64,000 bases of DNA, taken from NCBI RefSeq assembly GCF_014230055.1, contig NZ_JACHVA010000076.1, positions 1-64,000 of the forward strand, in the 5' to 3' direction. Of the stretch, positions 1 to 64,000 are shown piece after piece. The position numbers and the translations under genes were made by a program. The notes beneath the pieces were generated by a model. It worked only from the letters and a program-made list of their open reading frames with translations. It did no database searches and was not told the origin of the DNA. This DNA is from Puniceicoccus vermicola (GTDB taxonomy: Bacteria; Verrucomicrobiota; Verrucomicrobiia; Opitutales; Puniceicoccaceae). Each line of letters begins with the position of its first letter. The first letter of the stretch is position 1.

Positions 1-295
1 CTTTTTTTAAGATGTCGCGCTGACGACGCAGTTGCTCGTTCTCCCGGCGCAAACGCTTTAGCTCCGAGGCTTCATCAGGATCGGAGGCTCCGGAAGGCAT
101 CTCCCCCGGCTCACGCCGGTCTCGATCCCTTCCTTCTCCTCCGATCCCAGCTGCACGATTACGCCATAATCTCAGCGTGTTCGGGGAAACTCCCAGTTCT
201 TCAGCTACGTGCTTGAGAGGGCGAGCACTACTGATCAGAAGATCAACAGCTCCCTCGCGGAACTCACGGGAATAGGCAGGTTTGGTTGGTGGCAT
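1..295 (-). CDS. IS3-family transposase OrfA (HTH_Tnp_1), partial
   Basis: The protein begins MPPTKPAYSREFREGAVDLL and has an N-terminal helix-turn-helix (about residues 8-40; HVAEELGVSPNTLRLW) followed by a charged leucine-zipper stretch (ELKRLRRENEQLRRQRDILKK). This is the usual build of IS3-family OrfA, which binds the element ends and is fused to the DDE catalytic OrfB by -1 frameshifting. At the window edge the coding strand reads TTAAAAAAAG, the type of A-run used as a slippery site in this family. ATG at 295 is chosen over the in-frame ATG at 313 because AAAAGGAT lies 8-10 bases before it. OrfB is not in the window, so activity cannot be judged. Confidence 0.85.
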   Translation of the reverse strand, partial: MPPTKPAYSREFREGAVDLLISSARPLKHVAEELGVSPNTLRLWRNRAAGIGGEGRDRDRREPGEMPSGASDPDEASELKRLRRENEQLRRQRDILKK

Positions 296-338
296 ATCGG
301 TTATCCTTTTCATTTGCACCGAGCTGTCCAACATATCA
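1..338 (-). mobile_element. IS3-family insertion sequence, partial, cut by left edge
   Basis: The minus strand carries an IS3-type orfA and the element continues beyond position 1. A possible outer end is the TGA at 338-336 (minus strand reads TGATATGTTGGACAGCTC), since IS3 elements begin with TG, but the matching end lies outside the window, so this boundary is a guess. The repeat array starts 12 bases further on. Confidence 0.55.
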
Positions 339-350
339 GGGGAAGCTCAG

Positions 351-775
351 AGTAGGGCAGTAGCTTCAGCTGCGCCCCACGTATTTCTTGAAGGGCACTG
401 GCCGGGATGATCTCCTCTGCCCAGTCACTCTAATCGAATATCTTCGAGAGCGGAGTGTGTTTCGGAGAATGCGGAAGTGTCGGCCGGGGTTCGTAGCGTT
501 TGGCCGCGCAGCTAGAGCTGAGCGGGTACGCTGGATCGGAGTAGGGCAGTAGCTTCAGCTGCGCCTCGCGTAATTCGTGAAGGGCACTGGCGGGATGATC
601 ACCACCTCCCCAGTGATTCTCATCGGATATCTCGAGCGCGGAGTGTGTTTCGGAGAATGCGGAAGCGTTGGTTGGCGTTCGTAGCGTTTGGCCGCGCAGC
701 TAAAGCTGAGCGGGTACGCTGGCTCGGAGTAGGGCAGTAGCTTTAGCTGTGCCTCGGGTTCTCTGTGACCCGTAT
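351..775. repeat. Tandem array of ~188-bp repeats, locus A
   Basis: Two complete units (351-539 and 540-727) and a decayed third (728 to about 775) stand head to tail, each starting AGTAGGGCAGTAGCTTCAGC and ending CGCGCAGCTA(A/G)AGCTGAGCGG. Periods are 189 and 188 bases. At each junction the end of one unit (GCGCAGCTAAAGCTGAGC) and the start of the next (GCAGTAGCTTCAGCTGCGC) form an imperfect palindrome, as in REP/BIME elements. The same unit recurs at 16.3-17.0 kb. No open frame is convincing, and the array fills the space between the IS3 element and the next gene. Confidence 0.85.
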
Positions 776-889
776 TCGGGAGATGATTACAGCTTCGATG
801 CTTTGGATGCGCACTCTTTCGGGGCGATCAGCTGTCCACTTTTGCTTTTCCCAGATTGACTCTCTCCGGACGGGAGGGAAGGCGCTGGA

Positions 890-1534
890 TTAGAATTCAG
901 CGCCGACTCGGAGGGTGAACCCTTCGAACTTAGTGTCTTTGACGTGCTCGCCCTGGAAGGATACGCCGGCAGTGTCGATGTTGAAGAGGTAACCGAGGCC
1001 GAAGGAGAGGGCGACGCTGGGATTGTAGTGGAAGTAGTAGTCGACTCCAGCGTAGACCGCGGAGGCGTCATCAATGTGGATTTTCTCTCTCTCGATGAGA
1101 AAGGGGGTGGAGAAATTGTAGTCCACGTGGCTGTCTACGTATTGGTATTGGTAGTTCGCTCCGAAGGAGAAGGAATGGCTGGGATTGATCTCCACCATGT
1201 ACTCGATACCACCACCGACGGAAAAGACTCCGGCGTCGCCTTCGACCCCTTCACTGTCGAAACCGTCGATCCACGCATCACCTTCCGTATACCAGTAGGA
1301 GTATCCGAGGAGACCGTAAATCCGTAGTCCTCGTCCGAGAGTGATTCCGAGGCGGCCTTCGATGCCGGCCGAATAATCCCAATCATCGCCGTCGGGGAAG
1401 ACCACGGGGCTGGCAATGGAACCGAAAAGGCGGGTTTCTGGTTCTTCCTCGTAGGACTCCATTCCCATGTATTCCTGAGCGGTAACCGGGAGAAGGGAAG
1501 TCGAGAGAAAGAGAAGGCAGAGCGGTGTTTTCAT
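890..1534 (-). CDS. Secreted outer-membrane beta-barrel-like protein
   Basis: A 214-residue protein with a clear signal peptide (MKTPLCLLFLSTSLLPVTAQ, cleavage after about residue 19). The mature part alternates short hydrophobic and aromatic strands with acidic loops (for example GLRIYGLLGYSYWYTEG, HSFSFGANYQYQYVDS, SVALSFGLGYLFNID) and ends in Phe (LRVGAEF), the usual terminal residue of barrels inserted by the BAM complex. About eight strands fit the length, as in OmpA/OmpX-like barrels. No catalytic motif is visible and the ligand is unknown. It stands alone, about 150 bases downstream of another barrel-like gene on the same strand. Confidence 0.7.
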   Translation of the reverse strand: MKTPLCLLFLSTSLLPVTAQEYMGMESYEEEPETRLFGSIASPVVFPDGDDWDYSAGIEGRLGITLGRGLRIYGLLGYSYWYTEGDAWIDGFDSEGVEGDAGVFSVGGGIEYMVEINPSHSFSFGANYQYQYVDSHVDYNFSTPFLIEREKIHIDDASAVYAGVDYYFHYNPSVALSFGLGYLFNIDTAGVSFQGEHVKDTKFEGFTLRVGAEF

Positions 1535-1690
1535 GCGTGTGTGGAAGATGGTTGGGAAAAACGGGGGACTATATCGACTGGCTTAGAGATGCACAATAGC
1601 CCTTCGGTGTCGAGTGGTTTGCACTAATGGGCATAGGTATTTGGGATGGATAAAAATCGATGGCTGGAAGAGCGTTGCAAGCCAGGGCGG

Positions 1691-2770
1691 TTAGCGGGAG
1701 CGGTGCTCGAGATCTCCCCAGATGAGCATCTCGATTCCGATCTCGATCTTGTATTCGGCGCCCCAGTTGTTTTCGGCCTCCCATTGCACTTTCGGGGCGA
1801 TAACATAGTAGACGTAATCTTTGTAGAGAGGCCCCTTCCGCATGAGGGACATTTCGTAGGAGAGGGTCTCTGCGGCATCCCCTTCGATGCGTCCGCGAAT
1901 CCCCCAACCATCGGCCACATCGCTACCGTTGACCCTGCGACCATACTCTTTCTCGTTTAGAAGTTTCGGGACGTAGCCAATGAGGGAGGTTGCCGCCCAG
2001 CGGTAGCCCCCACCATCTTCTCCGTAGAGGTAGCTATCCGGGTCGTTCGCGTCATCGGAATCGTCGTCCTGCTGCTGTTTGTTCCACTTGGCGGAAAGGG
2101 TCTGCCGAAAGAGCCAGCGGTTGATCCAGTAGTCGGCGGTCATTGCCCCAAGGAATCCAACCCCTTCGTCGCTGTCCCAGAACACCTTTCCGTTGGGGTA
2201 GAGGGTCCAGTGCTCTCCTGGCTGGTAGGTGGGGGCCCATTGGGCGTTGACGAAGGCTTCTGGAGGCCAGTCTGCCTTGACGCCTGCCGAGGTGTCCCAG
2301 TTTTTGAAGAAGCTCCGGGCCGCGCCAATGCGAAGGGTGTTGTTCGAGTCGACGGGTGATTCGCCGGGGAGAGCTGAAGGGTCTTTGGTGGTAGCGAAGA
2401 CGCGCAATCGTCTCTCAAGGTTTGGCAATTTGATGTCGGTGCCGAGGTCGATGACGGGCTGAAGCTTGAAATTGTCTGCGGCTCCAAAGTCGACTTCCCC
2501 GTAAAGTCCGAGGCGGAAACGGGACGGCGGAACCTTCAGCGGCTCCTGCCCAGCAGGGACGAACTTATTGTCGAACCAGACAATCTTCTCATGGGCGGTG
2601 TTATAGAGCCAATCGTGGGTATCATCGACCCAAGAGTTTGAATCCGTTGTCGAGGTATCCTGGGTCGATGGGTCAGTGGTGGTGCTGGTTTTTGTCTCGT
2701 TGGTCGAAGTAGTTTCCGCCGCGAGGAGGAGGGGAAGCAGCATCCCAATCAGGAGAGTCTGGTAGTTCAT
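1691..2770 (-). CDS. Exported protein, probable outer-membrane barrel
   Basis: An open frame continues upstream to 3121, but the start taken is ATG 2770, because the protein then opens with a signal peptide (MNYQTLLIGMLLPLLLAAE) and is 359 residues long. A Thr/Ser/Asp-rich linker (about residues 20-50) precedes a region of amphipathic strands with aromatic girdle residues (SRFRLGLYGEVDFGA, LRRLRVFATTKD, HWTLYPNGKVFWDS, YEMSLMRKGPLYKDYVYYVI), suggesting a membrane barrel. An acidic loop (KQQQDDDSDDANDPDS) would face outward. I do not recognise the family. No ribosome-binding site is evident before the chosen start. Confidence 0.6.
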   Translation of the reverse strand: MNYQTLLIGMLLPLLLAAETTSTNETKTSTTTDPSTQDTSTTDSNSWVDDTHDWLYNTAHEKIVWFDNKFVPAGQEPLKVPPSRFRLGLYGEVDFGAADNFKLQPVIDLGTDIKLPNLERRLRVFATTKDPSALPGESPVDSNNTLRIGAARSFFKNWDTSAGVKADWPPEAFVNAQWAPTYQPGEHWTLYPNGKVFWDSDEGVGFLGAMTADYWINRWLFRQTLSAKWNKQQQDDDSDDANDPDSYLYGEDGGGYRWAATSLIGYVPKLLNEKEYGRRVNGSDVADGWGIRGRIEGDAAETLSYEMSLMRKGPLYKDYVYYVIAPKVQWEAENNWGAEYKIEIGIEMLIWGDLEHRSR

Positions 2771-2973
2771 TGAGCAAACGGGGTAGCTCGGATTCGAATG
2801 TGAGGGAAGCGTAAAATGGGTTGAGGCGGGATCTGGTCCACTTTTCTTCCAGAAGTTTTCACCACCAGCGGCGGTTCCCAGCTTCGCCTCAGAATCTGAG
2901 ACTCCTGCGATTCCCGCGGCCCAATCATCCAGGATCGCGTCGGCGAACGGGATCAATCGATTCGCTCTCGTAC

Positions 2974-3007
2974 CACAGGCTGCCAGCCTGTGCGGCGGTT
3001 GACCGCC
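2974..3007. repeat. Two adjoining perfect hairpins in a 580-bp intergenic gap
   Basis: CACAGGCTG-C-CAGCCTGTG (2974-2992) is directly followed by GGCGGT-TG-ACCGCC (2994-3007). Both stems are perfect and resemble small intergenic palindromic repeats rather than a terminator, as no T-run follows on either strand. The rest of 2771-3351 shows no gene or recognisable site. Confidence 0.55.
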
Positions 3008-3351
3008 TCTCGGATCCGAATCCTCGTGTATTTCGGGAGACCTTGCTAAGGCTCCCGAAATGAAGACGTTTTCCCCGGTAGGGTAGTCTCCTTGTGCGGC
3101 CTTGCTTCGGCTCAGGCTCAATTGCCTCTGACTGGGAGCGGAGGTGCGCCCGGTGAACTGACGTTGACGGAACCCGGTTTAGTTGCGATCGAGCCGGGAG
3201 CCTTGAATCCCCGTGCCTTGTTTTTCTCCTAGCCCGGAGAGGCAAGTGATTCGTTCGAAATCACCACGGACGCCTTCATCTTGGAAAGGATCGGGCTACT
3301 CGTAGCTGTTCTCCGAAGACCTTCGTGGGGCAGTCGGCTGCGGGAAGAGGA

Positions 3352-4338
3352 TCAGTAGGCCCCGCGGATATTCTCGCGGACCTCGGCTTCGTAGAAATTG
3401 CGAAGCTTTTGGTGGAGTTCCTCGGGCAATGGGTCGAGTCGGGATGCGGTGGCGTTGCCTTTGGCTTGAGAGGGGGAACTCGCGCCGGGAATGATGGTGG
3501 AAACGGCTTCGTGGTCGAGGATCCAGCGGAGGGCGAATTGCACCATCGACATGCTCTCGGGGACGAAAGCTTTCAGTTCATCAGCGAGCTCCACTCCTTT
3601 TTCGAAGGGAAGACCGGCGAAGGTTTCCCCGACATTGAATTGGGCTCCGTCGCGGTTGAAGTTGCGGTGGTCGTCCTCGCCAAAAGTGGTGGACTGGGTG
3701 AACTTGCCGGTCAGCAATCCGCTGGCGAGAGGGAGGCGGACAATGATGCCCGTTCCGGTGGCCTGGGCCTCGGGGAAGAGCTCGGTGATCAGTTTTTGGC
3801 GGAAACAGTTGAAGATGACCTGCAGGGAGAGGAGACCTTCCTGTTTCATGCAGAGGAGGCCTTCTTCGACGGTCTCGACGCTGGCGCCGAAGTGGGCGAT
3901 GAGACCCTCGGCTTGAAGTTTGCGGAGCCAGTCGAAAATCGCGCCGTCTTGGAGGACCTTGATCGGAACGCAGTGAAGTTGGAGGAGGTCGAGTTGATCC
4001 ACTCCGAGGCGGGAGAGAGAGCCTCGGACTGATTCGCGCAGACTCTCTTCTGAATAGTTGTTGGGGAATACGGGGCCCCGGCCGAACTTGGTAGCGATAC
4101 GGGGCTGAATCCCCTCGGCCTTGATGAACTCCCCGATGAGGGATTCGCTGCGACCGTCGCCGTAGACGTTGGCGGTGTCGAAGAAGGTAACGCCATTTGC
4201 GGCGGATTCGGAAAGAATGGCAAAGGCGGTCTCCCGATCAATGGCACTGCCCCAGCTCGCCCCGATTTGCCAACAGCCCATCCCAACTTCGCTGACTTCA
4301 AATCCTGATTTCCCGAGTAAGCGTTTCTTCATTTCCAT
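3352..4338 (-). CDS. Aldo/keto reductase
   Basis: A 328-residue cytoplasmic oxidoreductase of the AKR superfamily, reducing or oxidising carbonyl/alcohol groups with NADP(H). The tetrad is visible: Asp54 and Tyr59 (TFFDTANVYGDG), Lys84 (ATKFGRGP) and His122 (LLQLHCVP). The N-terminal KRLLGKSGFEVSEVGMGCW and the C-terminal cofactor region (STIIPGASSPSQAKGN) are typical of the ring of AKRs that act on sugars or aldehydes. Length matches the family. The start could also be the ATG two codons downstream. It lies alone between unrelated genes, so its substrate cannot be inferred from context. Confidence 0.9.
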   Translation of the reverse strand: MEMKKRLLGKSGFEVSEVGMGCWQIGASWGSAIDRETAFAILSESAANGVTFFDTANVYGDGRSESLIGEFIKAEGIQPRIATKFGRGPVFPNNYSEESLRESVRGSLSRLGVDQLDLLQLHCVPIKVLQDGAIFDWLRKLQAEGLIAHFGASVETVEEGLLCMKQEGLLSLQVIFNCFRQKLITELFPEAQATGTGIIVRLPLASGLLTGKFTQSTTFGEDDHRNFNRDGAQFNVGETFAGLPFEKGVELADELKAFVPESMSMVQFALRWILDHEAVSTIIPGASSPSQAKGNATASRLDPLPEELHQKLRNFYEAEVRENIRGAY

Positions 4339-4535
4339 GGGAGCACTCTAGGAGAAGTCTTCGGATTTTTCCACCCGTTTTGGGGAATCTTCCTTCCGAT
4401 TCGAGGTGTGTGTTGGAGCGTTGCGCTTGTTGTCCTGTCCGCTGGATTGTTCAGTCAAGGCGGATATAATCCTGAGGCTGGCAACCAAGAAGCCTCCCGG
4501 AAGACTTTCTTCAGCCGGGATGATTTTATGCGGAG

Positions 4536-5342
4536 CTACTCGCCCTCCGGAATAGGGATGAGGCGGCTGTTCCAACGGGTCATCGTCTCGTTGGTGGGGA
4601 AAAAGATGCAGAGGGCGCGGTAGCCATTCCCAGTCGGCCAGCGGCGACGGTAGACGAGACGGTAGGTGTCGTCGTCGTCGATTGCGGCGAGGATCTGGTA
4701 GGGAACGGAAGAGCCGGAAGGAAGCTCTATTTTTGCCCCTCGCCCGGGCCCAATCGTGAGCTTTTGGTCACTGGTGGCGACTTTGAGGGGGATGGATCCC
4801 ATATTGAATCCGTAGATCGTGTTCGGAGGGATGTTGTCGAAGTCGATGGGGATGGCGACGAGCTGGTGGGTTGCCTGATCGGGGTTGTCCTGGCCGAGGA
4901 GGAACTGGGTCTGATTCAGCCCGGGTGTGAGTTGGCTTTGCAGTTGAGGGACGTATTGATCTTCTTGGTCGGGGCCTTGCGCCGGGATGCGCCGGTAGAG
5001 AGTAAAATTTATCGGACCTTGATATTGGATGGGGTCGCTGATGGCGTTGCGATCAAACTGGATCGGGTGAAACTCGTTTTGAGTCCGGTAGTAGAGTTCG
5101 TAGGTGTGGGGTTGATATTTTTCCGGAACCTCCTCCCCCCGTTCGTATCTCACTGGAGGGATATGGCGATGCAGGAGAATTTGCAGGGTGGCGCTAACCT
5201 GTGGAGGTTCTCCCTGGGCAAGGGGGCTGGCTAGGACCAGGAGCAGAAAAAAGAGCTCGGTCACTCGGCGACGGATCCGGGCGCGAAGGTCTGCTTTGGG
5301 ATCTCGAACTGCAGAGGAGAGAAAGGGGGACTTAGATTTCAT
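4536..5342 (-). CDS. Small secreted partner of Verru_Chthon cassette protein A (copy 1)
   Basis: The longer open frame starts inside the upstream gene, but ATG 5342 is preferred: it overlaps the end of the upstream cassette gene by 11 bases (coupled translation) and places a signal-type segment (TELFFLLLVLASPLAQG) near the N-terminus of a 268-residue protein. The body has no known motif. Its C-terminal half (IPPNTIYGFNMGSIPLKV, then DDDDTYRLVYRRRWPTGNGYRALCIFF split by a short gap) aligns by eye with the protein at 57336-58073 (FPAGSYQIFNLSEYAITG ... WTLAYNSLWPHRTNFRSNIFIFG, also with a gap), which likewise follows a cassette protein A gene. A role beside the pilin-like cassette protein in the envelope is inferred from that repeated pairing. 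Confidence 0.65.
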   Translation of the reverse strand: MKSKSPFLSSAVRDPKADLRARIRRRVTELFFLLLVLASPLAQGEPPQVSATLQILLHRHIPPVRYERGEEVPEKYQPHTYELYYRTQNEFHPIQFDRNAISDPIQYQGPINFTLYRRIPAQGPDQEDQYVPQLQSQLTPGLNQTQFLLGQDNPDQATHQLVAIPIDFDNIPPNTIYGFNMGSIPLKVATSDQKLTIGPGRGAKIELPSGSSVPYQILAAIDDDDTYRLVYRRRWPTGNGYRALCIFFPTNETMTRWNSRLIPIPEGE

Positions 5343-8300
5343 GGTCTTCGAGCCACCGGAAGGAGACGACTTTGTAGGGACGTTCATTCGAGCCGGGGCG
5401 GATTTCCTGAGGTTGGCGTTGGACGACCATTTCGCATCTGGCGCGGGCGACGGACTCGTTGGTGATAGGATCCACCGATTGCCCGTAGGAGCGGATTTTG
5501 AACGTGTCCGACCGGACCGAGAGGGCCGCACCGACGCGTGAGAGGAGGTCGGCCTGGGTCATGAATCCGGGCTGGCCGTAAGAGAGCGATCCCATGCCCG
5601 TATACCGATTGAATTGGTTGAACCGATTGAGTTCGTTGTAGTCGATATAGTTGTCGGGTTGTTCGTAGCGCTGGTTGATGCTGGAAGCTTCGAGAGCGGC
5701 CTGAAGGGCACCGATCGCGCGCTCGCGCTCGGTCGGGCTCAGGTTGAGACGAGCATTTTCGTGGGATGAGAGGAAGGCAGGGTCGTCAATGACCCGGTTC
5801 ACGAAGTGGCTGAGAGAGATGAAGGGGCCGCGTTTCTTGACCTGTTCGACGATTTCGGTAGCGAGGTCTTCGATCTCCAATGAACTGAGGGTGCGGTATC
5901 CGGCATAGGTCGGTGCAGCTTGCTCGTCCGAAGTGTCGGCTTCTCCGAGTAGGGGAGAGGCGTGTTTCAGGTAGGGGGCCCTGTCGTCGTAAGGTGTGCT
6001 GTTGATCGTTGCCCCTACCGTTCCTCCCAGGAGCGATCTCCAGGCATCGATGGAGGTCGAGTTGACGTTAAAGGCACCGCGGATCATAAGAACTTTTGCG
6101 GCCTCTTTGTAAGATTGAATTTCGGAAGGGGTGGCATTTTCCGAAGCAATGAGGCGCGGGTTGAGAATGATGGAATTGGCGGAGTCATACTCGGCGAAAA
6201 AGTAGCGGTCCCAGAGGTAGTCGTTGAGAAGGTAAGACCAGTCGTAGAGCGAGGACTGAGGATCGGTCGGAAGGTTGGAACGCGTGAGGTAGGTGTGACG
6301 GCTGCGGTCGTCCAAGGGGACCCCGAGGGGGGCCAGGGAGTTGCCAATCGCGAAGGCGGGATAGCTGCTGTTTACATTCCAATCCGAGTCGCTGCTGGCA
6401 AGGGAGTCATTGAAGAAGTTCGTGATTGAGTCGGTGCGAGGTGAGGGGGGAGCGGTCGACGCGTGCGTGAGAGAACCGACAGATTGGAAGTATTCGGGAC
6501 CAGAGGGGATATCGAAAAGAGTGTCCTGGGTGATCAGGGAGATGTTGGGGTCGTTGGTGTAGCCCACTGCGGGCTGAGTATAGAGGAGGGATTGGTAGAA
6601 GCTTCCCCAATCTGTGGAAGAGCTCCCGGGTTCCGCCCAACGGTAGGAGCTCATGTTGTCGGAGCGGTTCCCCGACCAATTGAGGTAAAGTGGGTTGTAG
6701 CGGGTATCCCGGCCGGGCTGCTGGGCATGCTCGATGGGAGTGCGTTCGCTTCGGACGGCTCGAGGATTGAAGGAAGCCAGAGTCGAAACGATCGGCTCCA
6801 GATTACTGTTGTAGGTGACCGGGTGGAAATTTTCGGTCCAGCGGAGATTCTGGGTGAATCCAACAATCGGGAAATAGTTGTCACCGCCTAGACTGGCTGC
6901 CGGGAGAGAGTTCCAAGTCGTCGAGGATGCCGTCGCTTCAGCGAGAATGTTGGAAGGCGAGACGGACCACGCGGGAAATGGGTTGGAGGTCGTTGAGCTG
7001 TTGCTCAAGGCGCCGTGGTTGAAACCACCGACCGACTGAAGTGGATGGTTCTGGATGAGGTTTTGCAAGGTGTTGTTGCCGAGGTTAACCCCCATGAGGA
7101 TCACCAGATTGTTAAGGCTCGAGGTGTTGGAGCTATTGCCAAGGTCGCGGGCGAGTCTGAGAGTGAAATTCTTGCTGAGGTCGGGGACGTTGCCGGAGTC
7201 TGTTGGGCGGAAATTTTCACTGAGATCTGAGTAGAAATATCCGCCTTGGATGAATGCGGGCGAAGAGGCATCCGCCAGAGTGTTTCCGATGCCGCTGGCG
7301 CTGGACCAATCTTGCTCTTCTACGCCGGGAGGGAGGAAGAGCTTTGCTTCGCCGGCGGCAAATGAACTGGTGATATTCAACCGGATGGCTCCATGGTCCT
7401 TCCCGCCTTCGTCCCCCCCGTCGAAGACGACAGGTTGGCTGCTGCTGCTGTACTTTGGTTCCCAGGTATGAGTGTTTCCGCTGGTGTCGGTCCAATCGAC
7501 TTCCGGAGTCCAATTGTATTTCAGTTTGTTCGCGCTTGAGGTCAGGATGAGGCTATAGGTTGTTTGCGGTAGATCCACATTATAAGGATTCCAGAGCATG
7601 ATCGCGGGGAACACCATCAGGCGGGCGGTGTATTCAGGATTGGATGGCGTCGAGGCGGTGGTCTCAAGGAGCATCATGTGGGTGTGCAGCTGAACCATCG
7701 TGATGACGGGATAGACTCCCATCAGACTGTTGGTCTGAGGTTGGACGTTGAGGCTGTTGGCTCGCATGCGGTAAAAGCTGCGAAGCTGTTCCCACGGAGG
7801 GCCTCCGGGGTCCCGCCGCTCGACCTGAGTAGCGCTGTTGCCGCGGGCCGCGTCGGAGTCGGCTGGGTCATAGGGCTGAGCTTGATTGCGGTGGCCGAAG
7901 ACGAGCTGTCCGTGTTCTGCGAGAAGAACTCCGAACTCGGTGTCGTCGGAAAAAGCGCCGCTGAGGTTGCCTTTGAGTCCGCCCTCGCGAGCGTCGGAGA
8001 GGACTCCCAGGGAAAGGGGAGTTAGATCGTGGTAATGGTTGGCGAGAAGGCCGTTGATGTTCCCATTACTGAGCCCAACACCTTCCAGTGGATAGCGGAG
8101 CTGGTTCAGGCGGGTGATTCTGGCGAGTAGAGCGGTGTAGGAGTCGTTCTCAAAGATGGAACCGAGGCTGTTGAGAACCGTCAGATTTTCCTGAGGATTG
8201 CTATCTTCGATAAATTCCGGGGCCATCCGTGGTGCGGAGAGACTGCTCAGGGCCGCATTCTGGGGAAGGTTGCTGCGCGCGTGAGGATTGTCCATCGCGA

Positions 8301-8952
8301 CGCTGGCTTTGATGCCTTCGTCGGCAACCCACCATGCGTAGTTCGCCTCAATGTCACCGCCGGTGTTTCGGAGGTCTTCGAGAGGAAGATAGATATTTCG
8401 CGGGTCCGCCGGGTTTGCTTTGTCGATCTCCAAAAGGGGGATGTCGGAAGGCTGACGGGTATGGTTCGAAGGATTCGCGTTGGGGGAGCTGACCAGCCAA
8501 GCGAGGGCGCCGCCCGGATTTCCGAGACCGTTTTTGATCGGAGCCGGATTTTGATGGGGATCTCCTCCGGTGCCGTGGTTTGGATCGTGGGGATTGGTAA
8601 TCCAGACCCCGGTCCAGTAAGGCTCCGTGACTCCGGTAATGGCTTCCGTGTCGGTGGAAGTGTCGAGGATGGAGGCGCTGGCGGTGACCCGCTGATCGGC
8701 ACCTGTAGTCTGTTGTAGTTCACCGAGGGCTTCGATTGCTGCAAAGAGAGCGACTTGCCGCGCATCGGTCTTTTGTGAAACCGTTGTTTGATGAAGAGTC
8801 TCGATCCGAAGCCAGCCCGCAATCGTGATGAGAAGGATGAGGATCAAGGCCATCAGTGAAAGCGAAATCACGAGGGCGAAGCCGGATCGTTTTCGGGACT
8901 GAGCACGACAGGCGGAAGGTTGAGGCCGAGAGCCTGCGAAATGGTCTTGCAT
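5332..8952 (-). CDS. Verru_Chthon cassette protein A-like, pilin-like N-terminus (copy 1)
   Basis: A large exported protein (1206 residues from ATG 8952; a TTG at 9018 is an alternative start). A basic leader precedes GFALVISLSLMALILILLIT, which resembles the cleavage site and hydrophobic helix of type IV prepilins and PilX/GspK-like minor pilins. Then come AALGELQQTTGADQRVTA and a run of Asn/Ser/Thr-rich sequence with WWVADEGIKA and INRYTGMGSLSYGQPGF-like segments. This build matches my knowledge of Verru_Chthon cassette protein A (TIGR02600 type) of Verrucomicrobia. Other cassette members (B, C, D) are not seen here. The C-terminus (FKIRSYGQSVDPITNES ... RCEMVVQRQP) recurs in the second copy at 58 kb. 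Function is unproven; an envelope pseudopilus-like role is inferred. Confidence 0.8.
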   Translation of the reverse strand: MQDHFAGSRPQPSACRAQSRKRSGFALVISLSLMALILILLITIAGWLRIETLHQTTVSQKTDARQVALFAAIEALGELQQTTGADQRVTASASILDTSTDTEAITGVTEPYWTGVWITNPHDPNHGTGGDPHQNPAPIKNGLGNPGGALAWLVSSPNANPSNHTRQPSDIPLLEIDKANPADPRNIYLPLEDLRNTGGDIEANYAWWVADEGIKASVAMDNPHARSNLPQNAALSSLSAPRMAPEFIEDSNPQENLTVLNSLGSIFENDSYTALLARITRLNQLRYPLEGVGLSNGNINGLLANHYHDLTPLSLGVLSDAREGGLKGNLSGAFSDDTEFGVLLAEHGQLVFGHRNQAQPYDPADSDAARGNSATQVERRDPGGPPWEQLRSFYRMRANSLNVQPQTNSLMGVYPVITMVQLHTHMMLLETTASTPSNPEYTARLMVFPAIMLWNPYNVDLPQTTYSLILTSSANKLKYNWTPEVDWTDTSGNTHTWEPKYSSSSQPVVFDGGDEGGKDHGAIRLNITSSFAAGEAKLFLPPGVEEQDWSSASGIGNTLADASSPAFIQGGYFYSDLSENFRPTDSGNVPDLSKNFTLRLARDLGNSSNTSSLNNLVILMGVNLGNNTLQNLIQNHPLQSVGGFNHGALSNSSTTSNPFPAWSVSPSNILAEATASSTTWNSLPAASLGGDNYFPIVGFTQNLRWTENFHPVTYNSNLEPIVSTLASFNPRAVRSERTPIEHAQQPGRDTRYNPLYLNWSGNRSDNMSSYRWAEPGSSSTDWGSFYQSLLYTQPAVGYTNDPNISLITQDTLFDIPSGPEYFQSVGSLTHASTAPPSPRTDSITNFFNDSLASSDSDWNVNSSYPAFAIGNSLAPLGVPLDDRSRHTYLTRSNLPTDPQSSLYDWSYLLNDYLWDRYFFAEYDSANSIILNPRLIASENATPSEIQSYKEAAKVLMIRGAFNVNSTSIDAWRSLLGGTVGATINSTPYDDRAPYLKHASPLLGEADTSDEQAAPTYAGYRTLSSLEIEDLATEIVEQVKKRGPFISLSHFVNRVIDDPAFLSSHENARLNLSPTERERAIGALQAALEASSINQRYEQPDNYIDYNELNRFNQFNRYTGMGSLSYGQPGFMTQADLLSRVGAALSVRSDTFKIRSYGQSVDPITNESVARARCEMVVQRQPQEIRPGSNERPYKVVSFRWLEDHEI

Positions 8953-9035
8953 GTGGTCGCGGGGTTCGAGGGATGGGTTTGAGGAAGGGGAAGGGATTTT
9001 CCGAATTCTGTCAGGCAAACATCACAGAGGCCCGT

Positions 9036-9069
9036 AAAAAAAAAAAACAGGCAGACCGGAGTCTGCCTG
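9036..9069 (-). terminator. Rho-independent terminator of the PEP-CTERM gene
   Basis: On the minus strand a perfect 9-bp stem (CAGGCAGAC-TCCG-GTCTGCCTG) is followed by twelve T residues. It lies about 50 bases past the stop of the PEP-CTERM gene and just before the cassette protein gene, so it separates the two units. Confidence 0.95.
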
Positions 9070-9120
9070 TGCATGCCCCGGATAGGGCGGAAAATATCGG
9101 GAGAGGCCGCTTTCCAGCGC

Positions 9121-9987
9121 TTAGCGTCGGCGGCGACGGATCATGATCACCGCGGCGGCGATAGCGCCGAAGATCATGCTGGCCTGTCCGGGTTCGGGAA
9201 TGCCGTCGTAGGAGACTTCCACATTGTCGAGAAAGATATCTCCTCCGGCATCCTGTTTTCTGTAAAATGCCAAGGTGTCAAAGGTGAAGGTGTTTGCCGG
9301 AGAATCCTGCGTAGAGAGTACGATGCCATTCATCGAAAATGAAAGGCTTAGGGTGTCAGTGTCGGTCCGCAAGAAGGTGAAACTCGTTGGGTAGCTTGTT
9401 TCAGCCTCAATTTTGACTCCATTTGCGGTTCCACTCCCAGAGACTGAGGTCATCGAGGTTGAGCCAAGTAGGTCGTCTGATACTCCGGTTCGTCCGGCAA
9501 AGGTTGTTATATTAGAAGTGTCTGCTCCGAGGTTCGTATTTAGACGGTATCCGCTATAGTTGTTGAAGAGGGCATTGGTGTCCCCATAGTCGTCGGCGGA
9601 GACCTGATTCGAGAGTCCTTCCGAATCCAAGATTCCAATGCGGAATCCATAATTGCTATCTCCAACAGATGCCATTTCCAGATCGAAGCTGACTGTCATT
9701 GATTCTCCAACTTCCAGAGAGGTTGGAGAGAAATAGGTTAGGAACCGAGAAGTGGTATTAATTGATTTAAGCTGCCCATTATCCACTACCAAGCCTCCTG
9801 AGGCATTGGAATTGTACCATCCGTCTCGATTCCCGTCGGAAAAATTGTCGGAGTAGATGATTTGACTGGCCGCCTGCGATTGAACGGAGGCAATCAGAAA
9901 GGCAAAGACTCCTAGAGCGGTCGAACCGACTTTGGGAAGGAGCGAAGATTTTGAGAAATTAAGGTGGTTTGGGGTTCTCTTTTTCAT
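9121..9987 (-). CDS. PEP-CTERM sorting-domain secreted protein, LamG-like
   Basis: From ATG 9987 (GAGGGAAA about 10 bases upstream) a 288-residue protein with a long basic signal region (MKKRTPNH ... GVFAFLIASVQSQAAS), a beta-rich middle (SQIIYSDNFSDGNRDGWYNS onwards, ending DNVEVSYDG) like LamG/concanavalin-type jellyroll domains, and a PEP-CTERM tail: IPEPGQASMIFG, a hydrophobic helix and five Arg. In this system exosortase/XrtA-type enzymes cut near the PEP motif during export to the surface. No exosortase gene is in the window. It is divergent from the LacI regulator and has its own terminator. Confidence 0.85.
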   Translation of the reverse strand: MKKRTPNHLNFSKSSLLPKVGSTALGVFAFLIASVQSQAASQIIYSDNFSDGNRDGWYNSNASGGLVVDNGQLKSINTTSRFLTYFSPTSLEVGESMTVSFDLEMASVGDSNYGFRIGILDSEGLSNQVSADDYGDTNALFNNYSGYRLNTNLGADTSNITTFAGRTGVSDDLLGSTSMTSVSGSGTANGVKIEAETSYPTSFTFLRTDTDTLSLSFSMNGIVLSTQDSPANTFTFDTLAFYRKQDAGGDIFLDNVEVSYDGIPEPGQASMIFGAIAAAVIMIRRRRR

Positions 9988-10167
9988 GGGTATATTTCCC
10001 TCGAACTCGGCTGATTTGTCAAACATAATACCGTGAAAAATTATAAAATATCGGTAGAAATTAGGTTTGTATCCGTTAATTTCTTAATATGTGCGAAATT
10101 TTTCCGATTTTGAGAAGTGTTGAAAGAATCTCCTTGAAAACTAACGTTAAAAATAGGACATTTGGGA
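9988..10167. promoter_or_regulatory. Divergent promoter region with TAACGTTA/TATCGGTA sites
   Basis: This AT-rich gap separates the PEP-CTERM and LacI-type genes. It holds CTAACGTTAA (10141-10150), whose TTAACGTTAA-like core is a centred-CG palindrome of the kind bound by LacI proteins, plus ATACCGT (10028-10034) and ATATCGGTA (10048-10056). Similar TAACGGTA words occur in the promoter gap at 15.1-15.3 kb. Binding is inferred, not shown. Confidence 0.4.
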
Positions 10168-11169
10168 ATGTCGATCAATCAACAGAAAATTGCTGAGGCG
10201 TTAGACGTTTCGGTGATGACGGTTTCCCGAGCTCTGCGCGACCATCCGGATTTGGCGGAAGGGACGCGGGAGATGATCCTCCGGAAAGCGGAAGAGATGG
10301 GCTATCGCAAGCATTTGAAGAAAAGGGGCAAGCGTGTTGAAGTGGAGGAGAAGCCGTTGCGCCGGATGGGGATCCTTTTGTTCGAGGATGAGATCATTGG
10401 CCAGAGAGATCTTTTCAAGTCAGGGGTGGTTCGAAGCATCTTTCTGTCCATCCAGAAAGAGTGTCAGCGCCTCGGGGTAGAAACGGTCGTGGAAGTTTTT
10501 ACGACGGGATCTTCTGAGGTGCCAATGCTGGTGCGGAATCGCTCGGTCAGTGGAATTTTCCTTCTGGGCCGGTACGAGAAGTCGATCATGGAGAGGCTGG
10601 AAGGAATTCCGGCGATGGCGGTGAGTAATTTTGTGGGGCACTTGGGTTTGCCGCGAGTCGTTGCCGATAATTTTCACGGAATGTGCGAGGCGACTGAGCA
10701 TTTGATCGGGTTGGGGCACGAGCGCATTCTATTTCTGGGGGATCAGCAGGGGCGGGCGCAGATTTTCGAGGAGCGGTCGTTTGGTTACCTGGCCGCCATG
10801 CAAAAGCACGGCCTACGGTCGGAGGTCTTGTTTTTTGATCGGCGGCATGAACCGATGCCGTTGAAGGAAATCGAAAAGGTTACGGGGATCGTCTGTAGTA
10901 ACGACAGTCTGGCTTACAAGGTTCAGGCGGCAATGAGAGCTGAAGGAGTCTCTTTGCCGGATGAATGCAGTATGGTTTCGTTTGATAATATTGAAGCGTA
11001 CCATAATGAAGGAGCGATCACTTCCTACGAGCCCGATTGGGGGTTGATGGGGCGGATGGCTGCAGAGTTGATGAATGCATCCCCGCTCTCATTGCTTCAG
11101 AATGACGTTTCGGTTTCCGTTCCCGGTCGGTTGGTCGTGCACGGTTCGACCGGGGCTCCCCGTTCCTGA
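10168..11169 (+). CDS. LacI-family transcriptional regulator
   Basis: From ATG 10168 (an upstream TTG at 10162 is less likely) a 333-residue regulator. The N-terminus MSINQQKIAEALDVSVMTVSRAL is a typical LacI helix-turn-helix, and GTREMILRKAEEMGYRKH is the hinge-side helix. The rest is a periplasmic-binding-protein-like effector domain with family landmarks (ILFLGDQQGRAQIFEERSFGY; GIVCSNDSLAYKVQAAM; MVSFDNIEAY; TSYEPDWGLMGRMAAEL). It probably senses a sugar and controls the neighbouring PEP-CTERM, oxidoreductase and beta-helix/CE12 genes, some of which have related TAACG words upstream. An autoregulatory site at 10141-10150 lies 18 bases before the start. Confidence 0.92.
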   Translation: MSINQQKIAEALDVSVMTVSRALRDHPDLAEGTREMILRKAEEMGYRKHLKKRGKRVEVEEKPLRRMGILLFEDEIIGQRDLFKSGVVRSIFLSIQKECQRLGVETVVEVFTTGSSEVPMLVRNRSVSGIFLLGRYEKSIMERLEGIPAMAVSNFVGHLGLPRVVADNFHGMCEATEHLIGLGHERILFLGDQQGRAQIFEERSFGYLAAMQKHGLRSEVLFFDRRHEPMPLKEIEKVTGIVCSNDSLAYKVQAAMRAEGVSLPDECSMVSFDNIEAYHNEGAITSYEPDWGLMGRMAAELMNASPLSLLQNDVSVSVPGRLVVHGSTGAPRS

Positions 11170-11264
11170 GTGGTTGGGTCTTTCAGCATTCGTAGGAACG
11201 GTTTTTGTCGTTCTTCTTCTGTGGATCTCTTTTGGTGGCGAGGACGTCAATACCCCGGGATGAC

Positions 11265-11376
11265 CGTAGCATCGAGCCTTGCTCGATGATCTGCGTTGGA
11301 GAGGTTCCGATCCTTTCGGATCTGCTGGTCGTCGGCGAAGCGCTCGCATTGTCATCGGCGAAACGCCGATGCTACG
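11265..11376. repeat. Intergenic inverted-repeat element (CGTAGCATCG family)
   Basis: A 112-bp element with outer arms CGTAGCATCG (11266-11275) and CGATGCTACG (11367-11376). Inside are a perfect 8-bp stem hairpin at the left (CATCGAGC-CTT-GCTCGATG) and another at the right (CATCGGCG-AAA-CGCCGATG), with a weaker hairpin between. It fills the gap between two convergent genes. Its right arm supplies the TAG stop (11374-11372, minus strand) of the oxidoreductase gene. Confidence 0.75.
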
Positions 11377-12598
11377 TCGTGGCTTCCGTCTTCGTCCACG
11401 GGAGGTCGCTGTTGTGGAGAGTCAATCCCTTGTGGTGGGCATTCAGTAGGGCTTCGGAGAGGCCGTCTGCGTAGGTGTAGGTCTCTCCTGCTTCCTCTCT
11501 GTTTTTGAGAGCGGATGCTGGGATGTCTTCGATTTTGAGGGATTGATGGATTCTCTCGATGAATCGGGTGTGTTCTCTTGCTAGGTCGAGGGAGCAAACG
11601 TTGCTCTCCAATTTTTGAAGGCCTTTGCAAACATTGTGGAACATCACTGTGCGCGTGTCTGGAAACGGGGGGAAGGTTTTGTTTTCTGGGGAAAGTCCGG
11701 CAAGGGTGAGTTCGCTTCCGGTTTTGTCATTCCAGTAATATTGTCCGCGGGTTGTCTCGAGGATGATCTCTGCAGCTTCGAACTTTTCGCTGGAGTGGCT
11801 CATGTTGATCACGATTTCAGGACCTTCGACGAGTTGGACTCGCGCGGAAAAAGTATCAAAGCTTTCGATTGCCTGGGCTCGGTATTGCCGGTTCTCTAGA
11901 GTCCTGATGGTTCCGGCCGCTTCCCGTGATGAGCCTGACCAGAAAAGGGCCATGAGAATGAAGTGGGCCATCGCGTTGTTGGTCGGGGAGTCGAGGACGG
12001 GGATATCATTGATCGAAAGTTTTCCAGCCCAATCGGTTCGCTTGTAGTAGGAGTGGGGCCGCGGCCAGAGGGCGCAGACGCGTATCTTTTGAAGTTGTCC
12101 CAACTCTCCGGCGACGAGAAGGTCTTTAATTTTCCAGAGGGTGTCGGCGTACATGTTTTGGAAGCCGACGAAGACTTCGCGCCGATTGTGGCGTTTGGCA
12201 GCGTCCATCGCATTGATTTCGGCAAGGGTTGCCGCTGCCGGTTTTTCGACGAGAACATGCATGCCCGCATTGAGGGCATCGATGGTCATGACTCGGTGCC
12301 AGCCGATCCCGGTGGGTATGCAGCAGAGGTCAATCTGACCCGCTTCCTCTTTCAGCATGTGCTGATGGTTGGAGTAGATTCGGCAGCCCATCGCCCGCAT
12401 TTTTTCGCATTTTTGAGGAACCTCTTCGGGGTTGATGACGGTGGCGGCGCAGAACTGAACGAGTCCTTCTTCGGCTAGGGTCAGGATGGAGCGGAAGTGG
12501 CAATCTCCATATCCCGAGACTCCAATCAGCGCGACCTTAATGGGCAGGCTGGGGATTTCGGGCGAATCAGTGTTTGTCTGGCTCTGAGTCGGATTCAC
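11372..12598 (-). CDS. Gfo/Idh/MocA-family oxidoreductase
   Basis: A 408-residue NAD(P)-dependent sugar-type dehydrogenase. The Rossmann segment is IKVALIGVSGYGDCHF (about residues 20-35) and the family signature MHVLVEKPAAATLAEI sits at 113-128, with EKP at 118-120. The C-terminal alpha/beta dimerisation domain follows. The start is GTG 12598; no in-frame ATG is near it. It lies 40 bases downstream of the beta-helix/CE12 gene and is probably co-transcribed. That context suggests cytoplasmic oxidation or epimerisation of a released sugar or uronic acid, but the substrate cannot be read from sequence. Confidence 0.9.
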   Translation of the reverse strand: MNPTQSQTNTDSPEIPSLPIKVALIGVSGYGDCHFRSILTLAEEGLVQFCAATVINPEEVPQKCEKMRAMGCRIYSNHQHMLKEEAGQIDLCCIPTGIGWHRVMTIDALNAGMHVLVEKPAAATLAEINAMDAAKRHNRREVFVGFQNMYADTLWKIKDLLVAGELGQLQKIRVCALWPRPHSYYKRTDWAGKLSINDIPVLDSPTNNAMAHFILMALFWSGSSREAAGTIRTLENRQYRAQAIESFDTFSARVQLVEGPEIVINMSHSSEKFEAAEIILETTRGQYYWNDKTGSELTLAGLSPENKTFPPFPDTRTVMFHNVCKGLQKLESNVCSLDLAREHTRFIERIHQSLKIEDIPASALKNREEAGETYTYADGLSEALLNAHHKGLTLHNSDLPWTKTEATT

Positions 12599-12638
12599 GG
12601 ATGGTTATTCTTTGATCGGGCAGAGTTGGGCTTTGAGC

Positions 12639-15095
12639 CTACTGGTCTAGGTCGTTGTTTAGAATAGGAAGAGTGCGCGGAAGCTGGAATCTGGATGCGA
12701 GTTCCGGAGTTGCTTCGTTCATTAGCTCAACGACCCAGTCCGCAACCAAGGCGCTGCCAGCGGTGGAGAAGTGGGTTCGGTCGGTCGTGCCGGTTGGGCT
12801 GAATTGGAGGCTCTCTTTGGAAGTGATCTTTGAAAATTGATCGAAGCTGTATTGGTGGAGGTCGAGAAGAGGGACGTTCATCTCTTCGGCGACGATTTTC
12901 ACGGACTCCGCGTAGGGCTCGAGGCTATCCGAGAGGGTGCCGTTGCTGTGGTAAACCCGGCGGCATACCGGTGAGACGAGGACGGGGGTCGCACCTTGTT
13001 CGCGGGCTTCGCGGACGTAGCGGCGCAGGTGGTCTCGGTAGTCGGTTTCAGGGTCGCTCTCCCGCTCCGGTCCTTTGCCCGGTTGGTCGTTGTGACCAAA
13101 CTGAATGAGAACCCAGTCGGGGTTCATGGCCATGGCCTTGTCCCAGCGACCTTCGCTGCGGAAGCTGCGGGAGCTGCGTCCGCCAACAGCCGTGTTTTCG
13201 ACGCGAATACCGGGAGTTGTCCAGTGTTGGAGAGCCCAGCCCCATCCGGCTTGGTCGCGGTCATCACTCTTGCCGGTAACGGTCGAGTCGCCGACGAGAA
13301 CCACGAGGATCTCACCAGGGTTGTGTGCTGGGTCTACGGTTGAGTTGTTTTCAGGGATTTGTGGCATAGAGTCTCCGTATTGAAGGGCGCCTGCATCGGG
13401 ATTGGAACCTGTGAAGTATCCTTCTTTTAGGCCCGGTAGGGGTTCTTTGCGGATCTGAGACGGGTCGATCCCGCGGTTTCGGGCCGGGCTATCTTCGGTC
13501 AGGGAAAGGTCGTAGGACTCCGGATCCCGGAATCCGCTCGGTCCATGGCCAACCCAGGTGCTGTTGGCTTCGAGGTCGGCTTCTGCCGCCTCGGTTAGGC
13601 TCTGGAGCCATTGCTTCTGAATGGCGCTTGCGGAGGAGCTGTCTCGCACGGGGTCCCAAGGGCGTGGGTGTTCCTGATTCGCGAGGATGAAAACATTGGC
13701 ATCCGTTTTCCAATCCGGTTTGGGGAGAGGATCGGAGGATCGGGTCCAGTTGCGGCACCAGAAGAGGTTGTTGAAAAAGTGATAATTGGGAGTGGTCAGC
13801 GGAACGGCCATTCGGTGGTAGTTCCGGTTGATGGCCGTGTCGGCGGTGCTGGTGTTGTGGTAGACCCAAACCTCCACATCGGGATAGAATTGCTCGCCTT
13901 GGCCGAAGTTGCGAAGGTCCTCCTTGTTGTCTAGAAAGAGGTTCCGGTAGATATAGACTGGCCCGGTTTGAGGGGCTTTGATGCGGAAACCGCAACGTGT
14001 GCGGATGATGAGATTATCGTGCCAGCGGCCGTTTACGCTGGGCCCCATGGTCTCCATGCCATCGTCGTTCAGGTTGTTGATTTGGTTGTGGTGGACGTGC
14101 AAGTCGGGGTTCGCGTCTGGCATGTTGGGGGCCCAAGGAGGGTTTCCGACGTCTTCGATGCCGTCCCAGTGGTCATGGATGTAGTTGTCGTGAATCTCAT
14201 GACCTCCGTTTGTGTCGTTCATTCGGATACCCGCACGGTCGTAGAACCCGCCTGCTTTCATGGCGGTCCAGTTGTCCCAGGCGCCGTTTCTCCAAGGGTC
14301 TGCTCCAGCGTAGGGGCTGAGACTGATACGATTGTTGCGAAGGATTGCGTCCTCGGCGCCTTCCTCAAGGAGGATTCCGTAATCGGCGGGGTCGATGATG
14401 CAGTTTTCGACGATCACCCCTTTGGAGCTTTTGATTCCCACCCCTATGGCGGAGTTTCCGACTGCAAGGTTGCGGATGACGCAGTAGTCCTGGCCATTGG
14501 TGTCGATGGTCGCCTCGCGGGGGGCAACCGTCATGGTCATGAGGTTTGGGTCGAGATTGTTTTTGAAGCGAATGAGCAGTTCCTGTTGCTCGTTTCGATA
14601 CATCGCCAGAGCTCGGACTCCATCCCATCCGGTCCGGCCTACGCCGGTAAGGAACGCTTCTTTCCAGTGGATTTTGCTATTTTCTGAGCTGGTTCGCTTT
14701 TCATCCAGAGTCGTAATGGTCTGGCCGTTGGCGGTTACGGTGAAAGGGAAGAAATCGAGAGGAAGGCGGAAGACTCCGGGGCCGATATCCGGGGCAGGTT
14801 CCCATGGCTCCTCGATCGGGGTGCTTCCGTCGATTTTTACGCCGGGGCCCGACCCGATAAGGGTGATGGGGGCTTCCTCGGTTCCGCTGTTTTGGAAGGA
14901 TACGCGCTCTTGGTAAACTCCTGGGCTGACGTGAATGGTGTCGCCAGCTTGGGCTTCATTCAGGGCTTCCTGGATCGAGTTGAAGTTCGTATCTATTTCA
15001 GTGGGGGCGTTGACCCACAGGTCGGCTCCATTTGATAAAGGAGCGCCTTGGAAGGCAAAAAAGAATGCAGCGGCTATTTTCAAGAAGGAACGCAT
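12639..15095 (-). CDS. Secreted beta-helix protein fused to CE12-type acetylesterase
   Basis: An 818-residue exported protein with a signal peptide (FLKIAAAFFFAFQGAPLSNG). Residues about 25-560 form a right-handed parallel beta-helix (FNSIQEALNEAQAGDTIHVS; then many N-rich turns such as ENCIIDPADYGILLEEGAED and HDNYIHDHWDGIED), as in pectate lyases and related polysaccharide enzymes. From about 596 comes an SGNH domain: GDST at 602-605, GHND at 667-670 and DRTH at 772-775 give Ser604, Asp772 and His775, the pattern of CE12 rhamnogalacturonan acetylesterases (RhgT/YesT type). The fusion would join backbone recognition or cleavage with deacetylation of pectin-like glycans. The lyase activity is not proven, as no catalytic triad was assigned in the helix. 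Confidence 0.88.
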   Translation of the reverse strand: MRSFLKIAAAFFFAFQGAPLSNGADLWVNAPTEIDTNFNSIQEALNEAQAGDTIHVSPGVYQERVSFQNSGTEEAPITLIGSGPGVKIDGSTPIEEPWEPAPDIGPGVFRLPLDFFPFTVTANGQTITTLDEKRTSSENSKIHWKEAFLTGVGRTGWDGVRALAMYRNEQQELLIRFKNNLDPNLMTMTVAPREATIDTNGQDYCVIRNLAVGNSAIGVGIKSSKGVIVENCIIDPADYGILLEEGAEDAILRNNRISLSPYAGADPWRNGAWDNWTAMKAGGFYDRAGIRMNDTNGGHEIHDNYIHDHWDGIEDVGNPPWAPNMPDANPDLHVHHNQINNLNDDGMETMGPSVNGRWHDNLIIRTRCGFRIKAPQTGPVYIYRNLFLDNKEDLRNFGQGEQFYPDVEVWVYHNTSTADTAINRNYHRMAVPLTTPNYHFFNNLFWCRNWTRSSDPLPKPDWKTDANVFILANQEHPRPWDPVRDSSSASAIQKQWLQSLTEAAEADLEANSTWVGHGPSGFRDPESYDLSLTEDSPARNRGIDPSQIRKEPLPGLKEGYFTGSNPDAGALQYGDSMPQIPENNSTVDPAHNPGEILVVLVGDSTVTGKSDDRDQAGWGWALQHWTTPGIRVENTAVGGRSSRSFRSEGRWDKAMAMNPDWVLIQFGHNDQPGKGPERESDPETDYRDHLRRYVREAREQGATPVLVSPVCRRVYHSNGTLSDSLEPYAESVKIVAEEMNVPLLDLHQYSFDQFSKITSKESLQFSPTGTTDRTHFSTAGSALVADWVVELMNEATPELASRFQLPRTLPILNNDLDQ

Positions 15096-15378
15096 GGTGG
15101 GGCTTTAACGGTATATTTAGAGGCTTGGCGATTGCGGGGAGATGAATCTCGATCGATCCTCAAGCCTTTCCTTGTTTATGGTTCGAGTGGTTCAGTAGAT
15201 CAATGAAATAACATAGATTTTCTGATAAATTTCGTTAAAAATAAAATATAACGGTAAAATATTGCCAAGGTCCTCGTTCTCAAGTTGGATTCGAAGATCT
15301 CCGGCACCCAGGTATGCTTTTCAGACTGCACGATGAAAAAGAAGCTGTCGGTTGGGCCGGGGAGTCATTGTAAATTTT
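15096..15378. promoter_or_regulatory. Divergent promoter region with TAACGGTA words
   Basis: This AT-rich gap separates the beta-helix/CE12 gene (minus) from the esterase gene (plus). TTTAACGGTATA (15104-15115) and TATAACGGTAAAAT (15247-15260) share the TAACGGTA core, and TTTCGTTAAAA (15230-15240) is related. They resemble words upstream of the LacI-type gene at 10.0-10.15 kb and are candidate operators. Confidence 0.4.
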
Positions 15379-16308
15379 ATGAAGAAAGCTCCTGTATCAT
15401 CACTCTCAGCAACGAGGCTTCACCGTTTTTGGGGAATGCCCATGATTTGCCTCTTTGTAGCACTGGCCTTTGGCGCTCTCCATGGAGAGGCCGAAACGGT
15501 TGTGCTCAAAGATGTCGAATTTCTGCCGGAGGGCCGAAACGAGAGGATGGATGTTTATCTTCCGGATTCGTCTTTCGAAGGACCTGTTCCCGCTATTTTA
15601 CTGATCCACGGAGGGGGATGGATGGTGGGGGACAAAGCCTCCCGGCGGGAACGGATGATTGCCGAGACTTTGTCGAATGCCGGATATGCGGTATTCTCGA
15701 CCAACTATCTCCTGAACGAGCGGGATGAAAACAAGAGGGTCACCTTATTGGCGTGGCCTCAGAATGTGATCGATTGCAAGACGGCCCTACGATTCATTCG
15801 GGCGAAAGCCGGTGAGTATGGCGTCGATCCCGAGCGGATCGCCGTCATGGGAGGTTCAGCGGGAGGGCATCTTTCGATGATGGTGGCCGCCACCGCGAAT
15901 GAAGAGAAATGGAATGAGCAAGGGCTTTATCCAGAGGAGGACAATTCGGTGCAGTGCGTCGTCAATCTGTACGGCCCCGCCGACATTCGGGGAAAACCCG
16001 TGAATCCCTTTAGCAGATCCGACAAGAGTGTTATCGAGGCTCACGAAGAGGAGGCTTCGCCGATTACCTATTTCGATTCTACCTTTCCGCCCATGTTGAT
16101 TCTTCAGGGAACCGGAGACCGGACGATCCCGGTCGAACAGACACGCGAGTGGGTGGCAGAGTTGTCGGAGTTCGGTTTTGAGTATTGCTACGTCGAAGTT
16201 GCGGGCGCTCCCCATAGTTTTGATCTGAACCCCGAGGAATTAGACCTGAGACCGATGGTCTTGGCATTTCTGGACAAGCACCTGCGCGGGGTCGGAGTAG
16301 GGCAGTAG
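15379..16308 (+). CDS. Secreted alpha/beta-hydrolase (BD-FAE/acetylxylan esterase-like)
   Basis: From ATG 15379 a 309-residue protein with a signal peptide ending near GALHGEAE. It shows the oxyanion motif LLIHGGGWMVGDK, the nucleophile elbow VMGGSAGGHLSMM, an acid region (LILQGTGDRTIPVEQ) and the catalytic His in GAPHSFDL. This arrangement is that of bifunctional feruloyl/acetyl-xylan and rhamnogalacturonan esterases found in polysaccharide loci. It is divergent from the beta-helix/CE12 gene and probably shares its regulation. Its last residues (VGVGQ and the TAG) are encoded by the start of the 187-bp repeat array, so the native C-terminus has probably been altered. Confidence 0.88.
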   Translation: MKKAPVSSLSATRLHRFWGMPMICLFVALAFGALHGEAETVVLKDVEFLPEGRNERMDVYLPDSSFEGPVPAILLIHGGGWMVGDKASRRERMIAETLSNAGYAVFSTNYLLNERDENKRVTLLAWPQNVIDCKTALRFIRAKAGEYGVDPERIAVMGGSAGGHLSMMVAATANEEKWNEQGLYPEEDNSVQCVVNLYGPADIRGKPVNPFSRSDKSVIEAHEEEASPITYFDSTFPPMLILQGTGDRTIPVEQTREWVAELSEFGFEYCYVEVAGAPHSFDLNPEELDLRPMVLAFLDKHLRGVGVGQ

Positions 16309-16965
16309 CTTCAGCTGCGCCTCGCGTCTTTCATGGAGGGCATTGGCGGGGATGATTTCCGCCGTCCAGTGAATCTCATTGGATCTCTTCGATAGCGTTG
16401 GGTTTTTGGAGAATGCGGGTGCGTCGGCGGGGTTCGAAGCGTATGACCGCGCAGCTAAAGCTGAGCGGGTACGTTGGATCGGAGTAGGGCAGTAGCTTCA
16501 GCTGCGCCTCGCGTCTTTCATGGAGGGCATTGGCGGGGATGATTTCCGCCGTCCAGTGAATCTCATTGGATCTCTTCGATCGCGTGGGGTTTTCGGAGAA
16601 TGCGGGTGCGTAGGCGGGTTTCGAAGCGTATGGCCGCGCAGCTAAAGCTGAGCGGGTACGTGGTATCGGGGTAGGGCAGTAGCTTCAGCTGCGCCTCGCG
16701 TCTTTCATGGAGGGCATTGGCGGGGATGATTTCCGCCGTCCAGTGAATCTCATTGGATCTCTTCGATAGCGTTGGGTTTTTGGAGAATGCGGGTGCGTCG
16801 GCGGGGTTCGAAGCGTATGACCGCGCAGCTAAAGCTGAGCGGGTACGTTGGATCGGAGTAGGGCAGTAGCTTCAGCTGCGCCTCGCGTCTTTCGTGGAGG
16901 GCATTGGCAGGGATGATTTTCGCCGTCCAGTGAATCTCATTGGATCTCTTCGAGGGCGGTGGATG
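16296..16965. repeat. Tandem array of 187-bp repeats, locus B
   Basis: Units start at 16296, 16483, 16670 and 16857, an exact period of 187 bases; the fourth breaks off near 16965, just before the cardiolipin synthase gene. Units are nearly identical (AGTAGGGCAGTAGCTTCAGC ... CGCAGCTAAAGCTGAGCGGG) and match the more diverged units at 0.35-0.78 kb. Unit 1 and unit 3 are closest (for example both share GTTGGGTTTTTGGAGAATGC or small variants), suggesting recent amplification. The palindromic core lies across unit junctions. No protein is encoded. Confidence 0.92.
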
Positions 16966-16991
16966 TTTGGGGAGTTGCGCAAGCGTTTGCC

Positions 16992-18446
16992 TTAGAGAAC
17001 GGGCCCGAGCATGGCGATCGTGTTGTTCCAGAGACGCCGTCGGATCGACCAAGCGGACACCTCTTCGGCGGTGACCGGATGGGAACTCTCGAGGTAAGAT
17101 TCCTGACGCTCGCGCATGGCAACCGTCATCTTGGGATCACAGAGAAGGATGTTGTTCTCGTAGTTCAGCTCGAAACTACGCCGATCCATATTGGCCGAGC
17201 CGATCAGGGTAACGTTCCCGTCCAGGGTGAGCGATTTAGTGTGGAGGAGGCCGCCTTCATATTCGTGGATCTCAACTCCGGCGGCGAGGAGGTCTTGGTA
17301 ATAGCTGCGCGAGGCGGCCCCGACGATCCAGGAATCGTTTCGAGCCGGGAAGATGATCGTAGTTTTCACTCCGCGACGGGCGCAGGCGCAGAGGGCGGAC
17401 TGCATCGCTTCGTCCGGGACGTAATAGGGGGTGCTGATGCACAGTTCACGGCGGGCGGAGTAGATCAGGGTTTCAAAAAATTCGGGCATGGCGGAGGTCC
17501 GGACAGTGGGTCCGGTGCCGATCACCTGGGCGGTGAACCCCGGTTCGCCCGCGCGAAGTGGTTCCCGGATCACATCTCCGAGATCTTCGTCGACCTGGGC
17601 CATCCAATCCGTTGCGAAAAGATGTTGGTTCTGGCGTGCGACGGGACCTTCGAACCGCATCATGGCATCCACCCACGGTGCGAATTTGGCTTTGACGCGA
17701 AACTCGGGGTCGGCGCAATTCTGGCTACCGCAGTAGGTGATCCAGTTGTCGATGACCAAAATCTTGCGGTGATTGCGGAGGTCGAACCGCCCCTTCAGGG
17801 GGCGGAGAAGTGGATTCCCGATGGGCAGGGCAACGGCGATGCGAACTCCGGCCTCCGCCATCGATTTCCAGTGCTTGGACTCGATCATGGCGCGCGAACC
17901 GAGAGCATCGGCCATCGCTCGGCAGGTGACTCCGCGTCGGGCGGCTCGTTTGAGCGCCTCGGCCATCTTCAGGCCGTTGTGATCCGTGAGCCAGATGTAG
18001 AACGTCAGGTGGACATGCTCTTGGGCAGCGTCAATGTCCGCGATCATCGAATCAATGGTCGCGTTGGAGTCCTTGAGGAGGTGCGCCCGGTTTCCTCCGA
18101 CAGGATGGAAGCCGTTGACCGTCCGCCCAAGATGGAAAAGATGCCGGTAATCTTCGGGGATGGAGGCCTTTGCGGTTTCGCTATCAATTCCCGGCGTATC
18201 GGCGACGTGGGGGAGGGTGCCGAGGACTTTGTGAACGCGGGCGACTCGACTCCGACCGATGTTGGTTTCTCCGAGAAGGAGGTAGGAGATAAGTCCCACG
18301 CCGGGGACGACCACCATCACCACAATCCAAGCAACCCGAGAAGCCGGTTCGCGGTGGGGCCTTAAGAGAATGCGGATGATGACGAGAATATGGAGGACGA
18401 TGTAAACTCCCATCGCCAAAAGGGTGAAAACTTCGTGGTCAGTCAT
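16992..18446 (-). CDS. cls: Cardiolipin synthase (phospholipase D family)
   Basis: A 484-residue membrane enzyme that joins two phosphatidylglycerols into cardiolipin. Two N-terminal membrane helices (about residues 8-28 and 38-58) precede two HKD motifs: His226, Lys228 and Asp233 (NHRKILVIDNWITYCGSQN) and His402, Lys404 and Asp409 (LHTKSLTLDGNVTLIGSAN). Length and order fit bacterial ClsA. It ends 27 bases from the repeat array and stands alone as a housekeeping gene among accessory genes. Confidence 0.95.
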   Translation of the reverse strand: MTDHEVFTLLAMGVYIVLHILVIIRILLRPHREPASRVAWIVVMVVVPGVGLISYLLLGETNIGRSRVARVHKVLGTLPHVADTPGIDSETAKASIPEDYRHLFHLGRTVNGFHPVGGNRAHLLKDSNATIDSMIADIDAAQEHVHLTFYIWLTDHNGLKMAEALKRAARRGVTCRAMADALGSRAMIESKHWKSMAEAGVRIAVALPIGNPLLRPLKGRFDLRNHRKILVIDNWITYCGSQNCADPEFRVKAKFAPWVDAMMRFEGPVARQNQHLFATDWMAQVDEDLGDVIREPLRAGEPGFTAQVIGTGPTVRTSAMPEFFETLIYSARRELCISTPYYVPDEAMQSALCACARRGVKTTIIFPARNDSWIVGAASRSYYQDLLAAGVEIHEYEGGLLHTKSLTLDGNVTLIGSANMDRRSFELNYENNILLCDPKMTVAMRERQESYLESSHPVTAEEVSAWSIRRRLWNNTIAMLGPVL

Positions 18447-19537
18447 GGGTAGAGGAAGAGCGGTGCGGATCGAAAGCCACGATTCTGGTCGAGCGGCCGG
18501 TTGATCGATTTGACGTCATTCATGGTAGCGGTCTTCGTAGGTTCTGTGAGGAGTCTGCAGGCATTGTGCCTCTTTTGCCTCTCAGGGAAAGCCCGAATGG
18601 TCATGAGGCTGCTCTTGACTGTACGGAGGTCGAAGTTCCGGGGGGGATCTGTCGATTTCAGCCTGCTTCCGGGCATATCCTTCCACACAAATTCCTAGAC
18701 GAACGTTTTCCTGTAAAATCTCCGATTTGCCCTGGAGGAGTATGCCTCAAATGGAGCGCGGAATTCATTCCGCCCCGTCAGATTGGCTGCACATGAAAAG
18801 TTTTCCTCAGAATCTAAGGCGAAAGGCCTGAGTGGCATGCGGGGCGGGATGAATTCCGGGCTTCCTTGTTCTTGCGTTTGCGCGACCGTCCAGAGCGATA
18901 GGCTTGTGTATAAGGATATGCTTTCGGAGGACGTGGGCGGCGGTGCCACGCTGGGAATGCGGCGCATATAACGATGATATCCGTCGCGAGGGTCCCTCGA
19001 CCTTGCCGAGTCTTTACCAGTCCCGTTGTCTGATTCAGGCCTGGGCGGACAATCTGGCTTGGGGAAGACCAACCTCGCTGAGAAGGGAGTCGGGCATTGG
19101 TTCGGGGAGCGAAAATGAGACTCGATTGCGGGAATTTTTGAGCGTATCTGAGTATTGGTTCTTCTGTGACTAAATCTTCACTCCCCACTTGCAAATATTT
19201 CTATTTTGGAGTTTAGTGGGTGAATCCCCCATAAAAGCGGCATCTTCTTGATGCAGCGAAATGTCTCTTTTCAGCTTTTTAGTTCGATGACCTAGCCCCT
19301 CTAATAATGCGATCGATGAAGGAATTGTTTCCTCGTTGATTTTTGTTTTCGGATCGGAATCTGCTCCGATTCTATTTTTTAAAACCTTTGCTCGATCCGC
19401 ACACGGACAGTGGTGTGATCGAAGCTCACGGATGGCCTGAAACCCCTCGTTCTCGCCGGGATCCGTGGTTTTCGATTCACCGTGTAGATCGTCGTAAAGA
19501 CTGTCACGCCCTCGTCGTGAGAGCGTGCTTACCCCTG
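18447..19537. other. 1.09-kb region without recognisable genes
   Basis: Several short overlapping frames on both strands lack start signals, family motifs or plausible composition and are not called. The only structure seen is the inverted repeat at 18.76-18.86 kb. The region leads into the interrupted lipoprotein gene, whose promoter is presumably near its right end. Confidence 0.5.
18759..18861. repeat. Inverted repeat with 17-bp arms
   Basis: Arms GGAATTCATTCCGCCCC (about 18760-18776) and GGGGCGGGATGAATTCC (18841-18857) are inverted copies with one mismatch, about 64 bases apart. Each arm is embedded in GC-rich flanks (GGAGCGC and GGGC). It resembles a small mobile or intergenic palindromic element. 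Confidence 0.5.
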
Positions 19538-20432
19538 ATGAAACCCCGTTCTGCACATGATTTTATTGCCTGTTTTTGCTTTCCTGCTTTAGCGGCTTCA
19601 GCACTTCTTTCTGGCTGTTCCACCGTAGGAAGGCAAAAGATTGTCATCTCGGCCCCTCCTCGCGTTCAAGTTGTAGAAACTTTGAATCGGCAGGAGGCCG
19701 CATCCCGGATGAAGGGGATCGAGGCTGAATTCCGGGGATCGGAGGTGCCGATGTTTGGCCGAGACTATTCCGGCCCGCCCCCGGAGGATCTTCAATATGC
19801 GGTTATCGACGAGGATTCGGTGCGCAGTTTGGCGTGGTGGTGCCAGCGGGTGACTAATACCGAATTTAGGAAGTTTTGATAGTTATGGCGGGATGGGAAA
19901 TGAGTCTGAGCGAGGCGGCCCAATTGGAGGCGGGTCTGCGACCCGTGCCATTTGGGCTAACGCTGCTCAGGCTCATTTCCCGCCCGTCCCAGGGGGATGC
20001 CCCAGAATCGAAGGTCGCGGCGTTGCAGGGATCGGAGCGTATCTCGATACGAATCCGATCCCTGCGCCTTGCGCTGCTTCGATTCTACGCAGCACCATAA
20101 GGATCAAAACTTACTAAATTCGGTATAAGGGTTTGAAGGCCCAAGGGTTCCCTCACCGCGTTAATGGCCGTGATTGCGATGATCGGGCGGATCTAATTCA
20201 AGCGCTGAGGCAGTTCATCGACACGGGGGACTCGTCACTTTTTCTCGTGAAGCTTACGTTCGATTACTCCCGTTCTGCGCTGGGAGTTCCTGCAGGCAGG
20301 GGCTCCACTCACCAGCTTCTCGGTGTGCTGGCGGATAATGGCTGGTATGCTATTGAGGTCTCCGATGGGGAGTATTGCCGATTGTCGGAATTTCCAAATC
20401 GGGACGGTGCTCTCTATTATCAGCTACATTAG
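19538..20432 (+). pseudogene. Lipoprotein with transglutaminase-like Cys/His motifs, interrupted by a MITE-like element
   Basis: The 5' part (ATG 19538) encodes a lipoprotein signal (FPALAASALLSGCSTVG, lipobox LSGC) and about 100 further residues ending WWCQRVT. The 3' part (to the TAG at 20430-20432) encodes KGLKAQGFPHRVNGRDCDDRADLI ... THQLLGVLADNGWYAIEV (written here with a gap). Removing 19858-20125 and one TAA copy joins the two in frame (19538-19857 with 20129-20432) into a 207-residue protein with no stop. The NGRDCDD cysteine and the later THQLLG histidine followed by DNGWYAIE recall transglutaminase/cysteine-protease folds; this is an inference. As it stands the protein is cut short after VTNTEFRKF, so the gene is probably inactive. 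Its stop overlaps the convergent epimerase stop. Confidence 0.8.
19858..20125. mobile_element. 268-bp MITE-like element with two internal hairpins
   Basis: Terminal inverted repeats of 31 bases (TACCGAATTTAG at each tip; 28 of 31 positions match) are flanked by a direct TAA duplication (19855-19857 and 20126-20128). Inside are two long hairpins, about 19887-19989 and 20004-20088, with arms of roughly 40 bases. No transposase is encoded, so it is non-autonomous. A 3-bp TNA-type duplication is known for some IS5-group elements, so an IS5-related helper is possible but not shown. Confidence 0.9.
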
Positions 20433-21328
20433 CGAAGCGTCTGGGCCAGCCCTTCTTCGAATCCGTAGAGAGGTTGCCACCCGGTAGCCGCAAGCTTCTC
20501 GGCGCTGGCGCGGGAGTGTTTTACGTCGCCGGAGCGGGTGGGGGCGTGGAGTATTTTCGACTGAGAGCCGGTCAGGGAAATGATCTTTTCCGCGAGCTGG
20601 TTGATGGTGATGCTTCCGCCGTATCCGATGTTATTGGCTCCGGCGACTGCCTCGGTTTCGGCCGCAAAGGCTAGACCGGCGGCGATGTCTTTGACGTAGA
20701 TGAAATCGCGGGTTTGCTCGCCATCGCCAAAAATGGTGATCGGCTCATTCTTGCGGGCCCGGTCGATGAAAATGGGAACAGCCGCCGCGTAGGCACTGTG
20801 GGGATCCTGCCGGGGGCCAAAGACATTGAAGAACCGGAGGCAGGCCGTATTGACCCACCCTTCGCGTCGATAGAGGTCGCAGTAGTATTCGCCGTCGAGT
20901 TTGGTAATCGCGTAGGGACTACGGGGCTCTGGAGTCATTGTTTCAATTTTGGGAACGGTCGGGTTGTCTCCATAGACAGCGGCAGAGCTGGCGAGGACGA
21001 CCTTTTTTACTCCAAAACGTTGGGCCGTTTCGAGGACATTGAGGAGCCCGGTGACGTTCAGGTCTACGCATCCCTGGGGGTTCTCCATTGACTCGGGAAC
21101 GCTGATCAAGGCCGCCAGATGAAATACGTAATCGACATCCTGCATCGCTTCGGCGAGAGCCTCGCGGTCCAGGATGCTTGCTTCGACGAGCTCACAGTCG
21201 AGTCCATCAAGGTTCTCACGGTAACCCGTGCGCAAATTGTCGAGAACACGGATATCGGCTTTACCCTGATAGTGTTCGACCACGTGGCTTCCGATGAAGC
21301 CAGCTCCTCCGGTGATTAGGATTCTCAC
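20429..21328 (-). CDS. NAD-dependent sugar-nucleotide epimerase (GalE-like)
   Basis: A 299-residue extended short-chain dehydrogenase. The NAD site is RILITGGAGFIGSHVVEH, the catalytic Tyr/Lys pair lies in SPYAITKLDGEYY with the Ser in VVLASSAAVYGDN, and RFFNVFGPRQDP plus FGDGEQTRDFIYVKD are typical of UDP-glucose/UDP-GlcNAc 4-epimerases. It is the last gene of a three-gene operon; its ATG overlaps the kinase stop by 4 bases (ATGA). With an upstream kinase and nucleotidyltransferase it probably interconverts the NDP-sugar they make. Its 3' end overlaps the end of the convergent lipoprotein remnant. Confidence 0.9.
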   Translation of the reverse strand: MRILITGGAGFIGSHVVEHYQGKADIRVLDNLRTGYRENLDGLDCELVEASILDREALAEAMQDVDYVFHLAALISVPESMENPQGCVDLNVTGLLNVLETAQRFGVKKVVLASSAAVYGDNPTVPKIETMTPEPRSPYAITKLDGEYYCDLYRREGWVNTACLRFFNVFGPRQDPHSAYAAAVPIFIDRARKNEPITIFGDGEQTRDFIYVKDIAAGLAFAAETEAVAGANNIGYGGSITINQLAEKIISLTGSQSKILHAPTRSGDVKHSRASAEKLAATGWQPLYGFEEGLAQTLR

Positions 21329-22467
21329 GAGATGGATCCTTTTTGTGCGAATTCGTTCACCTTGGCGTTCATTGCTTCGAATTGTTCTTCGATCGACTGG
21401 ACGAGGGCGATCTGGGTTCGGCAGCGGTCGAGGTTGTGGCCCTCGCGATGCACCTTGAAATAGGTGTCGCCTTCGAGGAAGTCGGTAAGGAAGCGGATGC
21501 CGATCTCCATGGTGATGAGCTTGCCCGAGAAGGCGAGTTCAGCCCTTTCCGCTGGGGGCAGCATCGATCCGGTGCCTGCCAGATAGCCTTCGACGAGGGC
21601 CTCGAACATGGGCATTTGCATGCGCACTTGGGAGAGGTCCTTCTCGTCCTCGAGGGCTGGGCTGGTCGCGGTCCGTACGAGGTCGCCAAAATCGTAGAGG
21701 GCCAAACCGGGCATCGCGGTATCGAGGTCGATCACGCAGATTCCTTCTCCGGTTTTGTCGTCGATCATGACATTGTTCAGCTTGCAGTCGTTGTGGGTGA
21801 CCCGTTCGGGCAACTCTCCGACGTTCTGCATCGCGAGGAGCCTTCCGGCATCATTCTCGCGCTGCGTGAAAAATTGAATCTCGTTCTGAACGGTGGCCGC
21901 CCGATTGCAAGGATCGCTTTCGACTGCACTGACCAGCTTTTGGAAACGAGCCACCGTGTTGTGAAAGTCAGGGATCGTTTCGTGGAGGCGGTCTCCTTCG
22001 AGGTCGGCCAGAGATTGTTGAAAAGCGCCGAATGCTTTGGCCGCTTCGCGAGCTTGCGCCGGGCTTTCAATTTTGTCGTAGGTCTGAGCTTGTTCGATGA
22101 AAAGGTAGCAGCGCCAATAGTATCCGTGCTCGTCGCGGACAAATGGTTCGCCACCCAAGGCGGGGACAATGCTGAGCACCCGGCGTGAACCGTCTGCGAG
22201 GGCGCTTTCGCGGCATCGCTGGTTGTTGTGTGCGCAGACGCGGGCGATGTTCTCCATCAACTTTTCGGGTTCGGTAAAGATCCCATGATTGATCCGCTGA
22301 AAAATGTAGCGGACTGGAGTGCCACCTTGGCTGGCGTTCACGGCAAAGGTGTCGTTGATGTGGCCGGAGCCGTAGGGGGCTCCCTCGAGAAAGCCGCCGT
22401 AGAGCCGGAACTGGGAGTAGATTTTGCGAAGGGCTTCCTGGGAAACCGGAGTGCGTTCGAATTTCAT
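21325..22467 (-). CDS. Sugar 1-kinase of the APH/NahK type
   Basis: The long frame reaches 22740, but ATG 22467 is chosen: it overlaps the upstream stop as ATGA and gives 380 residues, close to N-acetylhexosamine 1-kinases. Kinase landmarks are the catalytic loop VTHNDCKLNNVMIDD and the metal-binding VIDLDTAMPGLALYDFGDL of the aminoglycoside phosphotransferase fold. NahK converts GlcNAc/GalNAc to the 1-phosphate. The neighbours (nucleotidyltransferase upstream, epimerase downstream) fit this step. The exact sugar is not visible from sequence. Confidence 0.82.
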   Translation of the reverse strand: MKFERTPVSQEALRKIYSQFRLYGGFLEGAPYGSGHINDTFAVNASQGGTPVRYIFQRINHGIFTEPEKLMENIARVCAHNNQRCRESALADGSRRVLSIVPALGGEPFVRDEHGYYWRCYLFIEQAQTYDKIESPAQAREAAKAFGAFQQSLADLEGDRLHETIPDFHNTVARFQKLVSAVESDPCNRAATVQNEIQFFTQRENDAGRLLAMQNVGELPERVTHNDCKLNNVMIDDKTGEGICVIDLDTAMPGLALYDFGDLVRTATSPALEDEKDLSQVRMQMPMFEALVEGYLAGTGSMLPPAERAELAFSGKLITMEIGIRFLTDFLEGDTYFKVHREGHNLDRCRTQIALVQSIEEQFEAMNAKVNEFAQKGSIS

Positions 22468-23372
22468 GATGCGGTCTTGGGCTGAAGGGGAGTGGGATAG
22501 ATCTTTTGGCGGACGAGCTCTTGGATGAAGCTCTGGACGGCCGGCTTGTCCTCTCGGTAGGTGACGCCAGCCCACTGGCTGTCGGTCTTGAGAACTTGAA
22601 CCTCGGCCCGGCCTTGGCGAATTTCCTCGTCGACGACGAAGGGAATGAAAAATTCGGATTTCAGTTCCTGGCCCTGTTTTTCGAGAAAGGTGAGGAACTG
22701 TTTTTCGAGAGCGGAGAAAATGTCCGGTTGAAATCCCCAAAGGTTCATAGAAACGAGCTCATCTCCAGTGAAAGTCTGGTCTTCGGCGCGGGCACCGTTG
22801 CCCTCTTTCTGGATCGCCGTCACCTCAACGATGTTCTCCAAGATGCCACGATCATCTGTCTGGCAGACGCCTCGGGAAACGGAGCCATGTTCACTGAGGG
22901 TGTTCCTCATCTTGTAAGCGACCATGGCAAAGGTCCCCTCAGGCCTTGGTTGCCGCAGGAACTGGGCGAGCTGCTCATAGGCGTGGCGCCCATAGAAGTC
23001 GTCGGCGTTGATGACGCCAAAAGGTTCATTGATGGTCTCCCGGGCGATGAGAATCGCGTGTCCCGTGCCCCAGGGTTTTTCTCTGCCAGCCGGAGGATGA
23101 AAATCCCCCGGGAGTAAGTCTAACTCCTGAAAGACATATTTGACTTCGATTTGAGATTCGTAGCGTGAACCTACGAGTTTTTTGAATTCCTCCTCGATGT
23201 CGCGACGGATGACGAAGACGACTTTACCAAATCCGGCCTGGAGGGCGTCGTGAATGGAGTAATCGAGGATGGTTTCACCGGAGGGGCCGACAGCGTCGAC
23301 CTGCTTCAGACCGCCGTAGCGGCTGCCCATGCCGGCGGCAAGGATCAGAAGAGTAGGGGAGGTGTTGTTCAT
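22464..23372 (-). CDS. Sugar-1-phosphate nucleotidyltransferase
   Basis: A 302-residue enzyme of the NTP-transferase fold: the N-terminal LLILAAGMGSRYGGLKQVD is the nucleotide-binding signature (GxGxRxxG), and VINADDFYGRHAYEQL carries the metal-binding Asp region. It would join a sugar 1-phosphate to a nucleotide. It starts the operon and overlaps the kinase gene by 4 bases. A recognisable pattern of kinase plus nucleotidyltransferase plus epimerase supports sugar salvage or recycling. An AT-rich leader (23373-23450) precedes it. Confidence 0.85.
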   Translation of the reverse strand: MNNTSPTLLILAAGMGSRYGGLKQVDAVGPSGETILDYSIHDALQAGFGKVVFVIRRDIEEEFKKLVGSRYESQIEVKYVFQELDLLPGDFHPPAGREKPWGTGHAILIARETINEPFGVINADDFYGRHAYEQLAQFLRQPRPEGTFAMVAYKMRNTLSEHGSVSRGVCQTDDRGILENIVEVTAIQKEGNGARAEDQTFTGDELVSMNLWGFQPDIFSALEKQFLTFLEKQGQELKSEFFIPFVVDEEIRQGRAEVQVLKTDSQWAGVTYREDKPAVQSFIQELVRQKIYPTPLQPKTAS

Positions 23373-23664
23373 AAGAGTGGTAAAATCATAAAAAACAAAA
23401 AATAATTAAAATCAACGAAAATGATTCTTTGATAGCCCGTTTATTTTTCCTTTCATGAAATCAGAGGCAGAACTTGTGTGTTTGGGTCGCAGGGATGGAC
23501 AGACTAGAATGACTATGTGAAACAAATAAAAATGTAACTTTTAGGTTCGTCTGCTTCTCTCTATTTTAGTAAGACTGAGGCCATCATGAATTTTCGAATT
23601 CTGCCAAACCTCGCTGTCCTTTTGCGGCACCTTTCGTAGTTTATACATTCAGTCACCCGTACCA
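23373..23664. promoter_or_regulatory. Divergent promoter gap
   Basis: An AT-rich gap between the sugar-activation operon and the lyase gene. It contains ATGTAACTT (23532-23540), a weak match to the GTAACA half-site seen upstream of the GntR-linked genes. No clear -10/-35 pair was assigned. Confidence 0.3.
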
Positions 23665-25566
23665 ATGTTTGCACGAGTTTTCTTTGCATCTCTTTTCTTT
23701 ATAAATCTTACCTCTTTGCGTGGTCAGGACATTGCTTCTGCCCTTCAAACGATTGATCTGTCGCATCCGCGGCTCCTTTGGTCTGCGGAAGGGGTCGAGG
23801 ATATGAAGGTCTTGATCGAAGAGGATCCTCAAGTTTCGGGGTTTGCCGACCATGTCTACGAAACGGCGGACAATCTTTGTGAGGAGCCGGTGCTCGAGCG
23901 GGTGATGGAGGGGCGCCGTCTTCTCGATGTTTCTCGGGAATTTCTACGAAGGATCCTGTATTGGGGAGTGTCCTACCGGTTGACCGGTGATGAGAGATAT
24001 GCGGAGCGTGCCCGGGAGGAAATGCTGGAGGTATGCGGATTCACTGATTGGAACCCGAGCCATTTTCTGGACGTGGCCGAAATGACGGCGGGCATGGCAA
24101 TTGGCTACGATTGGTTTTTCGAAACTCTGTCAGAGGAAGATCGGAAGGCGATTCGCGAGGGAATTATCTCTCAGGGCCTAGAGCCCTCTTACGAAATCGA
24201 TGGTTGGTGGGTAGACTACCCGAATAATTGGAATCAAGTGATTCACGGTGGCCTGGTCATGGGAGCTCTGGCGATTTATGATCAGGGGGGGCCGGAGATC
24301 GCCGTAGAGGTTATTGAAAGAGCTTTGGAAAATGCTCATTCCGGTTTGAGCACCTATGGCCCGGATGGGGCTTATCCAGAAGGGCCGGCCTACTGGTCTT
24401 ATGGCACCAGTTATTCGGTTTTGATGATGGCATCCCTGGAAAGTGTTTTCGGTTCGGATTTCGGTCTTTCGGAAGCGCCTGGGTTTCTCGAGTCTGCCGA
24501 GTACGTTCTGCACTCTGGAGGTCCGTCGGGGCAGTATTTCAACTATTCGGATTCCCGACCCCAGACCGGGATCCGGCCGGAGGTGTTCTGGTTTGCCGAG
24601 AAGTTGGGCCGTCCAGAGCTGCTTTGGCGTCAGAGAAAGAATTTGGCCAAATTCAATGCAAACGAGCTGGCGGAGCCGCCCGACACCCGAATGTTTCCGC
24701 TTCTGCTGGTCTGGGGAAATGGACTCTCAGAGGAAATCGTTCCCGAGGATCTGGATTGGAGCGGGGGCGGGGAAACTCCCGTGGCGTTTCATCGAACGAG
24801 CTGGACCGATCCTGACGCGACCTATGTCGGTATCAAAGGGGGGGCTCCCAGTGTAAGTCATGCGCACATGGACGTCGGTCAGTTTGTTATGGAGTCGGAC
24901 GGTGTGCGTTGGGCGTCAGATCTGGGGATGCAATCCTACCACGAACTGGAGGCAACGGGGCTTCATATTTTTGGGAAGGACCGTTGGAAGGTCTTTCGCA
25001 TGTCCAACATGAGCCACAGTGTTCTGGTCGTGAATGGACAACCTCAGGGCTTCGAGGGATCGGCGACGATAGAACGTTCGGCGACGGGTGAGGAGGGTGC
25101 TTACACCATACTCGATATGTCCGAGGTTTATGCGGGACAGCTCAAAGGTGTCCGGAGGGGGATTGCTCTCAAAAAGAATGGAGCCGTCCAGGTGGAGGAT
25201 GATTTCGAGATTCTCGATCAGCCTACCGAAATTCGCTGGTCGATGCTGACTTTTGCCGAGGTCACCCTTGAGGACGATCATCGCGCAACTTTGACTCAGG
25301 ACGGGGAGACCCTTTCGTTTGAGGTGCTTTCGCCAAAGGCCGAAAAGCTGGAGGTGATTGATATTTCAAACCCGCCTAAGGACTACGACGCACGCAATCC
25401 GGGAGCCAAGTTGCTCTCGTTCACACTGTCCTTGGAGCCTTCGGCGGATGAGCACGAGCAGCGGATTGCCGTGGCGTTGATTCCGGGGAGCCTGGGGGAT
25501 ATCGATCCCGAGTTTTTACCGATGCAGGATTGGTCATCGTCCGGAGCGGTTCTCCCGCTCGAGTAG
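23665..25566 (+). CDS. Secreted heparinase II/III-like polysaccharide lyase
   Basis: A 633-residue exported protein (signal MFARVFFASLFFINLTSLRG). Residues about 40-340 form an alpha/alpha-toroid domain with SREFLRRILYWGVSYRLTGD, PNNWNQVIHGGLVMGAL and GPDGAYPEGPAYWSYGTSY; from about 370 a beta-sandwich carries GGAPSVSHAHMDVGQFVME. These are the landmarks of heparinase II/III-family lyases (PL12/PL15/PL21-like), in which the Asn/His/Tyr set abstracts a uronate proton. The substrate could be an alginate- or glycosaminoglycan-like uronic polymer. It stands alone on the plus strand. Confidence 0.85.
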   Translation: MFARVFFASLFFINLTSLRGQDIASALQTIDLSHPRLLWSAEGVEDMKVLIEEDPQVSGFADHVYETADNLCEEPVLERVMEGRRLLDVSREFLRRILYWGVSYRLTGDERYAERAREEMLEVCGFTDWNPSHFLDVAEMTAGMAIGYDWFFETLSEEDRKAIREGIISQGLEPSYEIDGWWVDYPNNWNQVIHGGLVMGALAIYDQGGPEIAVEVIERALENAHSGLSTYGPDGAYPEGPAYWSYGTSYSVLMMASLESVFGSDFGLSEAPGFLESAEYVLHSGGPSGQYFNYSDSRPQTGIRPEVFWFAEKLGRPELLWRQRKNLAKFNANELAEPPDTRMFPLLLVWGNGLSEEIVPEDLDWSGGGETPVAFHRTSWTDPDATYVGIKGGAPSVSHAHMDVGQFVMESDGVRWASDLGMQSYHELEATGLHIFGKDRWKVFRMSNMSHSVLVVNGQPQGFEGSATIERSATGEEGAYTILDMSEVYAGQLKGVRRGIALKKNGAVQVEDDFEILDQPTEIRWSMLTFAEVTLEDDHRATLTQDGETLSFEVLSPKAEKLEVIDISNPPKDYDARNPGAKLLSFTLSLEPSADEHEQRIAVALIPGSLGDIDPEFLPMQDWSSSGAVLPLE

Positions 25567-25601
25567 AGTCAGCGGGAGGTCCGGGGAACAAAATTGTCGA
25601 A

Positions 25602-25877
25602 TCAAACGATCCGGTTTGCGGCGATGATGCGGATAAACCCCTTAGCACTCACCTTGGGAGTGCGTTCTTGGGGCTCGTAGTCGTTGTAGAAGACGCCGAA
25701 ACGCAGTTGGTATCTGCCCATCCATTCGTAGTTGTCGATGAAGGACCAGAGAAAATATCCCTCGACCGGAACACCGTCGCCGATGGCGCGATGGGGTTCC
25801 TTTAGGTAGTCGCGCACATAGTCTCGGCGGTGAAGGTCGAGTGCCTCGCCATTTACGGGAGGTGCATCGGCGAATCC
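25602..25877 (-). pseudogene. GH1 beta-glucosidase 3' remnant
   Basis: About 92 codons encode the C-terminal end of a family 1 glycosidase: LHRRDYVRDYLKEPHRAIGD, then GYFLWSFIDNYEWMGRYQLR and FGVFYNDYEPQERTPKVSAK. In GH1 the segment FLWS.IDN.EW lines the aglycone/glycone site. An in-frame TAA (25880-25878) stands just before the conserved part and the N-terminal three quarters, with both catalytic Glu, are missing. It points away from and lies 35 bases beyond the lyase gene, so it is probably left from a deletion. Confidence 0.85.
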
Positions 25878-26013
25878 TTACTGGAAATTCCCGGGAAAGG
25901 AAAGAGTCTGGCTCGGGATCATGGCGCCCCCGAAAAGTAACCAAAAATATTGTGACTCAAAAGAGATTTAGGTTGAATCGTGGATCAAGAGTACAGGCAA
26001 ATGAAAGGCGACG

Positions 26014-27450
26014 ATGAGTGACATTGAAGAGACAAGAAGGAAGCGGGTATCTCCGGCTCTCGAGCGCGAGAAATTGCTGCGTAATCCGGCGACGGGTTGG
26101 ATGCTCTACGATGATGCGGCGGGCGAGGTCGCGGATGCCGAGTCTTACTGGGAGGCGATGGATGAGGCGGCCCGCCAGCACGCGTCGATTTTCTACCTGC
26201 GTTGGCGGTGGTCCGATGCGGAGCCGGAAGAGGGGCGTTATGCTTGGAAGTACGATGATAATTTCAAAGCTCTAATCGAGGGCGCCAGAAAGCGGGGGTT
26301 GCGTTTGGCGTTTCGGTTCTATGTCGCCTCGAAGGACAATCTTCGCCAGTCCACGCCGGATTTCGTGCGCGTGGCGGGTGCGGAAGGCTCAATGCAGGAT
26401 GGAGAGGGGGGCGTGCCTCTTTGGAGCCCTTACATTGACGATCCGGTCTTTCAGGAGAAACTGGGCAACTTCGTCGCGGCTTTTGCCGAGGAATATGACG
26501 ACCCGAGCCGCGTTGACTTTATTGATGCCCTCGGCCTCGGTTGGTGGGGGGAGGGGCATAACCTGAATCTGAAGGATCCGAACAGCTGGGAATCGGTTTA
26601 TTACTGGATCCTGGATTTATATTCGGATCACTTTCGGAAGGTGCTTCTGGGCATCCAGTACAACACGGCATTTGGTTGGGAGTTCGATGAGGATCTGGCG
26701 ATTCGGGGGCGGGATTACATCATCCGCCGTGACGGTTTGGGAAGTTTCTGGTTCTCGGATCACGAGCGTGAACGGTTTGAAGAGTTGTTTCCGAGGCATC
26801 CCCTTTTTGGCGAGCGCTGCTATTGGGGGGATCGTCCCGAGATGCCAGACCTCGCGGCTCGGGATGATGCGCGGTTTGGAGATCGAATCCATAGTTGGCG
26901 TGATCTGGATGAGGTGGCCATTGAGGATGCCTTGACCCACCACGCCAATACTCTGGATCTTCGGACGGTCGTGGATACCCAGCGCTTCATGGGCTATCCA
27001 GAGCTCATTGAACGTTTCAAGCGGGAAGGAGGGTATCGTCTGGCCCTGAAGGAGGCGTCTTTTTCGAAGTGTCTGGGTATCGGCCAGTCCACGACGATCG
27101 AGCACACTTGGATCAATTTGGGAACGGGGGTTCTTCCGAACCACAATCAGCGGTGGGCGCAAAAATATCGCCCGGCTTTTGCCCTCCTTGCGGAGGGGAG
27201 TGAGGTCCCGGATAAATCGATGATCTGGATTGATTCAACGGCGGAGCCCGGCGACTGGATCGCGGAGCACGAGTATCCGTATTCATTGGAGATTACGGTT
27301 CCGGAGACGATCCGGCCGGGGCGCTATCGTCTTGCCTGCGCGATCCTCAATACCCTCGGGGATGGAATGCCATCCCTCCAGATCGCGATTACCAATGACC
27401 GAGTTAAAGAGTGGTATTTCCTCGGGTCGATTGAGGTCGAGGGCTCCTAA
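26014..27450 (+). CDS. DUF4832-type protein, probable glycoside hydrolase-like
   Basis: A 478-residue protein starting at ATG 26014 (AAAGGCG upstream). No signal peptide is seen. The N-terminal two thirds look like a TIM-barrel glycosidase (FYLRWRWSDAEPEEGRYAW, KRGLRLAFRFYVASKDN, FIDALGLGWWGEGHNLNL). The C-terminal third (TWINLGTGVLPNHNQRWAQK ... RYRLACAILNTLGDGMPSLQ) resembles the DUF4832 beta domain. Such proteins occur in polysaccharide loci, but no activity is established for them to my knowledge. Acidic residues at WWGEG and EHTWINLG are possible catalytic sites. Confidence 0.65.
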   Translation: MSDIEETRRKRVSPALEREKLLRNPATGWMLYDDAAGEVADAESYWEAMDEAARQHASIFYLRWRWSDAEPEEGRYAWKYDDNFKALIEGARKRGLRLAFRFYVASKDNLRQSTPDFVRVAGAEGSMQDGEGGVPLWSPYIDDPVFQEKLGNFVAAFAEEYDDPSRVDFIDALGLGWWGEGHNLNLKDPNSWESVYYWILDLYSDHFRKVLLGIQYNTAFGWEFDEDLAIRGRDYIIRRDGLGSFWFSDHERERFEELFPRHPLFGERCYWGDRPEMPDLAARDDARFGDRIHSWRDLDEVAIEDALTHHANTLDLRTVVDTQRFMGYPELIERFKREGGYRLALKEASFSKCLGIGQSTTIEHTWINLGTGVLPNHNQRWAQKYRPAFALLAEGSEVPDKSMIWIDSTAEPGDWIAEHEYPYSLEITVPETIRPGRYRLACAILNTLGDGMPSLQIAITNDRVKEWYFLGSIEVEGS

Positions 27451-27515
27451 CGTCTCTTTCCGCTGGGAGTCACCTACAAGAGGAGAGGGTTCTTTTCCAC
27501 CGTAGGATCGGTGCC

Positions 27516-29087
27516 TCAATTCTTCTCGATCTCCCGTTCGAACCAAGGCAGGCGATCTAATGGGGCTTCGACCTGGATCGTCTGTTCGCCTTCGTATCGG
27601 GTGCCATCGTCGGCAGTCCAAGTGCCTGGAGGAAGAATGACCGAACGGGATTCGGCGCCTTTTTCAAGGACGGGGCAGACGAGGATATCCTCGCCGAGAA
27701 TGAACTGGTCCACGACGCGATCATACCCTCGGCCGGGCCAGAACCATTCGAGTGATTTGATGATGGGCTCTCCGGTGTTTGCCGATCTGTGAGCATATTC
27801 CAGTATTCGCGGCGCGGTGCGGGTGTGCAGCTTGGCCATCTCGAGACAGATCGCCTGCTTCTCGGGATCGAGAACCCGCCAGGGGGCCAACGAGAACTGC
27901 ATCATCGGCATAAGGGCATGCGCTTGGGCGGAACGGACAATGAGTTCTTGATCGATGTTCTCGGCGCGGAGGAATGAGAGATATTCGCCGCCTCCGATCA
28001 TGTCAGGACAGGTGAAAGCATAGCCCATCAACCCTTGGGCGATGGAGCAGGGGATGAGTGTGCGGAGGTCCTCCCACTTGTGCTTTTTATCCTGGAGGCG
28101 TTGGACGAGTGGTTGTCCGGCCATTTTCCAGCAGGCCCGATACTCGTTGAAGGCGAAGGGGAGGCCCGCGGCCGCGAATTGCTCGCTGTGGTCTGTCGGG
28201 AGGAAGGAGAGATTCTGCGAGGGCACTCCGCTGTAAAAGGCCGGATCTCCCGCGTCGAACTTGAACCCGTCGATGCCGTATTCATCGACGAGTTTCTGCA
28301 GGGATAGGCGGAACCACTCGCGGGCATCCGGGTTGCTCAGGTCGATCATGGCACTGGCTCCATTCCACCAGCGAATCAGCGCGGGTTTGAACTCGGTATT
28401 GGCCCAGAGAATATCCTGAGTCGGTTGCTCGTCCGGATGGAGAAAGTGTTTCTCAGCCAGTTCCCGGCAGGTGGCCGAATCGGCACTGACAAATGGGCAG
28501 ACCCAAAGCATGACTTTGAAGCCCATGTCATGAAGCTTCTCGATCATGGCTTTTGGGTCGGAGAAGCGGCGCGCGGAAAATTCCCAGGTGCCGTAATCTT
28601 CCTGCCAGTTGTCGTCGATGAGAATGGTTCCCGGAGGATAGCCCGCCGCAATAATACTTTCAGCGTACTCAAGGATCTTCTCCTCGCGCTGATCATACAT
28701 CAACTCGATCCAGGTGTTGTATTGAGGAGCATTGAAGAGAATGGGATCCGGAATTGAGCCGGAAGCCGGGAAGTGATTTCGACTGGCATGGCAAAATGCC
28801 TCCTTTAGCGAGTTCCCCTCTTCGAACAAGTGAATCTCAGAGTGTGCCTTGCTCAGGTGCAGGGATCCTTGCTTGAACTCGAAATGGAACGGGTGGTCGC
28901 TCCAGACGTATCTTCCTCTGTTGGAGACCAGCAATGGCTGCGCCTGATTGCCCAGGTTCTCGTTGAGAAGGTCACAGCTGATCGTGCTCTCGGACCGGAA
29001 GGGCATGGATGCGCCCAGGGCTGAGAGTCCTCCCCACCAGCTTTCGTTGGGAAGGAGTGGAATGGATCGGTTGGAGTAGTCTGTCAT
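27516..29087 (-). CDS. GH31 family alpha-glycosidase
   Basis: A 523-residue cytoplasmic-looking enzyme without a signal peptide. GH31 landmarks: GTILIDDNWQEDYGTWEF, the nucleophile Asp278 in GIDGFKFDAGDPA and the acid/base Asp362 in TCPDMIGGGEY, then DILVCPVLEKGAESRSVILP of the C-terminal beta domain. Family members are alpha-glucosidases, alpha-xylosidases, alpha-galactosidases and others. It is the last gene of the ROK/CBM9/SSS/GH28-like operon, 43 bases after the GH28-like gene, and would cut an imported oligosaccharide. Confidence 0.88.
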   Translation of the reverse strand: MTDYSNRSIPLLPNESWWGGLSALGASMPFRSESTISCDLLNENLGNQAQPLLVSNRGRYVWSDHPFHFEFKQGSLHLSKAHSEIHLFEEGNSLKEAFCHASRNHFPASGSIPDPILFNAPQYNTWIELMYDQREEKILEYAESIIAAGYPPGTILIDDNWQEDYGTWEFSARRFSDPKAMIEKLHDMGFKVMLWVCPFVSADSATCRELAEKHFLHPDEQPTQDILWANTEFKPALIRWWNGASAMIDLSNPDAREWFRLSLQKLVDEYGIDGFKFDAGDPAFYSGVPSQNLSFLPTDHSEQFAAAGLPFAFNEYRACWKMAGQPLVQRLQDKKHKWEDLRTLIPCSIAQGLMGYAFTCPDMIGGGEYLSFLRAENIDQELIVRSAQAHALMPMMQFSLAPWRVLDPEKQAICLEMAKLHTRTAPRILEYAHRSANTGEPIIKSLEWFWPGRGYDRVVDQFILGEDILVCPVLEKGAESRSVILPPGTWTADDGTRYEGEQTIQVEAPLDRLPWFEREIEKN

Positions 29088-29130
29088 GACGGGATTTTTT
29101 GAGTCGTCTAGGATCGAGGAGAATGGAGAA

Positions 29131-31962
29131 TTAGTTGGAGGATACCTGAAGGCGCAGAAAGAGCGTGGCGGAATTTTGACTGAGGGAGTCTTCGATGGTC
29201 ACTCGTTTCGTCAGATCGTCGATTTTCGTTTCTTTCACGAAGGCTGGTCCGTTCCAATTATCGCTTCCACGGGAAAGGGATGAGATCGTGTGCCACTCTC
29301 GCAAGTCTTCGGACGCTTGGCAGGCATAGTTGACAGGGGCGGGGCTCAAGCGCGTGAATTGGAATCCGAGACCCTGAGTTTCAGGATTGAAAAAAGTAAG
29401 TAGAGGTGGCGGAGAAGGTTGTGTTGGGGAATGGTGGGTGGCGAACTCGAGAAGGTTGGCCACTCCGTCTTCATCGTAGTCATAACCGTTGGCGGCCTCT
29501 CCCCGGTTGGCTGTGGTCTTGAAATGATAATCCCGCCAGGATTGCAGCCGGGACAGGATCTTAAAGCGGTCGATCTCCAGATCGTATCCGGAGCTGGCAG
29601 CGTGCTTACCGGTGACGGTAAGTCGCAGCGAGGAGGGGCCAGCCGGGATACTTATGGTTCCGAGGTCGAACTCAGAGTAGCCTGGTTCCGGAGAATAGGC
29701 ATCGATCTCTTGGCCCACTGTCGTTCCGTTTACCGATAATCTCGCGATCCCGGAGTTGGGAGTGCAGTAGAGAGTGACTTTCAGGTGATAATTCTCCTCT
29801 TCTGGGAGATCGACGAAATGCTCGATGTAGTCTCCCAAGGAGGTTGCCCGGAAAACTCGATGGCGACCCTGCGTCGATTCGGGATTCTCGGTGATGAATT
29901 GAGGCCTTTGATTGGTTTGTGAATCCAGGTCTTCCGCTTTGAAGATGCCGGGATCGACTTCGAAGGTTTGCGGGAGGGGGGTGTTGAATTGGATGTCAGT
30001 CACGTATTCGTTGAATTCCAGCTGGTCAAGAGAGGTGAGGGGAAGGCCCATGTTTGAGCAGTTGTTAAAGCGGACATGATCGATGCGGTTTGCGGGTCCG
30101 GCTCCCTCCAGTCGAATGGTTCCCCCATTCATGGTGACGTTCTTGAAAAGCAGGCGGTTTATGAATCCCCTCTGTTGGAGGAATCCAGTTTTGTTGCTGT
30201 AGTGGGTTTCAAGAATCCGGAGATTGATGGGACTTTTTTCGCGCTCGATGTTGATGTTTTCGAAGGTCAGGTCCTCCATCCAAGCCCAGTCCGAGTAGTC
30301 GCTGTAGAGTCCAGATCCGGCGTGATAAAGAATGTCGAGATTGCGCAGGGTAATGTCTCGCCAGAGCTGGGCTTCCATAGAGGCGCCAATGCGCACGCCG
30401 TTTCCAAGCCAACTGTTCCAAATGACGATATTCTCGGCCAGGACTCGCTCGGTGATCATTTCACCGTTGGTTTCGGCATCGAGAGAGTGCCAGCCGAGAC
30501 CATCGTCCTCTCCACGGATAAAGGTGTCCCGGACAACAAAATCCTTCACGGCGTCAATATCGACCCCATCGGTGTTCGGCCCTTTTCCGAAGATGTTGAG
30601 GTGAGCGAAGGTGACTTCGGTCGAATTCAGGGTCAGGGTCTGCCACCAAGTGTGATAGTTTCTGATCGAAATGCCTTCGATGAGGATATTGTTTGAATCT
30701 TCGACAAGGATGCCATGGGTCCGATCCGCATGAACGGCATAGCCTTCGGTTTCCAAAAAACCGTCACCGATAACCCGAACGTTTTCCACGCCCTTGATTT
30801 CGATTCTTCCTTTGACGAGAGATCCAGGGGCAAAGTAGAGGGTCTCTCCGCTTTGCGGCTTAACGACTCCGGCGTTTGTGGTCCCCGCTCCGAAGTAAAC
30901 AACCTTGGGATCTCCGGGCAAAGGTGGATCGATTACGGGAGGGGTGGCAATGATGGCGAGAGGGGTTCGCCCGGGAATTTGCAGGACGAGTTTGAGCGGA
31001 GAATCGAGCGTGAATCGAAGCTCTTGGCCGGATCGGTTGACGGTGAGATTGTGTCGGCTGGGCTTCAGCGTGTATCCCGAGAAGCCATCGGCTACGGAGA
31101 TTTCGACCTCCGCGGGGCCCTCATCCAAGGTGAAGAGAGCCACGTCGAAATCATACCTTTCGGCTTTAACGGGTACCGATTGGTGATCCGCCATCACCGA
31201 GTAGCGGGGACTTGCAGGACGCTCCGGGTGTCCGGGGAGCGGGGTCGCCGGAGAAGTGTCGACTGGTGGCCCGGGTGTGTAGTCGATGGAAAGAATCGGA
31301 GGATTGTCGCCGTGGCGTGAAGCGATGCGGAGGATGCTGCGGCTTCCATTGTAGGTCCCCAGCCGAGTGAGGAGGGAGAAGGTTTTCCCGGTCGAGTTTC
31401 TCACCGTGGTGGTGAGATCGGTTGAGGAAAACGTGATCTTGTCACCCGCATTGACCCTCGCGGGATCGACCTGGGTTTTCGCAATTTCCGGGTTGTAGTC
31501 CCCACCGGCTTGATTCCAGAAAATACCTTCCGTCCTCTGATACCAGGTGACCTCGCCTTCATCGAAGTCGGTGACGAGAGGATGGAGCTGAATCGATTCG
31601 AGATTGCTGACGCTCCCGCCACCGGAAGTGTCCCGGTTTGCGATGGATAATTCTAGGGTCGCCTTGTTGATGGTGGCGTTGTCCAGGACGGGATTGGATA
31701 GATCGAAGGCGAGAAGCCCGTGAAGCCGGTCGTTGACTGTGCGGGTTTCCCCGAGGAGCCAAGTCCAGTTCGTCAAGTTTTTGGTCTCCGTCGCATCCTG
31801 ACTCTCACGGATGAATCCGTCGGAGGATGCCGGGAGAATCAGTGTGTCTCCCTCCAGGGTTGGGTGGAGGCCCAGGACGGTGAGAGCGAGAAGGATCCGT
31901 TTCCCAAGGGAAACGGTCCTTCTTCCGGCTCGCGCCTTGCGTGCCCTGGAAAGGGGACCCAT
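29131..31962 (-). CDS. Secreted GH28-like beta-helix protein with DNRLRE domain
   Basis: A 943-residue exported protein. A signal region (GKRILLALTVLGLHPTLEGD) is followed by a DNRLRE-type domain (about 40-230: ATINKATLELSIANRD, ILRIASRHGDNPPILSIDYT), an Ig-like stretch, and a GH28-like beta-helix (about 350-660) with GKGPNTDGVDIDAVKDFVVR and TFIRGEDDGLGWHS, which resemble the catalytic NTDG and DD motifs of polygalacturonases and rhamnogalacturonases. Then comes a galactose-binding-like domain and a C-terminal module (NYACQASEDLREWHTISSL ... LFLRLQVSSN) shared with two other proteins here. Only 8 bases separate it from the symporter gene. Confidence 0.85.
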   Translation of the reverse strand: MGPLSRARKARAGRRTVSLGKRILLALTVLGLHPTLEGDTLILPASSDGFIRESQDATETKNLTNWTWLLGETRTVNDRLHGLLAFDLSNPVLDNATINKATLELSIANRDTSGGGSVSNLESIQLHPLVTDFDEGEVTWYQRTEGIFWNQAGGDYNPEIAKTQVDPARVNAGDKITFSSTDLTTTVRNSTGKTFSLLTRLGTYNGSRSILRIASRHGDNPPILSIDYTPGPPVDTSPATPLPGHPERPASPRYSVMADHQSVPVKAERYDFDVALFTLDEGPAEVEISVADGFSGYTLKPSRHNLTVNRSGQELRFTLDSPLKLVLQIPGRTPLAIIATPPVIDPPLPGDPKVVYFGAGTTNAGVVKPQSGETLYFAPGSLVKGRIEIKGVENVRVIGDGFLETEGYAVHADRTHGILVEDSNNILIEGISIRNYHTWWQTLTLNSTEVTFAHLNIFGKGPNTDGVDIDAVKDFVVRDTFIRGEDDGLGWHSLDAETNGEMITERVLAENIVIWNSWLGNGVRIGASMEAQLWRDITLRNLDILYHAGSGLYSDYSDWAWMEDLTFENINIEREKSPINLRILETHYSNKTGFLQQRGFINRLLFKNVTMNGGTIRLEGAGPANRIDHVRFNNCSNMGLPLTSLDQLEFNEYVTDIQFNTPLPQTFEVDPGIFKAEDLDSQTNQRPQFITENPESTQGRHRVFRATSLGDYIEHFVDLPEEENYHLKVTLYCTPNSGIARLSVNGTTVGQEIDAYSPEPGYSEFDLGTISIPAGPSSLRLTVTGKHAASSGYDLEIDRFKILSRLQSWRDYHFKTTANRGEAANGYDYDEDGVANLLEFATHHSPTQPSPPPLLTFFNPETQGLGFQFTRLSPAPVNYACQASEDLREWHTISSLSRGSDNWNGPAFVKETKIDDLTKRVTIEDSLSQNSATLFLRLQVSSN

Positions 31963-31970
31963 TCGACAAA

Positions 31971-34109
31971 TCAGCTTTCGCTTTTGTTCACGCTTTTCTC
32001 GTCGGAGTTCGTCTGCTCAATGAAATCCACATCCTCGGCATTCTGGTTGCCAATTACCTGTCCGTTGTCGAGGACGTTGCGCTTGATGTTCTTCAAGTTG
32101 CGGAACAGGCGTGTGAGATCCCAAGTGCCTCCAATGAAGAACCAGATGGAGGTGATTCCGCCGACGCCGAGCAGGACGGGAAGTGTGAAGTATTTGAAAT
32201 ACCAGAGCCAAGTCTTGTCAGTCCAGACTCCGAAGACCGTATTGGCGATGACCACATAGAGGAAGGTCACGAGCTTGAATGCCGTGTAATAGAAAACGGC
32301 CCAAGCGAGGATGCGGTCTCCGCGGGAGTATTCACCGTCGATGCCAACCACGCGTCCAACCCATGAGCGTTTTTGAAGCGGTTTGACTGCGGCTACGTGC
32401 TCGCGGTTGTATTTTCCGCGGTGGAGCATCTTCTCCAGGTTGAAGGGCTCGCGGCAGGTGAGTAACGAGACGACGATGTAGACGAGGGTCGAGCTGACGA
32501 TCGTAAGAAGAAGAACCTCTTGGCCCGAAATCGGGAAATAGAGCGGATTCACTTCCCAGTTTACAAAGGGAAGGGCTGACCCCAGACCCTCCAGATTGGT
32601 TTTGAGGGATGCAAGGAAGTCGGGAGCGTTGGTATTGAGCCAGGGATAGATGTACTCCGACCAATATTTTTGTCCGAGAAATCCAGTCACTCCCAAAGTC
32701 GCTCCGGTGAGCATGCCCGCCCAGGCTCCGGCGGTGGTGCCCCGGCGGCTGTAGAGCCCTCCGATGATGACAATCCCCGCACCTCCCACATAGATCGAAC
32801 CCGTCAGGGCGAAGAACATGAGAATGTAGGTAACTTGCCCAAAATACATACTGAAGAACCAGGCGAAGATCGCAATACCGAGGATCGCCAATCGCAGGTA
32901 GAGGATTTGTCTTTTGGGAGTGATCGGCTTCTTGCGCAGAGGCATGACCACATCCTGAATGAAGATACTGCCCCACGAGTGGAGGTAACTCGTATCCGTG
33001 CTCACCAAGAGGAACACCATCATCGCGACGAATATTCCGGTGACCCCGATGGGGAAAATCTCGCGTAGGGCAACGGGGACGAGCATTTGATTGCGGATCG
33101 TTTCCGTTACCGTTGGGTTTTCGAAATTGATTCGAGCACTGAGCTCCTGCTGGACTCCGGAAGCCCCGGCGCTGAAGTCCGGGTGATTCATGAAGGTGTA
33201 GGCGGCCAGCGCCATCAGGATAATGGTGATGTAGGTGAAGCCTGATCGCCAGGTGCCGAGCACTGCGGCCATTTTCTGTTCGTGTGGCGAGGTCGCGGCG
33301 GCGTTGAAGCCTTGGGTGCCCTGCCAGGACATACGACCGTAGACCAGACCGATCAATCCGATGATCACATAGAGCAAGTTGAAATCGGTGAAGTTCCCGG
33401 TGTCGAAAGGATTGAGAAAAGACTCACCGGCAGGTCGATCCAGCATGGCCTCCCCGATTTGGGAGAAGGAGAAGATGCAGAAGATGCAGATGGTGATAAT
33501 TCCGAACCCAATATAACCGAAGAGACCTTGGACGCAGTCAGTGACCATCGTGGTCAATTGGCCTCCCATCAGCACGATGGCCAGAGCAATCGAGAGGAAG
33601 AACGCCATCATGAAGCCGAACGTATTTACATCGAACCCGAAAAGAGGGAATGTGTCCGGCAGCCCGCAGTAGTAGATTAAGAATCGGCCTCCAACCGCGG
33701 GGAAGAGAGCGTAATTGACCACCCCGGACACGAAGGCGAGCATCCCCGTGAAGATACGGAATTTGCGGGAATAACGCACCTCGAAGAACTGAGCCATAGT
33801 CAGGGCCCGGGTTTCCCGGTAGCGGTAGATCATGAATCCGGTCAAGGCCATGATCAGCCCCGCGAGTTCGGCCATATGCTGCCAGAAGTAGAGAGAGACT
33901 CCGGAGCGGAAGTAATATTCAAACATCCCGATGACGGAGATCAGGCCGATCGCGGCCTCTCCGGCAGAAACGCAAAGAACATAGCGACCCGCAACGCGCC
34001 CTCCAGCCAGGAAGTCGGCGACTCCCTTAACGTGGGACCTCGCCTTGATTCCAATGGCAAGGACGGTAAGGACAGGGATCGTGACGATAATCCAGTCTAG
34101 ATAGTGCAT
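31971..34109 (-). CDS. SSS-family sodium:solute symporter
   Basis: A 712-residue inner-membrane transporter with about 14 predicted helices (LDWIIVTIPVLTVLAIGIKA at the start; FADFLAGGR-like VADFLAGGRVAGRYVLCVSA in helix 2 region; GGQLTTMVTDCVQGLFGYIG). These match the solute:sodium symporter family that takes up sugars, uronates or similar solutes. The C-terminal extension (about residues 560-712) holds two or more extra helices and a charged tail. It lies 4 bases after the CBM9-like lipoprotein gene and would import the operon's breakdown products. No SusC/SusD or ABC system is present. Confidence 0.9.
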   Translation of the reverse strand: MHYLDWIIVTIPVLTVLAIGIKARSHVKGVADFLAGGRVAGRYVLCVSAGEAAIGLISVIGMFEYYFRSGVSLYFWQHMAELAGLIMALTGFMIYRYRETRALTMAQFFEVRYSRKFRIFTGMLAFVSGVVNYALFPAVGGRFLIYYCGLPDTFPLFGFDVNTFGFMMAFFLSIALAIVLMGGQLTTMVTDCVQGLFGYIGFGIITICIFCIFSFSQIGEAMLDRPAGESFLNPFDTGNFTDFNLLYVIIGLIGLVYGRMSWQGTQGFNAAATSPHEQKMAAVLGTWRSGFTYITIILMALAAYTFMNHPDFSAGASGVQQELSARINFENPTVTETIRNQMLVPVALREIFPIGVTGIFVAMMVFLLVSTDTSYLHSWGSIFIQDVVMPLRKKPITPKRQILYLRLAILGIAIFAWFFSMYFGQVTYILMFFALTGSIYVGGAGIVIIGGLYSRRGTTAGAWAGMLTGATLGVTGFLGQKYWSEYIYPWLNTNAPDFLASLKTNLEGLGSALPFVNWEVNPLYFPISGQEVLLLTIVSSTLVYIVVSLLTCREPFNLEKMLHRGKYNREHVAAVKPLQKRSWVGRVVGIDGEYSRGDRILAWAVFYYTAFKLVTFLYVVIANTVFGVWTDKTWLWYFKYFTLPVLLGVGGITSIWFFIGGTWDLTRLFRNLKNIKRNVLDNGQVIGNQNAEDVDFIEQTNSDEKSVNKSES

Positions 34110-34113
34110 AATT

Positions 34114-34845
34114 CTATTCTACGGTAAGGGTGGTCCACTCGTGTTGGCGGTGAAACCAGAGTTTGCGGTGAGGGGAGGTGGAATAGAGCTCCGGCTCCTC
34201 GAAATTTGGGCCTCGGGTGTAATCGTACCGAGAAAAGGATACCTGCCATTCTTGCGGGAGAGCGCGCCCTTTGGGTTCAATCAATTCTTGTAAGGGGATT
34301 TTCGCAAAAACGAGCCAGTGATCCTCTTGCGAATTCACTGAAACTGCGCTTTCTACCTCAATCTTGGAAAGTTCGGAGACAAAATCTTCCGAGTCGGGAT
34401 CATTTTTGATGAGATGGAGCTGGTAGCGTTGATTGCGCGGAGAAACGTGAAACTCATAGTAGTTTCTCTGGCCCTCTGGCTGGAGAAACATTTCAAAAAT
34501 ATCCCCCTGACTCCATGACTCTTGGTTGAATTCGGTGACGGGGTTGAAAATGTCCTCATCGGGCAACATCGCGAAAACAAACAGATTGGATTGGTTTCGT
34601 GCGATCTGCACGTATCCAGAGACTTGTCCGGCTTCTTCACGCCACGTTTGGCCCATTTGGATTTTGGGGATTTCCTTTCTGTCCAGGTCCCGCCATTCGG
34701 AGAGACTCGTCGCGGAGACGGTAGGACAAATCAGCTCGCGGATCGGTTGAAAAGGGTTTGTTGGGTCGAGCTTCGTGCAACTGCTGAGGACGATGAGCCC
34801 GGACAGCGCGACGACCGCGTGGGAGATTTTCTGGCGAAAGGTCAT
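34114..34845 (-). CDS. CBM9-like carbohydrate-binding lipoprotein
   Basis: A 243-residue lipoprotein: the lipobox is LSGLIVLSSC, so it is anchored at a Cys near residue 23. The body (FVFAMLPDEDIFNPVTEFNQ, SQGDIFEMFLQPEGQRNYYE, FEFHVSPR-type YYEFHVSPRNQRYQL, VFAKIPLQELIEPKG, SFSRYDYTRG) matches the CBM9_2/DOMON-like fold that binds sugars, here probably at the outer or inner membrane face. It begins within the ROK stop (ATGA overlap) and is followed by the symporter, suggesting capture and handover of oligosaccharide. Confidence 0.8.
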   Translation of the reverse strand: MTFRQKISHAVVALSGLIVLSSCTKLDPTNPFQPIRELICPTVSATSLSEWRDLDRKEIPKIQMGQTWREEAGQVSGYVQIARNQSNLFVFAMLPDEDIFNPVTEFNQESWSQGDIFEMFLQPEGQRNYYEFHVSPRNQRYQLHLIKNDPDSEDFVSELSKIEVESAVSVNSQEDHWLVFAKIPLQELIEPKGRALPQEWQVSFSRYDYTRGPNFEEPELYSTSPHRKLWFHRQHEWTTLTVE

Positions 34846-36302
34846 AATTGGATTCCCTCCAAAAGGACAGAGGATGGATTGGGGCGAAATCGTTCCACTG
34901 TGATCTCGGGTAAAGTCGCCGCGGTCTTTGCTTGGCTCATCCGGCGCCTGTTGCTGGCGAGGATATGCAGTTTGACCTTCTTTGCACAGTCAGGGAAAAG
35001 TTTTTTCAGGGTGGCGGTGGCATACTTGTGGATAATTTCTCCACCGTTCCCGCTGGTCACCCCTCCCATCAAGACGATATTTCGGACGTCGTAGAATTCT
35101 GTGAATAGTGGAATGGTAGCGGCTAGGTAACCGCCGATCGTTCGGTAGATGTTTACTGCCCGCTCATTCTTCTCTTCCGCAAGTCCCCGAGCCGTCGCCA
35201 GTCGGTCCTGGAGAGGCAACCCCGGGTCCAGTTCGATTCCCGACGCGTCCAAAAGGCGATCGACCGCGTTGATTGAGAAATAGGAACCTCCGACGCCACG
35301 ATATCCAGACCAGTCATCAAGGGGAGCCTCGGGGTTCGAGTCGATTGAGGCGAACGCGAGCTCGTTGATCCATCCCGTCAAATGGTTCTTTGCGTTGGTG
35401 TAGCCGCAGGCGAGACTCGTGCCCAGAGTCATCCCCAGAGTGGAACCTTCCTGAATGGCCTCCATGCCGGCGAGGGCGGAGGCTTCTCCATCATTGGTCA
35501 CTGTAATCGGTACGCCTAAGGCCGTAGCGAGATCGGAAAAAATGCCTTGGACTCTCGAGTTTTGGTCCGGGCCAATCCCTCTCACCAAATTCGAGACCAT
35601 CAATTGATTCTCGTCCACGACTCCTGCCGTACTGATGCCGATGGCATCGAGATGGGGGAGCGAGGAGGAGGCCTCATTGAAAACACTCAGAAGAAATTGG
35701 AAACAACTGGAAACGTCATTGAATTCCGTCGGCGACCAAGGAAAGCGCCCTTGGAATGCCGTTTCACCATCCTGAACGGCGACGATCTTGATCTCGCTCC
35801 CTCCTAAATCGACGCCGAGACGGCATCCGTTGTTTTGGGATCCCCAATGGCAAGGGGTTCCGCGATCCATAGGTGATTCCCCCGGTTCACAAAGAATGAC
35901 CGCAAAGGGGCTTTGATAAATCTTCTCCATCAATTGCAGTGCAAAGGCATGAGGCCCTTCCGGTCTAAATTGACTCGCGATGTGGTCTTCGATCTCTCGT
36001 GTGGCTTCAACGTAGAGAGTCGACCCTCCCCGGGACCAAAGCATGAATTGAGCAACCCATTCAGCGTAAGCCCGCGATTCAGCATCAGACTTGTGGAGGA
36101 TCGAAGTTTCGTATCGTGACACAACTCCGTTGGGCCGACCGATTGCGATGATGAGTGGGGCGCTCTCCTTCGAGTTTTTTTGTCGGCGACGGTAGAGGGC
36201 TAGGTCGAGAGCAGCGGGTCGAAATCCTTTGTCCAAAGGCGTGACCAGCGAATTCCAACCAAGGAATCCGTTCGTGGCACTTTGTTCTGTGAATTCGGTC
36301 AT
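34842..36302 (-). CDS. ROK-family protein with a 160-residue N-terminal extension
   Basis: A 486-residue protein. Residues 161 to about 480 form an ROK sugar-kinase fold: CRLGVDLGGSEIKIVAVQDG phosphate loop, DAIGISTAGVVDENQL, PITVTNDGEASALAGMEA and VLMGGVTSGNGGEIIHKY. The Cys-rich zinc motif common in ROK proteins is not seen. Residues 1-160 are an extra domain (LIIAIGRPNGVVSRYETSIL ... YAEWVAQFMLWSRGGSTLYVEA, with a gap) that I do not recognise. It could be a kinase for an imported sugar or a sensor. It is the first gene of the operon and has a TGTTAC word 65 bases upstream. Confidence 0.72.
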   Translation of the reverse strand: MTEFTEQSATNGFLGWNSLVTPLDKGFRPAALDLALYRRRQKNSKESAPLIIAIGRPNGVVSRYETSILHKSDAESRAYAEWVAQFMLWSRGGSTLYVEATREIEDHIASQFRPEGPHAFALQLMEKIYQSPFAVILCEPGESPMDRGTPCHWGSQNNGCRLGVDLGGSEIKIVAVQDGETAFQGRFPWSPTEFNDVSSCFQFLLSVFNEASSSLPHLDAIGISTAGVVDENQLMVSNLVRGIGPDQNSRVQGIFSDLATALGVPITVTNDGEASALAGMEAIQEGSTLGMTLGTSLACGYTNAKNHLTGWINELAFASIDSNPEAPLDDWSGYRGVGGSYFSINAVDRLLDASGIELDPGLPLQDRLATARGLAEEKNERAVNIYRTIGGYLAATIPLFTEFYDVRNIVLMGGVTSGNGGEIIHKYATATLKKLFPDCAKKVKLHILASNRRRMSQAKTAATLPEITVERFRPNPSSVLLEGIQL

Positions 36303-36564
36303 GCGGTTGGAGGAAGAATCGTCTTTTTAGAGTGAACCAATTGACCTTTAATGCAACAAAAATGACTGTTACATAATTAAATTGTTTCTGTTTCTCTAGG
36401 GCGACCGATCCCGGTATTTTACGTCCTTCCGGGAGGGTTAAGTGAGGGGAAGGGCGGGAAGTCGGGCTGGGGTCGCCGTTGCCTGGGTAGGATGAATTGG
36501 GAAGCAGCCTGGGGGCTGCTTTCTGGAAGGAGATGGATGCTAACGCTTCTCCCGAGATTCGAGC
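36303..36564. promoter_or_regulatory. Promoter gap of the ROK operon with GTAACA site and hairpin
   Basis: TGTTACAT (36367-36374; GTAACA on the coding strand) lies 65 bases before the ROK start. A hairpin AAGCAGCC-TGGG-GGCTGCTT (36502-36521) sits 43 bases past the regulator stop and may end its transcript, although no T-run follows. Confidence 0.45.
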
Positions 36565-37641
36565 TTAGGTCGTGAGGTTTCGAATCACTTTTGTCGGCAG
36601 CACTTTCTTCCCTTTGGTCCGTGAGCCAATCAGTTTGCCGGCGACGGCTCCCATTTCGACGAAGGGGATCTCGACTGTGGAGAGGCCGCCCCAATGGGCG
36701 ATCTCGGTTCCCATTCCGGAGATGATGCCGACCTTCTCGGGGCAGCGAATGCCTGCCAGGCGGATGGTATCCAAGAGGAGTTTGCAGACGCTGTCTTCGA
36801 TGCAGAAAATTCCGATTCTCTCAGGGGCATTGCGGATCGATTCGACCAGTTGCTGGCGCTCCCGGTCGTTGGTGGCCATGCAGATGTCTTCTGGTTTGAA
36901 CTGGGTTAGTTCGCTGGCGGCTTTTGCGCCCGCTTCGGCCATTTGGTCGACCGCTGAGTCTCCTTCGAAGGGGATCGCGATGATGATCCGCTCGTATTTC
37001 TGCTGCAGCAGATGGCTGATTGCTTGATGTGCGGCTGCCTCGAAATCGATGCTGACCGAAGAGATGCTCTCGACATTCGTTGACCGCCAAAGGATGACGG
37101 CATTGGGGAGCTCGTCGGCGCAGTGGCCGAGCACATCTTCGTGCCAGAGGTGGTCGAGGAGAAACCCGTGCTGCTTTTGTGGATTGGTGCGCAGGACTCG
37201 GCGGAAAGACTTGAGTTGCGCCGAGGAGTTCTGGAACTGAGGTGGCTCTTCCGGTTCGGTCAGATTCACGAGGCCGACATCCGATGGAAAGAGCAGACTC
37301 CGGCGCGCTTCCGCACACTGCCTGCTGAACCCCTGGAGCATGAGCCGGTAGCTGACATGCCTGGCGGTTAGTTCGCGGACGAGGCAGAAAACCGGTTTGG
37401 GGCGTTCCATCATTTCGCGACCACTTGGCAAAAAGTAACGGCCGCTGTCGCTTCGCCAGAGAAGCCCTTCGTTGCTAAATTTGCGCAGAACCCGGTGAAC
37501 CGTCACGTTGGAGACATCAAATTTTTCGGCCAGTTCGCGGGTCACGGGTAGGGGATCGCTGTCTTCCCAGTTGCCGTCCTTGAGGAGCTCCGTGAGTTCC
37601 TTCTCCAGTTTGATGACTTGCTTCCCTTTTTTTCGTGGCAT
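36565..37641 (-). CDS. GntR-HTH / LacI-type effector domain regulator (AraR-like build)
   Basis: A 358-residue regulator. An N-terminal winged helix of GntR type (about 10-70: LPVTRELAEKFDVSNVTVHR, LRKFSNEGLLWRSDSGRYFL) is joined to a periplasmic-binding-like effector domain (VFCLVRELTARHVSYRLMLQ ... KVGIISGMGTEIAHWGGLST). This hybrid build is that of AraR-like sugar repressors. It lies directly upstream of, and on the same strand as, the ROK operon. A GTCACATTTTGTAACA site (37715-37730) is 75 bases before its own start, and GTAACA words recur upstream of several enzyme genes, so it is the likely controller of that set. Confidence 0.88.
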   Translation of the reverse strand: MPRKKGKQVIKLEKELTELLKDGNWEDSDPLPVTRELAEKFDVSNVTVHRVLRKFSNEGLLWRSDSGRYFLPSGREMMERPKPVFCLVRELTARHVSYRLMLQGFSRQCAEARRSLLFPSDVGLVNLTEPEEPPQFQNSSAQLKSFRRVLRTNPQKQHGFLLDHLWHEDVLGHCADELPNAVILWRSTNVESISSVSIDFEAAAHQAISHLLQQKYERIIIAIPFEGDSAVDQMAEAGAKAASELTQFKPEDICMATNDRERQQLVESIRNAPERIGIFCIEDSVCKLLLDTIRLAGIRCPEKVGIISGMGTEIAHWGGLSTVEIPFVEMGAVAGKLIGSRTKGKKVLPTKVIRNLTT

Positions 37642-38411
37642 TGAATTTGATTCTCGTTCGATTGTGTCGATTTGTCTCCTTGAATATAGGATGGGAACGC
37701 TAAGACAATAAATTTGTTACAAAATGTGACTTGTTGATGTTTCTAGTAGTTTTGACGTTAATAGAGCAGATTTAAGATCCTTATCGATCGTTCTGCTGGA
37801 GTGTTACATATCCGAGGCAATTCCAGGCACGTTATCGGGGCGACTGCGAATTCGAGCCGAAAAGGCTGAATTGTCCAAAAATGAAGCGTAAAATCCTTTC
37901 TAAAAGGTGGCCTCAGTGAGTAGGGGAAACTAAATTCGGTATAAGAGAAGGCATCTCTCGACCATGGACGGTGACCAGGTCTGACACGCGCTCTTGGATA
38001 GAGACTGGAAAGTCCCCCCAAAAGCTTTAGATTGTGGCAAGTTCAGATCCCGTTCGTGGGTCTCGGCGGATTGAGATCGAACGGTTTTGCCGGGAGAGAT
38101 TTCTTTGCGGAGACGGGTTGTTTAGGTCGACACCGAAGGTGCCAATATTGAGGCTGCTTGGAGCAGGTCTTCTGTGGAGACGAATTGGCGGGCGACCGAG
38201 GGGAGAGTGGGACTGTTCGTTGACCATATGTGTCTATCTCGCGAGCCCGGCGGAAATGGGAACCCTCGCTAGAGTGATTGCGGTTTTGCTGAATCGCTCT
38301 AGAGCGCGCCAGTGTCGGTCTGGAGAGGACTCTTTTGCGGGAAAGGATCCACGGGTCTCTGAGTGGACCTGCCTGAAGGCATTGGCCTCTTGGCGGAGCT
38401 GGTTCGATTCG
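37642..38411. other. 770-bp intergenic gap: regulator promoter and element remnant
   Basis: Holds the GTCACATTTTGTAACA site (37715-37730) and a 17-base match (ACTAAATTCGGTATAAG, 37929-37945) to the right end plus target of the MITE-like element at 20.1 kb. The rest shows no convincing gene; short frames at 38034-38450 overlap the CE15 gene's 3' end and have no motif. Confidence 0.5.
37929..37945. repeat. Solo end of the 268-bp MITE-like element
   Basis: ACTAAATTCGGTA followed by TAAG repeats the right tip of the element at 20.1 kb together with its TAA target. No partner end was found upstream, so it is probably a decayed copy. Confidence 0.45.
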
Positions 38412-41400
38412 CTACGGGGTGGTGACGCGAAGTCGGTAGAACATGGATGAGGAGTTGGGCGCTAGGCTGCCGGAAAACGTGACCCGTTCCCAGATGGAAT
38501 CGACCGTTTCGACCAAAGTGGGAGTTTGAATAGGCTCCCAAGAGCGAAGATCGGGACTTCGTTCGACACGGTATTCGACGCCGGGCTCGGTTTCGGTTTT
38601 GCGGCGAACGTGCTGGAAGAAGACCTCATTGCCATCAGAGATGAATGCGGGGAGACCCGCCGAGCCGTTGAAAGGCATGGTCGGAGCCGATGAGTTCATG
38701 CTTTTTCCTGGCTCAGGAAGGTTCAGCGCGTACTTCATGATGTAGGGAGTTCCGTCGTCCGAGGTTTTCTCGTCGTCGATTCCAAACCGATCCAATCCGT
38801 GATCCTCCCGCCATTGGCGAAGATCGGTGCTGAAATCAGGAAAGTGCTGGTCGGCGTAGTCCATGTATTGGTTCCAATCGTAGGGCATCATATCGTGCCA
38901 GCCACCGGTGCCGTCGTCACCCGGGTAGCCATCTCCGCGGGCGTGGTAGCCGATGGATCCGCCGTGTTGCGGCTTGTTGGGGCCGGGGCGCCAGCGGGAG
39001 TCGACGATGCCGAGGCCGAAGAGGTCGTAGACGGGCCCAGCGCGGAGGCAGGATTCGTATTCTGCGGTGGGGTCGGCGCTCCAGTCCTCGTAGGAACTTT
39101 GCACATAGACCAACCGGGGTGCGCAGAGGGCGAGGAGCATGTGCTGGTCGACAGGAAGCTCGGTTTCACGGTCGCCAAAATCTTTGTAGTTGTCGCTGAA
39201 CCAGTGGGGGAAGTTGCGGTTGATCTGGTCGATGTCTTCGCCGAATTTCGTGCGTGCCATGGCCGCTCCAGTGGAGCCGGAGGAATTGCTGATGGCCAGA
39301 TCGACTCGGGTATCCTGGGCTCCGCACCAGAGCGCGGCTTTCCCTCCTCGGGAATGGCCGACGACCGCAACGGGGATGTCCTGGAGTTCGGGGTCGGACT
39401 TGATCCAGTCAATCGCGCGGCTGGCACCCCAGGACCAGGCGCCGATGGCGGCCCAGGCATCACCGGGTCGGGTGGGGTAGCGCCTATTGGAATCCATCGA
39501 GCCGGTAGGACCGAACACGGAAAAGACGCCTTCGCCATCGCTAAAGGCGGTCGTTTCATCGTCGGCGACCTCACGGTTTTTGAATCCGGCCGCGACGTAG
39601 CCGCGCTCCAGGATCTCCTTGACCGGGAAGAAATCGTACCCGCCGGAACCCGGAGAATAGGTGTGCGCGTTGTAAGTGTAGCTGGAGGGTCGGTTGTTGA
39701 TAAGGATGAAGATGCCCTTGGGTTTCGTCGTTCCTGGAATAGGGCGGTAAACGTAGAGGTAGAAGCTGTCCCGGTTGCCGTTCCCGTCACCGTAGGTAAT
39801 CAGCACCTTTTCGCGAATCGCGGTGTTGTTGAAGATTCTGCTGCTGTAGACGACGTCGTGCTTGAGGTAGGGAGGCCGATCGACTGCATTGCGCCCGTAG
39901 ACGTTTTCGCGAAAGAGCTCGAGGATCTCTTCCCGTCTCTCGTTAGTCCATTTTTGCGTGGAGGAGACGGGATCGCCGTTGTTCATTGTCAGCGGATCGG
40001 GAATGCTGGCGATCACTGCTGGATCGTAGTCGCGTCCGACGTCTGGGCCTTTAGAGAACGAGATCGGGGGTTGAGGGTCGCCGACTTCGTCCACGTCTAA
40101 AAGGCCGCTTCCGGCAAAATGGCGGCTGATGTGGGTCGCGCCGCTGCCTTCGGCTCCCCAGGTTCCGGGGGATTGAGGTTCGCCGTTGATGTGGAGGGTC
40201 GCGACTGAATTGATACCGTTGAAGTCTAAATCGAGAACAGCGTTGGGGCCCAAGTGGACTCCTGATTCAGTATGCAGTGAGGCTTCGGGGAGCACTAGTT
40301 TGCCCCGCTCTACTACGGTGTCACCGGTGTAGGTATTGCCATTGGCGAAAATGATTGTGCCGAAGTCCTGCTTGATTACACCGCCGTCCGGGGTGCTGCC
40401 CAGGGCTGGGTCGTGCTGGAGTGGTTCGGCGTAGGCGACTTCGTAGCCTCCAAAATTGTCTCCGGCGCTGAGGCGGGCGGGGCCCGCGCTTACGAGAACC
40501 GAATCAATTCCGGAGAAGACTCCCGTCGCGTCCGGTACGATCTGAAGAAGACCGCCGTTGAAGCGAAATGTCGAATTCCCGCCGGTTGATTGCAAAACCG
40601 GAGTCTGGAGGACGCCTCCATTCAAATTGAACGTCGCGGTGCCGCTGCCTAGAGAGGATCGCCCGACTTCAACGCGGCTCGATCCGTAGTTCAGAAGTTT
40701 GATTTGGCCGTCGTTGAGGTTGATCTCGGAGCCGCCGGAGTTCGAGGCGTCTGCGAGGATCAGGCTGCGATTCTGGCTGCCGTTGCCGATATTCACTTGG
40801 CCCCCGTTGACATTGAGTATGGCCGGGCCGCTGCGACCCACAAAGATGGTGTTGCCGTAGAAATCGCCGCCGAGGTTGCCGCCTGGCTCTACATTCACCG
40901 TGGTGTCATCGTTGATGGAAAAAATACCGCTGGAGCGCTGTCGGAGTGTTCCATAAACATCCAGGATGCCTCCTCCGGAGATGCGGCTGTTGGAGTCGTT
41001 CATCACCACTTCGACCCCGAAGCCGATCGAGACTTGGGCCGACGGCTCTATATTGATCGCCGTCCAGTTCGAGAGGGTGATGAGGGCCCCTTCGGGTGCA
41101 TTGGTGTTCAATGCATAGCCCGAAGCTTCAAACGAAAGCATTTTGGCAAACAGGCCCTCCGCGCGGGTCGCGGTAACATCGGCGACGTTGACGATGCCGC
41201 CGCCAGCAGTGGAGAAGACGGCGGTATCGTCCTCGCCGGAGCCGGGACCTGTGGCGCCAGTGGTTGAGGTGATCGTTCCGCTGCTCTGGTTGGTCCAGTA
41301 GGCAGTTCCGTTGTTCCAGATCTGGGATCCGGTCCAGCTCCCTCCTGAGGGCCAGCCGTTCTCGTATGGCTCACTGTAAATACCCAGGTCCCAAGTCCCG

Positions 41401-41498
41401 TTGCCACCTGTCCAGGTCAAATTTTCTGCCATCGCTGGTTGTAGAGTGAGAATAGCGGCCGCGAGGCTCGCCGAGAATCGTCGTTTTGAGGTCTTCAT
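38412..41498 (-). CDS. Autotransporter-like passenger fused to CE15-type esterase
   Basis: From ATG 41498 a 1028-residue exported protein (signal ending LTLQPAMA). Residues about 25-460 are Gly/Asn-rich strands (NLTWTGGNGTWDLG; AILNVNGGQVNIGNGSQNRS; NGNTYTGDTVVERGKL) like autotransporter-associated beta-strand repeats, but there is no translocator barrel. Residues about 480-930 are an alpha/beta-hydrolase with VAVVGHSRGGKAALWCGAQD (Ser at about 716), SNSSGSTGAAMARTKFGE, NFPHWFSDNY and LPVDQHMLLALCAPRLVYVQ, the pattern of CE15 glucuronoyl esterases, which cut lignin/xylan or uronate esters. The C-terminus (VEYRVERSPDLRSWEPIQTP ... FYRLRVTTP) is the module shared with two other proteins here. 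Confidence 0.83.
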   Translation of the reverse strand: MKTSKRRFSASLAAAILTLQPAMAENLTWTGGNGTWDLGIYSEPYENGWPSGGSWTGSQIWNNGTAYWTNQSSGTITSTTGATGPGSGEDDTAVFSTAGGGIVNVADVTATRAEGLFAKMLSFEASGYALNTNAPEGALITLSNWTAINIEPSAQVSIGFGVEVVMNDSNSRISGGGILDVYGTLRQRSSGIFSINDDTTVNVEPGGNLGGDFYGNTIFVGRSGPAILNVNGGQVNIGNGSQNRSLILADASNSGGSEINLNDGQIKLLNYGSSRVEVGRSSLGSGTATFNLNGGVLQTPVLQSTGGNSTFRFNGGLLQIVPDATGVFSGIDSVLVSAGPARLSAGDNFGGYEVAYAEPLQHDPALGSTPDGGVIKQDFGTIIFANGNTYTGDTVVERGKLVLPEASLHTESGVHLGPNAVLDLDFNGINSVATLHINGEPQSPGTWGAEGSGATHISRHFAGSGLLDVDEVGDPQPPISFSKGPDVGRDYDPAVIASIPDPLTMNNGDPVSSTQKWTNERREEILELFRENVYGRNAVDRPPYLKHDVVYSSRIFNNTAIREKVLITYGDGNGNRDSFYLYVYRPIPGTTKPKGIFILINNRPSSYTYNAHTYSPGSGGYDFFPVKEILERGYVAAGFKNREVADDETTAFSDGEGVFSVFGPTGSMDSNRRYPTRPGDAWAAIGAWSWGASRAIDWIKSDPELQDIPVAVVGHSRGGKAALWCGAQDTRVDLAISNSSGSTGAAMARTKFGEDIDQINRNFPHWFSDNYKDFGDRETELPVDQHMLLALCAPRLVYVQSSYEDWSADPTAEYESCLRAGPVYDLFGLGIVDSRWRPGPNKPQHGGSIGYHARGDGYPGDDGTGGWHDMMPYDWNQYMDYADQHFPDFSTDLRQWREDHGLDRFGIDDEKTSDDGTPYIMKYALNLPEPGKSMNSSAPTMPFNGSAGLPAFISDGNEVFFQHVRRKTETEPGVEYRVERSPDLRSWEPIQTPTLVETVDSIWERVTFSGSLAPNSSSMFYRLRVTTP

Positions 41499-42179
41499 TG
41501 AAAGCAAAGTCGGGTTCGACCGACCAGTTTTTGGAGACCGATTTTAAAAGCAACATAAAAATCTGTTACGTAACGAGGGGCGAGGATTTCTTTTTGTTCT
41601 ATTTTAGCTCAAATACATCGCCAAATATTGCTGCTGATGCTCATTTTTAGCTAAGGGCTCTGCGTTCTTGTTTTTCAAAAATGGAAAGGACTCCTCGTGG
41701 GGAGAGGTTCGATTTGCCCGGCTGAAATTCTTGAGCGCCCCCGTTACTTATTGCCGGTGGAGTGTGGTGCTTATGCTCCTTTACGAGTCGTAAACCTCTA
41801 TAGAATCAGGGTTGGAGAGGGTATAGGGTTGTGCTTGGGAGGAAACGTGGAGGATTTCATCGAAGGTGGTCATATCGATCGTTCTTCGGTCTCTAAAGGG
41901 GGAGCTGCGTGTTCTTTTGGGCTGGGTGGCGTCTGTTTTTCCGGAAAGGAGTTGACAAGAAGTCTTAAATGTCACAGAAAAAATCCGTAACAAAAAGAAT
42001 CTGTGGGAAAAAAGTGCCGAATGCCTAGCGCCATGAATGTTTCTGTATATGGTAATTTTGAGTGGGTGGAATCCCCCACGATAAAAAACGTGGGCAGGCA
42101 TTATTTGTGCAACAGATCGATTTGTGTCAGATTCGAATCAAATTACACGCGAAACCGATAACCAAAAAAGAACGATCCT
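41499..42179. promoter_or_regulatory. Divergent promoter gap with GTTACGTAAC palindrome
   Basis: A 681-bp gap between divergent secreted-protein genes. GTTACGTAAC (41565-41574) is a perfect palindrome 67 bases before the CE15 start. GTCACA (41971-41976) and GTAACA (41987-41992) lie on the other side, about 190 bases before the PEP-CTERM-like start, with TTGACA (41952-41957) as a possible -35. The sites resemble that upstream of the GntR-type gene. No coding frame is convincing here. Confidence 0.5.
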
Positions 42180-42926
42180 ATGAAAACTAACTACAAATAC
42201 CTCAGCGTGGCCCTGTTGTCGGTTGCGCTTTCTGCTGGTGCCGCCCAGGCGCAAACCATTCAGGTCGATGCCGACTTCGAGAGTGGAAGCGATGGCTTTT
42301 CCAGTTTTACCGCCTATGATTACAGTTCGGGTGGTGCGATCGTGAATCCTACGGGCGGGACTCAGGGAATGGACGTTTTTTCAGGCGACTCGAATGACAA
42401 TTATGCTGATATCGCTACTGTCGGCGAGTATACACTGGCTTGGGATTTTGCGACAATCGGTTCTACCTCTAGTCGTTCCATGAATATGACTTTGCGATCT
42501 GGGAGCGGTGGTGCGAATCTCCTGAATGTCGCAGTGGGTGCCAGCGGAGATGATTCGCTCAATATCTATGATGGTTCCGGCTGGCAGACGATCGGAGCCG
42601 GGGGAGTCCTTTCGGATAATAATTGGTATCGGATTACGATTACTGGAGATATGCAACCGTCGGGAACTTATTCGGTGAGCGTCATTGATTTAAATGATTC
42701 GAACAATGAGGTGATTAATGTCTCAGGCTTGTCTTTCTATCAATCTACTCCCGGGGTGGATGAAGGTTCAGCCTATCTTACCTTCCGGGACCAATCGGGC
42801 GACTATGCGGTCGATAATGTTTACTTCGAAACCTCCGCTGCAATCCCCGAGGCCAACGCCTTCGCGCTTCCATTTGCCATCCTCGGCATGGCTCTTGTCC
42901 GTCGCCGTCGTCGCGCCGTTGCGTAA
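42180..42926 (+). CDS. PEP-CTERM-like secreted protein
   Basis: A 248-residue exported protein (signal LSVALLSVALSAGAAQAQ). The beta-rich body (DADFESGSDGFSSFTAYD onward; GWQTIGAGGVLSDNNWYRIT; AYLTFRDQSGDYAVDNVYFE) suggests a LamG-like jellyroll. The tail AIPEANAFALPFAILGMALV followed by RRRRR is a PEP-CTERM sequence with PEA instead of PEP. A strong terminator follows 41 bases after the stop, so it can be made as a single-gene transcript. Confidence 0.8.
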   Translation: MKTNYKYLSVALLSVALSAGAAQAQTIQVDADFESGSDGFSSFTAYDYSSGGAIVNPTGGTQGMDVFSGDSNDNYADIATVGEYTLAWDFATIGSTSSRSMNMTLRSGSGGANLLNVAVGASGDDSLNIYDGSGWQTIGAGGVLSDNNWYRITITGDMQPSGTYSVSVIDLNDSNNEVINVSGLSFYQSTPGVDEGSAYLTFRDQSGDYAVDNVYFETSAAIPEANAFALPFAILGMALVRRRRRAVA

Positions 42927-42967
42927 GAGGTTTTTGCCTCCGTTCATTTACGTTTAGCTTCTGTGAT

Positions 42968-43013
42968 AAGGTGGTGGTCTGGGTGTAGTGCCTGACCACC
43001 ACCTTTATTTTTT
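42968..43013 (+). terminator. Rho-independent terminator just before the BNR_4 gene
   Basis: A perfect 12-bp stem (AAGGTGGTGGTC / GACCACCACCTT) with a 14-base loop is followed by TATTTTTT. It ends 7 bases before the start codon of the next gene, so read-through or its own promoter must serve that gene. Confidence 0.92.
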
Positions 43014-43020
43014 GAATCCT

Positions 43021-44304
43021 ATGAAAACGATTGATGTTTCTCTTCTCTGGCGCCGTTGGGCGGCTCCTCTTGTTCTCTCGGCGATTGTGGCCTCGCCGAT
43101 ATCGGTGTCCGCTCAGTCGAAACCCACGATTGAGGTGGAGCGGGTCGATGAGATGAGCCCTTACAATATTGCTGCCTGGTGGTCTCCGGTCGCTTACGAC
43201 GCCAAGGCGGATCAGTTGTATGTTTCTTATCTGCGCCCAGGCTCTACGAAGAGGAAGGACGATGTCATTATTGCCCAGCGCGACTCGGACGGAAACTGGA
43301 CGATGGAGGATACGGGCGGGAAGGCGGTTTTTGATACCGGCCACACGCAGACCTCCCTGGCTGTGGACGGTGATGGAGTGGTGCATTTTACCTACGGCAT
43401 GCATTTTTATCCATTCCGCTACGGAGTGGCCTTGGCTCCGCAGACCGTAGAGGCCGGTTTTAATCGGAAGGCACCGGGATTGATGCTGGGGAAGGGGCCG
43501 AAGTTCACCTATCCCAATATGGCCACGGCCGCCAACGGGGATTTGTATTTGATCATTCGGGAGGGGCTGGAAGGGCGGCTCTACCACTACCGTCTCGACG
43601 GAAAGCAATGGGAGGATCTCGGCTCCTTTGCCGCAGAGAAGGGGAGCACGGTCTATCCCGATCAGATCTTTCCGGATCCAAACGGCGACTTGCACATTAT
43701 TTGGGAGTGGGCCGAGGGCGGTCCGCAAGCTACGCGGCACATGGGGTCTTACGCTCGCTATGAGCCGAATACGGGGAAGTACTTTCGGGCGGATGGATCT
43801 GAGTACACAGAATTGCCGATCACTCGCGAGGCTGCTGATCTGTATCAACCTTTGGAAGGCGAAGAAGTTTATAAGCGGGGAGTCCACGGTATCCAGTCTG
43901 CCAAGATGGCTTTGGATGAGAATGGAATGCCTCTGATTGCTTATGCCTATTCGACGAATCAGAAGCACCATGGATACGAGCACCGTCTCGCTAAGTGGGA
44001 TGGTTCGCAATGGGTTCGCGAGACGGTGGCGTCCGGGCCGTTTTCGAATGAAAAACCTTGGATTAGCTACTTTGACGGGCAGATCCACTACTACACTTTT
44101 CCTGGTGTCGGTAATGGAGGTGATAGTGAACTGGCTCTGTTGATGTCGTCTGATGCGGGTGCATCCTGGTCGGTGCCGATTGTTATCATCGACGATCTGA
44201 AGATCGCCAGGCCGGTTGGAACCTCGTTTGAAGGAACGGATTTTCTCTACCTGCCCACTGCTCACTCCGACGAACTTTACCTCGGAATGGTTCAGTTCGA
44301 TTGA
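43021..44304 (+). CDS. Secreted BNR_4-type beta-propeller, putative polysaccharide lyase
   Basis: A 427-residue protein from ATG 43021 (signal ending PISVSAQSK). The repeated strands HTQTSLAVDGDGVVHFTYGM, YPNMATAANGDLYLIIREGL, YPDQIFPDPNGDLHIIWEWA and AKMALDENGMPLIAYAYS are those of the BNR_4 propeller family (PF15892 type), which includes some ulvan-type lyases. The conserved His/Tyr/Arg residues (GMHFYPFRY) fit a uronate site. Whether this one is a lyase is an inference. It starts just after a strong terminator and leads the following enzyme genes. Confidence 0.75.
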   Translation: MKTIDVSLLWRRWAAPLVLSAIVASPISVSAQSKPTIEVERVDEMSPYNIAAWWSPVAYDAKADQLYVSYLRPGSTKRKDDVIIAQRDSDGNWTMEDTGGKAVFDTGHTQTSLAVDGDGVVHFTYGMHFYPFRYGVALAPQTVEAGFNRKAPGLMLGKGPKFTYPNMATAANGDLYLIIREGLEGRLYHYRLDGKQWEDLGSFAAEKGSTVYPDQIFPDPNGDLHIIWEWAEGGPQATRHMGSYARYEPNTGKYFRADGSEYTELPITREAADLYQPLEGEEVYKRGVHGIQSAKMALDENGMPLIAYAYSTNQKHHGYEHRLAKWDGSQWVRETVASGPFSNEKPWISYFDGQIHYYTFPGVGNGGDSELALLMSSDAGASWSVPIVIIDDLKIARPVGTSFEGTDFLYLPTAHSDELYLGMVQFD

Positions 44305-44464
44305 GTCGACCGTCAGAGAAAAGTAAAACAAACCAACGCGAGCGAAGGGAGGAGCAAGAGGCCGGAATTTTAATTGAAACAAATATAGGTGTTACTAAAT
44401 TTTGGGTCAAATCAGCGCGCATGGAGCGATGCTGGCAAATTCGAAAATCAAAAAGAAGGGACTT

Positions 44465-45181
44465 ATGAAGGGTTTTGAAGGAAAGAACTACCGAGCGTTC
44501 ACTTTGATTGAGCTCTTGGTCGTGCTCATGATTTTGGGAGTTTTGGCGGCGATCATTATACCGGCCGTTGGAAAGGTGAGGGAGACGGCCAAACGATCGG
44601 CCTGCGCGAGCAATCTCCGCCAATGCGGGGCGTCTCTTCTCACCTATGCGGCGGACAACAATGGGACGCTGGCCAATGGCCATCCCGACGGTTATCCGGA
44701 TAAGCTCAATCGGTCTTTTATTACGATGATGAAGGAACGGGGCTACATCGATGACTTCAGTGTTTGGTCTTGCCCCGCAGTGGGTGGGGTGCCCTTGGAT
44801 GACGAAGCGAATACTCTTGAAGAGCTTCGCGGGTCGTATGCCTATTTTGGCAATCTCTACGGTCCTTCGCGGGTGCTGCAGCTAACTTCCAACTCTTTGA
44901 TTATGCAGGACTTGATCTACTCCTATGCGGGAGAATGGAGAGTAAACCACAGCAACGGGGGAGAGTTGAGGGAAGATGCTATCACAGGGAATCCATCATT
45001 CTCGACTTATTTTGGAGGAGTGCCAGAAGGCTTTAATTCGTTGTTCGCGGATAACAGTGTGATGTGGACGGATTGGGAGGATCCGGAGGGCTCAGACAAG
45101 GTGGTTTGGTTGAACATGGGGGCGGGAAGCTCGAAAATCCCCGGTCCAGTTCGGGCTCAACCTAAGGAAGATGCGATCTGA
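44465..45181 (+). CDS. Type II secretion/pilin-like protein (prepilin-type N-terminus)
   Basis: From ATG 44465 (GAAGGG 9 bases upstream) a 238-residue protein. The N-terminal RAFTLIELLVVLMILGVLAA is a prepilin signal with cleavage before Phe and Glu at +5, followed by the pilin helix. The rest (SACASNLRQCGASLLTYAAD, DDFSVWSCPAVGGV, FNSLFADNSVMWTDWEDPEG) resembles the DUF1559/H-X9-DG class of pseudopilins common in Planctomycetes and Verrucomicrobia. It is alone, with no other secretion gene, inside an enzyme cluster. TGTTAC (44390-44395) lies 70 bases upstream. Confidence 0.85.
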   Translation: MKGFEGKNYRAFTLIELLVVLMILGVLAAIIIPAVGKVRETAKRSACASNLRQCGASLLTYAADNNGTLANGHPDGYPDKLNRSFITMMKERGYIDDFSVWSCPAVGGVPLDDEANTLEELRGSYAYFGNLYGPSRVLQLTSNSLIMQDLIYSYAGEWRVNHSNGGELREDAITGNPSFSTYFGGVPEGFNSLFADNSVMWTDWEDPEGSDKVVWLNMGAGSSKIPGPVRAQPKEDAI

Positions 45182-45379
45182 TCTGGGCGATGGGCAGCCT
45201 TTAGAAAAAAGTGATTTCTTAAAAGTGTCTCTCGGAGTCTAGCGGCGGACTCTTCCTTTTGGAAGGGGAGTCCATTCAGGCCGAAAAAAGTTCAAAAAAA
45301 TCAGAAAGTAACAAGTCAAACTTGTTGCATAAAATGGTGTTTTGAGCATTGTTGCTCATTCACCCAAAGGAAAAGAATT
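45182..45379. promoter_or_regulatory. Leader of DUF4091 gene with AACAAGT-CAA-ACTTGTT palindrome
   Basis: A perfect 7-3-7 palindrome (45310-45326) overlaps the GTAACA word at 45308-45313 and sits 54 bases before the start. It is a likely repressor operator. A hairpin with GGACTC / GAGTCC arms (45247-45273) may end the pilin-like gene's transcript. Confidence 0.5.
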
Positions 45380-47860
45380 ATGAAGTTGAGATCCCTGCTA
45401 ACCCTAACTCCCTTGATCTTGGTCACTGCGGGACCGATTCGGGCGGAGTATGTGCTCTATGATTTCGAAGATGCCTGGCAATTCGAGGACTGGGAGTACA
45501 ACCAACCTGAAGTTCAAGTCGTTGAGGCTTCCGATCAGTTCTCGGTGAGTGGAGAAACTTCTGCTCGGTTTTATTCGGAGGCGATGCCTGTTGAACCGGT
45601 ATTTTCTTCCCGGGTCTGGGATAACGATTGGGGAGACTATGATCGCATCGCCTTGGATTTCACAAACCCGACCGCTGAAGAACAGCGTCTGAAGGTTTGG
45701 GCAGGCAATGAGGTGACTGGATTTGCCTTTGAGGTGACCCTTCCGGCTTGGAGTCACATTCGCAAGGTGGCGGAATTAAAGTTCTCGAAGGCCGTGAGCA
45801 CCCACAACATCAACGCGATTGTCATTACGGGCCCTGCCAACCAGGAGAATCTCTTCTATCTCGACAACGTCACTCTTTTGGAAGAGGGGCAGGAGCCGCT
45901 CGACAAGCCTGCGGAGGGCGAAGATCGGAAGCCCAAGAAGACCTTTGTGATTGAAGAGGAAACCGGCTCAATGGCCGAGACGATGGCCGCTTTCCGCAAG
46001 GATTATGTGGAGGATCAGGCATCCAGTCTTCGAAACGAATTCGAGGGCATGAGTGAAGAACTTCCAGAAGCCTCCGAGTATTTGGAGGGACGTCTGGAAG
46101 AGCTGATGGCTGAATACGACGTCAGTGAGACTCCTGAGGAGCAGAAAGCCGTCCTTCTGCAGTTGAAACGACTGGCGATGATCGCCGATCGGTTTGTCGA
46201 AGCCAAAGGTTATCTGGCAGATTATTCGGGAGACGCCGACGCTGGTTTTGTGGTGGGACTGGCCGATTCGATGGTCAAGGTGATGCCGAAGGATCTTCCC
46301 GCGAACCTTACGATTGACGATGAAGTTTCAATCAGTCTCGCGGGTGGGGAAAAAGAAGCCTTTCAGGTCGCGGTGATGCCTTATGCGAATCCGGCGGAGA
46401 AGATCACGGTGAGCCTGAGTGAGCTAAGGGGTCCGGATGGGGAGGTTCTCTCCGCTGATATGACTGGCGTGGAGCTGGTGACCTTTACCGAAACCACTTA
46501 TAAGACAGAACCGAACATTGATTACATCGGTTGGTGGCCGGACGCCCTGATGGACGTGGAAGAGCCGATTGATGTCGCTATGGGTGACGTGCAAACCTGG
46601 TGGGTGCGCCTTGCTGCTCCCCGCGACCAGAAAGCGGGAGTTTATACCGGAAAAGTTTCGGTTGCCAGTGATGGAAAGGAAGTCGCTTCCTACGATTTGA
46701 ACGTGACGGTGCGCGGATTCAATGTTCCGAAACACGCTCCGATTCCAACGGCGCTTACATTCATGGATCGCAATTGGAACAAAGTGACTGCGATCGGGGA
46801 CGAGGATAATTTCGAAGAGAATTGGGAGAAGATTAAATACGACTATGCCGATTTCCTCGCAGAATACATGATCAACATGGACAGTATCTATCGCACCCCG
46901 AAGATGGGACGAATCGATACGATCGACTGGGATATCGTTGAATATCTGCATGAGAAGGGCGAATTGGTGAACGTTTGTCTTGGATATTATTGGGGAACCA
47001 AAGACGAAACGGTTGAGCTCTTCCGTCCACACTACGAGAAAGCGAAAGAGCTGGGCGTATTGGACCATGTTTATATCTACGGCTACGATGAACGCGGAAG
47101 TAATGAATATCCCAACATTGAGAAGTTCTCGAAAAAATTCCGGGAAGCCTATCCCGAGATCGATTTGATCCTGACAACGTCACAGGATCACAGCTACGGT
47201 TTTGATTCGCCGATGAAGTCGTTAATCGGATGGTGTCCGATCATCTCCCGATACAACCCGACCTTGGCGGAGAAGGCTCGCGAAGAAGGGCGTCAGGTTT
47301 GGCTCTACACTTGTGTCTGGCCACCGCACCCTTACCCGAATATCTTCACCGATTACCCGAGCATTGATAACCGGATCCTCTCCGGGATGATGTTGGCGAA
47401 GTATAAGCCGGACGGATATCTCTACTATCACACGACTTGGTGGAGAACTCCTGGAGGAATTGACACTTACCCCTACACCAACTGGAGTCCGGAAACCTTC
47501 CCCGGGGCGAATGGAGATGGTGCCTATTTTGCCATCGATAGCGATGCGAACTTACTGCCTACTGTGCGTGTCGAGAACTACCGAGACGGTCTCGAGGATC
47601 TCTCTTACTACATGATTCTTCAGAATCAGGTTAAGATTAACGAAGCTTCCGATAATCCCGACGAAGAATGGTTGGAACAAGCCCGTGAGGCCTTGGATGC
47701 GACCAATACTTATGTAGAGAGCCGGATTGACTGGACGAAGGATCCTCAGGAGGTGCGCCAGTATCGTGACCAACTTGCAGAAGCCATTGAAGCCTCACCG
47801 GTGACGGATACCGATCCGTGGAAAGAGGGTATGGGCGTTTTGGGAATCGATTGGAACTAA
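45380..47860 (+). CDS. Secreted DUF4091 glycosidase-like protein (paralogue 1)
   Basis: A 826-residue exported protein (signal LRSLLTLTPLILVTAGPIRA; AAAGGA 10 bases before the ATG). A galactose-binding-like domain (about 22-170: FEDAWQFEDWEYNQPEVQVV), an acidic helical stretch (about 190-275), a beta-sandwich, and a C-terminal TIM-barrel-like DUF4091 domain (about 470-800: HAPIPTALTFMDRNWNK, VYIYGYDERGSNEYPN, WLYTCVWPPHPYPNIFTDYP, ENYRDGLEDLSYYMILQ). YGYDE and CVWPPHPYPN are shared with the paralogue at 48.6 kb. Some DUF4091-containing proteins act as glycosidases; the substrate is unknown. Confidence 0.8.
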   Translation: MKLRSLLTLTPLILVTAGPIRAEYVLYDFEDAWQFEDWEYNQPEVQVVEASDQFSVSGETSARFYSEAMPVEPVFSSRVWDNDWGDYDRIALDFTNPTAEEQRLKVWAGNEVTGFAFEVTLPAWSHIRKVAELKFSKAVSTHNINAIVITGPANQENLFYLDNVTLLEEGQEPLDKPAEGEDRKPKKTFVIEEETGSMAETMAAFRKDYVEDQASSLRNEFEGMSEELPEASEYLEGRLEELMAEYDVSETPEEQKAVLLQLKRLAMIADRFVEAKGYLADYSGDADAGFVVGLADSMVKVMPKDLPANLTIDDEVSISLAGGEKEAFQVAVMPYANPAEKITVSLSELRGPDGEVLSADMTGVELVTFTETTYKTEPNIDYIGWWPDALMDVEEPIDVAMGDVQTWWVRLAAPRDQKAGVYTGKVSVASDGKEVASYDLNVTVRGFNVPKHAPIPTALTFMDRNWNKVTAIGDEDNFEENWEKIKYDYADFLAEYMINMDSIYRTPKMGRIDTIDWDIVEYLHEKGELVNVCLGYYWGTKDETVELFRPHYEKAKELGVLDHVYIYGYDERGSNEYPNIEKFSKKFREAYPEIDLILTTSQDHSYGFDSPMKSLIGWCPIISRYNPTLAEKAREEGRQVWLYTCVWPPHPYPNIFTDYPSIDNRILSGMMLAKYKPDGYLYYHTTWWRTPGGIDTYPYTNWSPETFPGANGDGAYFAIDSDANLLPTVRVENYRDGLEDLSYYMILQNQVKINEASDNPDEEWLEQAREALDATNTYVESRIDWTKDPQEVRQYRDQLAEAIEASPVTDTDPWKEGMGVLGIDWN

Positions 47861-47964
47861 GCCTTCGAATTGGTTTCTTCTCACTTGGTGATGAATTCGA
47901 ATCGTGAGCCATCCGAATCCGAGGGGCGGGTTAGTGGCTCCGAGAACGCATCGGATCTCTTATC

Positions 47965-48633
47965 ATGAAACGGTTTTTGGGAGTTCTTCTTGTTCTTGTC
48001 GTAATCCTTCTCGGCTCGCTGATGGTTTATTTCAAGGAGACTCCGACCGAGTTGTGGGATCGTTTACACGAGTTTGTGGAAACGAGGTTGGGTAATAGCG
48101 ACGAGGCGAAGACGGAGAAAACTCCGTCTTCGCCCGCCGCCTCTGAACCCGTTCCTGCTCAACCTCCCGCAGTTCAATCAATCCCAGAAGCCGATGGAGA
48201 TAAAAAGAAGGAGGTTCCGCCTACGACGGAAGAGGAGAGAGAGCTCGAACTTCGCCCATTGGTCTGGCTGCAAAAGAATCCACGCTATGCGCCCCGCGAG
48301 GTAACCGTGAAGACGAATCAGCGCGTCGATCTCCCCGGTCAAGGGGAGGCCGAGAACAGCTGGTTTGAAATGTATGCGGGGAGTGTCGCCCAGGTTCGGG
48401 AAGTGAGAGAGGCATCGGTCGTGGTTCTCTTTGGCTCTGCCTCCGTGGAGGTGCCGATCTCAGAAACCAATTTGGAGGAGCTAGCCGCCAAGCGAATGGC
48501 TCAAGCCAAGCAAGCCGCGATTGCTCGTAAACGAGCCGCTGAGGAAGCGCAGAGAATGGCTGAAGAAGCGCTTAAGCCTGAGATCCCCCAGCAACGAGAT
48601 GATGTCTACCTTTGGAACGAAGCCCCCAACTGA
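47965..48633 (+). CDS. Membrane-anchored protein with coiled C-terminus, unknown function
   Basis: A 222-residue protein. One N-terminal membrane helix (RFLGVLLVLVVILLGSLMVY) is followed by a Pro/Glu/Lys-rich linker (about 45-90), a small beta domain (VTVKTNQRVDLPGQGEAENS ... ASVVVLFGSASVEVPISET), and an Ala/Glu/Lys helix (AKRMAQAKQAAIARKRAAEE). I do not recognise the family. It lies between two DUF4091 paralogues and only 8 bases before the second, so it is co-transcribed and may help anchor or organise them. Confidence 0.65.
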   Translation: MKRFLGVLLVLVVILLGSLMVYFKETPTELWDRLHEFVETRLGNSDEAKTEKTPSSPAASEPVPAQPPAVQSIPEADGDKKKEVPPTTEEERELELRPLVWLQKNPRYAPREVTVKTNQRVDLPGQGEAENSWFEMYAGSVAQVREVREASVVVLFGSASVEVPISETNLEELAAKRMAQAKQAAIARKRAAEEAQRMAEEALKPEIPQQRDDVYLWNEAPN

Positions 48634-48641
48634 TACCTGAT

Positions 48642-51158
48642 ATGCGAAACCCCTCAATTTCCCGATTTTTCTCAATCTCATCTTTTGCTTGCGCCTTGCT
48701 GTGGGTGGCGGGGCCCTTGGTCTCGAGTGCTGGGGAGTCAGTCTTTGATTTCGAGGATCCCTCGCAACTGGAGGGATGGAAAACTTCTGGAGAGGGGGCG
48801 TCGATCGAACAGAGCGATCTGTTTGCGAGCGAAGGATCCGCGTCCGCGGTGATGAGAATGGAAGAGTGGGAGAGTGGGGACCCCCGCAAGACCTATGTGG
48901 AAATCACCTTCCCGCCGGAAAACTGGGCTGCCTACGATTGGATCGTCTTCGATGTAGTCAATCCCACTGACGAGGATGTCAGTGCCTATATCTACATTTC
49001 CGATAAGGAGGATGATATCGATAATGGTTTGCGCCATCGGTTTGGCATCGCGAACCGTTCGGCCAAGCGGGTTTTCAAAAAACTGGGTTGGAATATCGCG
49101 AATGATAAGTCGATTAACCCGGGCAAAATTACGACAATCCGTTTCGTCGTCGAAAGACCTGAGAGTGATGTCGCTATCCACATCGACGGGATCACTCTGT
49201 TGCGAGACAAAGGAGACTATTCGGAAGATTTGCCGGACCAATTACAGGAGTCTGTTTGGGAGATGCAGAAGGAAATCATTGCGGCCCAGATTGAATCGGC
49301 GACCTCACAGCTGGATGAGCAGGTTCTGGGCAGAGCTCTGACCGGAAGCGTCTGGGACGAAGTGGAACGCCTAAAGCGCGGAGTCGAAGAGATTGACCGG
49401 AATGCCAATGCCGCCGACCAAGATCGGCTGGAAATGGTATGGCTGGGATCGTATCTGGAGCCGATGGTCGAGCGGTTCAACCAGTATCCCGATTATTATC
49501 GTCAGCTTTTGGAATTGGGCCTTCCAAACAACGGATTTCTGGTTGGTTTTGCACCTTCTATGGTCAATGTCATGCCGAAGCATTTACCAGTGGATTTGAC
49601 GATCGCTCCGAATATCAGGTTGAACGCAGCGCGGAATGAAAATGAGTCCTTCCAATTGGCCGTTGCTCCCTTTGATCGGGATGCGCGCCAAGTGAGAGTT
49701 TCCGCATCGGAGCTCCGAACCGAGACGGGTGATTCGATCCCCGCAGGCCAGATTGACTGTGATCTTGTTGCTTACACCGAGACTACGAATGAGCCCGGCT
49801 ATGATGTCGATTATGTAGGTTGGTGGCCGGACCCGATTATCGCGGATCCGAAGCCCGTCGATGTGAAGGTGGGAGAGGTTCAGGCTTGGTGGATCCGTGT
49901 GAATGTGCCGATCGACCAGGAGCCGGGGATGTACTACGGGAAGATTACGGTTAATGCTGAGGAGGCGGAACCGATGGTCTTCGAGCTAGCCGTCTATGTA
50001 TATGATTTTACGCTGCCCACGCACGCACCTTTCCCCTTGGCTTTCACGACCATCAGCAAGAGGAGTAACTGGATCGAGAATATCATGGGGGGGCAGAAGG
50101 CATGGAATGAGACGAAAAAGTACGAGTTCGCCGATTTCCTGGGAGATTACTATCTGATGCCGGACTGTATCTACCGTCACCCAACGGAGGATCTCCCCTC
50201 GAAGCTTGATATGGAGCTGATCGAATATATGCGGGATCAAGGGAAGCTCGGTCCTTTCAGCATTGGCTATTTCCACAGCGACAACCCCGAGTGGATGGAA
50301 GAGTATCGTGAGAATTATGAAGCAGTGAAGGAAGCCGGTCTCGAGGATTATGCCTATCTTTACGGGTGGGACGAAGTTTCGACGAAAATGTGGCCGCGTA
50401 TTGAAGATTCTGCTGCCATGTTGAAGGAACGCTATCCTGAGATCTACCGGTTTACGACGACGGCGGAAAAGGTGCCTCCTCAGATGCCGTCCATGAGTGC
50501 GACTTGCCCGATCAATGCGGGATGGAACGGAAAGAATGTGGACACGCTTCGCGAGGAATATGGGATCGACTCCTGGTGGTACACCTGCGTCTGGCCTCCG
50601 CATCCTTATCCCAATTTCTTTATCGAATACGATCCGATTGATGCACGGGTGATGATGGGAATCCAACACGCCAAGTATCGACCGGCAGGATTTCTTTACT
50701 ACGAGACGGCCATTTTCGGTGAGAACGAAGAGAAGGGTGGGGGCATTGGCGAATATCCATACACCACCTGGAATCCGATCAGTTTCGGGGATACGCATGG
50801 GGACGGGCGTTGGCTGTATTATCGAACGGACGGCACCATGGTCCCGAGTATGGTCATGGAAAATTTCCGGGATGGGATGCAGGATCTGGCTTACTACATG
50901 ATTCTGGCCCACAAGGTGAAGTTGTACGAGGATGCCGGAGGTGAAACCAGTGATTGGCTCTACGAGGCGAACATCGCTCTTACCGATTTCGACGAGTATT
51001 CAAAGTATCGCAACACCTACACGAAAAGTCCCAACAAAGTTTACGAGTTTCGGGATCGTCTTGGCCGTCTCATTGAAGACGCACCGGTTGAGGATGATAA
51101 TCCTTGGGCCGGGAACGAGGGTATGCCCGTCCGCGGTATTTGGGACCAGTTTCGTTGA
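48642..51158 (+). CDS. Secreted DUF4091 glycosidase-like protein (paralogue 2)
   Basis: From ATG 48642 an 838-residue exported protein (signal ending VAGPLVSSAGES). Domain order matches paralogue 1: galactose-binding-like (VFDFEDPSQLEGWKTSGEGA), helical stretch, beta-sandwich (YDVDYVGWWPDPIIADPKPV parallels YIGWWPDALMDVEEPIDV), and DUF4091 (AYLYGWDEVSTKMWPR, WWYTCVWPPHPYPNFFIEYD, ENFRDGMQDLAYYMILAHKV). The two proteins diverge in loops around the barrel, so different substrates are possible. It is followed by the GH35 gene 42 bases downstream. Confidence 0.8.
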   Translation: MRNPSISRFFSISSFACALLWVAGPLVSSAGESVFDFEDPSQLEGWKTSGEGASIEQSDLFASEGSASAVMRMEEWESGDPRKTYVEITFPPENWAAYDWIVFDVVNPTDEDVSAYIYISDKEDDIDNGLRHRFGIANRSAKRVFKKLGWNIANDKSINPGKITTIRFVVERPESDVAIHIDGITLLRDKGDYSEDLPDQLQESVWEMQKEIIAAQIESATSQLDEQVLGRALTGSVWDEVERLKRGVEEIDRNANAADQDRLEMVWLGSYLEPMVERFNQYPDYYRQLLELGLPNNGFLVGFAPSMVNVMPKHLPVDLTIAPNIRLNAARNENESFQLAVAPFDRDARQVRVSASELRTETGDSIPAGQIDCDLVAYTETTNEPGYDVDYVGWWPDPIIADPKPVDVKVGEVQAWWIRVNVPIDQEPGMYYGKITVNAEEAEPMVFELAVYVYDFTLPTHAPFPLAFTTISKRSNWIENIMGGQKAWNETKKYEFADFLGDYYLMPDCIYRHPTEDLPSKLDMELIEYMRDQGKLGPFSIGYFHSDNPEWMEEYRENYEAVKEAGLEDYAYLYGWDEVSTKMWPRIEDSAAMLKERYPEIYRFTTTAEKVPPQMPSMSATCPINAGWNGKNVDTLREEYGIDSWWYTCVWPPHPYPNFFIEYDPIDARVMMGIQHAKYRPAGFLYYETAIFGENEEKGGGIGEYPYTTWNPISFGDTHGDGRWLYYRTDGTMVPSMVMENFRDGMQDLAYYMILAHKVKLYEDAGGETSDWLYEANIALTDFDEYSKYRNTYTKSPNKVYEFRDRLGRLIEDAPVEDDNPWAGNEGMPVRGIWDQFR

Positions 51159-51200
51159 TTGCTCACGACCTGCGTGGATACCTCCCACTATTTGAAAATA

Positions 51201-52946
51201 ATGTCTAAAGAATTTTTAACCACCGAGAAGGATCAGTTTATCCGGAACGGCAAGTCACACCGGATCTTTTCGGGAGCTTTGCACTATTTCCGCGTCGTGC
51301 CCGAGTACTGGGAGGACCGTTTACGGAAATGCAAAGCCTGTGGGTTGAACACCATCGAAACCTATGTGCCGTGGAATTTGCATGAACCGCAACCGGGGGA
51401 GTTCGACTTCTCAGGCCTTCTTGACCTTCGAAAGTTCATCGAGACGGCGTCTGCATTGGATCTGGATGTAATCGTTCGTCCAGGACCTTATATTTGTGCC
51501 GAATGGGAGTTCGGTGGGTTTCCCAGTTGGCTGCTGAAAGACCGCAATGTGCGCCTGCGTTGCATGGATGAGACCTATCTTTCGCATGTTGACCGATACT
51601 TCGCGCGCTTGATGCAGGAGTTTGCCGATCTCCAGAGCAGTCGAGGAGGCCGCGTCGTCGCGGTTCAGGTGGAGAATGAGTACGGGAGCTACGGAACCGA
51701 CAAGAAGTATCTCTCTTGGATGGAAGATTGCCTGAAGAGGAATGGAATTGACGTTCTCCTTTTCACTTCGGACGGTCCAGAGGATCACATGCTCCAGGGG
51801 GGCGGGCTTCCTCATCTTCTCAAAACCGCGAATTTCGGATCGAGAGCGACGGAGGCTTTTGAGAAACTCCGGGAATATCAGCCGGAAGGTCCGCTGATGT
51901 GCATGGAGTTCTGGAATGGCTGGTTCGACCATTGGGGCGCTGAACACCACACCCGGGACGCCACCGATGCCGCCGATGCCCTGGATGAGGTCCTCAGCAA
52001 CGACGCCTCGGTGAACATCTATATGATGCACGGAGGGACGAACTTTGGTTTTTGGAACGGTGCAAATCGCTACCAATCCTATTTTCCGACGGTAACCAGT
52101 TATGATTACGACGCCCCGCTGGATGAACAGGGGAATCCTACCGAAAAGTTTGAGAGATTTCGGCAAATCTTCGCCAAGCATGGTGCCGAGGTGGGGCCAG
52201 TACCGGAAAAGACTCAGGGGATTGCCTTTGGCCTTGCCGAGACTCAGAGATCGTTGAGCCTGCTCGAGAAGCTCGACCATTTCGCGAAACCGGTGGAGGC
52301 GGCCTGTCCCTTAACCATGGAAGACGTCGACCAGAACTTTGGGTTTATTCTTTACGAAACCGAGGTGTCCGGACCTCGGCCCGAGTCGAAAATCATGTTG
52401 CAAGACGTTCATGACCGGGCATGGGTCTACCTCGACGGTAGGTTTGTTGGGACGGTGGATCGCAATGAGCCCCAAGAGGGCATTGATGTGACCATTGGCC
52501 GTGAAGGTGCGATCCTTCAAATCCTGGTCGAGAATCAGGGTCGGATCAACTACGGGCCCAGCTTGTATGACCGCAAGGGAGTTACCCATGGGATTCGTTT
52601 GGGGCTTCAATACTTGCACGGATGGAAGACTTATCCGTTGCCACTCGATTCTCGCCAAGGCTTGGAATGGGCAGGCGCCGCAACCGGCGAAACTCCGCGT
52701 TTGTTTCAAGCCGAGCTTTCCGTAGATCAACCGGCTGATACGTTTCTCCGGGTTCGTGATGGAAATCATGGCGTGGTCTGGATCAATGGCTTTGCCTTGG
52801 GGCGCTATTGGAAAACCGGACCGCAGCAGACCCTCTATGTTCCGGGTCCACTCCTGAAATCGGGGGACAATACCATCGAGATCTTTGAGCTGGAACCCAG
52901 CTCGGTTCCGGCTGCTGAATTCGTCGCTGATCCTGATTTGGGTTGA
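51201..52946 (+). CDS. GH35 beta-galactosidase
   Basis: From ATG 51201 a 581-residue enzyme without a signal peptide. GH35 landmarks: FSGALHYFRVVPEYWEDRLR, VRPGPYICAEWEFGGFPSWL, the acid/base Glu160 in VENEYGSYG and the nucleophile Glu236 in LMCMEFWNGWFDHWG, then YMMHGGTNFGFWNGAN. A C-terminal galactose-binding domain ends GNHGVVWINGFALGRYWKTG. The family removes beta-linked galactose, as from pectic galactan. Last gene of the plus-strand run. Confidence 0.93.
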   Translation: MSKEFLTTEKDQFIRNGKSHRIFSGALHYFRVVPEYWEDRLRKCKACGLNTIETYVPWNLHEPQPGEFDFSGLLDLRKFIETASALDLDVIVRPGPYICAEWEFGGFPSWLLKDRNVRLRCMDETYLSHVDRYFARLMQEFADLQSSRGGRVVAVQVENEYGSYGTDKKYLSWMEDCLKRNGIDVLLFTSDGPEDHMLQGGGLPHLLKTANFGSRATEAFEKLREYQPEGPLMCMEFWNGWFDHWGAEHHTRDATDAADALDEVLSNDASVNIYMMHGGTNFGFWNGANRYQSYFPTVTSYDYDAPLDEQGNPTEKFERFRQIFAKHGAEVGPVPEKTQGIAFGLAETQRSLSLLEKLDHFAKPVEAACPLTMEDVDQNFGFILYETEVSGPRPESKIMLQDVHDRAWVYLDGRFVGTVDRNEPQEGIDVTIGREGAILQILVENQGRINYGPSLYDRKGVTHGIRLGLQYLHGWKTYPLPLDSRQGLEWAGAATGETPRLFQAELSVDQPADTFLRVRDGNHGVVWINGFALGRYWKTGPQQTLYVPGPLLKSGDNTIEIFELEPSSVPAAEFVADPDLG

Positions 52947-53254
52947 GCGAATCTATTGGATTCCTCGGTCTGCAGGTCGATGAGTTTCGATTTTTTGACT
53001 GGGCTCAGGTGTTACCGGTTCGGCTTTCATTCGGGTCGGCGGTTCAGAGTGCGGGTTCGCGTAGCGATGTGGATCGCCTCGGGGCCCTGCGATCTCACGG
53101 CGTAGCGTTCGGGCAAGGCTTAAGTCGTGGCCCATGATGCCAGGCCCGCCTTCCCTCCCGGGTCGAAGGAAGGAGCACCCGGTTCCCGTTGTTCAATTCC
53201 ACGGACGATGGAACTTCGGCGTGGGCTGCTCTTGGGGCGTTTCTCGAAGGACAT
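52947..53254. other. Intergenic gap with no recognised gene
   Basis: GC-rich DNA between convergent genes; short frames lack motifs. No site other than the terminator at 53255-53284 was found. Confidence 0.5.
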
Positions 53255-53284
53255 AAAAAAGGCGCCGAGGATTTCGGCGCCTTT
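53255..53284 (-). terminator. Rho-independent terminator of the SGNH (DUF4886) gene
   Basis: On the minus strand an 11-bp stem (AAAGGCGCCGA / TCGGCGCCTTT) with a 5-base loop ends in TTTTTT. It lies 40 bases past the stop and may also stop plus-strand read-through. Confidence 0.9.
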
Positions 53285-53323
53285 GGGTTCAAGTGAGAGT
53301 CTCTGTCGAACCGAGAGAGGGAA

Positions 53324-54307
53324 TTAAAATTCGCCGAGTTCGGGTGGCTCCCAAACCCCAGCGGCATCCCGGAGGGTGATGTAGGCAGCCTCGCGGAGAG
53401 AATCGGCTTGTTCGTCAGTAAGAGTTCGGGGCTGATATTCGATCTCGCGGGGGTCCTTCCGGAAAAAGAACCCGTACCAGACCAGGCTTCCCAGGTACTC
53501 ACCGTTTTTATTGGCGTGAAAACCATCAGTTCCGATGACCCAGTCTCCCTCAGAATTCTTTCTCCAGTAGAAGATTTTGTTGAGACTCTTGCTTTCATCG
53601 GGCATCCGGGATTTCCCTTCTGGATAGGGAAGCGAATATACATCAAAGTCTACCGGTTCATAGTCCCAAAGAGGCATCTTTTGGGCCTCTTGGAAGGCGG
53701 TCCCGACCGGGATGACCCGAAGGCCCTGTTCAGCAGCGAGATTGTAGTAGTTCTCGTGCAGTCGCTCGTACATCTCATCGGGTTGCAGGTTCCACTTTTT
53801 CGTACGGTAGCTGTCGACGTTGTGAGGCCAAGTTTCATGGACGACAATCTGGGCCTGAGGTGCATATTCATGGATGTAGCCGATGAGCTTTTCCGCATGA
53901 GGCGAGAACGTCTCTGCTTTATGACTTTTCGAGCTGACTTGCTGAATGGTTACGTAGTCCCATTTTTTGTCTTTGAGGATGTGTTCCAAGGAAGCCTTCT
54001 TTTCGATGCGCTCATTGTTGATGTCGTAGCCGTAATTGTTTCCTTTCTCCTGATTCTCGGCGTGTTGCCGGGCTAGGGCGACATGGAGCGAGAGCGGTGA
54101 GGCACCGATGATGGCCCGTCCGACGACGACGTCGTGTTCGGGATCGCTGGCCGCGATCTCAGGAAGGAAACGGGTGGCGTTTTCGGTAAAGCTGTTGCCG
54201 ATCCCGAGGATGTAGAGGGCTCCATCCTCTTCCGCCGATGCGAATGTCGCGACGAGCGCGAGGCAGCTGAGACTGAGCCATTGAATCATGAGGATTCGTG
54301 TTTTCAT
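53324..54307 (-). CDS. Secreted SGNH hydrolase (DUF4886 type)
   Basis: A 327-residue exported protein (signal IQWLSLSCLALVATFASAEE). The catalytic Ser39 is in LYILGIGNSFTENATRF; the oxyanion and Asn/Gln region is VVVGRAIIGASPLSLH and YVTIQQVSSKSHK; the C-terminal DGFHANKNGEYLG carries the Asp/His pair. This matches DUF4886 SGNH proteins, probable carbohydrate esterases. It is 54 bases downstream of a larger SGNH gene on the same strand, so the two are probably co-expressed. Confidence 0.85.
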   Translation of the reverse strand: MKTRILMIQWLSLSCLALVATFASAEEDGALYILGIGNSFTENATRFLPEIAASDPEHDVVVGRAIIGASPLSLHVALARQHAENQEKGNNYGYDINNERIEKKASLEHILKDKKWDYVTIQQVSSKSHKAETFSPHAEKLIGYIHEYAPQAQIVVHETWPHNVDSYRTKKWNLQPDEMYERLHENYYNLAAEQGLRVIPVGTAFQEAQKMPLWDYEPVDFDVYSLPYPEGKSRMPDESKSLNKIFYWRKNSEGDWVIGTDGFHANKNGEYLGSLVWYGFFFRKDPREIEYQPRTLTDEQADSLREAAYITLRDAAGVWEPPELGEF

Positions 54308-54361
54308 AAAGTGCTTTCGGTGTTTCTGCTGTGGTTTTTTTGACCGTCTTCGGAATCGAGC

Positions 54362-57097
54362 TCAGGGAAGGTCTTGGCGGACTTTGTAGAATCTCCGATC
54401 CAATCCACTGACGGAGGTGGCGAATGGGGGAGTGGGGGCTGGAGTTACCGGTTCCCACGAATCGGTGAGGTCGTCATTTTGCAAAAGTTCACCTTCTTGC
54501 GTCCAGTCGAGAACGAGGTCATTGCCGAGAAGAACCGGAGGGTAGAGAGTCAATTCCTCCTCAGGCGTCCGGATATTCATGGCGACGGCTCCGATGTAGT
54601 AATAGCCGGGCCCGTTGCTGTTGTGTGACCCCGCTGACAGCGAGAGCACGATGGTGCCTTCATTGGTCGGACGAATGCCGTTGATGCTGACCGTTTCGGT
54701 CTCGTTGCTGGCTGCATCCAAATTCGCAGATCCGGAATTTGCTCCCGTGATCTCGTAGTGAGTTTCGCGGTTGTCACTGACCCCCATCCGTGAGGCAAAA
54801 ATCGTAAAATCGTAGGTCCAATCCCGGTTTAGGTTGGAGAATGTGAACGCCCCGGTTGGATTTGAATTCTGGCCATACAAGCTGTCTCTTGTTGCTCCAG
54901 AAGGGAACGGCCCGGAGCTCGTTCCATTTTTGTTGGTACCATCCAAGGAGTCCGTCAGCGAGACACTGATCGCGGTGGAGTTGCCCTCTCGATCGAGCAG
55001 GTCGTCGGTGTAGAGGGTGGGGGTAGCCGAGGGTTCGTCGATTACATTCCAGGAGTCGGCCGAGATGACGGTGTAACCGCTGCCGAAATCAAGATATACG
55101 GTTTGAGCGGTCGAGAGAGACCCCCATTTGAGAATACTACTTTCTGGCAGAGGATTTCCACGCTGATCGGTGACGGATGGCTTCACGTAGATGGCGTAGC
55201 GTCCGTTGATTGCCTCAGCCAGCGTTAGGGTGACATTCAGTCCGTCGCCGGAGAGATCTACGGCGATCGGCGTAAGACGGCGACCTCGATAGGCGATTTC
55301 GTAGTTATCCGCCTTGGTGGCACTGGAAGAATCAAGCGGCTCGCTGAACGAGAGGAAGATCTGATCGGGACCGGCCGGATTCGTGGAGTTCAAATTGGGC
55401 GGAGTTTGGTCAGGCAGAACGGTGAGAGTAACGGGTTCGGTTTCAACCGTGCGGATCCCGTCGTCGAATGCTGCGACATAGATGTCGCCATCCTGGCTAA
55501 AAGCCACGTCGCTCACCGTGAGGTTCAGGCGGGTGGCTCCGTCAATCAGATCTCCGTTTCGATACCACTGAATAGAGTAGGAGCGGTCAGCCTCGACTTG
55601 CGTAGCAAAGCTTGCCGAGCCGCCTTCTTCCAGTGTTTGGGAGGCCGGTTGCTCAGAGACTTCCAAACGAGTGTGGGGAATTGTATCGATTCGAAGGGTT
55701 CCCAGGTCGGTGTAGTGAGCGCTGCTGTTGTTCTCAGGGCCGGGGCTGAGAGCAATCGTGATCTCGCCTGAGGCATTGGGGAAGACGGGCAAGGTCGATG
55801 CGCTTTCTTCCACATTGCCAGCCGAATCGAGAGTGGCGCTTTCGACGGTTTCTCCAGTGACCGTGTAGCGCGTTTGAAATTGATCGCTGACCCCCATCCG
55901 TGAGGCGTAAAACTCAAAGATGTAGGCAACGCTTGGATCCATTCCGGTAAGCGTAAACTTCGGGGTGACGGTGCTCAATCCATTGTCAGTCTCAGTGTTT
56001 CCGTAGAGAAGGTCGCGTGTGGCAGTTCCCGGGAATAACGTGGAGTCGGTGGTGCCCGACGAAGAGCTTTGGTTGAAGCGTGAAAGGATCTTCAGCTCGA
56101 TGGGATTGGAGGTTCCGTCATCGTATAAGAGCCCGCTGAGGACCGAGCCTTCGGTCGTCGCCTTCGGGTTGGTCAAATTGTTCCAGCTCTCTCCGGGGAG
56201 AGGATTACTGGGAGTTTCTGAATCGGTGGAGCCAAAGTCGATCAAGGTCACTTTATCGGTCAGTCCGGCCCGGTTGACGGTCTGCCAGGCGATTTCTTCG
56301 AGAAAGGTGAAGTCTTCGTCGGTAATCTTCAGGTTGAGGTTTTGAATTTCGGGTTGGGAGTGCAAGCCGACCGGACTGCTCTGGTAAATACTCGCATAGT
56401 GCACACAGGCCGAAAGATAGTAGCCGTTGTCGTTTCCGTGATACTCGTCGTATTTGTAGAGGTCGATAAAGTCCGGGTCGGAGGCCGGGAGGTAGCCGCC
56501 GGCGTTTCGCCAAGCATCGCCGACCGGATTGACGAGGACCGGGTATTTGTCCGGGTTGGTCTCCGTGAGGTAGTCGGCGAGTGCCTGATAGTTCGTCCGC
56601 AGTTCATCGATCATTTGGTCCGTCGTCGCGAAGTGTCCGCTATCAGAGGTTCCGGAGATCATTCCGTGCACTTCCGCACGCGACCAGGTCAGGTAGAGGT
56701 AGACTTGAGTGTCGGGATTGTTGGCCATTACCGAGTCGTAGAGCAACTCGCCGTATTCCATGTGTTCGTCGATGTCGCCGACATGGGTTGGTTGGGTTGA
56801 GTAGTTTTGGAGAACGACCTGAGTCCATTGCTCATCGTCAATGAAGCTTTGACTGTTCTCGTAGTGGTATTGGAAATCCTTTCCTCCGACGGCTCTCATC
56901 TCCGTAAGAGGATCCTCTTGGCCAGCGGCGTTTGCCAACGCATCGAAAATCGTAGGCACGCTCACAGTCCCTCCATCGCCGAAGGTGAAACTATTTCCGA
57001 TAAAGAGGACCTTATTCTCGGCGTGTAGGATGGATAAGAAGCCGAGGAGGCCGAAGAGGGCCGCCAGCAAGCTGAATATTTTCGTACGATTGATCAT
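54362..57097 (-). CDS. Multidomain secreted SGNH hydrolase with duplicated domain
   Basis: A 911-residue exported protein. A signal (FSLLAALFGLLGFLSILHAE) precedes an SGNH domain (about 28-275: KVLFIGNSFTFGDGG, VVLQNYSTQPTHVG, and a late HYASIYQSSPVGLHS). Then a ~170-residue domain occurs twice (about 285-470 and 665-840), each beginning LIDFGS/YLDFGS and containing FYASRMGVSD / FASRMGVSDNRETHYEITG. Between them lie an Ig-like domain (QTLEEGGSASFATQVEADRS) and an Ig-like/CopC-type domain (DQIFLSFSEPLDSSSATKAD). It ends with the short module ENDDLTDSW-like LLQNDDLTDSWEPVTPAPTP. Substrate unknown. Confidence 0.8.
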   Translation of the reverse strand: MINRTKIFSLLAALFGLLGFLSILHAENKVLFIGNSFTFGDGGTVSVPTIFDALANAAGQEDPLTEMRAVGGKDFQYHYENSQSFIDDEQWTQVVLQNYSTQPTHVGDIDEHMEYGELLYDSVMANNPDTQVYLYLTWSRAEVHGMISGTSDSGHFATTDQMIDELRTNYQALADYLTETNPDKYPVLVNPVGDAWRNAGGYLPASDPDFIDLYKYDEYHGNDNGYYLSACVHYASIYQSSPVGLHSQPEIQNLNLKITDEDFTFLEEIAWQTVNRAGLTDKVTLIDFGSTDSETPSNPLPGESWNNLTNPKATTEGSVLSGLLYDDGTSNPIELKILSRFNQSSSSGTTDSTLFPGTATRDLLYGNTETDNGLSTVTPKFTLTGMDPSVAYIFEFYASRMGVSDQFQTRYTVTGETVESATLDSAGNVEESASTLPVFPNASGEITIALSPGPENNSSAHYTDLGTLRIDTIPHTRLEVSEQPASQTLEEGGSASFATQVEADRSYSIQWYRNGDLIDGATRLNLTVSDVAFSQDGDIYVAAFDDGIRTVETEPVTLTVLPDQTPPNLNSTNPAGPDQIFLSFSEPLDSSSATKADNYEIAYRGRRLTPIAVDLSGDGLNVTLTLAEAINGRYAIYVKPSVTDQRGNPLPESSILKWGSLSTAQTVYLDFGSGYTVISADSWNVIDEPSATPTLYTDDLLDREGNSTAISVSLTDSLDGTNKNGTSSGPFPSGATRDSLYGQNSNPTGAFTFSNLNRDWTYDFTIFASRMGVSDNRETHYEITGANSGSANLDAASNETETVSINGIRPTNEGTIVLSLSAGSHNSNGPGYYYIGAVAMNIRTPEEELTLYPPVLLGNDLVLDWTQEGELLQNDDLTDSWEPVTPAPTPPFATSVSGLDRRFYKVRQDLP

Positions 57098-57335
57098 GGT
57101 TATATTGGAAAAGGGAATTCATCGCGGTCTCGTTCGCTGTTGGGGGCGAAGGGATCCGGATGGATCGGAGGTCCCGGGTCTGAAACCCGAAAGGGCAAGA
57201 CCAACGAGAGCGTTTACTTCGTCGGTCGGAACCTTGGGAAATATGAATAGGAAGGAACGGTGCCGCTCTCCGGAAAGGGAGAGTCCACGCGATTCGTTGA
57301 GTCCCGGCCGTGAAGGGAAACCGGGGCTCCTCGGG

Positions 57336-58073
57336 CTACTCGGATGAGTCTGGATTCAGGTATTCTTTGAAAACCTGTACGTTGACAGGATTCACCTCAT
57401 CATCCGTGCCGAAGATGAAAATGTTGGATCGGAAATTGGTTCGGTGAGGCCAGAGTGAATTGTAGGCGAGGGTCCAGCTATCGCCTTCAGAGCGGGCAAA
57501 CTTCACCTCAATTGCAGTCGTTTCACGATTGGAGAGTTCCACGACGGTGCTGTCCATGTCGTTCAATTGGAAGAGTTCTTCTCCGATTTTTCCCGTAATT
57601 GCGTACTCGCTCAAATTGAAGATTTGGTAGCTGCCCGCCGGGAATATTGATCGGTCTCTCTTGACGGTGAAAACCTGATAATGCTCATCACTTCCGCCGT
57701 CGTTTCCCATGAATAGGATGAGGACTTCCTTTTGGTTTGGGGAGAGTTTTGCGTTTGCAACTGGGATTCGTTGGATCGTTCCGTCCGAAGGGGATCTTTC
57801 TTCGCGGAAAAATATCATCGAAGGCGGTCCAGAATAAGAGTGAGGCTGGGTAAACGTCCGGGTGTAGATGCTGATCGTTCGGACTTGGCCATCGGACTCA
57901 TATTTGAGGTCTTCGATATTCCTGTTTCCCAGCGCGAGGGTTGTAAATTCGACGGAGACCAAGTCCTCTTCCTTCATGGTGGCCGCTTGTGCGAGGCTGT
58001 TGAAGAAGAGCATAAGAGCAAGACCGATGGGGGCGGGATTCTTCAGGTATTTCATAGGAATAGTTCGTGCCAT
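57336..58073 (-). CDS. Small secreted partner of Verru_Chthon cassette protein A (copy 2)
   Basis: The start taken is ATG 58073, 4 bases after the stop of the cassette A gene (an ATG at 58055 is an alternative); the longer frame lies inside that gene. The 245-residue product has a signal (IGLALMLFFNSLAQAATM) and an unknown beta-rich body. Segments FPAGSYQIFNLSEYAITG and LAYNSLWPHRTNFRSNIFIF align by eye with the protein at 4536-5342, also next to a cassette A gene. The tight spacing supports co-translation and joint function. Confidence 0.65.
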   Translation of the reverse strand: MARTIPMKYLKNPAPIGLALMLFFNSLAQAATMKEEDLVSVEFTTLALGNRNIEDLKYESDGQVRTISIYTRTFTQPHSYSGPPSMIFFREERSPSDGTIQRIPVANAKLSPNQKEVLILFMGNDGGSDEHYQVFTVKRDRSIFPAGSYQIFNLSEYAITGKIGEELFQLNDMDSTVVELSNRETTAIEVKFARSEGDSWTLAYNSLWPHRTNFRSNIFIFGTDDEVNPVNVQVFKEYLNPDSSE

Positions 58074-58077
58074 GAGA

Positions 58078-61000
58078 CTAAATTGCTTCTGGGGTGATCC
58101 AGCGAAAGTCGACGATTCTGAACTTGCGTCCAAACTGTCCGGGAGGGTCATTTCGATCGGCACTTGAGTTGGGGGTTCCTTCCACCGGTTCGGCGACGCG
58201 CTGAACGACAGCTTCGCAGTAGGCTTGCGACAATATGCTGCTAGTTATCGGATTGCGGGAGTCTCCGTAAGCGCGAATCACGAAAGTATCTGAGCGAGCG
58301 GTGAGGATGGGCGCTAGTGCTTGAAGGATATCACCTTGGAGGAGATGACCCGTCATTCCGGCACTTTGAGAACCATGTACCGTGGTTACGAATGGAGAGG
58401 GGCCTTGCGTTCCCGAAAAAGTGTCGGATAGGGATGCCGAAATATTGGCGTTGACCGTCTGATCCAGGGATTGTTGAAGAATGCCACTCAGCTGTTCGTC
58501 ATCGGTTCCGGAGACAGTATCTTGGAGACTGCGGTTGACAAAATTAGCCATGGATCCAAATGGGCGTCTACGTGCTTGAATTTGGGATACTATCTCATTT
58601 GCTAAGTCTTGGATTTGAGTAGCAGAGAGTTCGTGGTATCCGCGCCAAAAATTGTCGTTGGTGGTCGAGTCGTTCGTCTTGAAGGCACTCCCATAGTGGA
58701 GATTGAGTCGGGTGAAAAAGGTCTCGGTAGATTCGGAGGTGGGAATTCCGGTATTCGGGTCGTAGACGGGAAGATCCTGATCATGCATGGCGCTCAAGAT
58801 AGCGGTCCAGGCTTCTACAGAGGTGGAGTTGACATTGAACGATCCGTTAATCATGAGTTGCGAGGCCCAGGCGTGATAGTCCTCCAGTTGAGTCTTGGCA
58901 CCGTTGAAGATGCCTTCGTCGAGGATCTCTTGGCCGGATTTCGTAAAGAGGTAGCGCTTATTACCATAGGATTGTTCATCGACCGTCTCAGTGAGCTGAT
59001 TTTTGGTCAGTCCAGGATCAATCGAAGAAAAAAAGTAGCTGTCCCAGAGTTTCTCATTAACCAGATAAGGTAGGTCATAGATGTCGAGTCCGCTCTGACC
59101 GTCATAGTCTTCATTGACGGACATGCCCATGGGAATGCGGGGATCTGCATAAGAGTTGCCGGCGATGTAGCTGGGATCGTGATTATATCGCGAGAGGTTG
59201 GCGTGCTGGAGGGCACCCAGCGAGAGCAATGGCTCGCGTGGAATGTCGAAAAGGATGACGTTGCCGGCACCAGTGGTTCCGATGGAGTTCCCCCAGCGGA
59301 CGGAATACCGGGCATTGTTGACGGTCTGGGGTAAGCTAATGCTACTCTCGAGTCCACGGTCGCCCTGCGCGGCAAACCCGCTCATGGTCGTATTCCCTTG
59401 TCCACTCGTGAAGCCGTCCCAATCGGATGAACCTACAAGGGGTCGGAGATTGCTGTCTATGCCATTGCGAAGTCCGTACGGATCCCGTGTAGTTTGGAGA
59501 TTGTAGACCCAGCTGGCCAAGTCGAATCCGCCCACCAAGTTTTCGGCTGCTTGGTTGCCCATCGGGTTATTCAAAGTAGCCGGGCTCAGATTGCTTCCTT
59601 TTTGCCAGAGGTTCCCGATTCTTTGTATACTTTTGAAGTAAGGGCTGGTTGACTTCGCATCTTTCCACATGCCCGAGTTTTTATCCTTACCTTCACGAAG
59701 GTTGAGAAACATTCTTTCGCCTATGTCGATTTTGGTGACTTGGATTTGTTCGCCTTTGCTGGCTTCGATATTTAATTTAAGAGAAAGTGCTCCGTTGGGG
59801 GATAGAGTATTGCGTAGCCAATTCGTTTTTTGCCATCCCGTAATCCAGTCGGTCCGGTCCTTGGGCATGAACAGGCGCGTTTCCCCAGGCAGAAAGGAGG
59901 TCGTGTTGTCGCCGGAACTGTCAGCCTTCTGAGTGTTCAAAATGAAAATCATGTAATTATCCAGTTTGTCATCAACGATGTCGAAATCCTTGAAGCTCTT
60001 GGTATAACTGTTGCCTCCGACGGTGAGGGTGACCGTAGGCTTGAGGTAAAAGTAAATGGCGTAGACTCGGTTCGAAATCTCGATGTTGTAAGGATTATAG
60101 AGTCCGAAAATTGGGTTTACATCCAAATAGACGTCATAGTTGCCATCATCGTTCGACTCCGTTCGAAGACTGAAGATGAACTGGATGCGCGAAAGTATAG
60201 GGTGAACAGGGTTGTTTTGCTGGTATTCATCGTCCCCTTTCGAGTTGCCCTCGTAGGGGTTAAAGCCATTTCGCAGGTCCGTATCGAGCCCGGGTGTGGG
60301 CACGATCGTTTCGAATGTTCCGGTTGTGGCCGTATTATATAGGTTATAATAGTCTTTGAGAATATCCCAGTTCGGACCGGTGGGAGAGCCGGTTTGACCA
60401 TTCTCCAGTCCATCGACGAAAAATCGTTCCGGACCGTCCGCGGCCGTCCCAAATTCCATCTCGTAGACACTGTTGTCTTCGAAGGCGAAAGTAAGATCCT
60501 TTTTAAATCCGCCGTTACGAGTATCCACCAGCAGTCCCCGGCTCGCGGCCGTGATGTCGTGAAAATGCTTTTTGGAAACGGTCCGGTTTCCGGTGAGGAA
60601 ATAGAGATCTTCGCGGAATTTGGCATCACCGATGAGAGCATTTTCCTCAACGTTTTGGCCGGAGAAAACGGTATCCATTTGATTGATGCCATACTGGTAG
60701 GAAACGGTAGTCGGTGAGCCGGTTTGGCTATCCGTGGGTAGGTTGTCTTCAGCCATGATGTTATACTTGGCTTTGATTCCCTCATCGCCCACCCAGTAAG
60801 CGTAGCGACCGGCGGTGTTTCCGCTGGGGTTCGGGATTTCCACTGTGGGAGCTTTGACGCGGACGCGGTCCCGTTCGGCTTGGGTTGCCGTGGGATCTTG
60901 ATCGTCCACCAGCCAAACGGAATCAAATTGGGCATTCGGATCGGAAACGGTAGAGTCAGAGTCCAGGTAGTCGGGGTCGCTGGGAGACTTACCTTCATTG

Positions 61001-61350
61001 CCGCTGATCAGCCAGGCCGGTGAAGCGGTGGTGTTGCTCGCGTTCCAGATTCCTGTCCAATGAGGGTTCTCCGCATTTGCATCCGTGATGTCTCCGCGGG
61101 CTGAGACCGTTTGGTCGGGGCCTGCAAATTTCTGAAGTTCTCCAAAGGCGAGAAGCAGACTGAGCTCGGCATTTTCGCGCGCTTCCATCTTGCGCTGTTC
61201 TGTCTGGGCGCTGCTTGTCTCTACGGATAGGTAGGTCGACAGCGTCACCAAGAGCAGGAGGATGAAGGACATCAAGCTGAGCGAGATAATGAGTGCAAAG
61301 CCAGAGTCTGTGGATCGGAATCCTTGAGAAAGGGTGATTTTTCTAGGCAT
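58078..61350 (-). CDS. Verru_Chthon cassette protein A-like, pilin-like N-terminus (copy 2)
   Basis: From ATG 61350 a 1090-residue protein. MPRKITLSQGFRSTDS is followed by the prepilin-like GFALIISLSLMSFILLLLVT and LLAFGELQKFAGPDQTVSAR, then a long Asn/Ser/Thr-rich exported region with YWVGDEGIKAKYNI, matching the same positions of the protein at 5332-8952. The C-terminus (ARSDTFVIRAYGDSRNPITS ... YCEAVVQRVAEP) is also shared. The protein probably sits in the envelope as a pseudopilin-like component. It stands with its small partner as a two-gene unit; no B, C or D cassette genes are near. Confidence 0.8.
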   Translation of the reverse strand: MPRKITLSQGFRSTDSGFALIISLSLMSFILLLLVTLSTYLSVETSSAQTEQRKMEARENAELSLLLAFGELQKFAGPDQTVSARGDITDANAENPHWTGIWNASNTTASPAWLISGNEGKSPSDPDYLDSDSTVSDPNAQFDSVWLVDDQDPTATQAERDRVRVKAPTVEIPNPSGNTAGRYAYWVGDEGIKAKYNIMAEDNLPTDSQTGSPTTVSYQYGINQMDTVFSGQNVEENALIGDAKFREDLYFLTGNRTVSKKHFHDITAASRGLLVDTRNGGFKKDLTFAFEDNSVYEMEFGTAADGPERFFVDGLENGQTGSPTGPNWDILKDYYNLYNTATTGTFETIVPTPGLDTDLRNGFNPYEGNSKGDDEYQQNNPVHPILSRIQFIFSLRTESNDDGNYDVYLDVNPIFGLYNPYNIEISNRVYAIYFYLKPTVTLTVGGNSYTKSFKDFDIVDDKLDNYMIFILNTQKADSSGDNTTSFLPGETRLFMPKDRTDWITGWQKTNWLRNTLSPNGALSLKLNIEASKGEQIQVTKIDIGERMFLNLREGKDKNSGMWKDAKSTSPYFKSIQRIGNLWQKGSNLSPATLNNPMGNQAAENLVGGFDLASWVYNLQTTRDPYGLRNGIDSNLRPLVGSSDWDGFTSGQGNTTMSGFAAQGDRGLESSISLPQTVNNARYSVRWGNSIGTTGAGNVILFDIPREPLLSLGALQHANLSRYNHDPSYIAGNSYADPRIPMGMSVNEDYDGQSGLDIYDLPYLVNEKLWDSYFFSSIDPGLTKNQLTETVDEQSYGNKRYLFTKSGQEILDEGIFNGAKTQLEDYHAWASQLMINGSFNVNSTSVEAWTAILSAMHDQDLPVYDPNTGIPTSESTETFFTRLNLHYGSAFKTNDSTTNDNFWRGYHELSATQIQDLANEIVSQIQARRRPFGSMANFVNRSLQDTVSGTDDEQLSGILQQSLDQTVNANISASLSDTFSGTQGPSPFVTTVHGSQSAGMTGHLLQGDILQALAPILTARSDTFVIRAYGDSRNPITSSILSQAYCEAVVQRVAEPVEGTPNSSADRNDPPGQFGRKFRIVDFRWITPEAI

Positions 61351-61475
61351 ACGCTGTAGCAGAGAAGTTGAAGAGTGGCGATTGAAGAACGATCCGATTC
61401 CACGTAGGTAGACCAAGGCGTTGGGTGGGGCCCCAATTCCAAGGTCGGTTGAGATGCCGAAAGTGACTTCGGAAT

Positions 61476-62285
61476 TTACAAGGAAATCCGTTCGGTCAAG
61501 GACGCAAACGGAGGATCGTTAAGTGATAGAAGTTTATGGTTTACTGTCGTTTCGTTAAATTTTCCGTTCTCCCACCGGCGCAGACGGTAGAGGGTGGCAA
61601 AGGAGTACTCGGGGGCCGCTCCGCCTTGCCCTCCGACAAGTTCACCTCCGCGTCGGACATTGTCCTGCATCCAAGCGGGAAGGAGGAGATGGTATGGGTT
61701 GCGGGCGACTTCGCCGGTGTGGAGCGAGAGGGCGGCCACCAAATCGGCGACTAGCTCGGCACTCGCTTCGACCATGAGATTTGGGGTGTCCATCGCTCCC
61801 CAGAATTCGGTTTCGATGACCGTGCAAGAAAAGTCTTTCATCTTGCTGAGAGCTTTCACGATCAGGTGGTGGGTCGAAATATGACGGGAATTCCAGTCTT
61901 CGACGTGAGGGAAAAATATGATCTCTGGAGAGAACTTTTCGAGGACAGCAATGACATCTTCGACTTCTAGATTGTTGAGATCGCTGCGTTGCTGATAGAC
62001 TTCCCAGCCGAGATAGGCGCAAGCATGGTTGAGTTCGTCGGCCCGTCCAGATCGTCGGTCGGTGTTGCTGCCAAAGGTTACCGGGATATTGATGATTTGC
62101 ATGCCAGCCTCTCGCATGAGCCGCAGGGGCAGCAGGCCGATGATGCATTCGTCGTCCGGATGGGGCGCGAAGATCAGTGCTTTGGATGGGCTCGGATGGA
62201 CCTCCGTTTTTCCAGAAACGGAAAGACTGCGAGCGGATTCAACCGATTGTTGAATCTCTTGAACGAATTTTAGGTATGGATTCAC
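61476..62285 (-). CDS. PIG-L/LmbE-family deacetylase
   Basis: A 269-residue cytoplasmic protein with a GTG start at 62285. The zinc motif APHPDDECIIG (His42, Asp44/Asp45) and the second His region RHISTHHLIVKALSK are those of PIG-L-type N-acetylglucosaminyl deacetylases. They remove acetyl groups from GlcNAc-type or similar sugars. It is divergent from the AraC regulator, which may control it. The substrate is not visible. Confidence 0.88.
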   Translation of the reverse strand: MNPYLKFVQEIQQSVESARSLSVSGKTEVHPSPSKALIFAPHPDDECIIGLLPLRLMREAGMQIINIPVTFGSNTDRRSGRADELNHACAYLGWEVYQQRSDLNNLEVEDVIAVLEKFSPEIIFFPHVEDWNSRHISTHHLIVKALSKMKDFSCTVIETEFWGAMDTPNLMVEASAELVADLVAALSLHTGEVARNPYHLLLPAWMQDNVRRGGELVGGQGGAAPEYSFATLYRLRRWENGKFNETTVNHKLLSLNDPPFASLTERISL

Positions 62286-62558
62286 AAAATTTTAGGGGAA
62301 GTTAGTGTTTCAGAGTGAATGTTGGGGGATCGACGAAATGGAGTTGGAGGTAGCCAATAGACTCTTCTTTTCGCTCAACGCACCGACAGGGAGTTTCGAC
62401 TGCGGAGATGTGGGATGGGGAAACGCACTTTCCACGGAATTGGATCGTTCCGCAGACTTTGCGCAATCGACTATATGGCTCGCGAGCATCCTTATATGTT
62501 AGTCTTTTCTCGACTGAATTTTGTTGTCTGAATCGGATGTTTTTTTGATTATTTCGGA

Positions 62559-63485
62559 ATGTCCGAGCTCACTAGCATTCATCGCCAGTTTCCGAGTCAT
62601 ATCCAGGATCCGACGAATTTCTACAGGGGGTTGAGTGTTTCGGACCGGGTCTTGGTGGACAACCTTCTCATTTTTCAAAGAACCTCTCGACGATCGCTCC
62701 GCCAGAACCTTTTGGAGAATCGCATGCACCATCGCTATGTGCTTACCTATGTGATCGAGAAGCCGGGGAAGGTTTTTCTGGACGGGGCGGCAGTGTCTTT
62801 GGAGGAAGGAGAAGCCTTGTTGGTCGCCCCTTACCAATATCACGACTATTATGAAATGGACGAGGAACGCTTGAGATGGCTCTTCATTACTTTCGAGGTC
62901 GTGCAGGGGGGCAGTTTTCTCTCCGAGCTGCGAAATCGTCCTTTGAGACCTGACGACGTTGCCCGTTCGCTTTGGGTTGAGCTAGCGGGGCTCTGGGGGA
63001 GCGACGTCCAGAGCGATGAACGGAGGTCTGAGATCTTGCCGACTTTGGAGCGTTTGCTTATGCGACTGAAGTCTTATGGGAAGATCGCCCTCCCGCGCCC
63101 TCAATCGGAACGGGAAGATTCAGGGGAGATGGGAGACGAATGGACGAGCCGGGTGGAAGAGCTGATTGTGAGATCTGTGTACGAAAACTGGTCTTTGGAG
63201 GAGGTGGCTCGTCGCGCAAACATATCGCTGCGATACTTACGCAGTCGCTTTGAGAAGGTGATGGGCGTGGCCCCGAGTGAGTTCCGTGCAAATTACCAGC
63301 TGCACGCGGCCATGCTTCTCATGCGCGATTCACGTTTGAGTTTATCTCAGGTGGCGGAGCGTTCCGGATTTGGATCGCTGCCCGTTTTTTCCCGGTTTGT
63401 GAAAAGGCGGGTGGGGTTGGCTCCGAGTCAGTTGAGAAAGAAACTCTTACGGGGAGAGTTCAAATTCGAGGTGCCTACCCGTTAA
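62559..63485 (+). CDS. AraC-family transcriptional regulator
   Basis: A 308-residue regulator. Residues about 40-120 form a cupin-type sensor domain (VLTYVIEKPGKVFLDGAAVS; EALLVAPYQYHDYYEMDEER), and about 205-300 the double helix-turn-helix (NWSLEEVARRANISLRYLRS; SRLSLSQVAERSGFGSLPVF then FVKRRVGLAPSQLRK). Sugar-sensing is likely. It is divergent from the deacetylase gene, 273 bases away, and convergent with the second AraC gene. Confidence 0.9.
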   Translation: MSELTSIHRQFPSHIQDPTNFYRGLSVSDRVLVDNLLIFQRTSRRSLRQNLLENRMHHRYVLTYVIEKPGKVFLDGAAVSLEEGEALLVAPYQYHDYYEMDEERLRWLFITFEVVQGGSFLSELRNRPLRPDDVARSLWVELAGLWGSDVQSDERRSEILPTLERLLMRLKSYGKIALPRPQSEREDSGEMGDEWTSRVEELIVRSVYENWSLEEVARRANISLRYLRSRFEKVMGVAPSEFRANYQLHAAMLLMRDSRLSLSQVAERSGFGSLPVFSRFVKRRVGLAPSQLRKKLLRGEFKFEVPTR

Positions 63486-63528
63486 ATTCCTACGGGGGCG
63501 CTTTTGCGGCCTATGATCCTGAGGGGAT

Positions 63529-64000
63529 TCAGTGGCGCTCGGCAGGATCTCCTACTTTTTGGCTATAGGCTTTTGGAGGCATCCCGTAGGCGTTTTTAAA
63601 CGCACGGGAAAAGGCAAACGGAGATTCAAAGCCAGTGCGGGCGGACACCTCGCCAACGCTAAGGGTCGTTTTTTGGAGGAGCTTCGCCGCTTCTGATAGT
63701 CGGGATTCCCGGATGTATCGGCCGAGGCTCACTCCCAGACTATCGCGGAAGATGGTTCGTAGGTAGCTTGCAGAGTATCCCAGTTCCTGGGCAAGATCGG
63801 AGAGGCTTGGAGCATCAGACAAATGGTTACGGATGTAATCATTGATTTGTTCCAGGATGACGTCCCGGGAATGGTCCGGTGTCTGAGAATGGGATTGCTC
63901 CGGGGGGATCCCAGGGAGGGAGACCATATGCCGCAAGAAGCGGGAAAGATGGTAGGAGATTGCCAAAGTGTCTTTTCGCTGCGAACCGGGTCGAGTGTAC
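63529..64000 (-). CDS. AraC-family regulator, partial, cut by right edge
   Basis: Only the C-terminal part is in the window; the frame is open to position 64000, so the N-terminus is missing. The DNA-binding domain is clear: APSLSDLAQELGYSASYLRT and TLSVGEVSARTGFESPFAFS followed by FKNAYGMPPKAYS. The sensor domain cannot be seen. It converges on the AraC gene at 62559-63485 with a 43-base gap. Confidence 0.88.
   Translation of the reverse strand, partial: YTRPGSQRKDTLAISYHLSRFLRHMVSLPGIPPEQSHSQTPDHSRDVILEQINDYIRNHLSDAPSLSDLAQELGYSASYLRTIFRDSLGVSLGRYIRESRLSEAAKLLQKTTLSVGEVSARTGFESPFAFSRAFKNAYGMPPKAYSQKVGDPAERH

Follow-up and report, generated by a model that had tools for sequence, protein, structure and literature searches.

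A recurrent gene pair of a predicted giant GspK-type pseudopilin and a secreted partner in Verrucomicrobiota, possibly a set of swappable filament tips

GspK (XcpX), the minor pseudopilin K of type II secretion systems (T2SS), has a glycine before its prepilin cleavage site and no glutamate at position +5. A giant GspK-like protein, Verru_Chthon cassette A (TIGR02600), occurs in the phylum Verrucomicrobiota. ComZ of Thermus thermophilus, described as a competence pilin, is GspK-like with a large inserted domain; it has a β-solenoid, binds DNA and has been argued to be a tip receptor (PMC6561018), and PilC of Streptococcus sanguinis is a lectin minor pilin, a modular tip pilin with an extra domain that binds glycans (PMC9934059). 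Together these two indicate that a tip able to bind a ligand can be formed by a K-like or a modular pilin, and the Kil system of Myxococcus xanthus, a Tad-type pilus used in prey killing, indicates that one filament can have alternative tips, of which it has four (PMC12075869). Verruconatronum alginivorum, from the same order as the organism studied here, has 67 pulG-like pseudopilin copies in one genome, one of them in an alginate gene cluster (PMC13274419); this was the sole closely related report from a literature search on pseudopilins and minor pilins in Verrucomicrobiota, which, with most subscription papers outside its reach, is no proof of novelty. A search with the same reach found no paper naming Verru_Chthon.

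Here we describe a two-gene unit whose large protein shares with GspK and XcpX the predicted whole-length fold, the glycine before the cleavage site, the lack of glutamate at +5 and, in three metagenome genomes, the K position after H, I and J. It differs from them in being three to four times longer, in its large inserts, its roughly 30 copies in one genome and its dedicated secreted partner, and in scoring below the cut-off of the GspK model. Cassette A is likewise a giant GspK-like protein of the same phylum and has the first 200 residues in common with it by profile comparison, whereas canonical cassette A loci have adjacent B/C/D-type prepilins and no partner, and the large protein lies far below the cassette A cut-off. 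ComZ resembles it as a GspK-like protein with a large inserted domain, but here there are about 30 copies, as a rule each with a non-pilin partner; PilC is comparable as a modular tip pilin, but its extra domain is another one and it is not a multi-copy family with secreted partners. The Kil system has several tip complexes per filament, as we propose here, but is Tad-type and kills prey. The expanded family of V. alginivorum is GspG/PulG-like and not GspK-like, and the genome analysed here has both kinds.

The pair in the window and in other genomes

The window, a stretch of 64,000 nucleotides from Puniceicoccus vermicola (contig NZ_JACHVA010000076.1), contains the same two-gene pair twice, both times on the minus strand, at 4536–8952 and 57336–61350, where the initial annotation had placed it. 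In pair 1 the large gene (5332..8952, 1,206 aa from ATG), assigned to the predicted GspK-type family from its open reading frame (ORF), the family alignment and homology to the modelled copy of pair 2, is followed by a partner gene (4536..5342, 268 aa) whose start overlaps it by 11 bases. In pair 2 a gap of 4 bases separates the large gene (58078..61350, 1,090 aa from ATG, with the ORF opening at an upstream TTG at 61416) from the partner gene (57336..58073, 245 aa). These ORF coordinates agree with the overlap and gap previously claimed, as do the sizes of 1,090–1,206 residues, whereas the "1.1–1.2 kDa" given for the large protein was wrong and must have meant about 1,100–1,200 residues. The suggestion that the partners are related to each other proved correct in profile comparison: searching with partner 2 recovers partner 1 (E = 7e-8), and a profile built on 24 paralogous partners covers both over nearly their full length. 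A prepilin-motif pattern applied to the window detected no B/C/D-type prepilin gene beside either pair, its sole match being a GspG-like gene at 44480–45181; the reported absence of such genes thus holds beside both pairs and fails genome-wide, a K-less H-I-J trio lying on another contig. Downstream of pair 2, at 53324–57097, are two secreted proteins with like starts (LYILGIGNSFTENA and VLFIGNSFTFGDGG), which probably belong to the DUF4886 proteins counted near pairs.

Searching the whole genome, we found about 30 large genes spread across many contigs, roughly 30% identical to one another, and partners likewise. Of 30 large genes, A04 is truncated and A10 and A11 extend past the ends of their contigs, leaving 27 readable copies; the partner follows directly after 24 of these, at a spacing of −25 to +29 bases, and three intact copies (A08, A18 and A20) have none. 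GTDB genomes hold at least 578 stretches encoding relatives of the large protein. We sampled 79 loci from named or binned Verrucomicrobiota and Kiritimatiellota, two of which end less than 400 bases past the stop codon; at the other 77 the partner lies directly downstream on the same strand in 68 cases, with a median spacing of 6 bases, and conversely a large gene stands upstream at all ten partner loci checked in ten genomes. With about 30 copies in one genome and at least 578 stretches in GTDB, the pair recurs far beyond chance, and the counts bear out the earlier proposal that the two-gene unit is a distinct form with the partner as its usual companion. Consistent with this, the distance matrices of large proteins and partners correlate (r = 0.76 for 90 pairs, where permutations reach 0.10; r = 0.70 for 23 paralogues of this genome, where permutations reach 0.37), which indicates that the two are inherited as a unit and is no proof that they bind.

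Several copies have unusual surroundings. A10 and A11 are identical over their last ~900 bases and diverge upstream (L064 and L065, at the contig ends of C106 and C123), and A08 and A09 share 1 kb of identical sequence up to near the stop codon and then differ (L062 and L063, at the starts of C106 and C107); the assembly breaks at these near-duplicate genes, and the pattern, judged from sequence, looks like recent duplication or gene conversion. Elsewhere, two tandem partner genes follow a single large gene (L137:11411-13060). In genus g25, large-family genes of ~1,330–1,390 aa lie immediately beside another large-family ORF whose N-terminus is missing (L302, L303, L304 and L305); no partner was detected next to the large genes at these four loci, and a link of these genes to Akkermansia Mul1A is a tentative lead. 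Near-identical REP-associated transposase genes, Y1-type by the look of their sequence, occur at L082:10080-11054, in L264 (C118, ~40802) and in L266 (C127:209590-210570); one copy immediately follows a pair and another adjoins the T2SS operon.

Predicted folds and the relation to Verru_Chthon cassette A

The AlphaFold model of the pair 2 large protein, built with 73 sequences, has a pLDDT of 90.3 and a pTM of 0.89. A plain Foldseek search with the whole model yielded nothing beyond weak hits to toxins and barrels and placed GspK 19th; VIA-align resolved the fold, with GspK (3ci0_K) as top match (Z 14.1, 236 of 280 residues aligned, 3.0 Å), XcpX (5vtm_X) second at Z 13.8 and the third match at just Z 4.7. 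Because the GspK and XcpX matches span residues 46–1087, that is, the whole length, the model suggests a GspK-type pseudopilin enlarged by insertions. The inserts include a β-rich region at about residues 385–668 (59347..60198, minus strand, approximate borders), delineated from secondary structure, weak Ig/C2-like matches over residues 385–616 and the conservation profile, which places the least conserved stretch of the protein here. A predicted prepilin signal fits this assignment: GFA is invariant in 25 copies and is accompanied by a hydrophobic residue, and no glutamate, at +5, the codon for the invariant glycine before the predicted cleavage site lying at 8881..8883 in pair 1 (G^FALVISLSLM) and at 61300..61302 in pair 2 (G^FALIISLSLM), both on the minus strand.

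Sequence models reach less far. The GspK model NF037980 matches 7 of 25 paralogues weakly (best E = 1.1e-6), and its cut-off of 130 bits is reached by no large copy of this genome, the best scoring 31 bits. Comparing the profile of the large family with one of Verrucomicrobial GspK, from a rough alignment with some badly trimmed entries, we found the N-terminal helix alone to be significant (92%), the later pieces being weak and collinear, and a sequence search of the PDB with profiles of the large protein and the partner gave no useful relatives. The model identifies the large protein as a predicted giant GspK-type minor pseudopilin with a variable β-rich insert.

The partner belongs to an unnamed secreted family. 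Its pair 2 member is modelled (pLDDT 91.8) as an N-terminal hydrophobic helix followed by two β-sandwich domains, for which the nearest fold is the extracellular domain of PepT2 (Z 13.8), a match in sandwich arrangement that reveals no function; the second domain resembles AlgF domains (Z 9.1 and 8.6) and the C-terminal domain of cholesterol-dependent cytolysins (about Z 9). In the model the likeness to PepT2 and AlgF is that of a shared sandwich fold and shows neither family membership nor function. Among 70 partners searched against Pfam and NCBIfam at E ≤ 0.1, single scattered matches to other families appeared, none consistent and none to an AlgF or PepT family.

The initial annotation had called the large protein a Verru_Chthon cassette A protein. 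A profile search for TIGR02600 (hmmscan against NCBIfam) left the four window proteins without any match at E ≤ 1, and across the genome TIGR02600 reaches seven large proteins over about their first 60–85 residues, the best copy scoring 30.6 bits (residues 1–58) against a cut-off of 332.3. That cut-off was passed in four genomes alone of the 193 in the phylum, and 12 loci from these four served as the true comparison set: B/C/D-type prepilin genes adjoin most of them, and the partner profile detected a partner at none. Alignment of the large family with TIGR02600 by hhalign gave 97.8% (E = 7.5e-13, columns 8–204), the common ground being the N-terminal helix and a DE-x-K region (WVGDEGxKA / DDExxKVNIN), with detectable homology limited to about the first 200 residues. 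These common elements make TIGR02600 and the large family distant cousins, both of GspK type; since no copy reaches the cut-off, the pair is not a canonical Verru_Chthon cassette, and membership of TIGR02600 is ruled out by score and gene content. One might still read the large gene as a plain cassette A gene that lost B, C and D next door and kept the TIGR02600 function, as the shared helix and DE-x-K region and weak TIGR02600 contact in 13 of 25 paralogues could suggest. With no copy near the cut-off, canonical loci devoid of the partner and homology ending after some 200 residues, we regard this as highly improbable, and as a family assignment it is largely refuted.

H-I-J genes and filament machines

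In three metagenome genomes (L090, L106 and L112) the pair closes a five-gene order of GspH-like, GspI-like, GspJ-like, giant K and partner, and the prepilins of these sets that were scanned match cassette B, C or D and Gsp models weakly. The P. vermicola genome has one H-I-J trio (C139:53682-56002), which no K gene follows. The J of this trio can be aligned, for most of its length, to the J proteins of the five-gene sets (E = 2e-14 to 8e-7), and no alignment was obtained with the J of the genome's own T2SS. Across 53 genomes of the order, a J profile found J in 39, nearly always as a single copy; about 32 genomes remain at E ≤ 1e-15, and the weakest matches may be other GspJ-like proteins. 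Large-gene candidates number from 0 to more than 30 per genome in the same set, and J is missing from every one of the seven genomes that lack a significant match to the large gene (Fisher p = 2e-5, kinship ignored). At 30 J loci that we read, giant K is directly next in three (G018, G198 and G229), and at most of the others one or two prepilins stand before J and the short flank that was read shows no giant K. The H-I-J-K order occurs in L090, L106, L112 and G018; the window copies stand alone. A single J would be compatible with all tips using it, and is not proof that they do.

The genome also contains a T2SS operon, which includes a GspK of ordinary type, as well as genes for PilT-type and assembly ATPases. 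It has more than one filament machine that might assemble giant K tips. It further encodes 54 N_methyl prepilins, mostly GspG/PulG-like and ~250 aa long, such as that at 44480–45181 of the window, a second expanded pseudopilin family. At L128:7815-14416, a large gene that no partner follows stands 200 bases ahead of GspG-H-I-J-K genes.

Neighbouring genes and candidate roles

Near the pairs of this genome, 11 of 90 genes encode sulfatases and 9 of 90 LacI regulators, compared with 1 and 0 of 92 genes from control regions. Near pairs in other genomes the same two were again the most frequent neighbours, but more thinly so and with no control set. Such neighbours make polysaccharide recognition or enzyme export a likely role. 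The number of sulfatases was rejected as a driver of the number of tips, the two correlating weakly (rho = 0.37, p = 0.006, 53 genomes, kinship ignored); some genomes have more than 100 sulfatase candidates and few tips, and one (G045) has 19 tips and 7 sulfatase candidates.

About 30 units together with an apparently single base set suggest interchangeable pilus tips, and we give about an even chance to one shared H-I-J base carrying many swappable giant K tips which, with their partners, recognize polysaccharides. The large protein, with its N-terminal prepilin helix, pilin core and big variable insert, would cap a type 4 filament, either a T2SS pseudopilus or a type IV pilus, atop the H-I-J base, and the partner, exported to the periplasm, would most likely bind its cognate large protein at the exposed head. 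The genome would then hold a single matching base for about 30 alternative K tips, the majority of them paired with a partner of their own and many encoded close to sulfatase or LacI genes. A substrate-responsive regulator would turn on one tip, and the tip in use would give the filament its specificity, most likely by binding a particular polysaccharide. Points against this reading are the loose relation between the numbers of tips and sulfatases, the three intact copies that have no partner, and the presence of an ordinary GspK and of several filament machines. The tip is likely to act either as a polysaccharide receptor outside the cell or as a periplasmic selector of enzymes for export.

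The second of these roles, taken by itself, becomes a different account, in which each giant K, on a periplasmic T2SS pseudopilus, selects for export the enzymes encoded at its own locus and the partner is a substrate adaptor or chaperone. In its favour, GspK is defined as a component of the T2SS, the proteins matched in fold come from T2SS, the genome has a T2SS operon, the large gene at L128 precedes GspG-H-I-J-K genes, and many pairs have enzyme genes nearby. Against it, the genome's own T2SS has a GspK of ordinary type and a J other than the one matching the giant-K sets, and around many pairs a distance of 10 kb includes no sulfatase, so that we consider export specificity possible and on the whole rather unlikely. 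Some 30 diverse paralogues at ~30% identity, and a pair of them the same at the 3′ end and different before it, as gene conversion would give (A10 and A11), could also reflect a diversified surface structure whose copies vary against phages or predators or for cell–cell contact rather than for nutrition. Enrichment of sulfatases and LacI regulators over control regions argues against such a structure, which we consider improbable.

Swappable polysaccharide tips would fit with Akkermansia muciniphila, in which pili genes are reportedly required for mucin uptake. How Verrucomicrobiota capture many different polysaccharides is poorly understood. In its fullest form our proposal is tentative and falls short of an even chance: a Verrucomicrobiota type 4 filament in which one H-I-J base serves as many as some 30 giant K tips, every tip having a secreted partner of its own and being specialized for a single polysaccharide, as a pilus counterpart of the many SusC/SusD pairs of Bacteroidota. 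Swappable tips predict that the base is single, that the tips are many and that each tip is switched on by its own substrate. If this is true, two large uncharacterized families would gain a role, the K-less H-I-J genes of many genomes would be explained, and a tip exchanged by replacing the K subunit and its partner alone would offer a general means of targeting.
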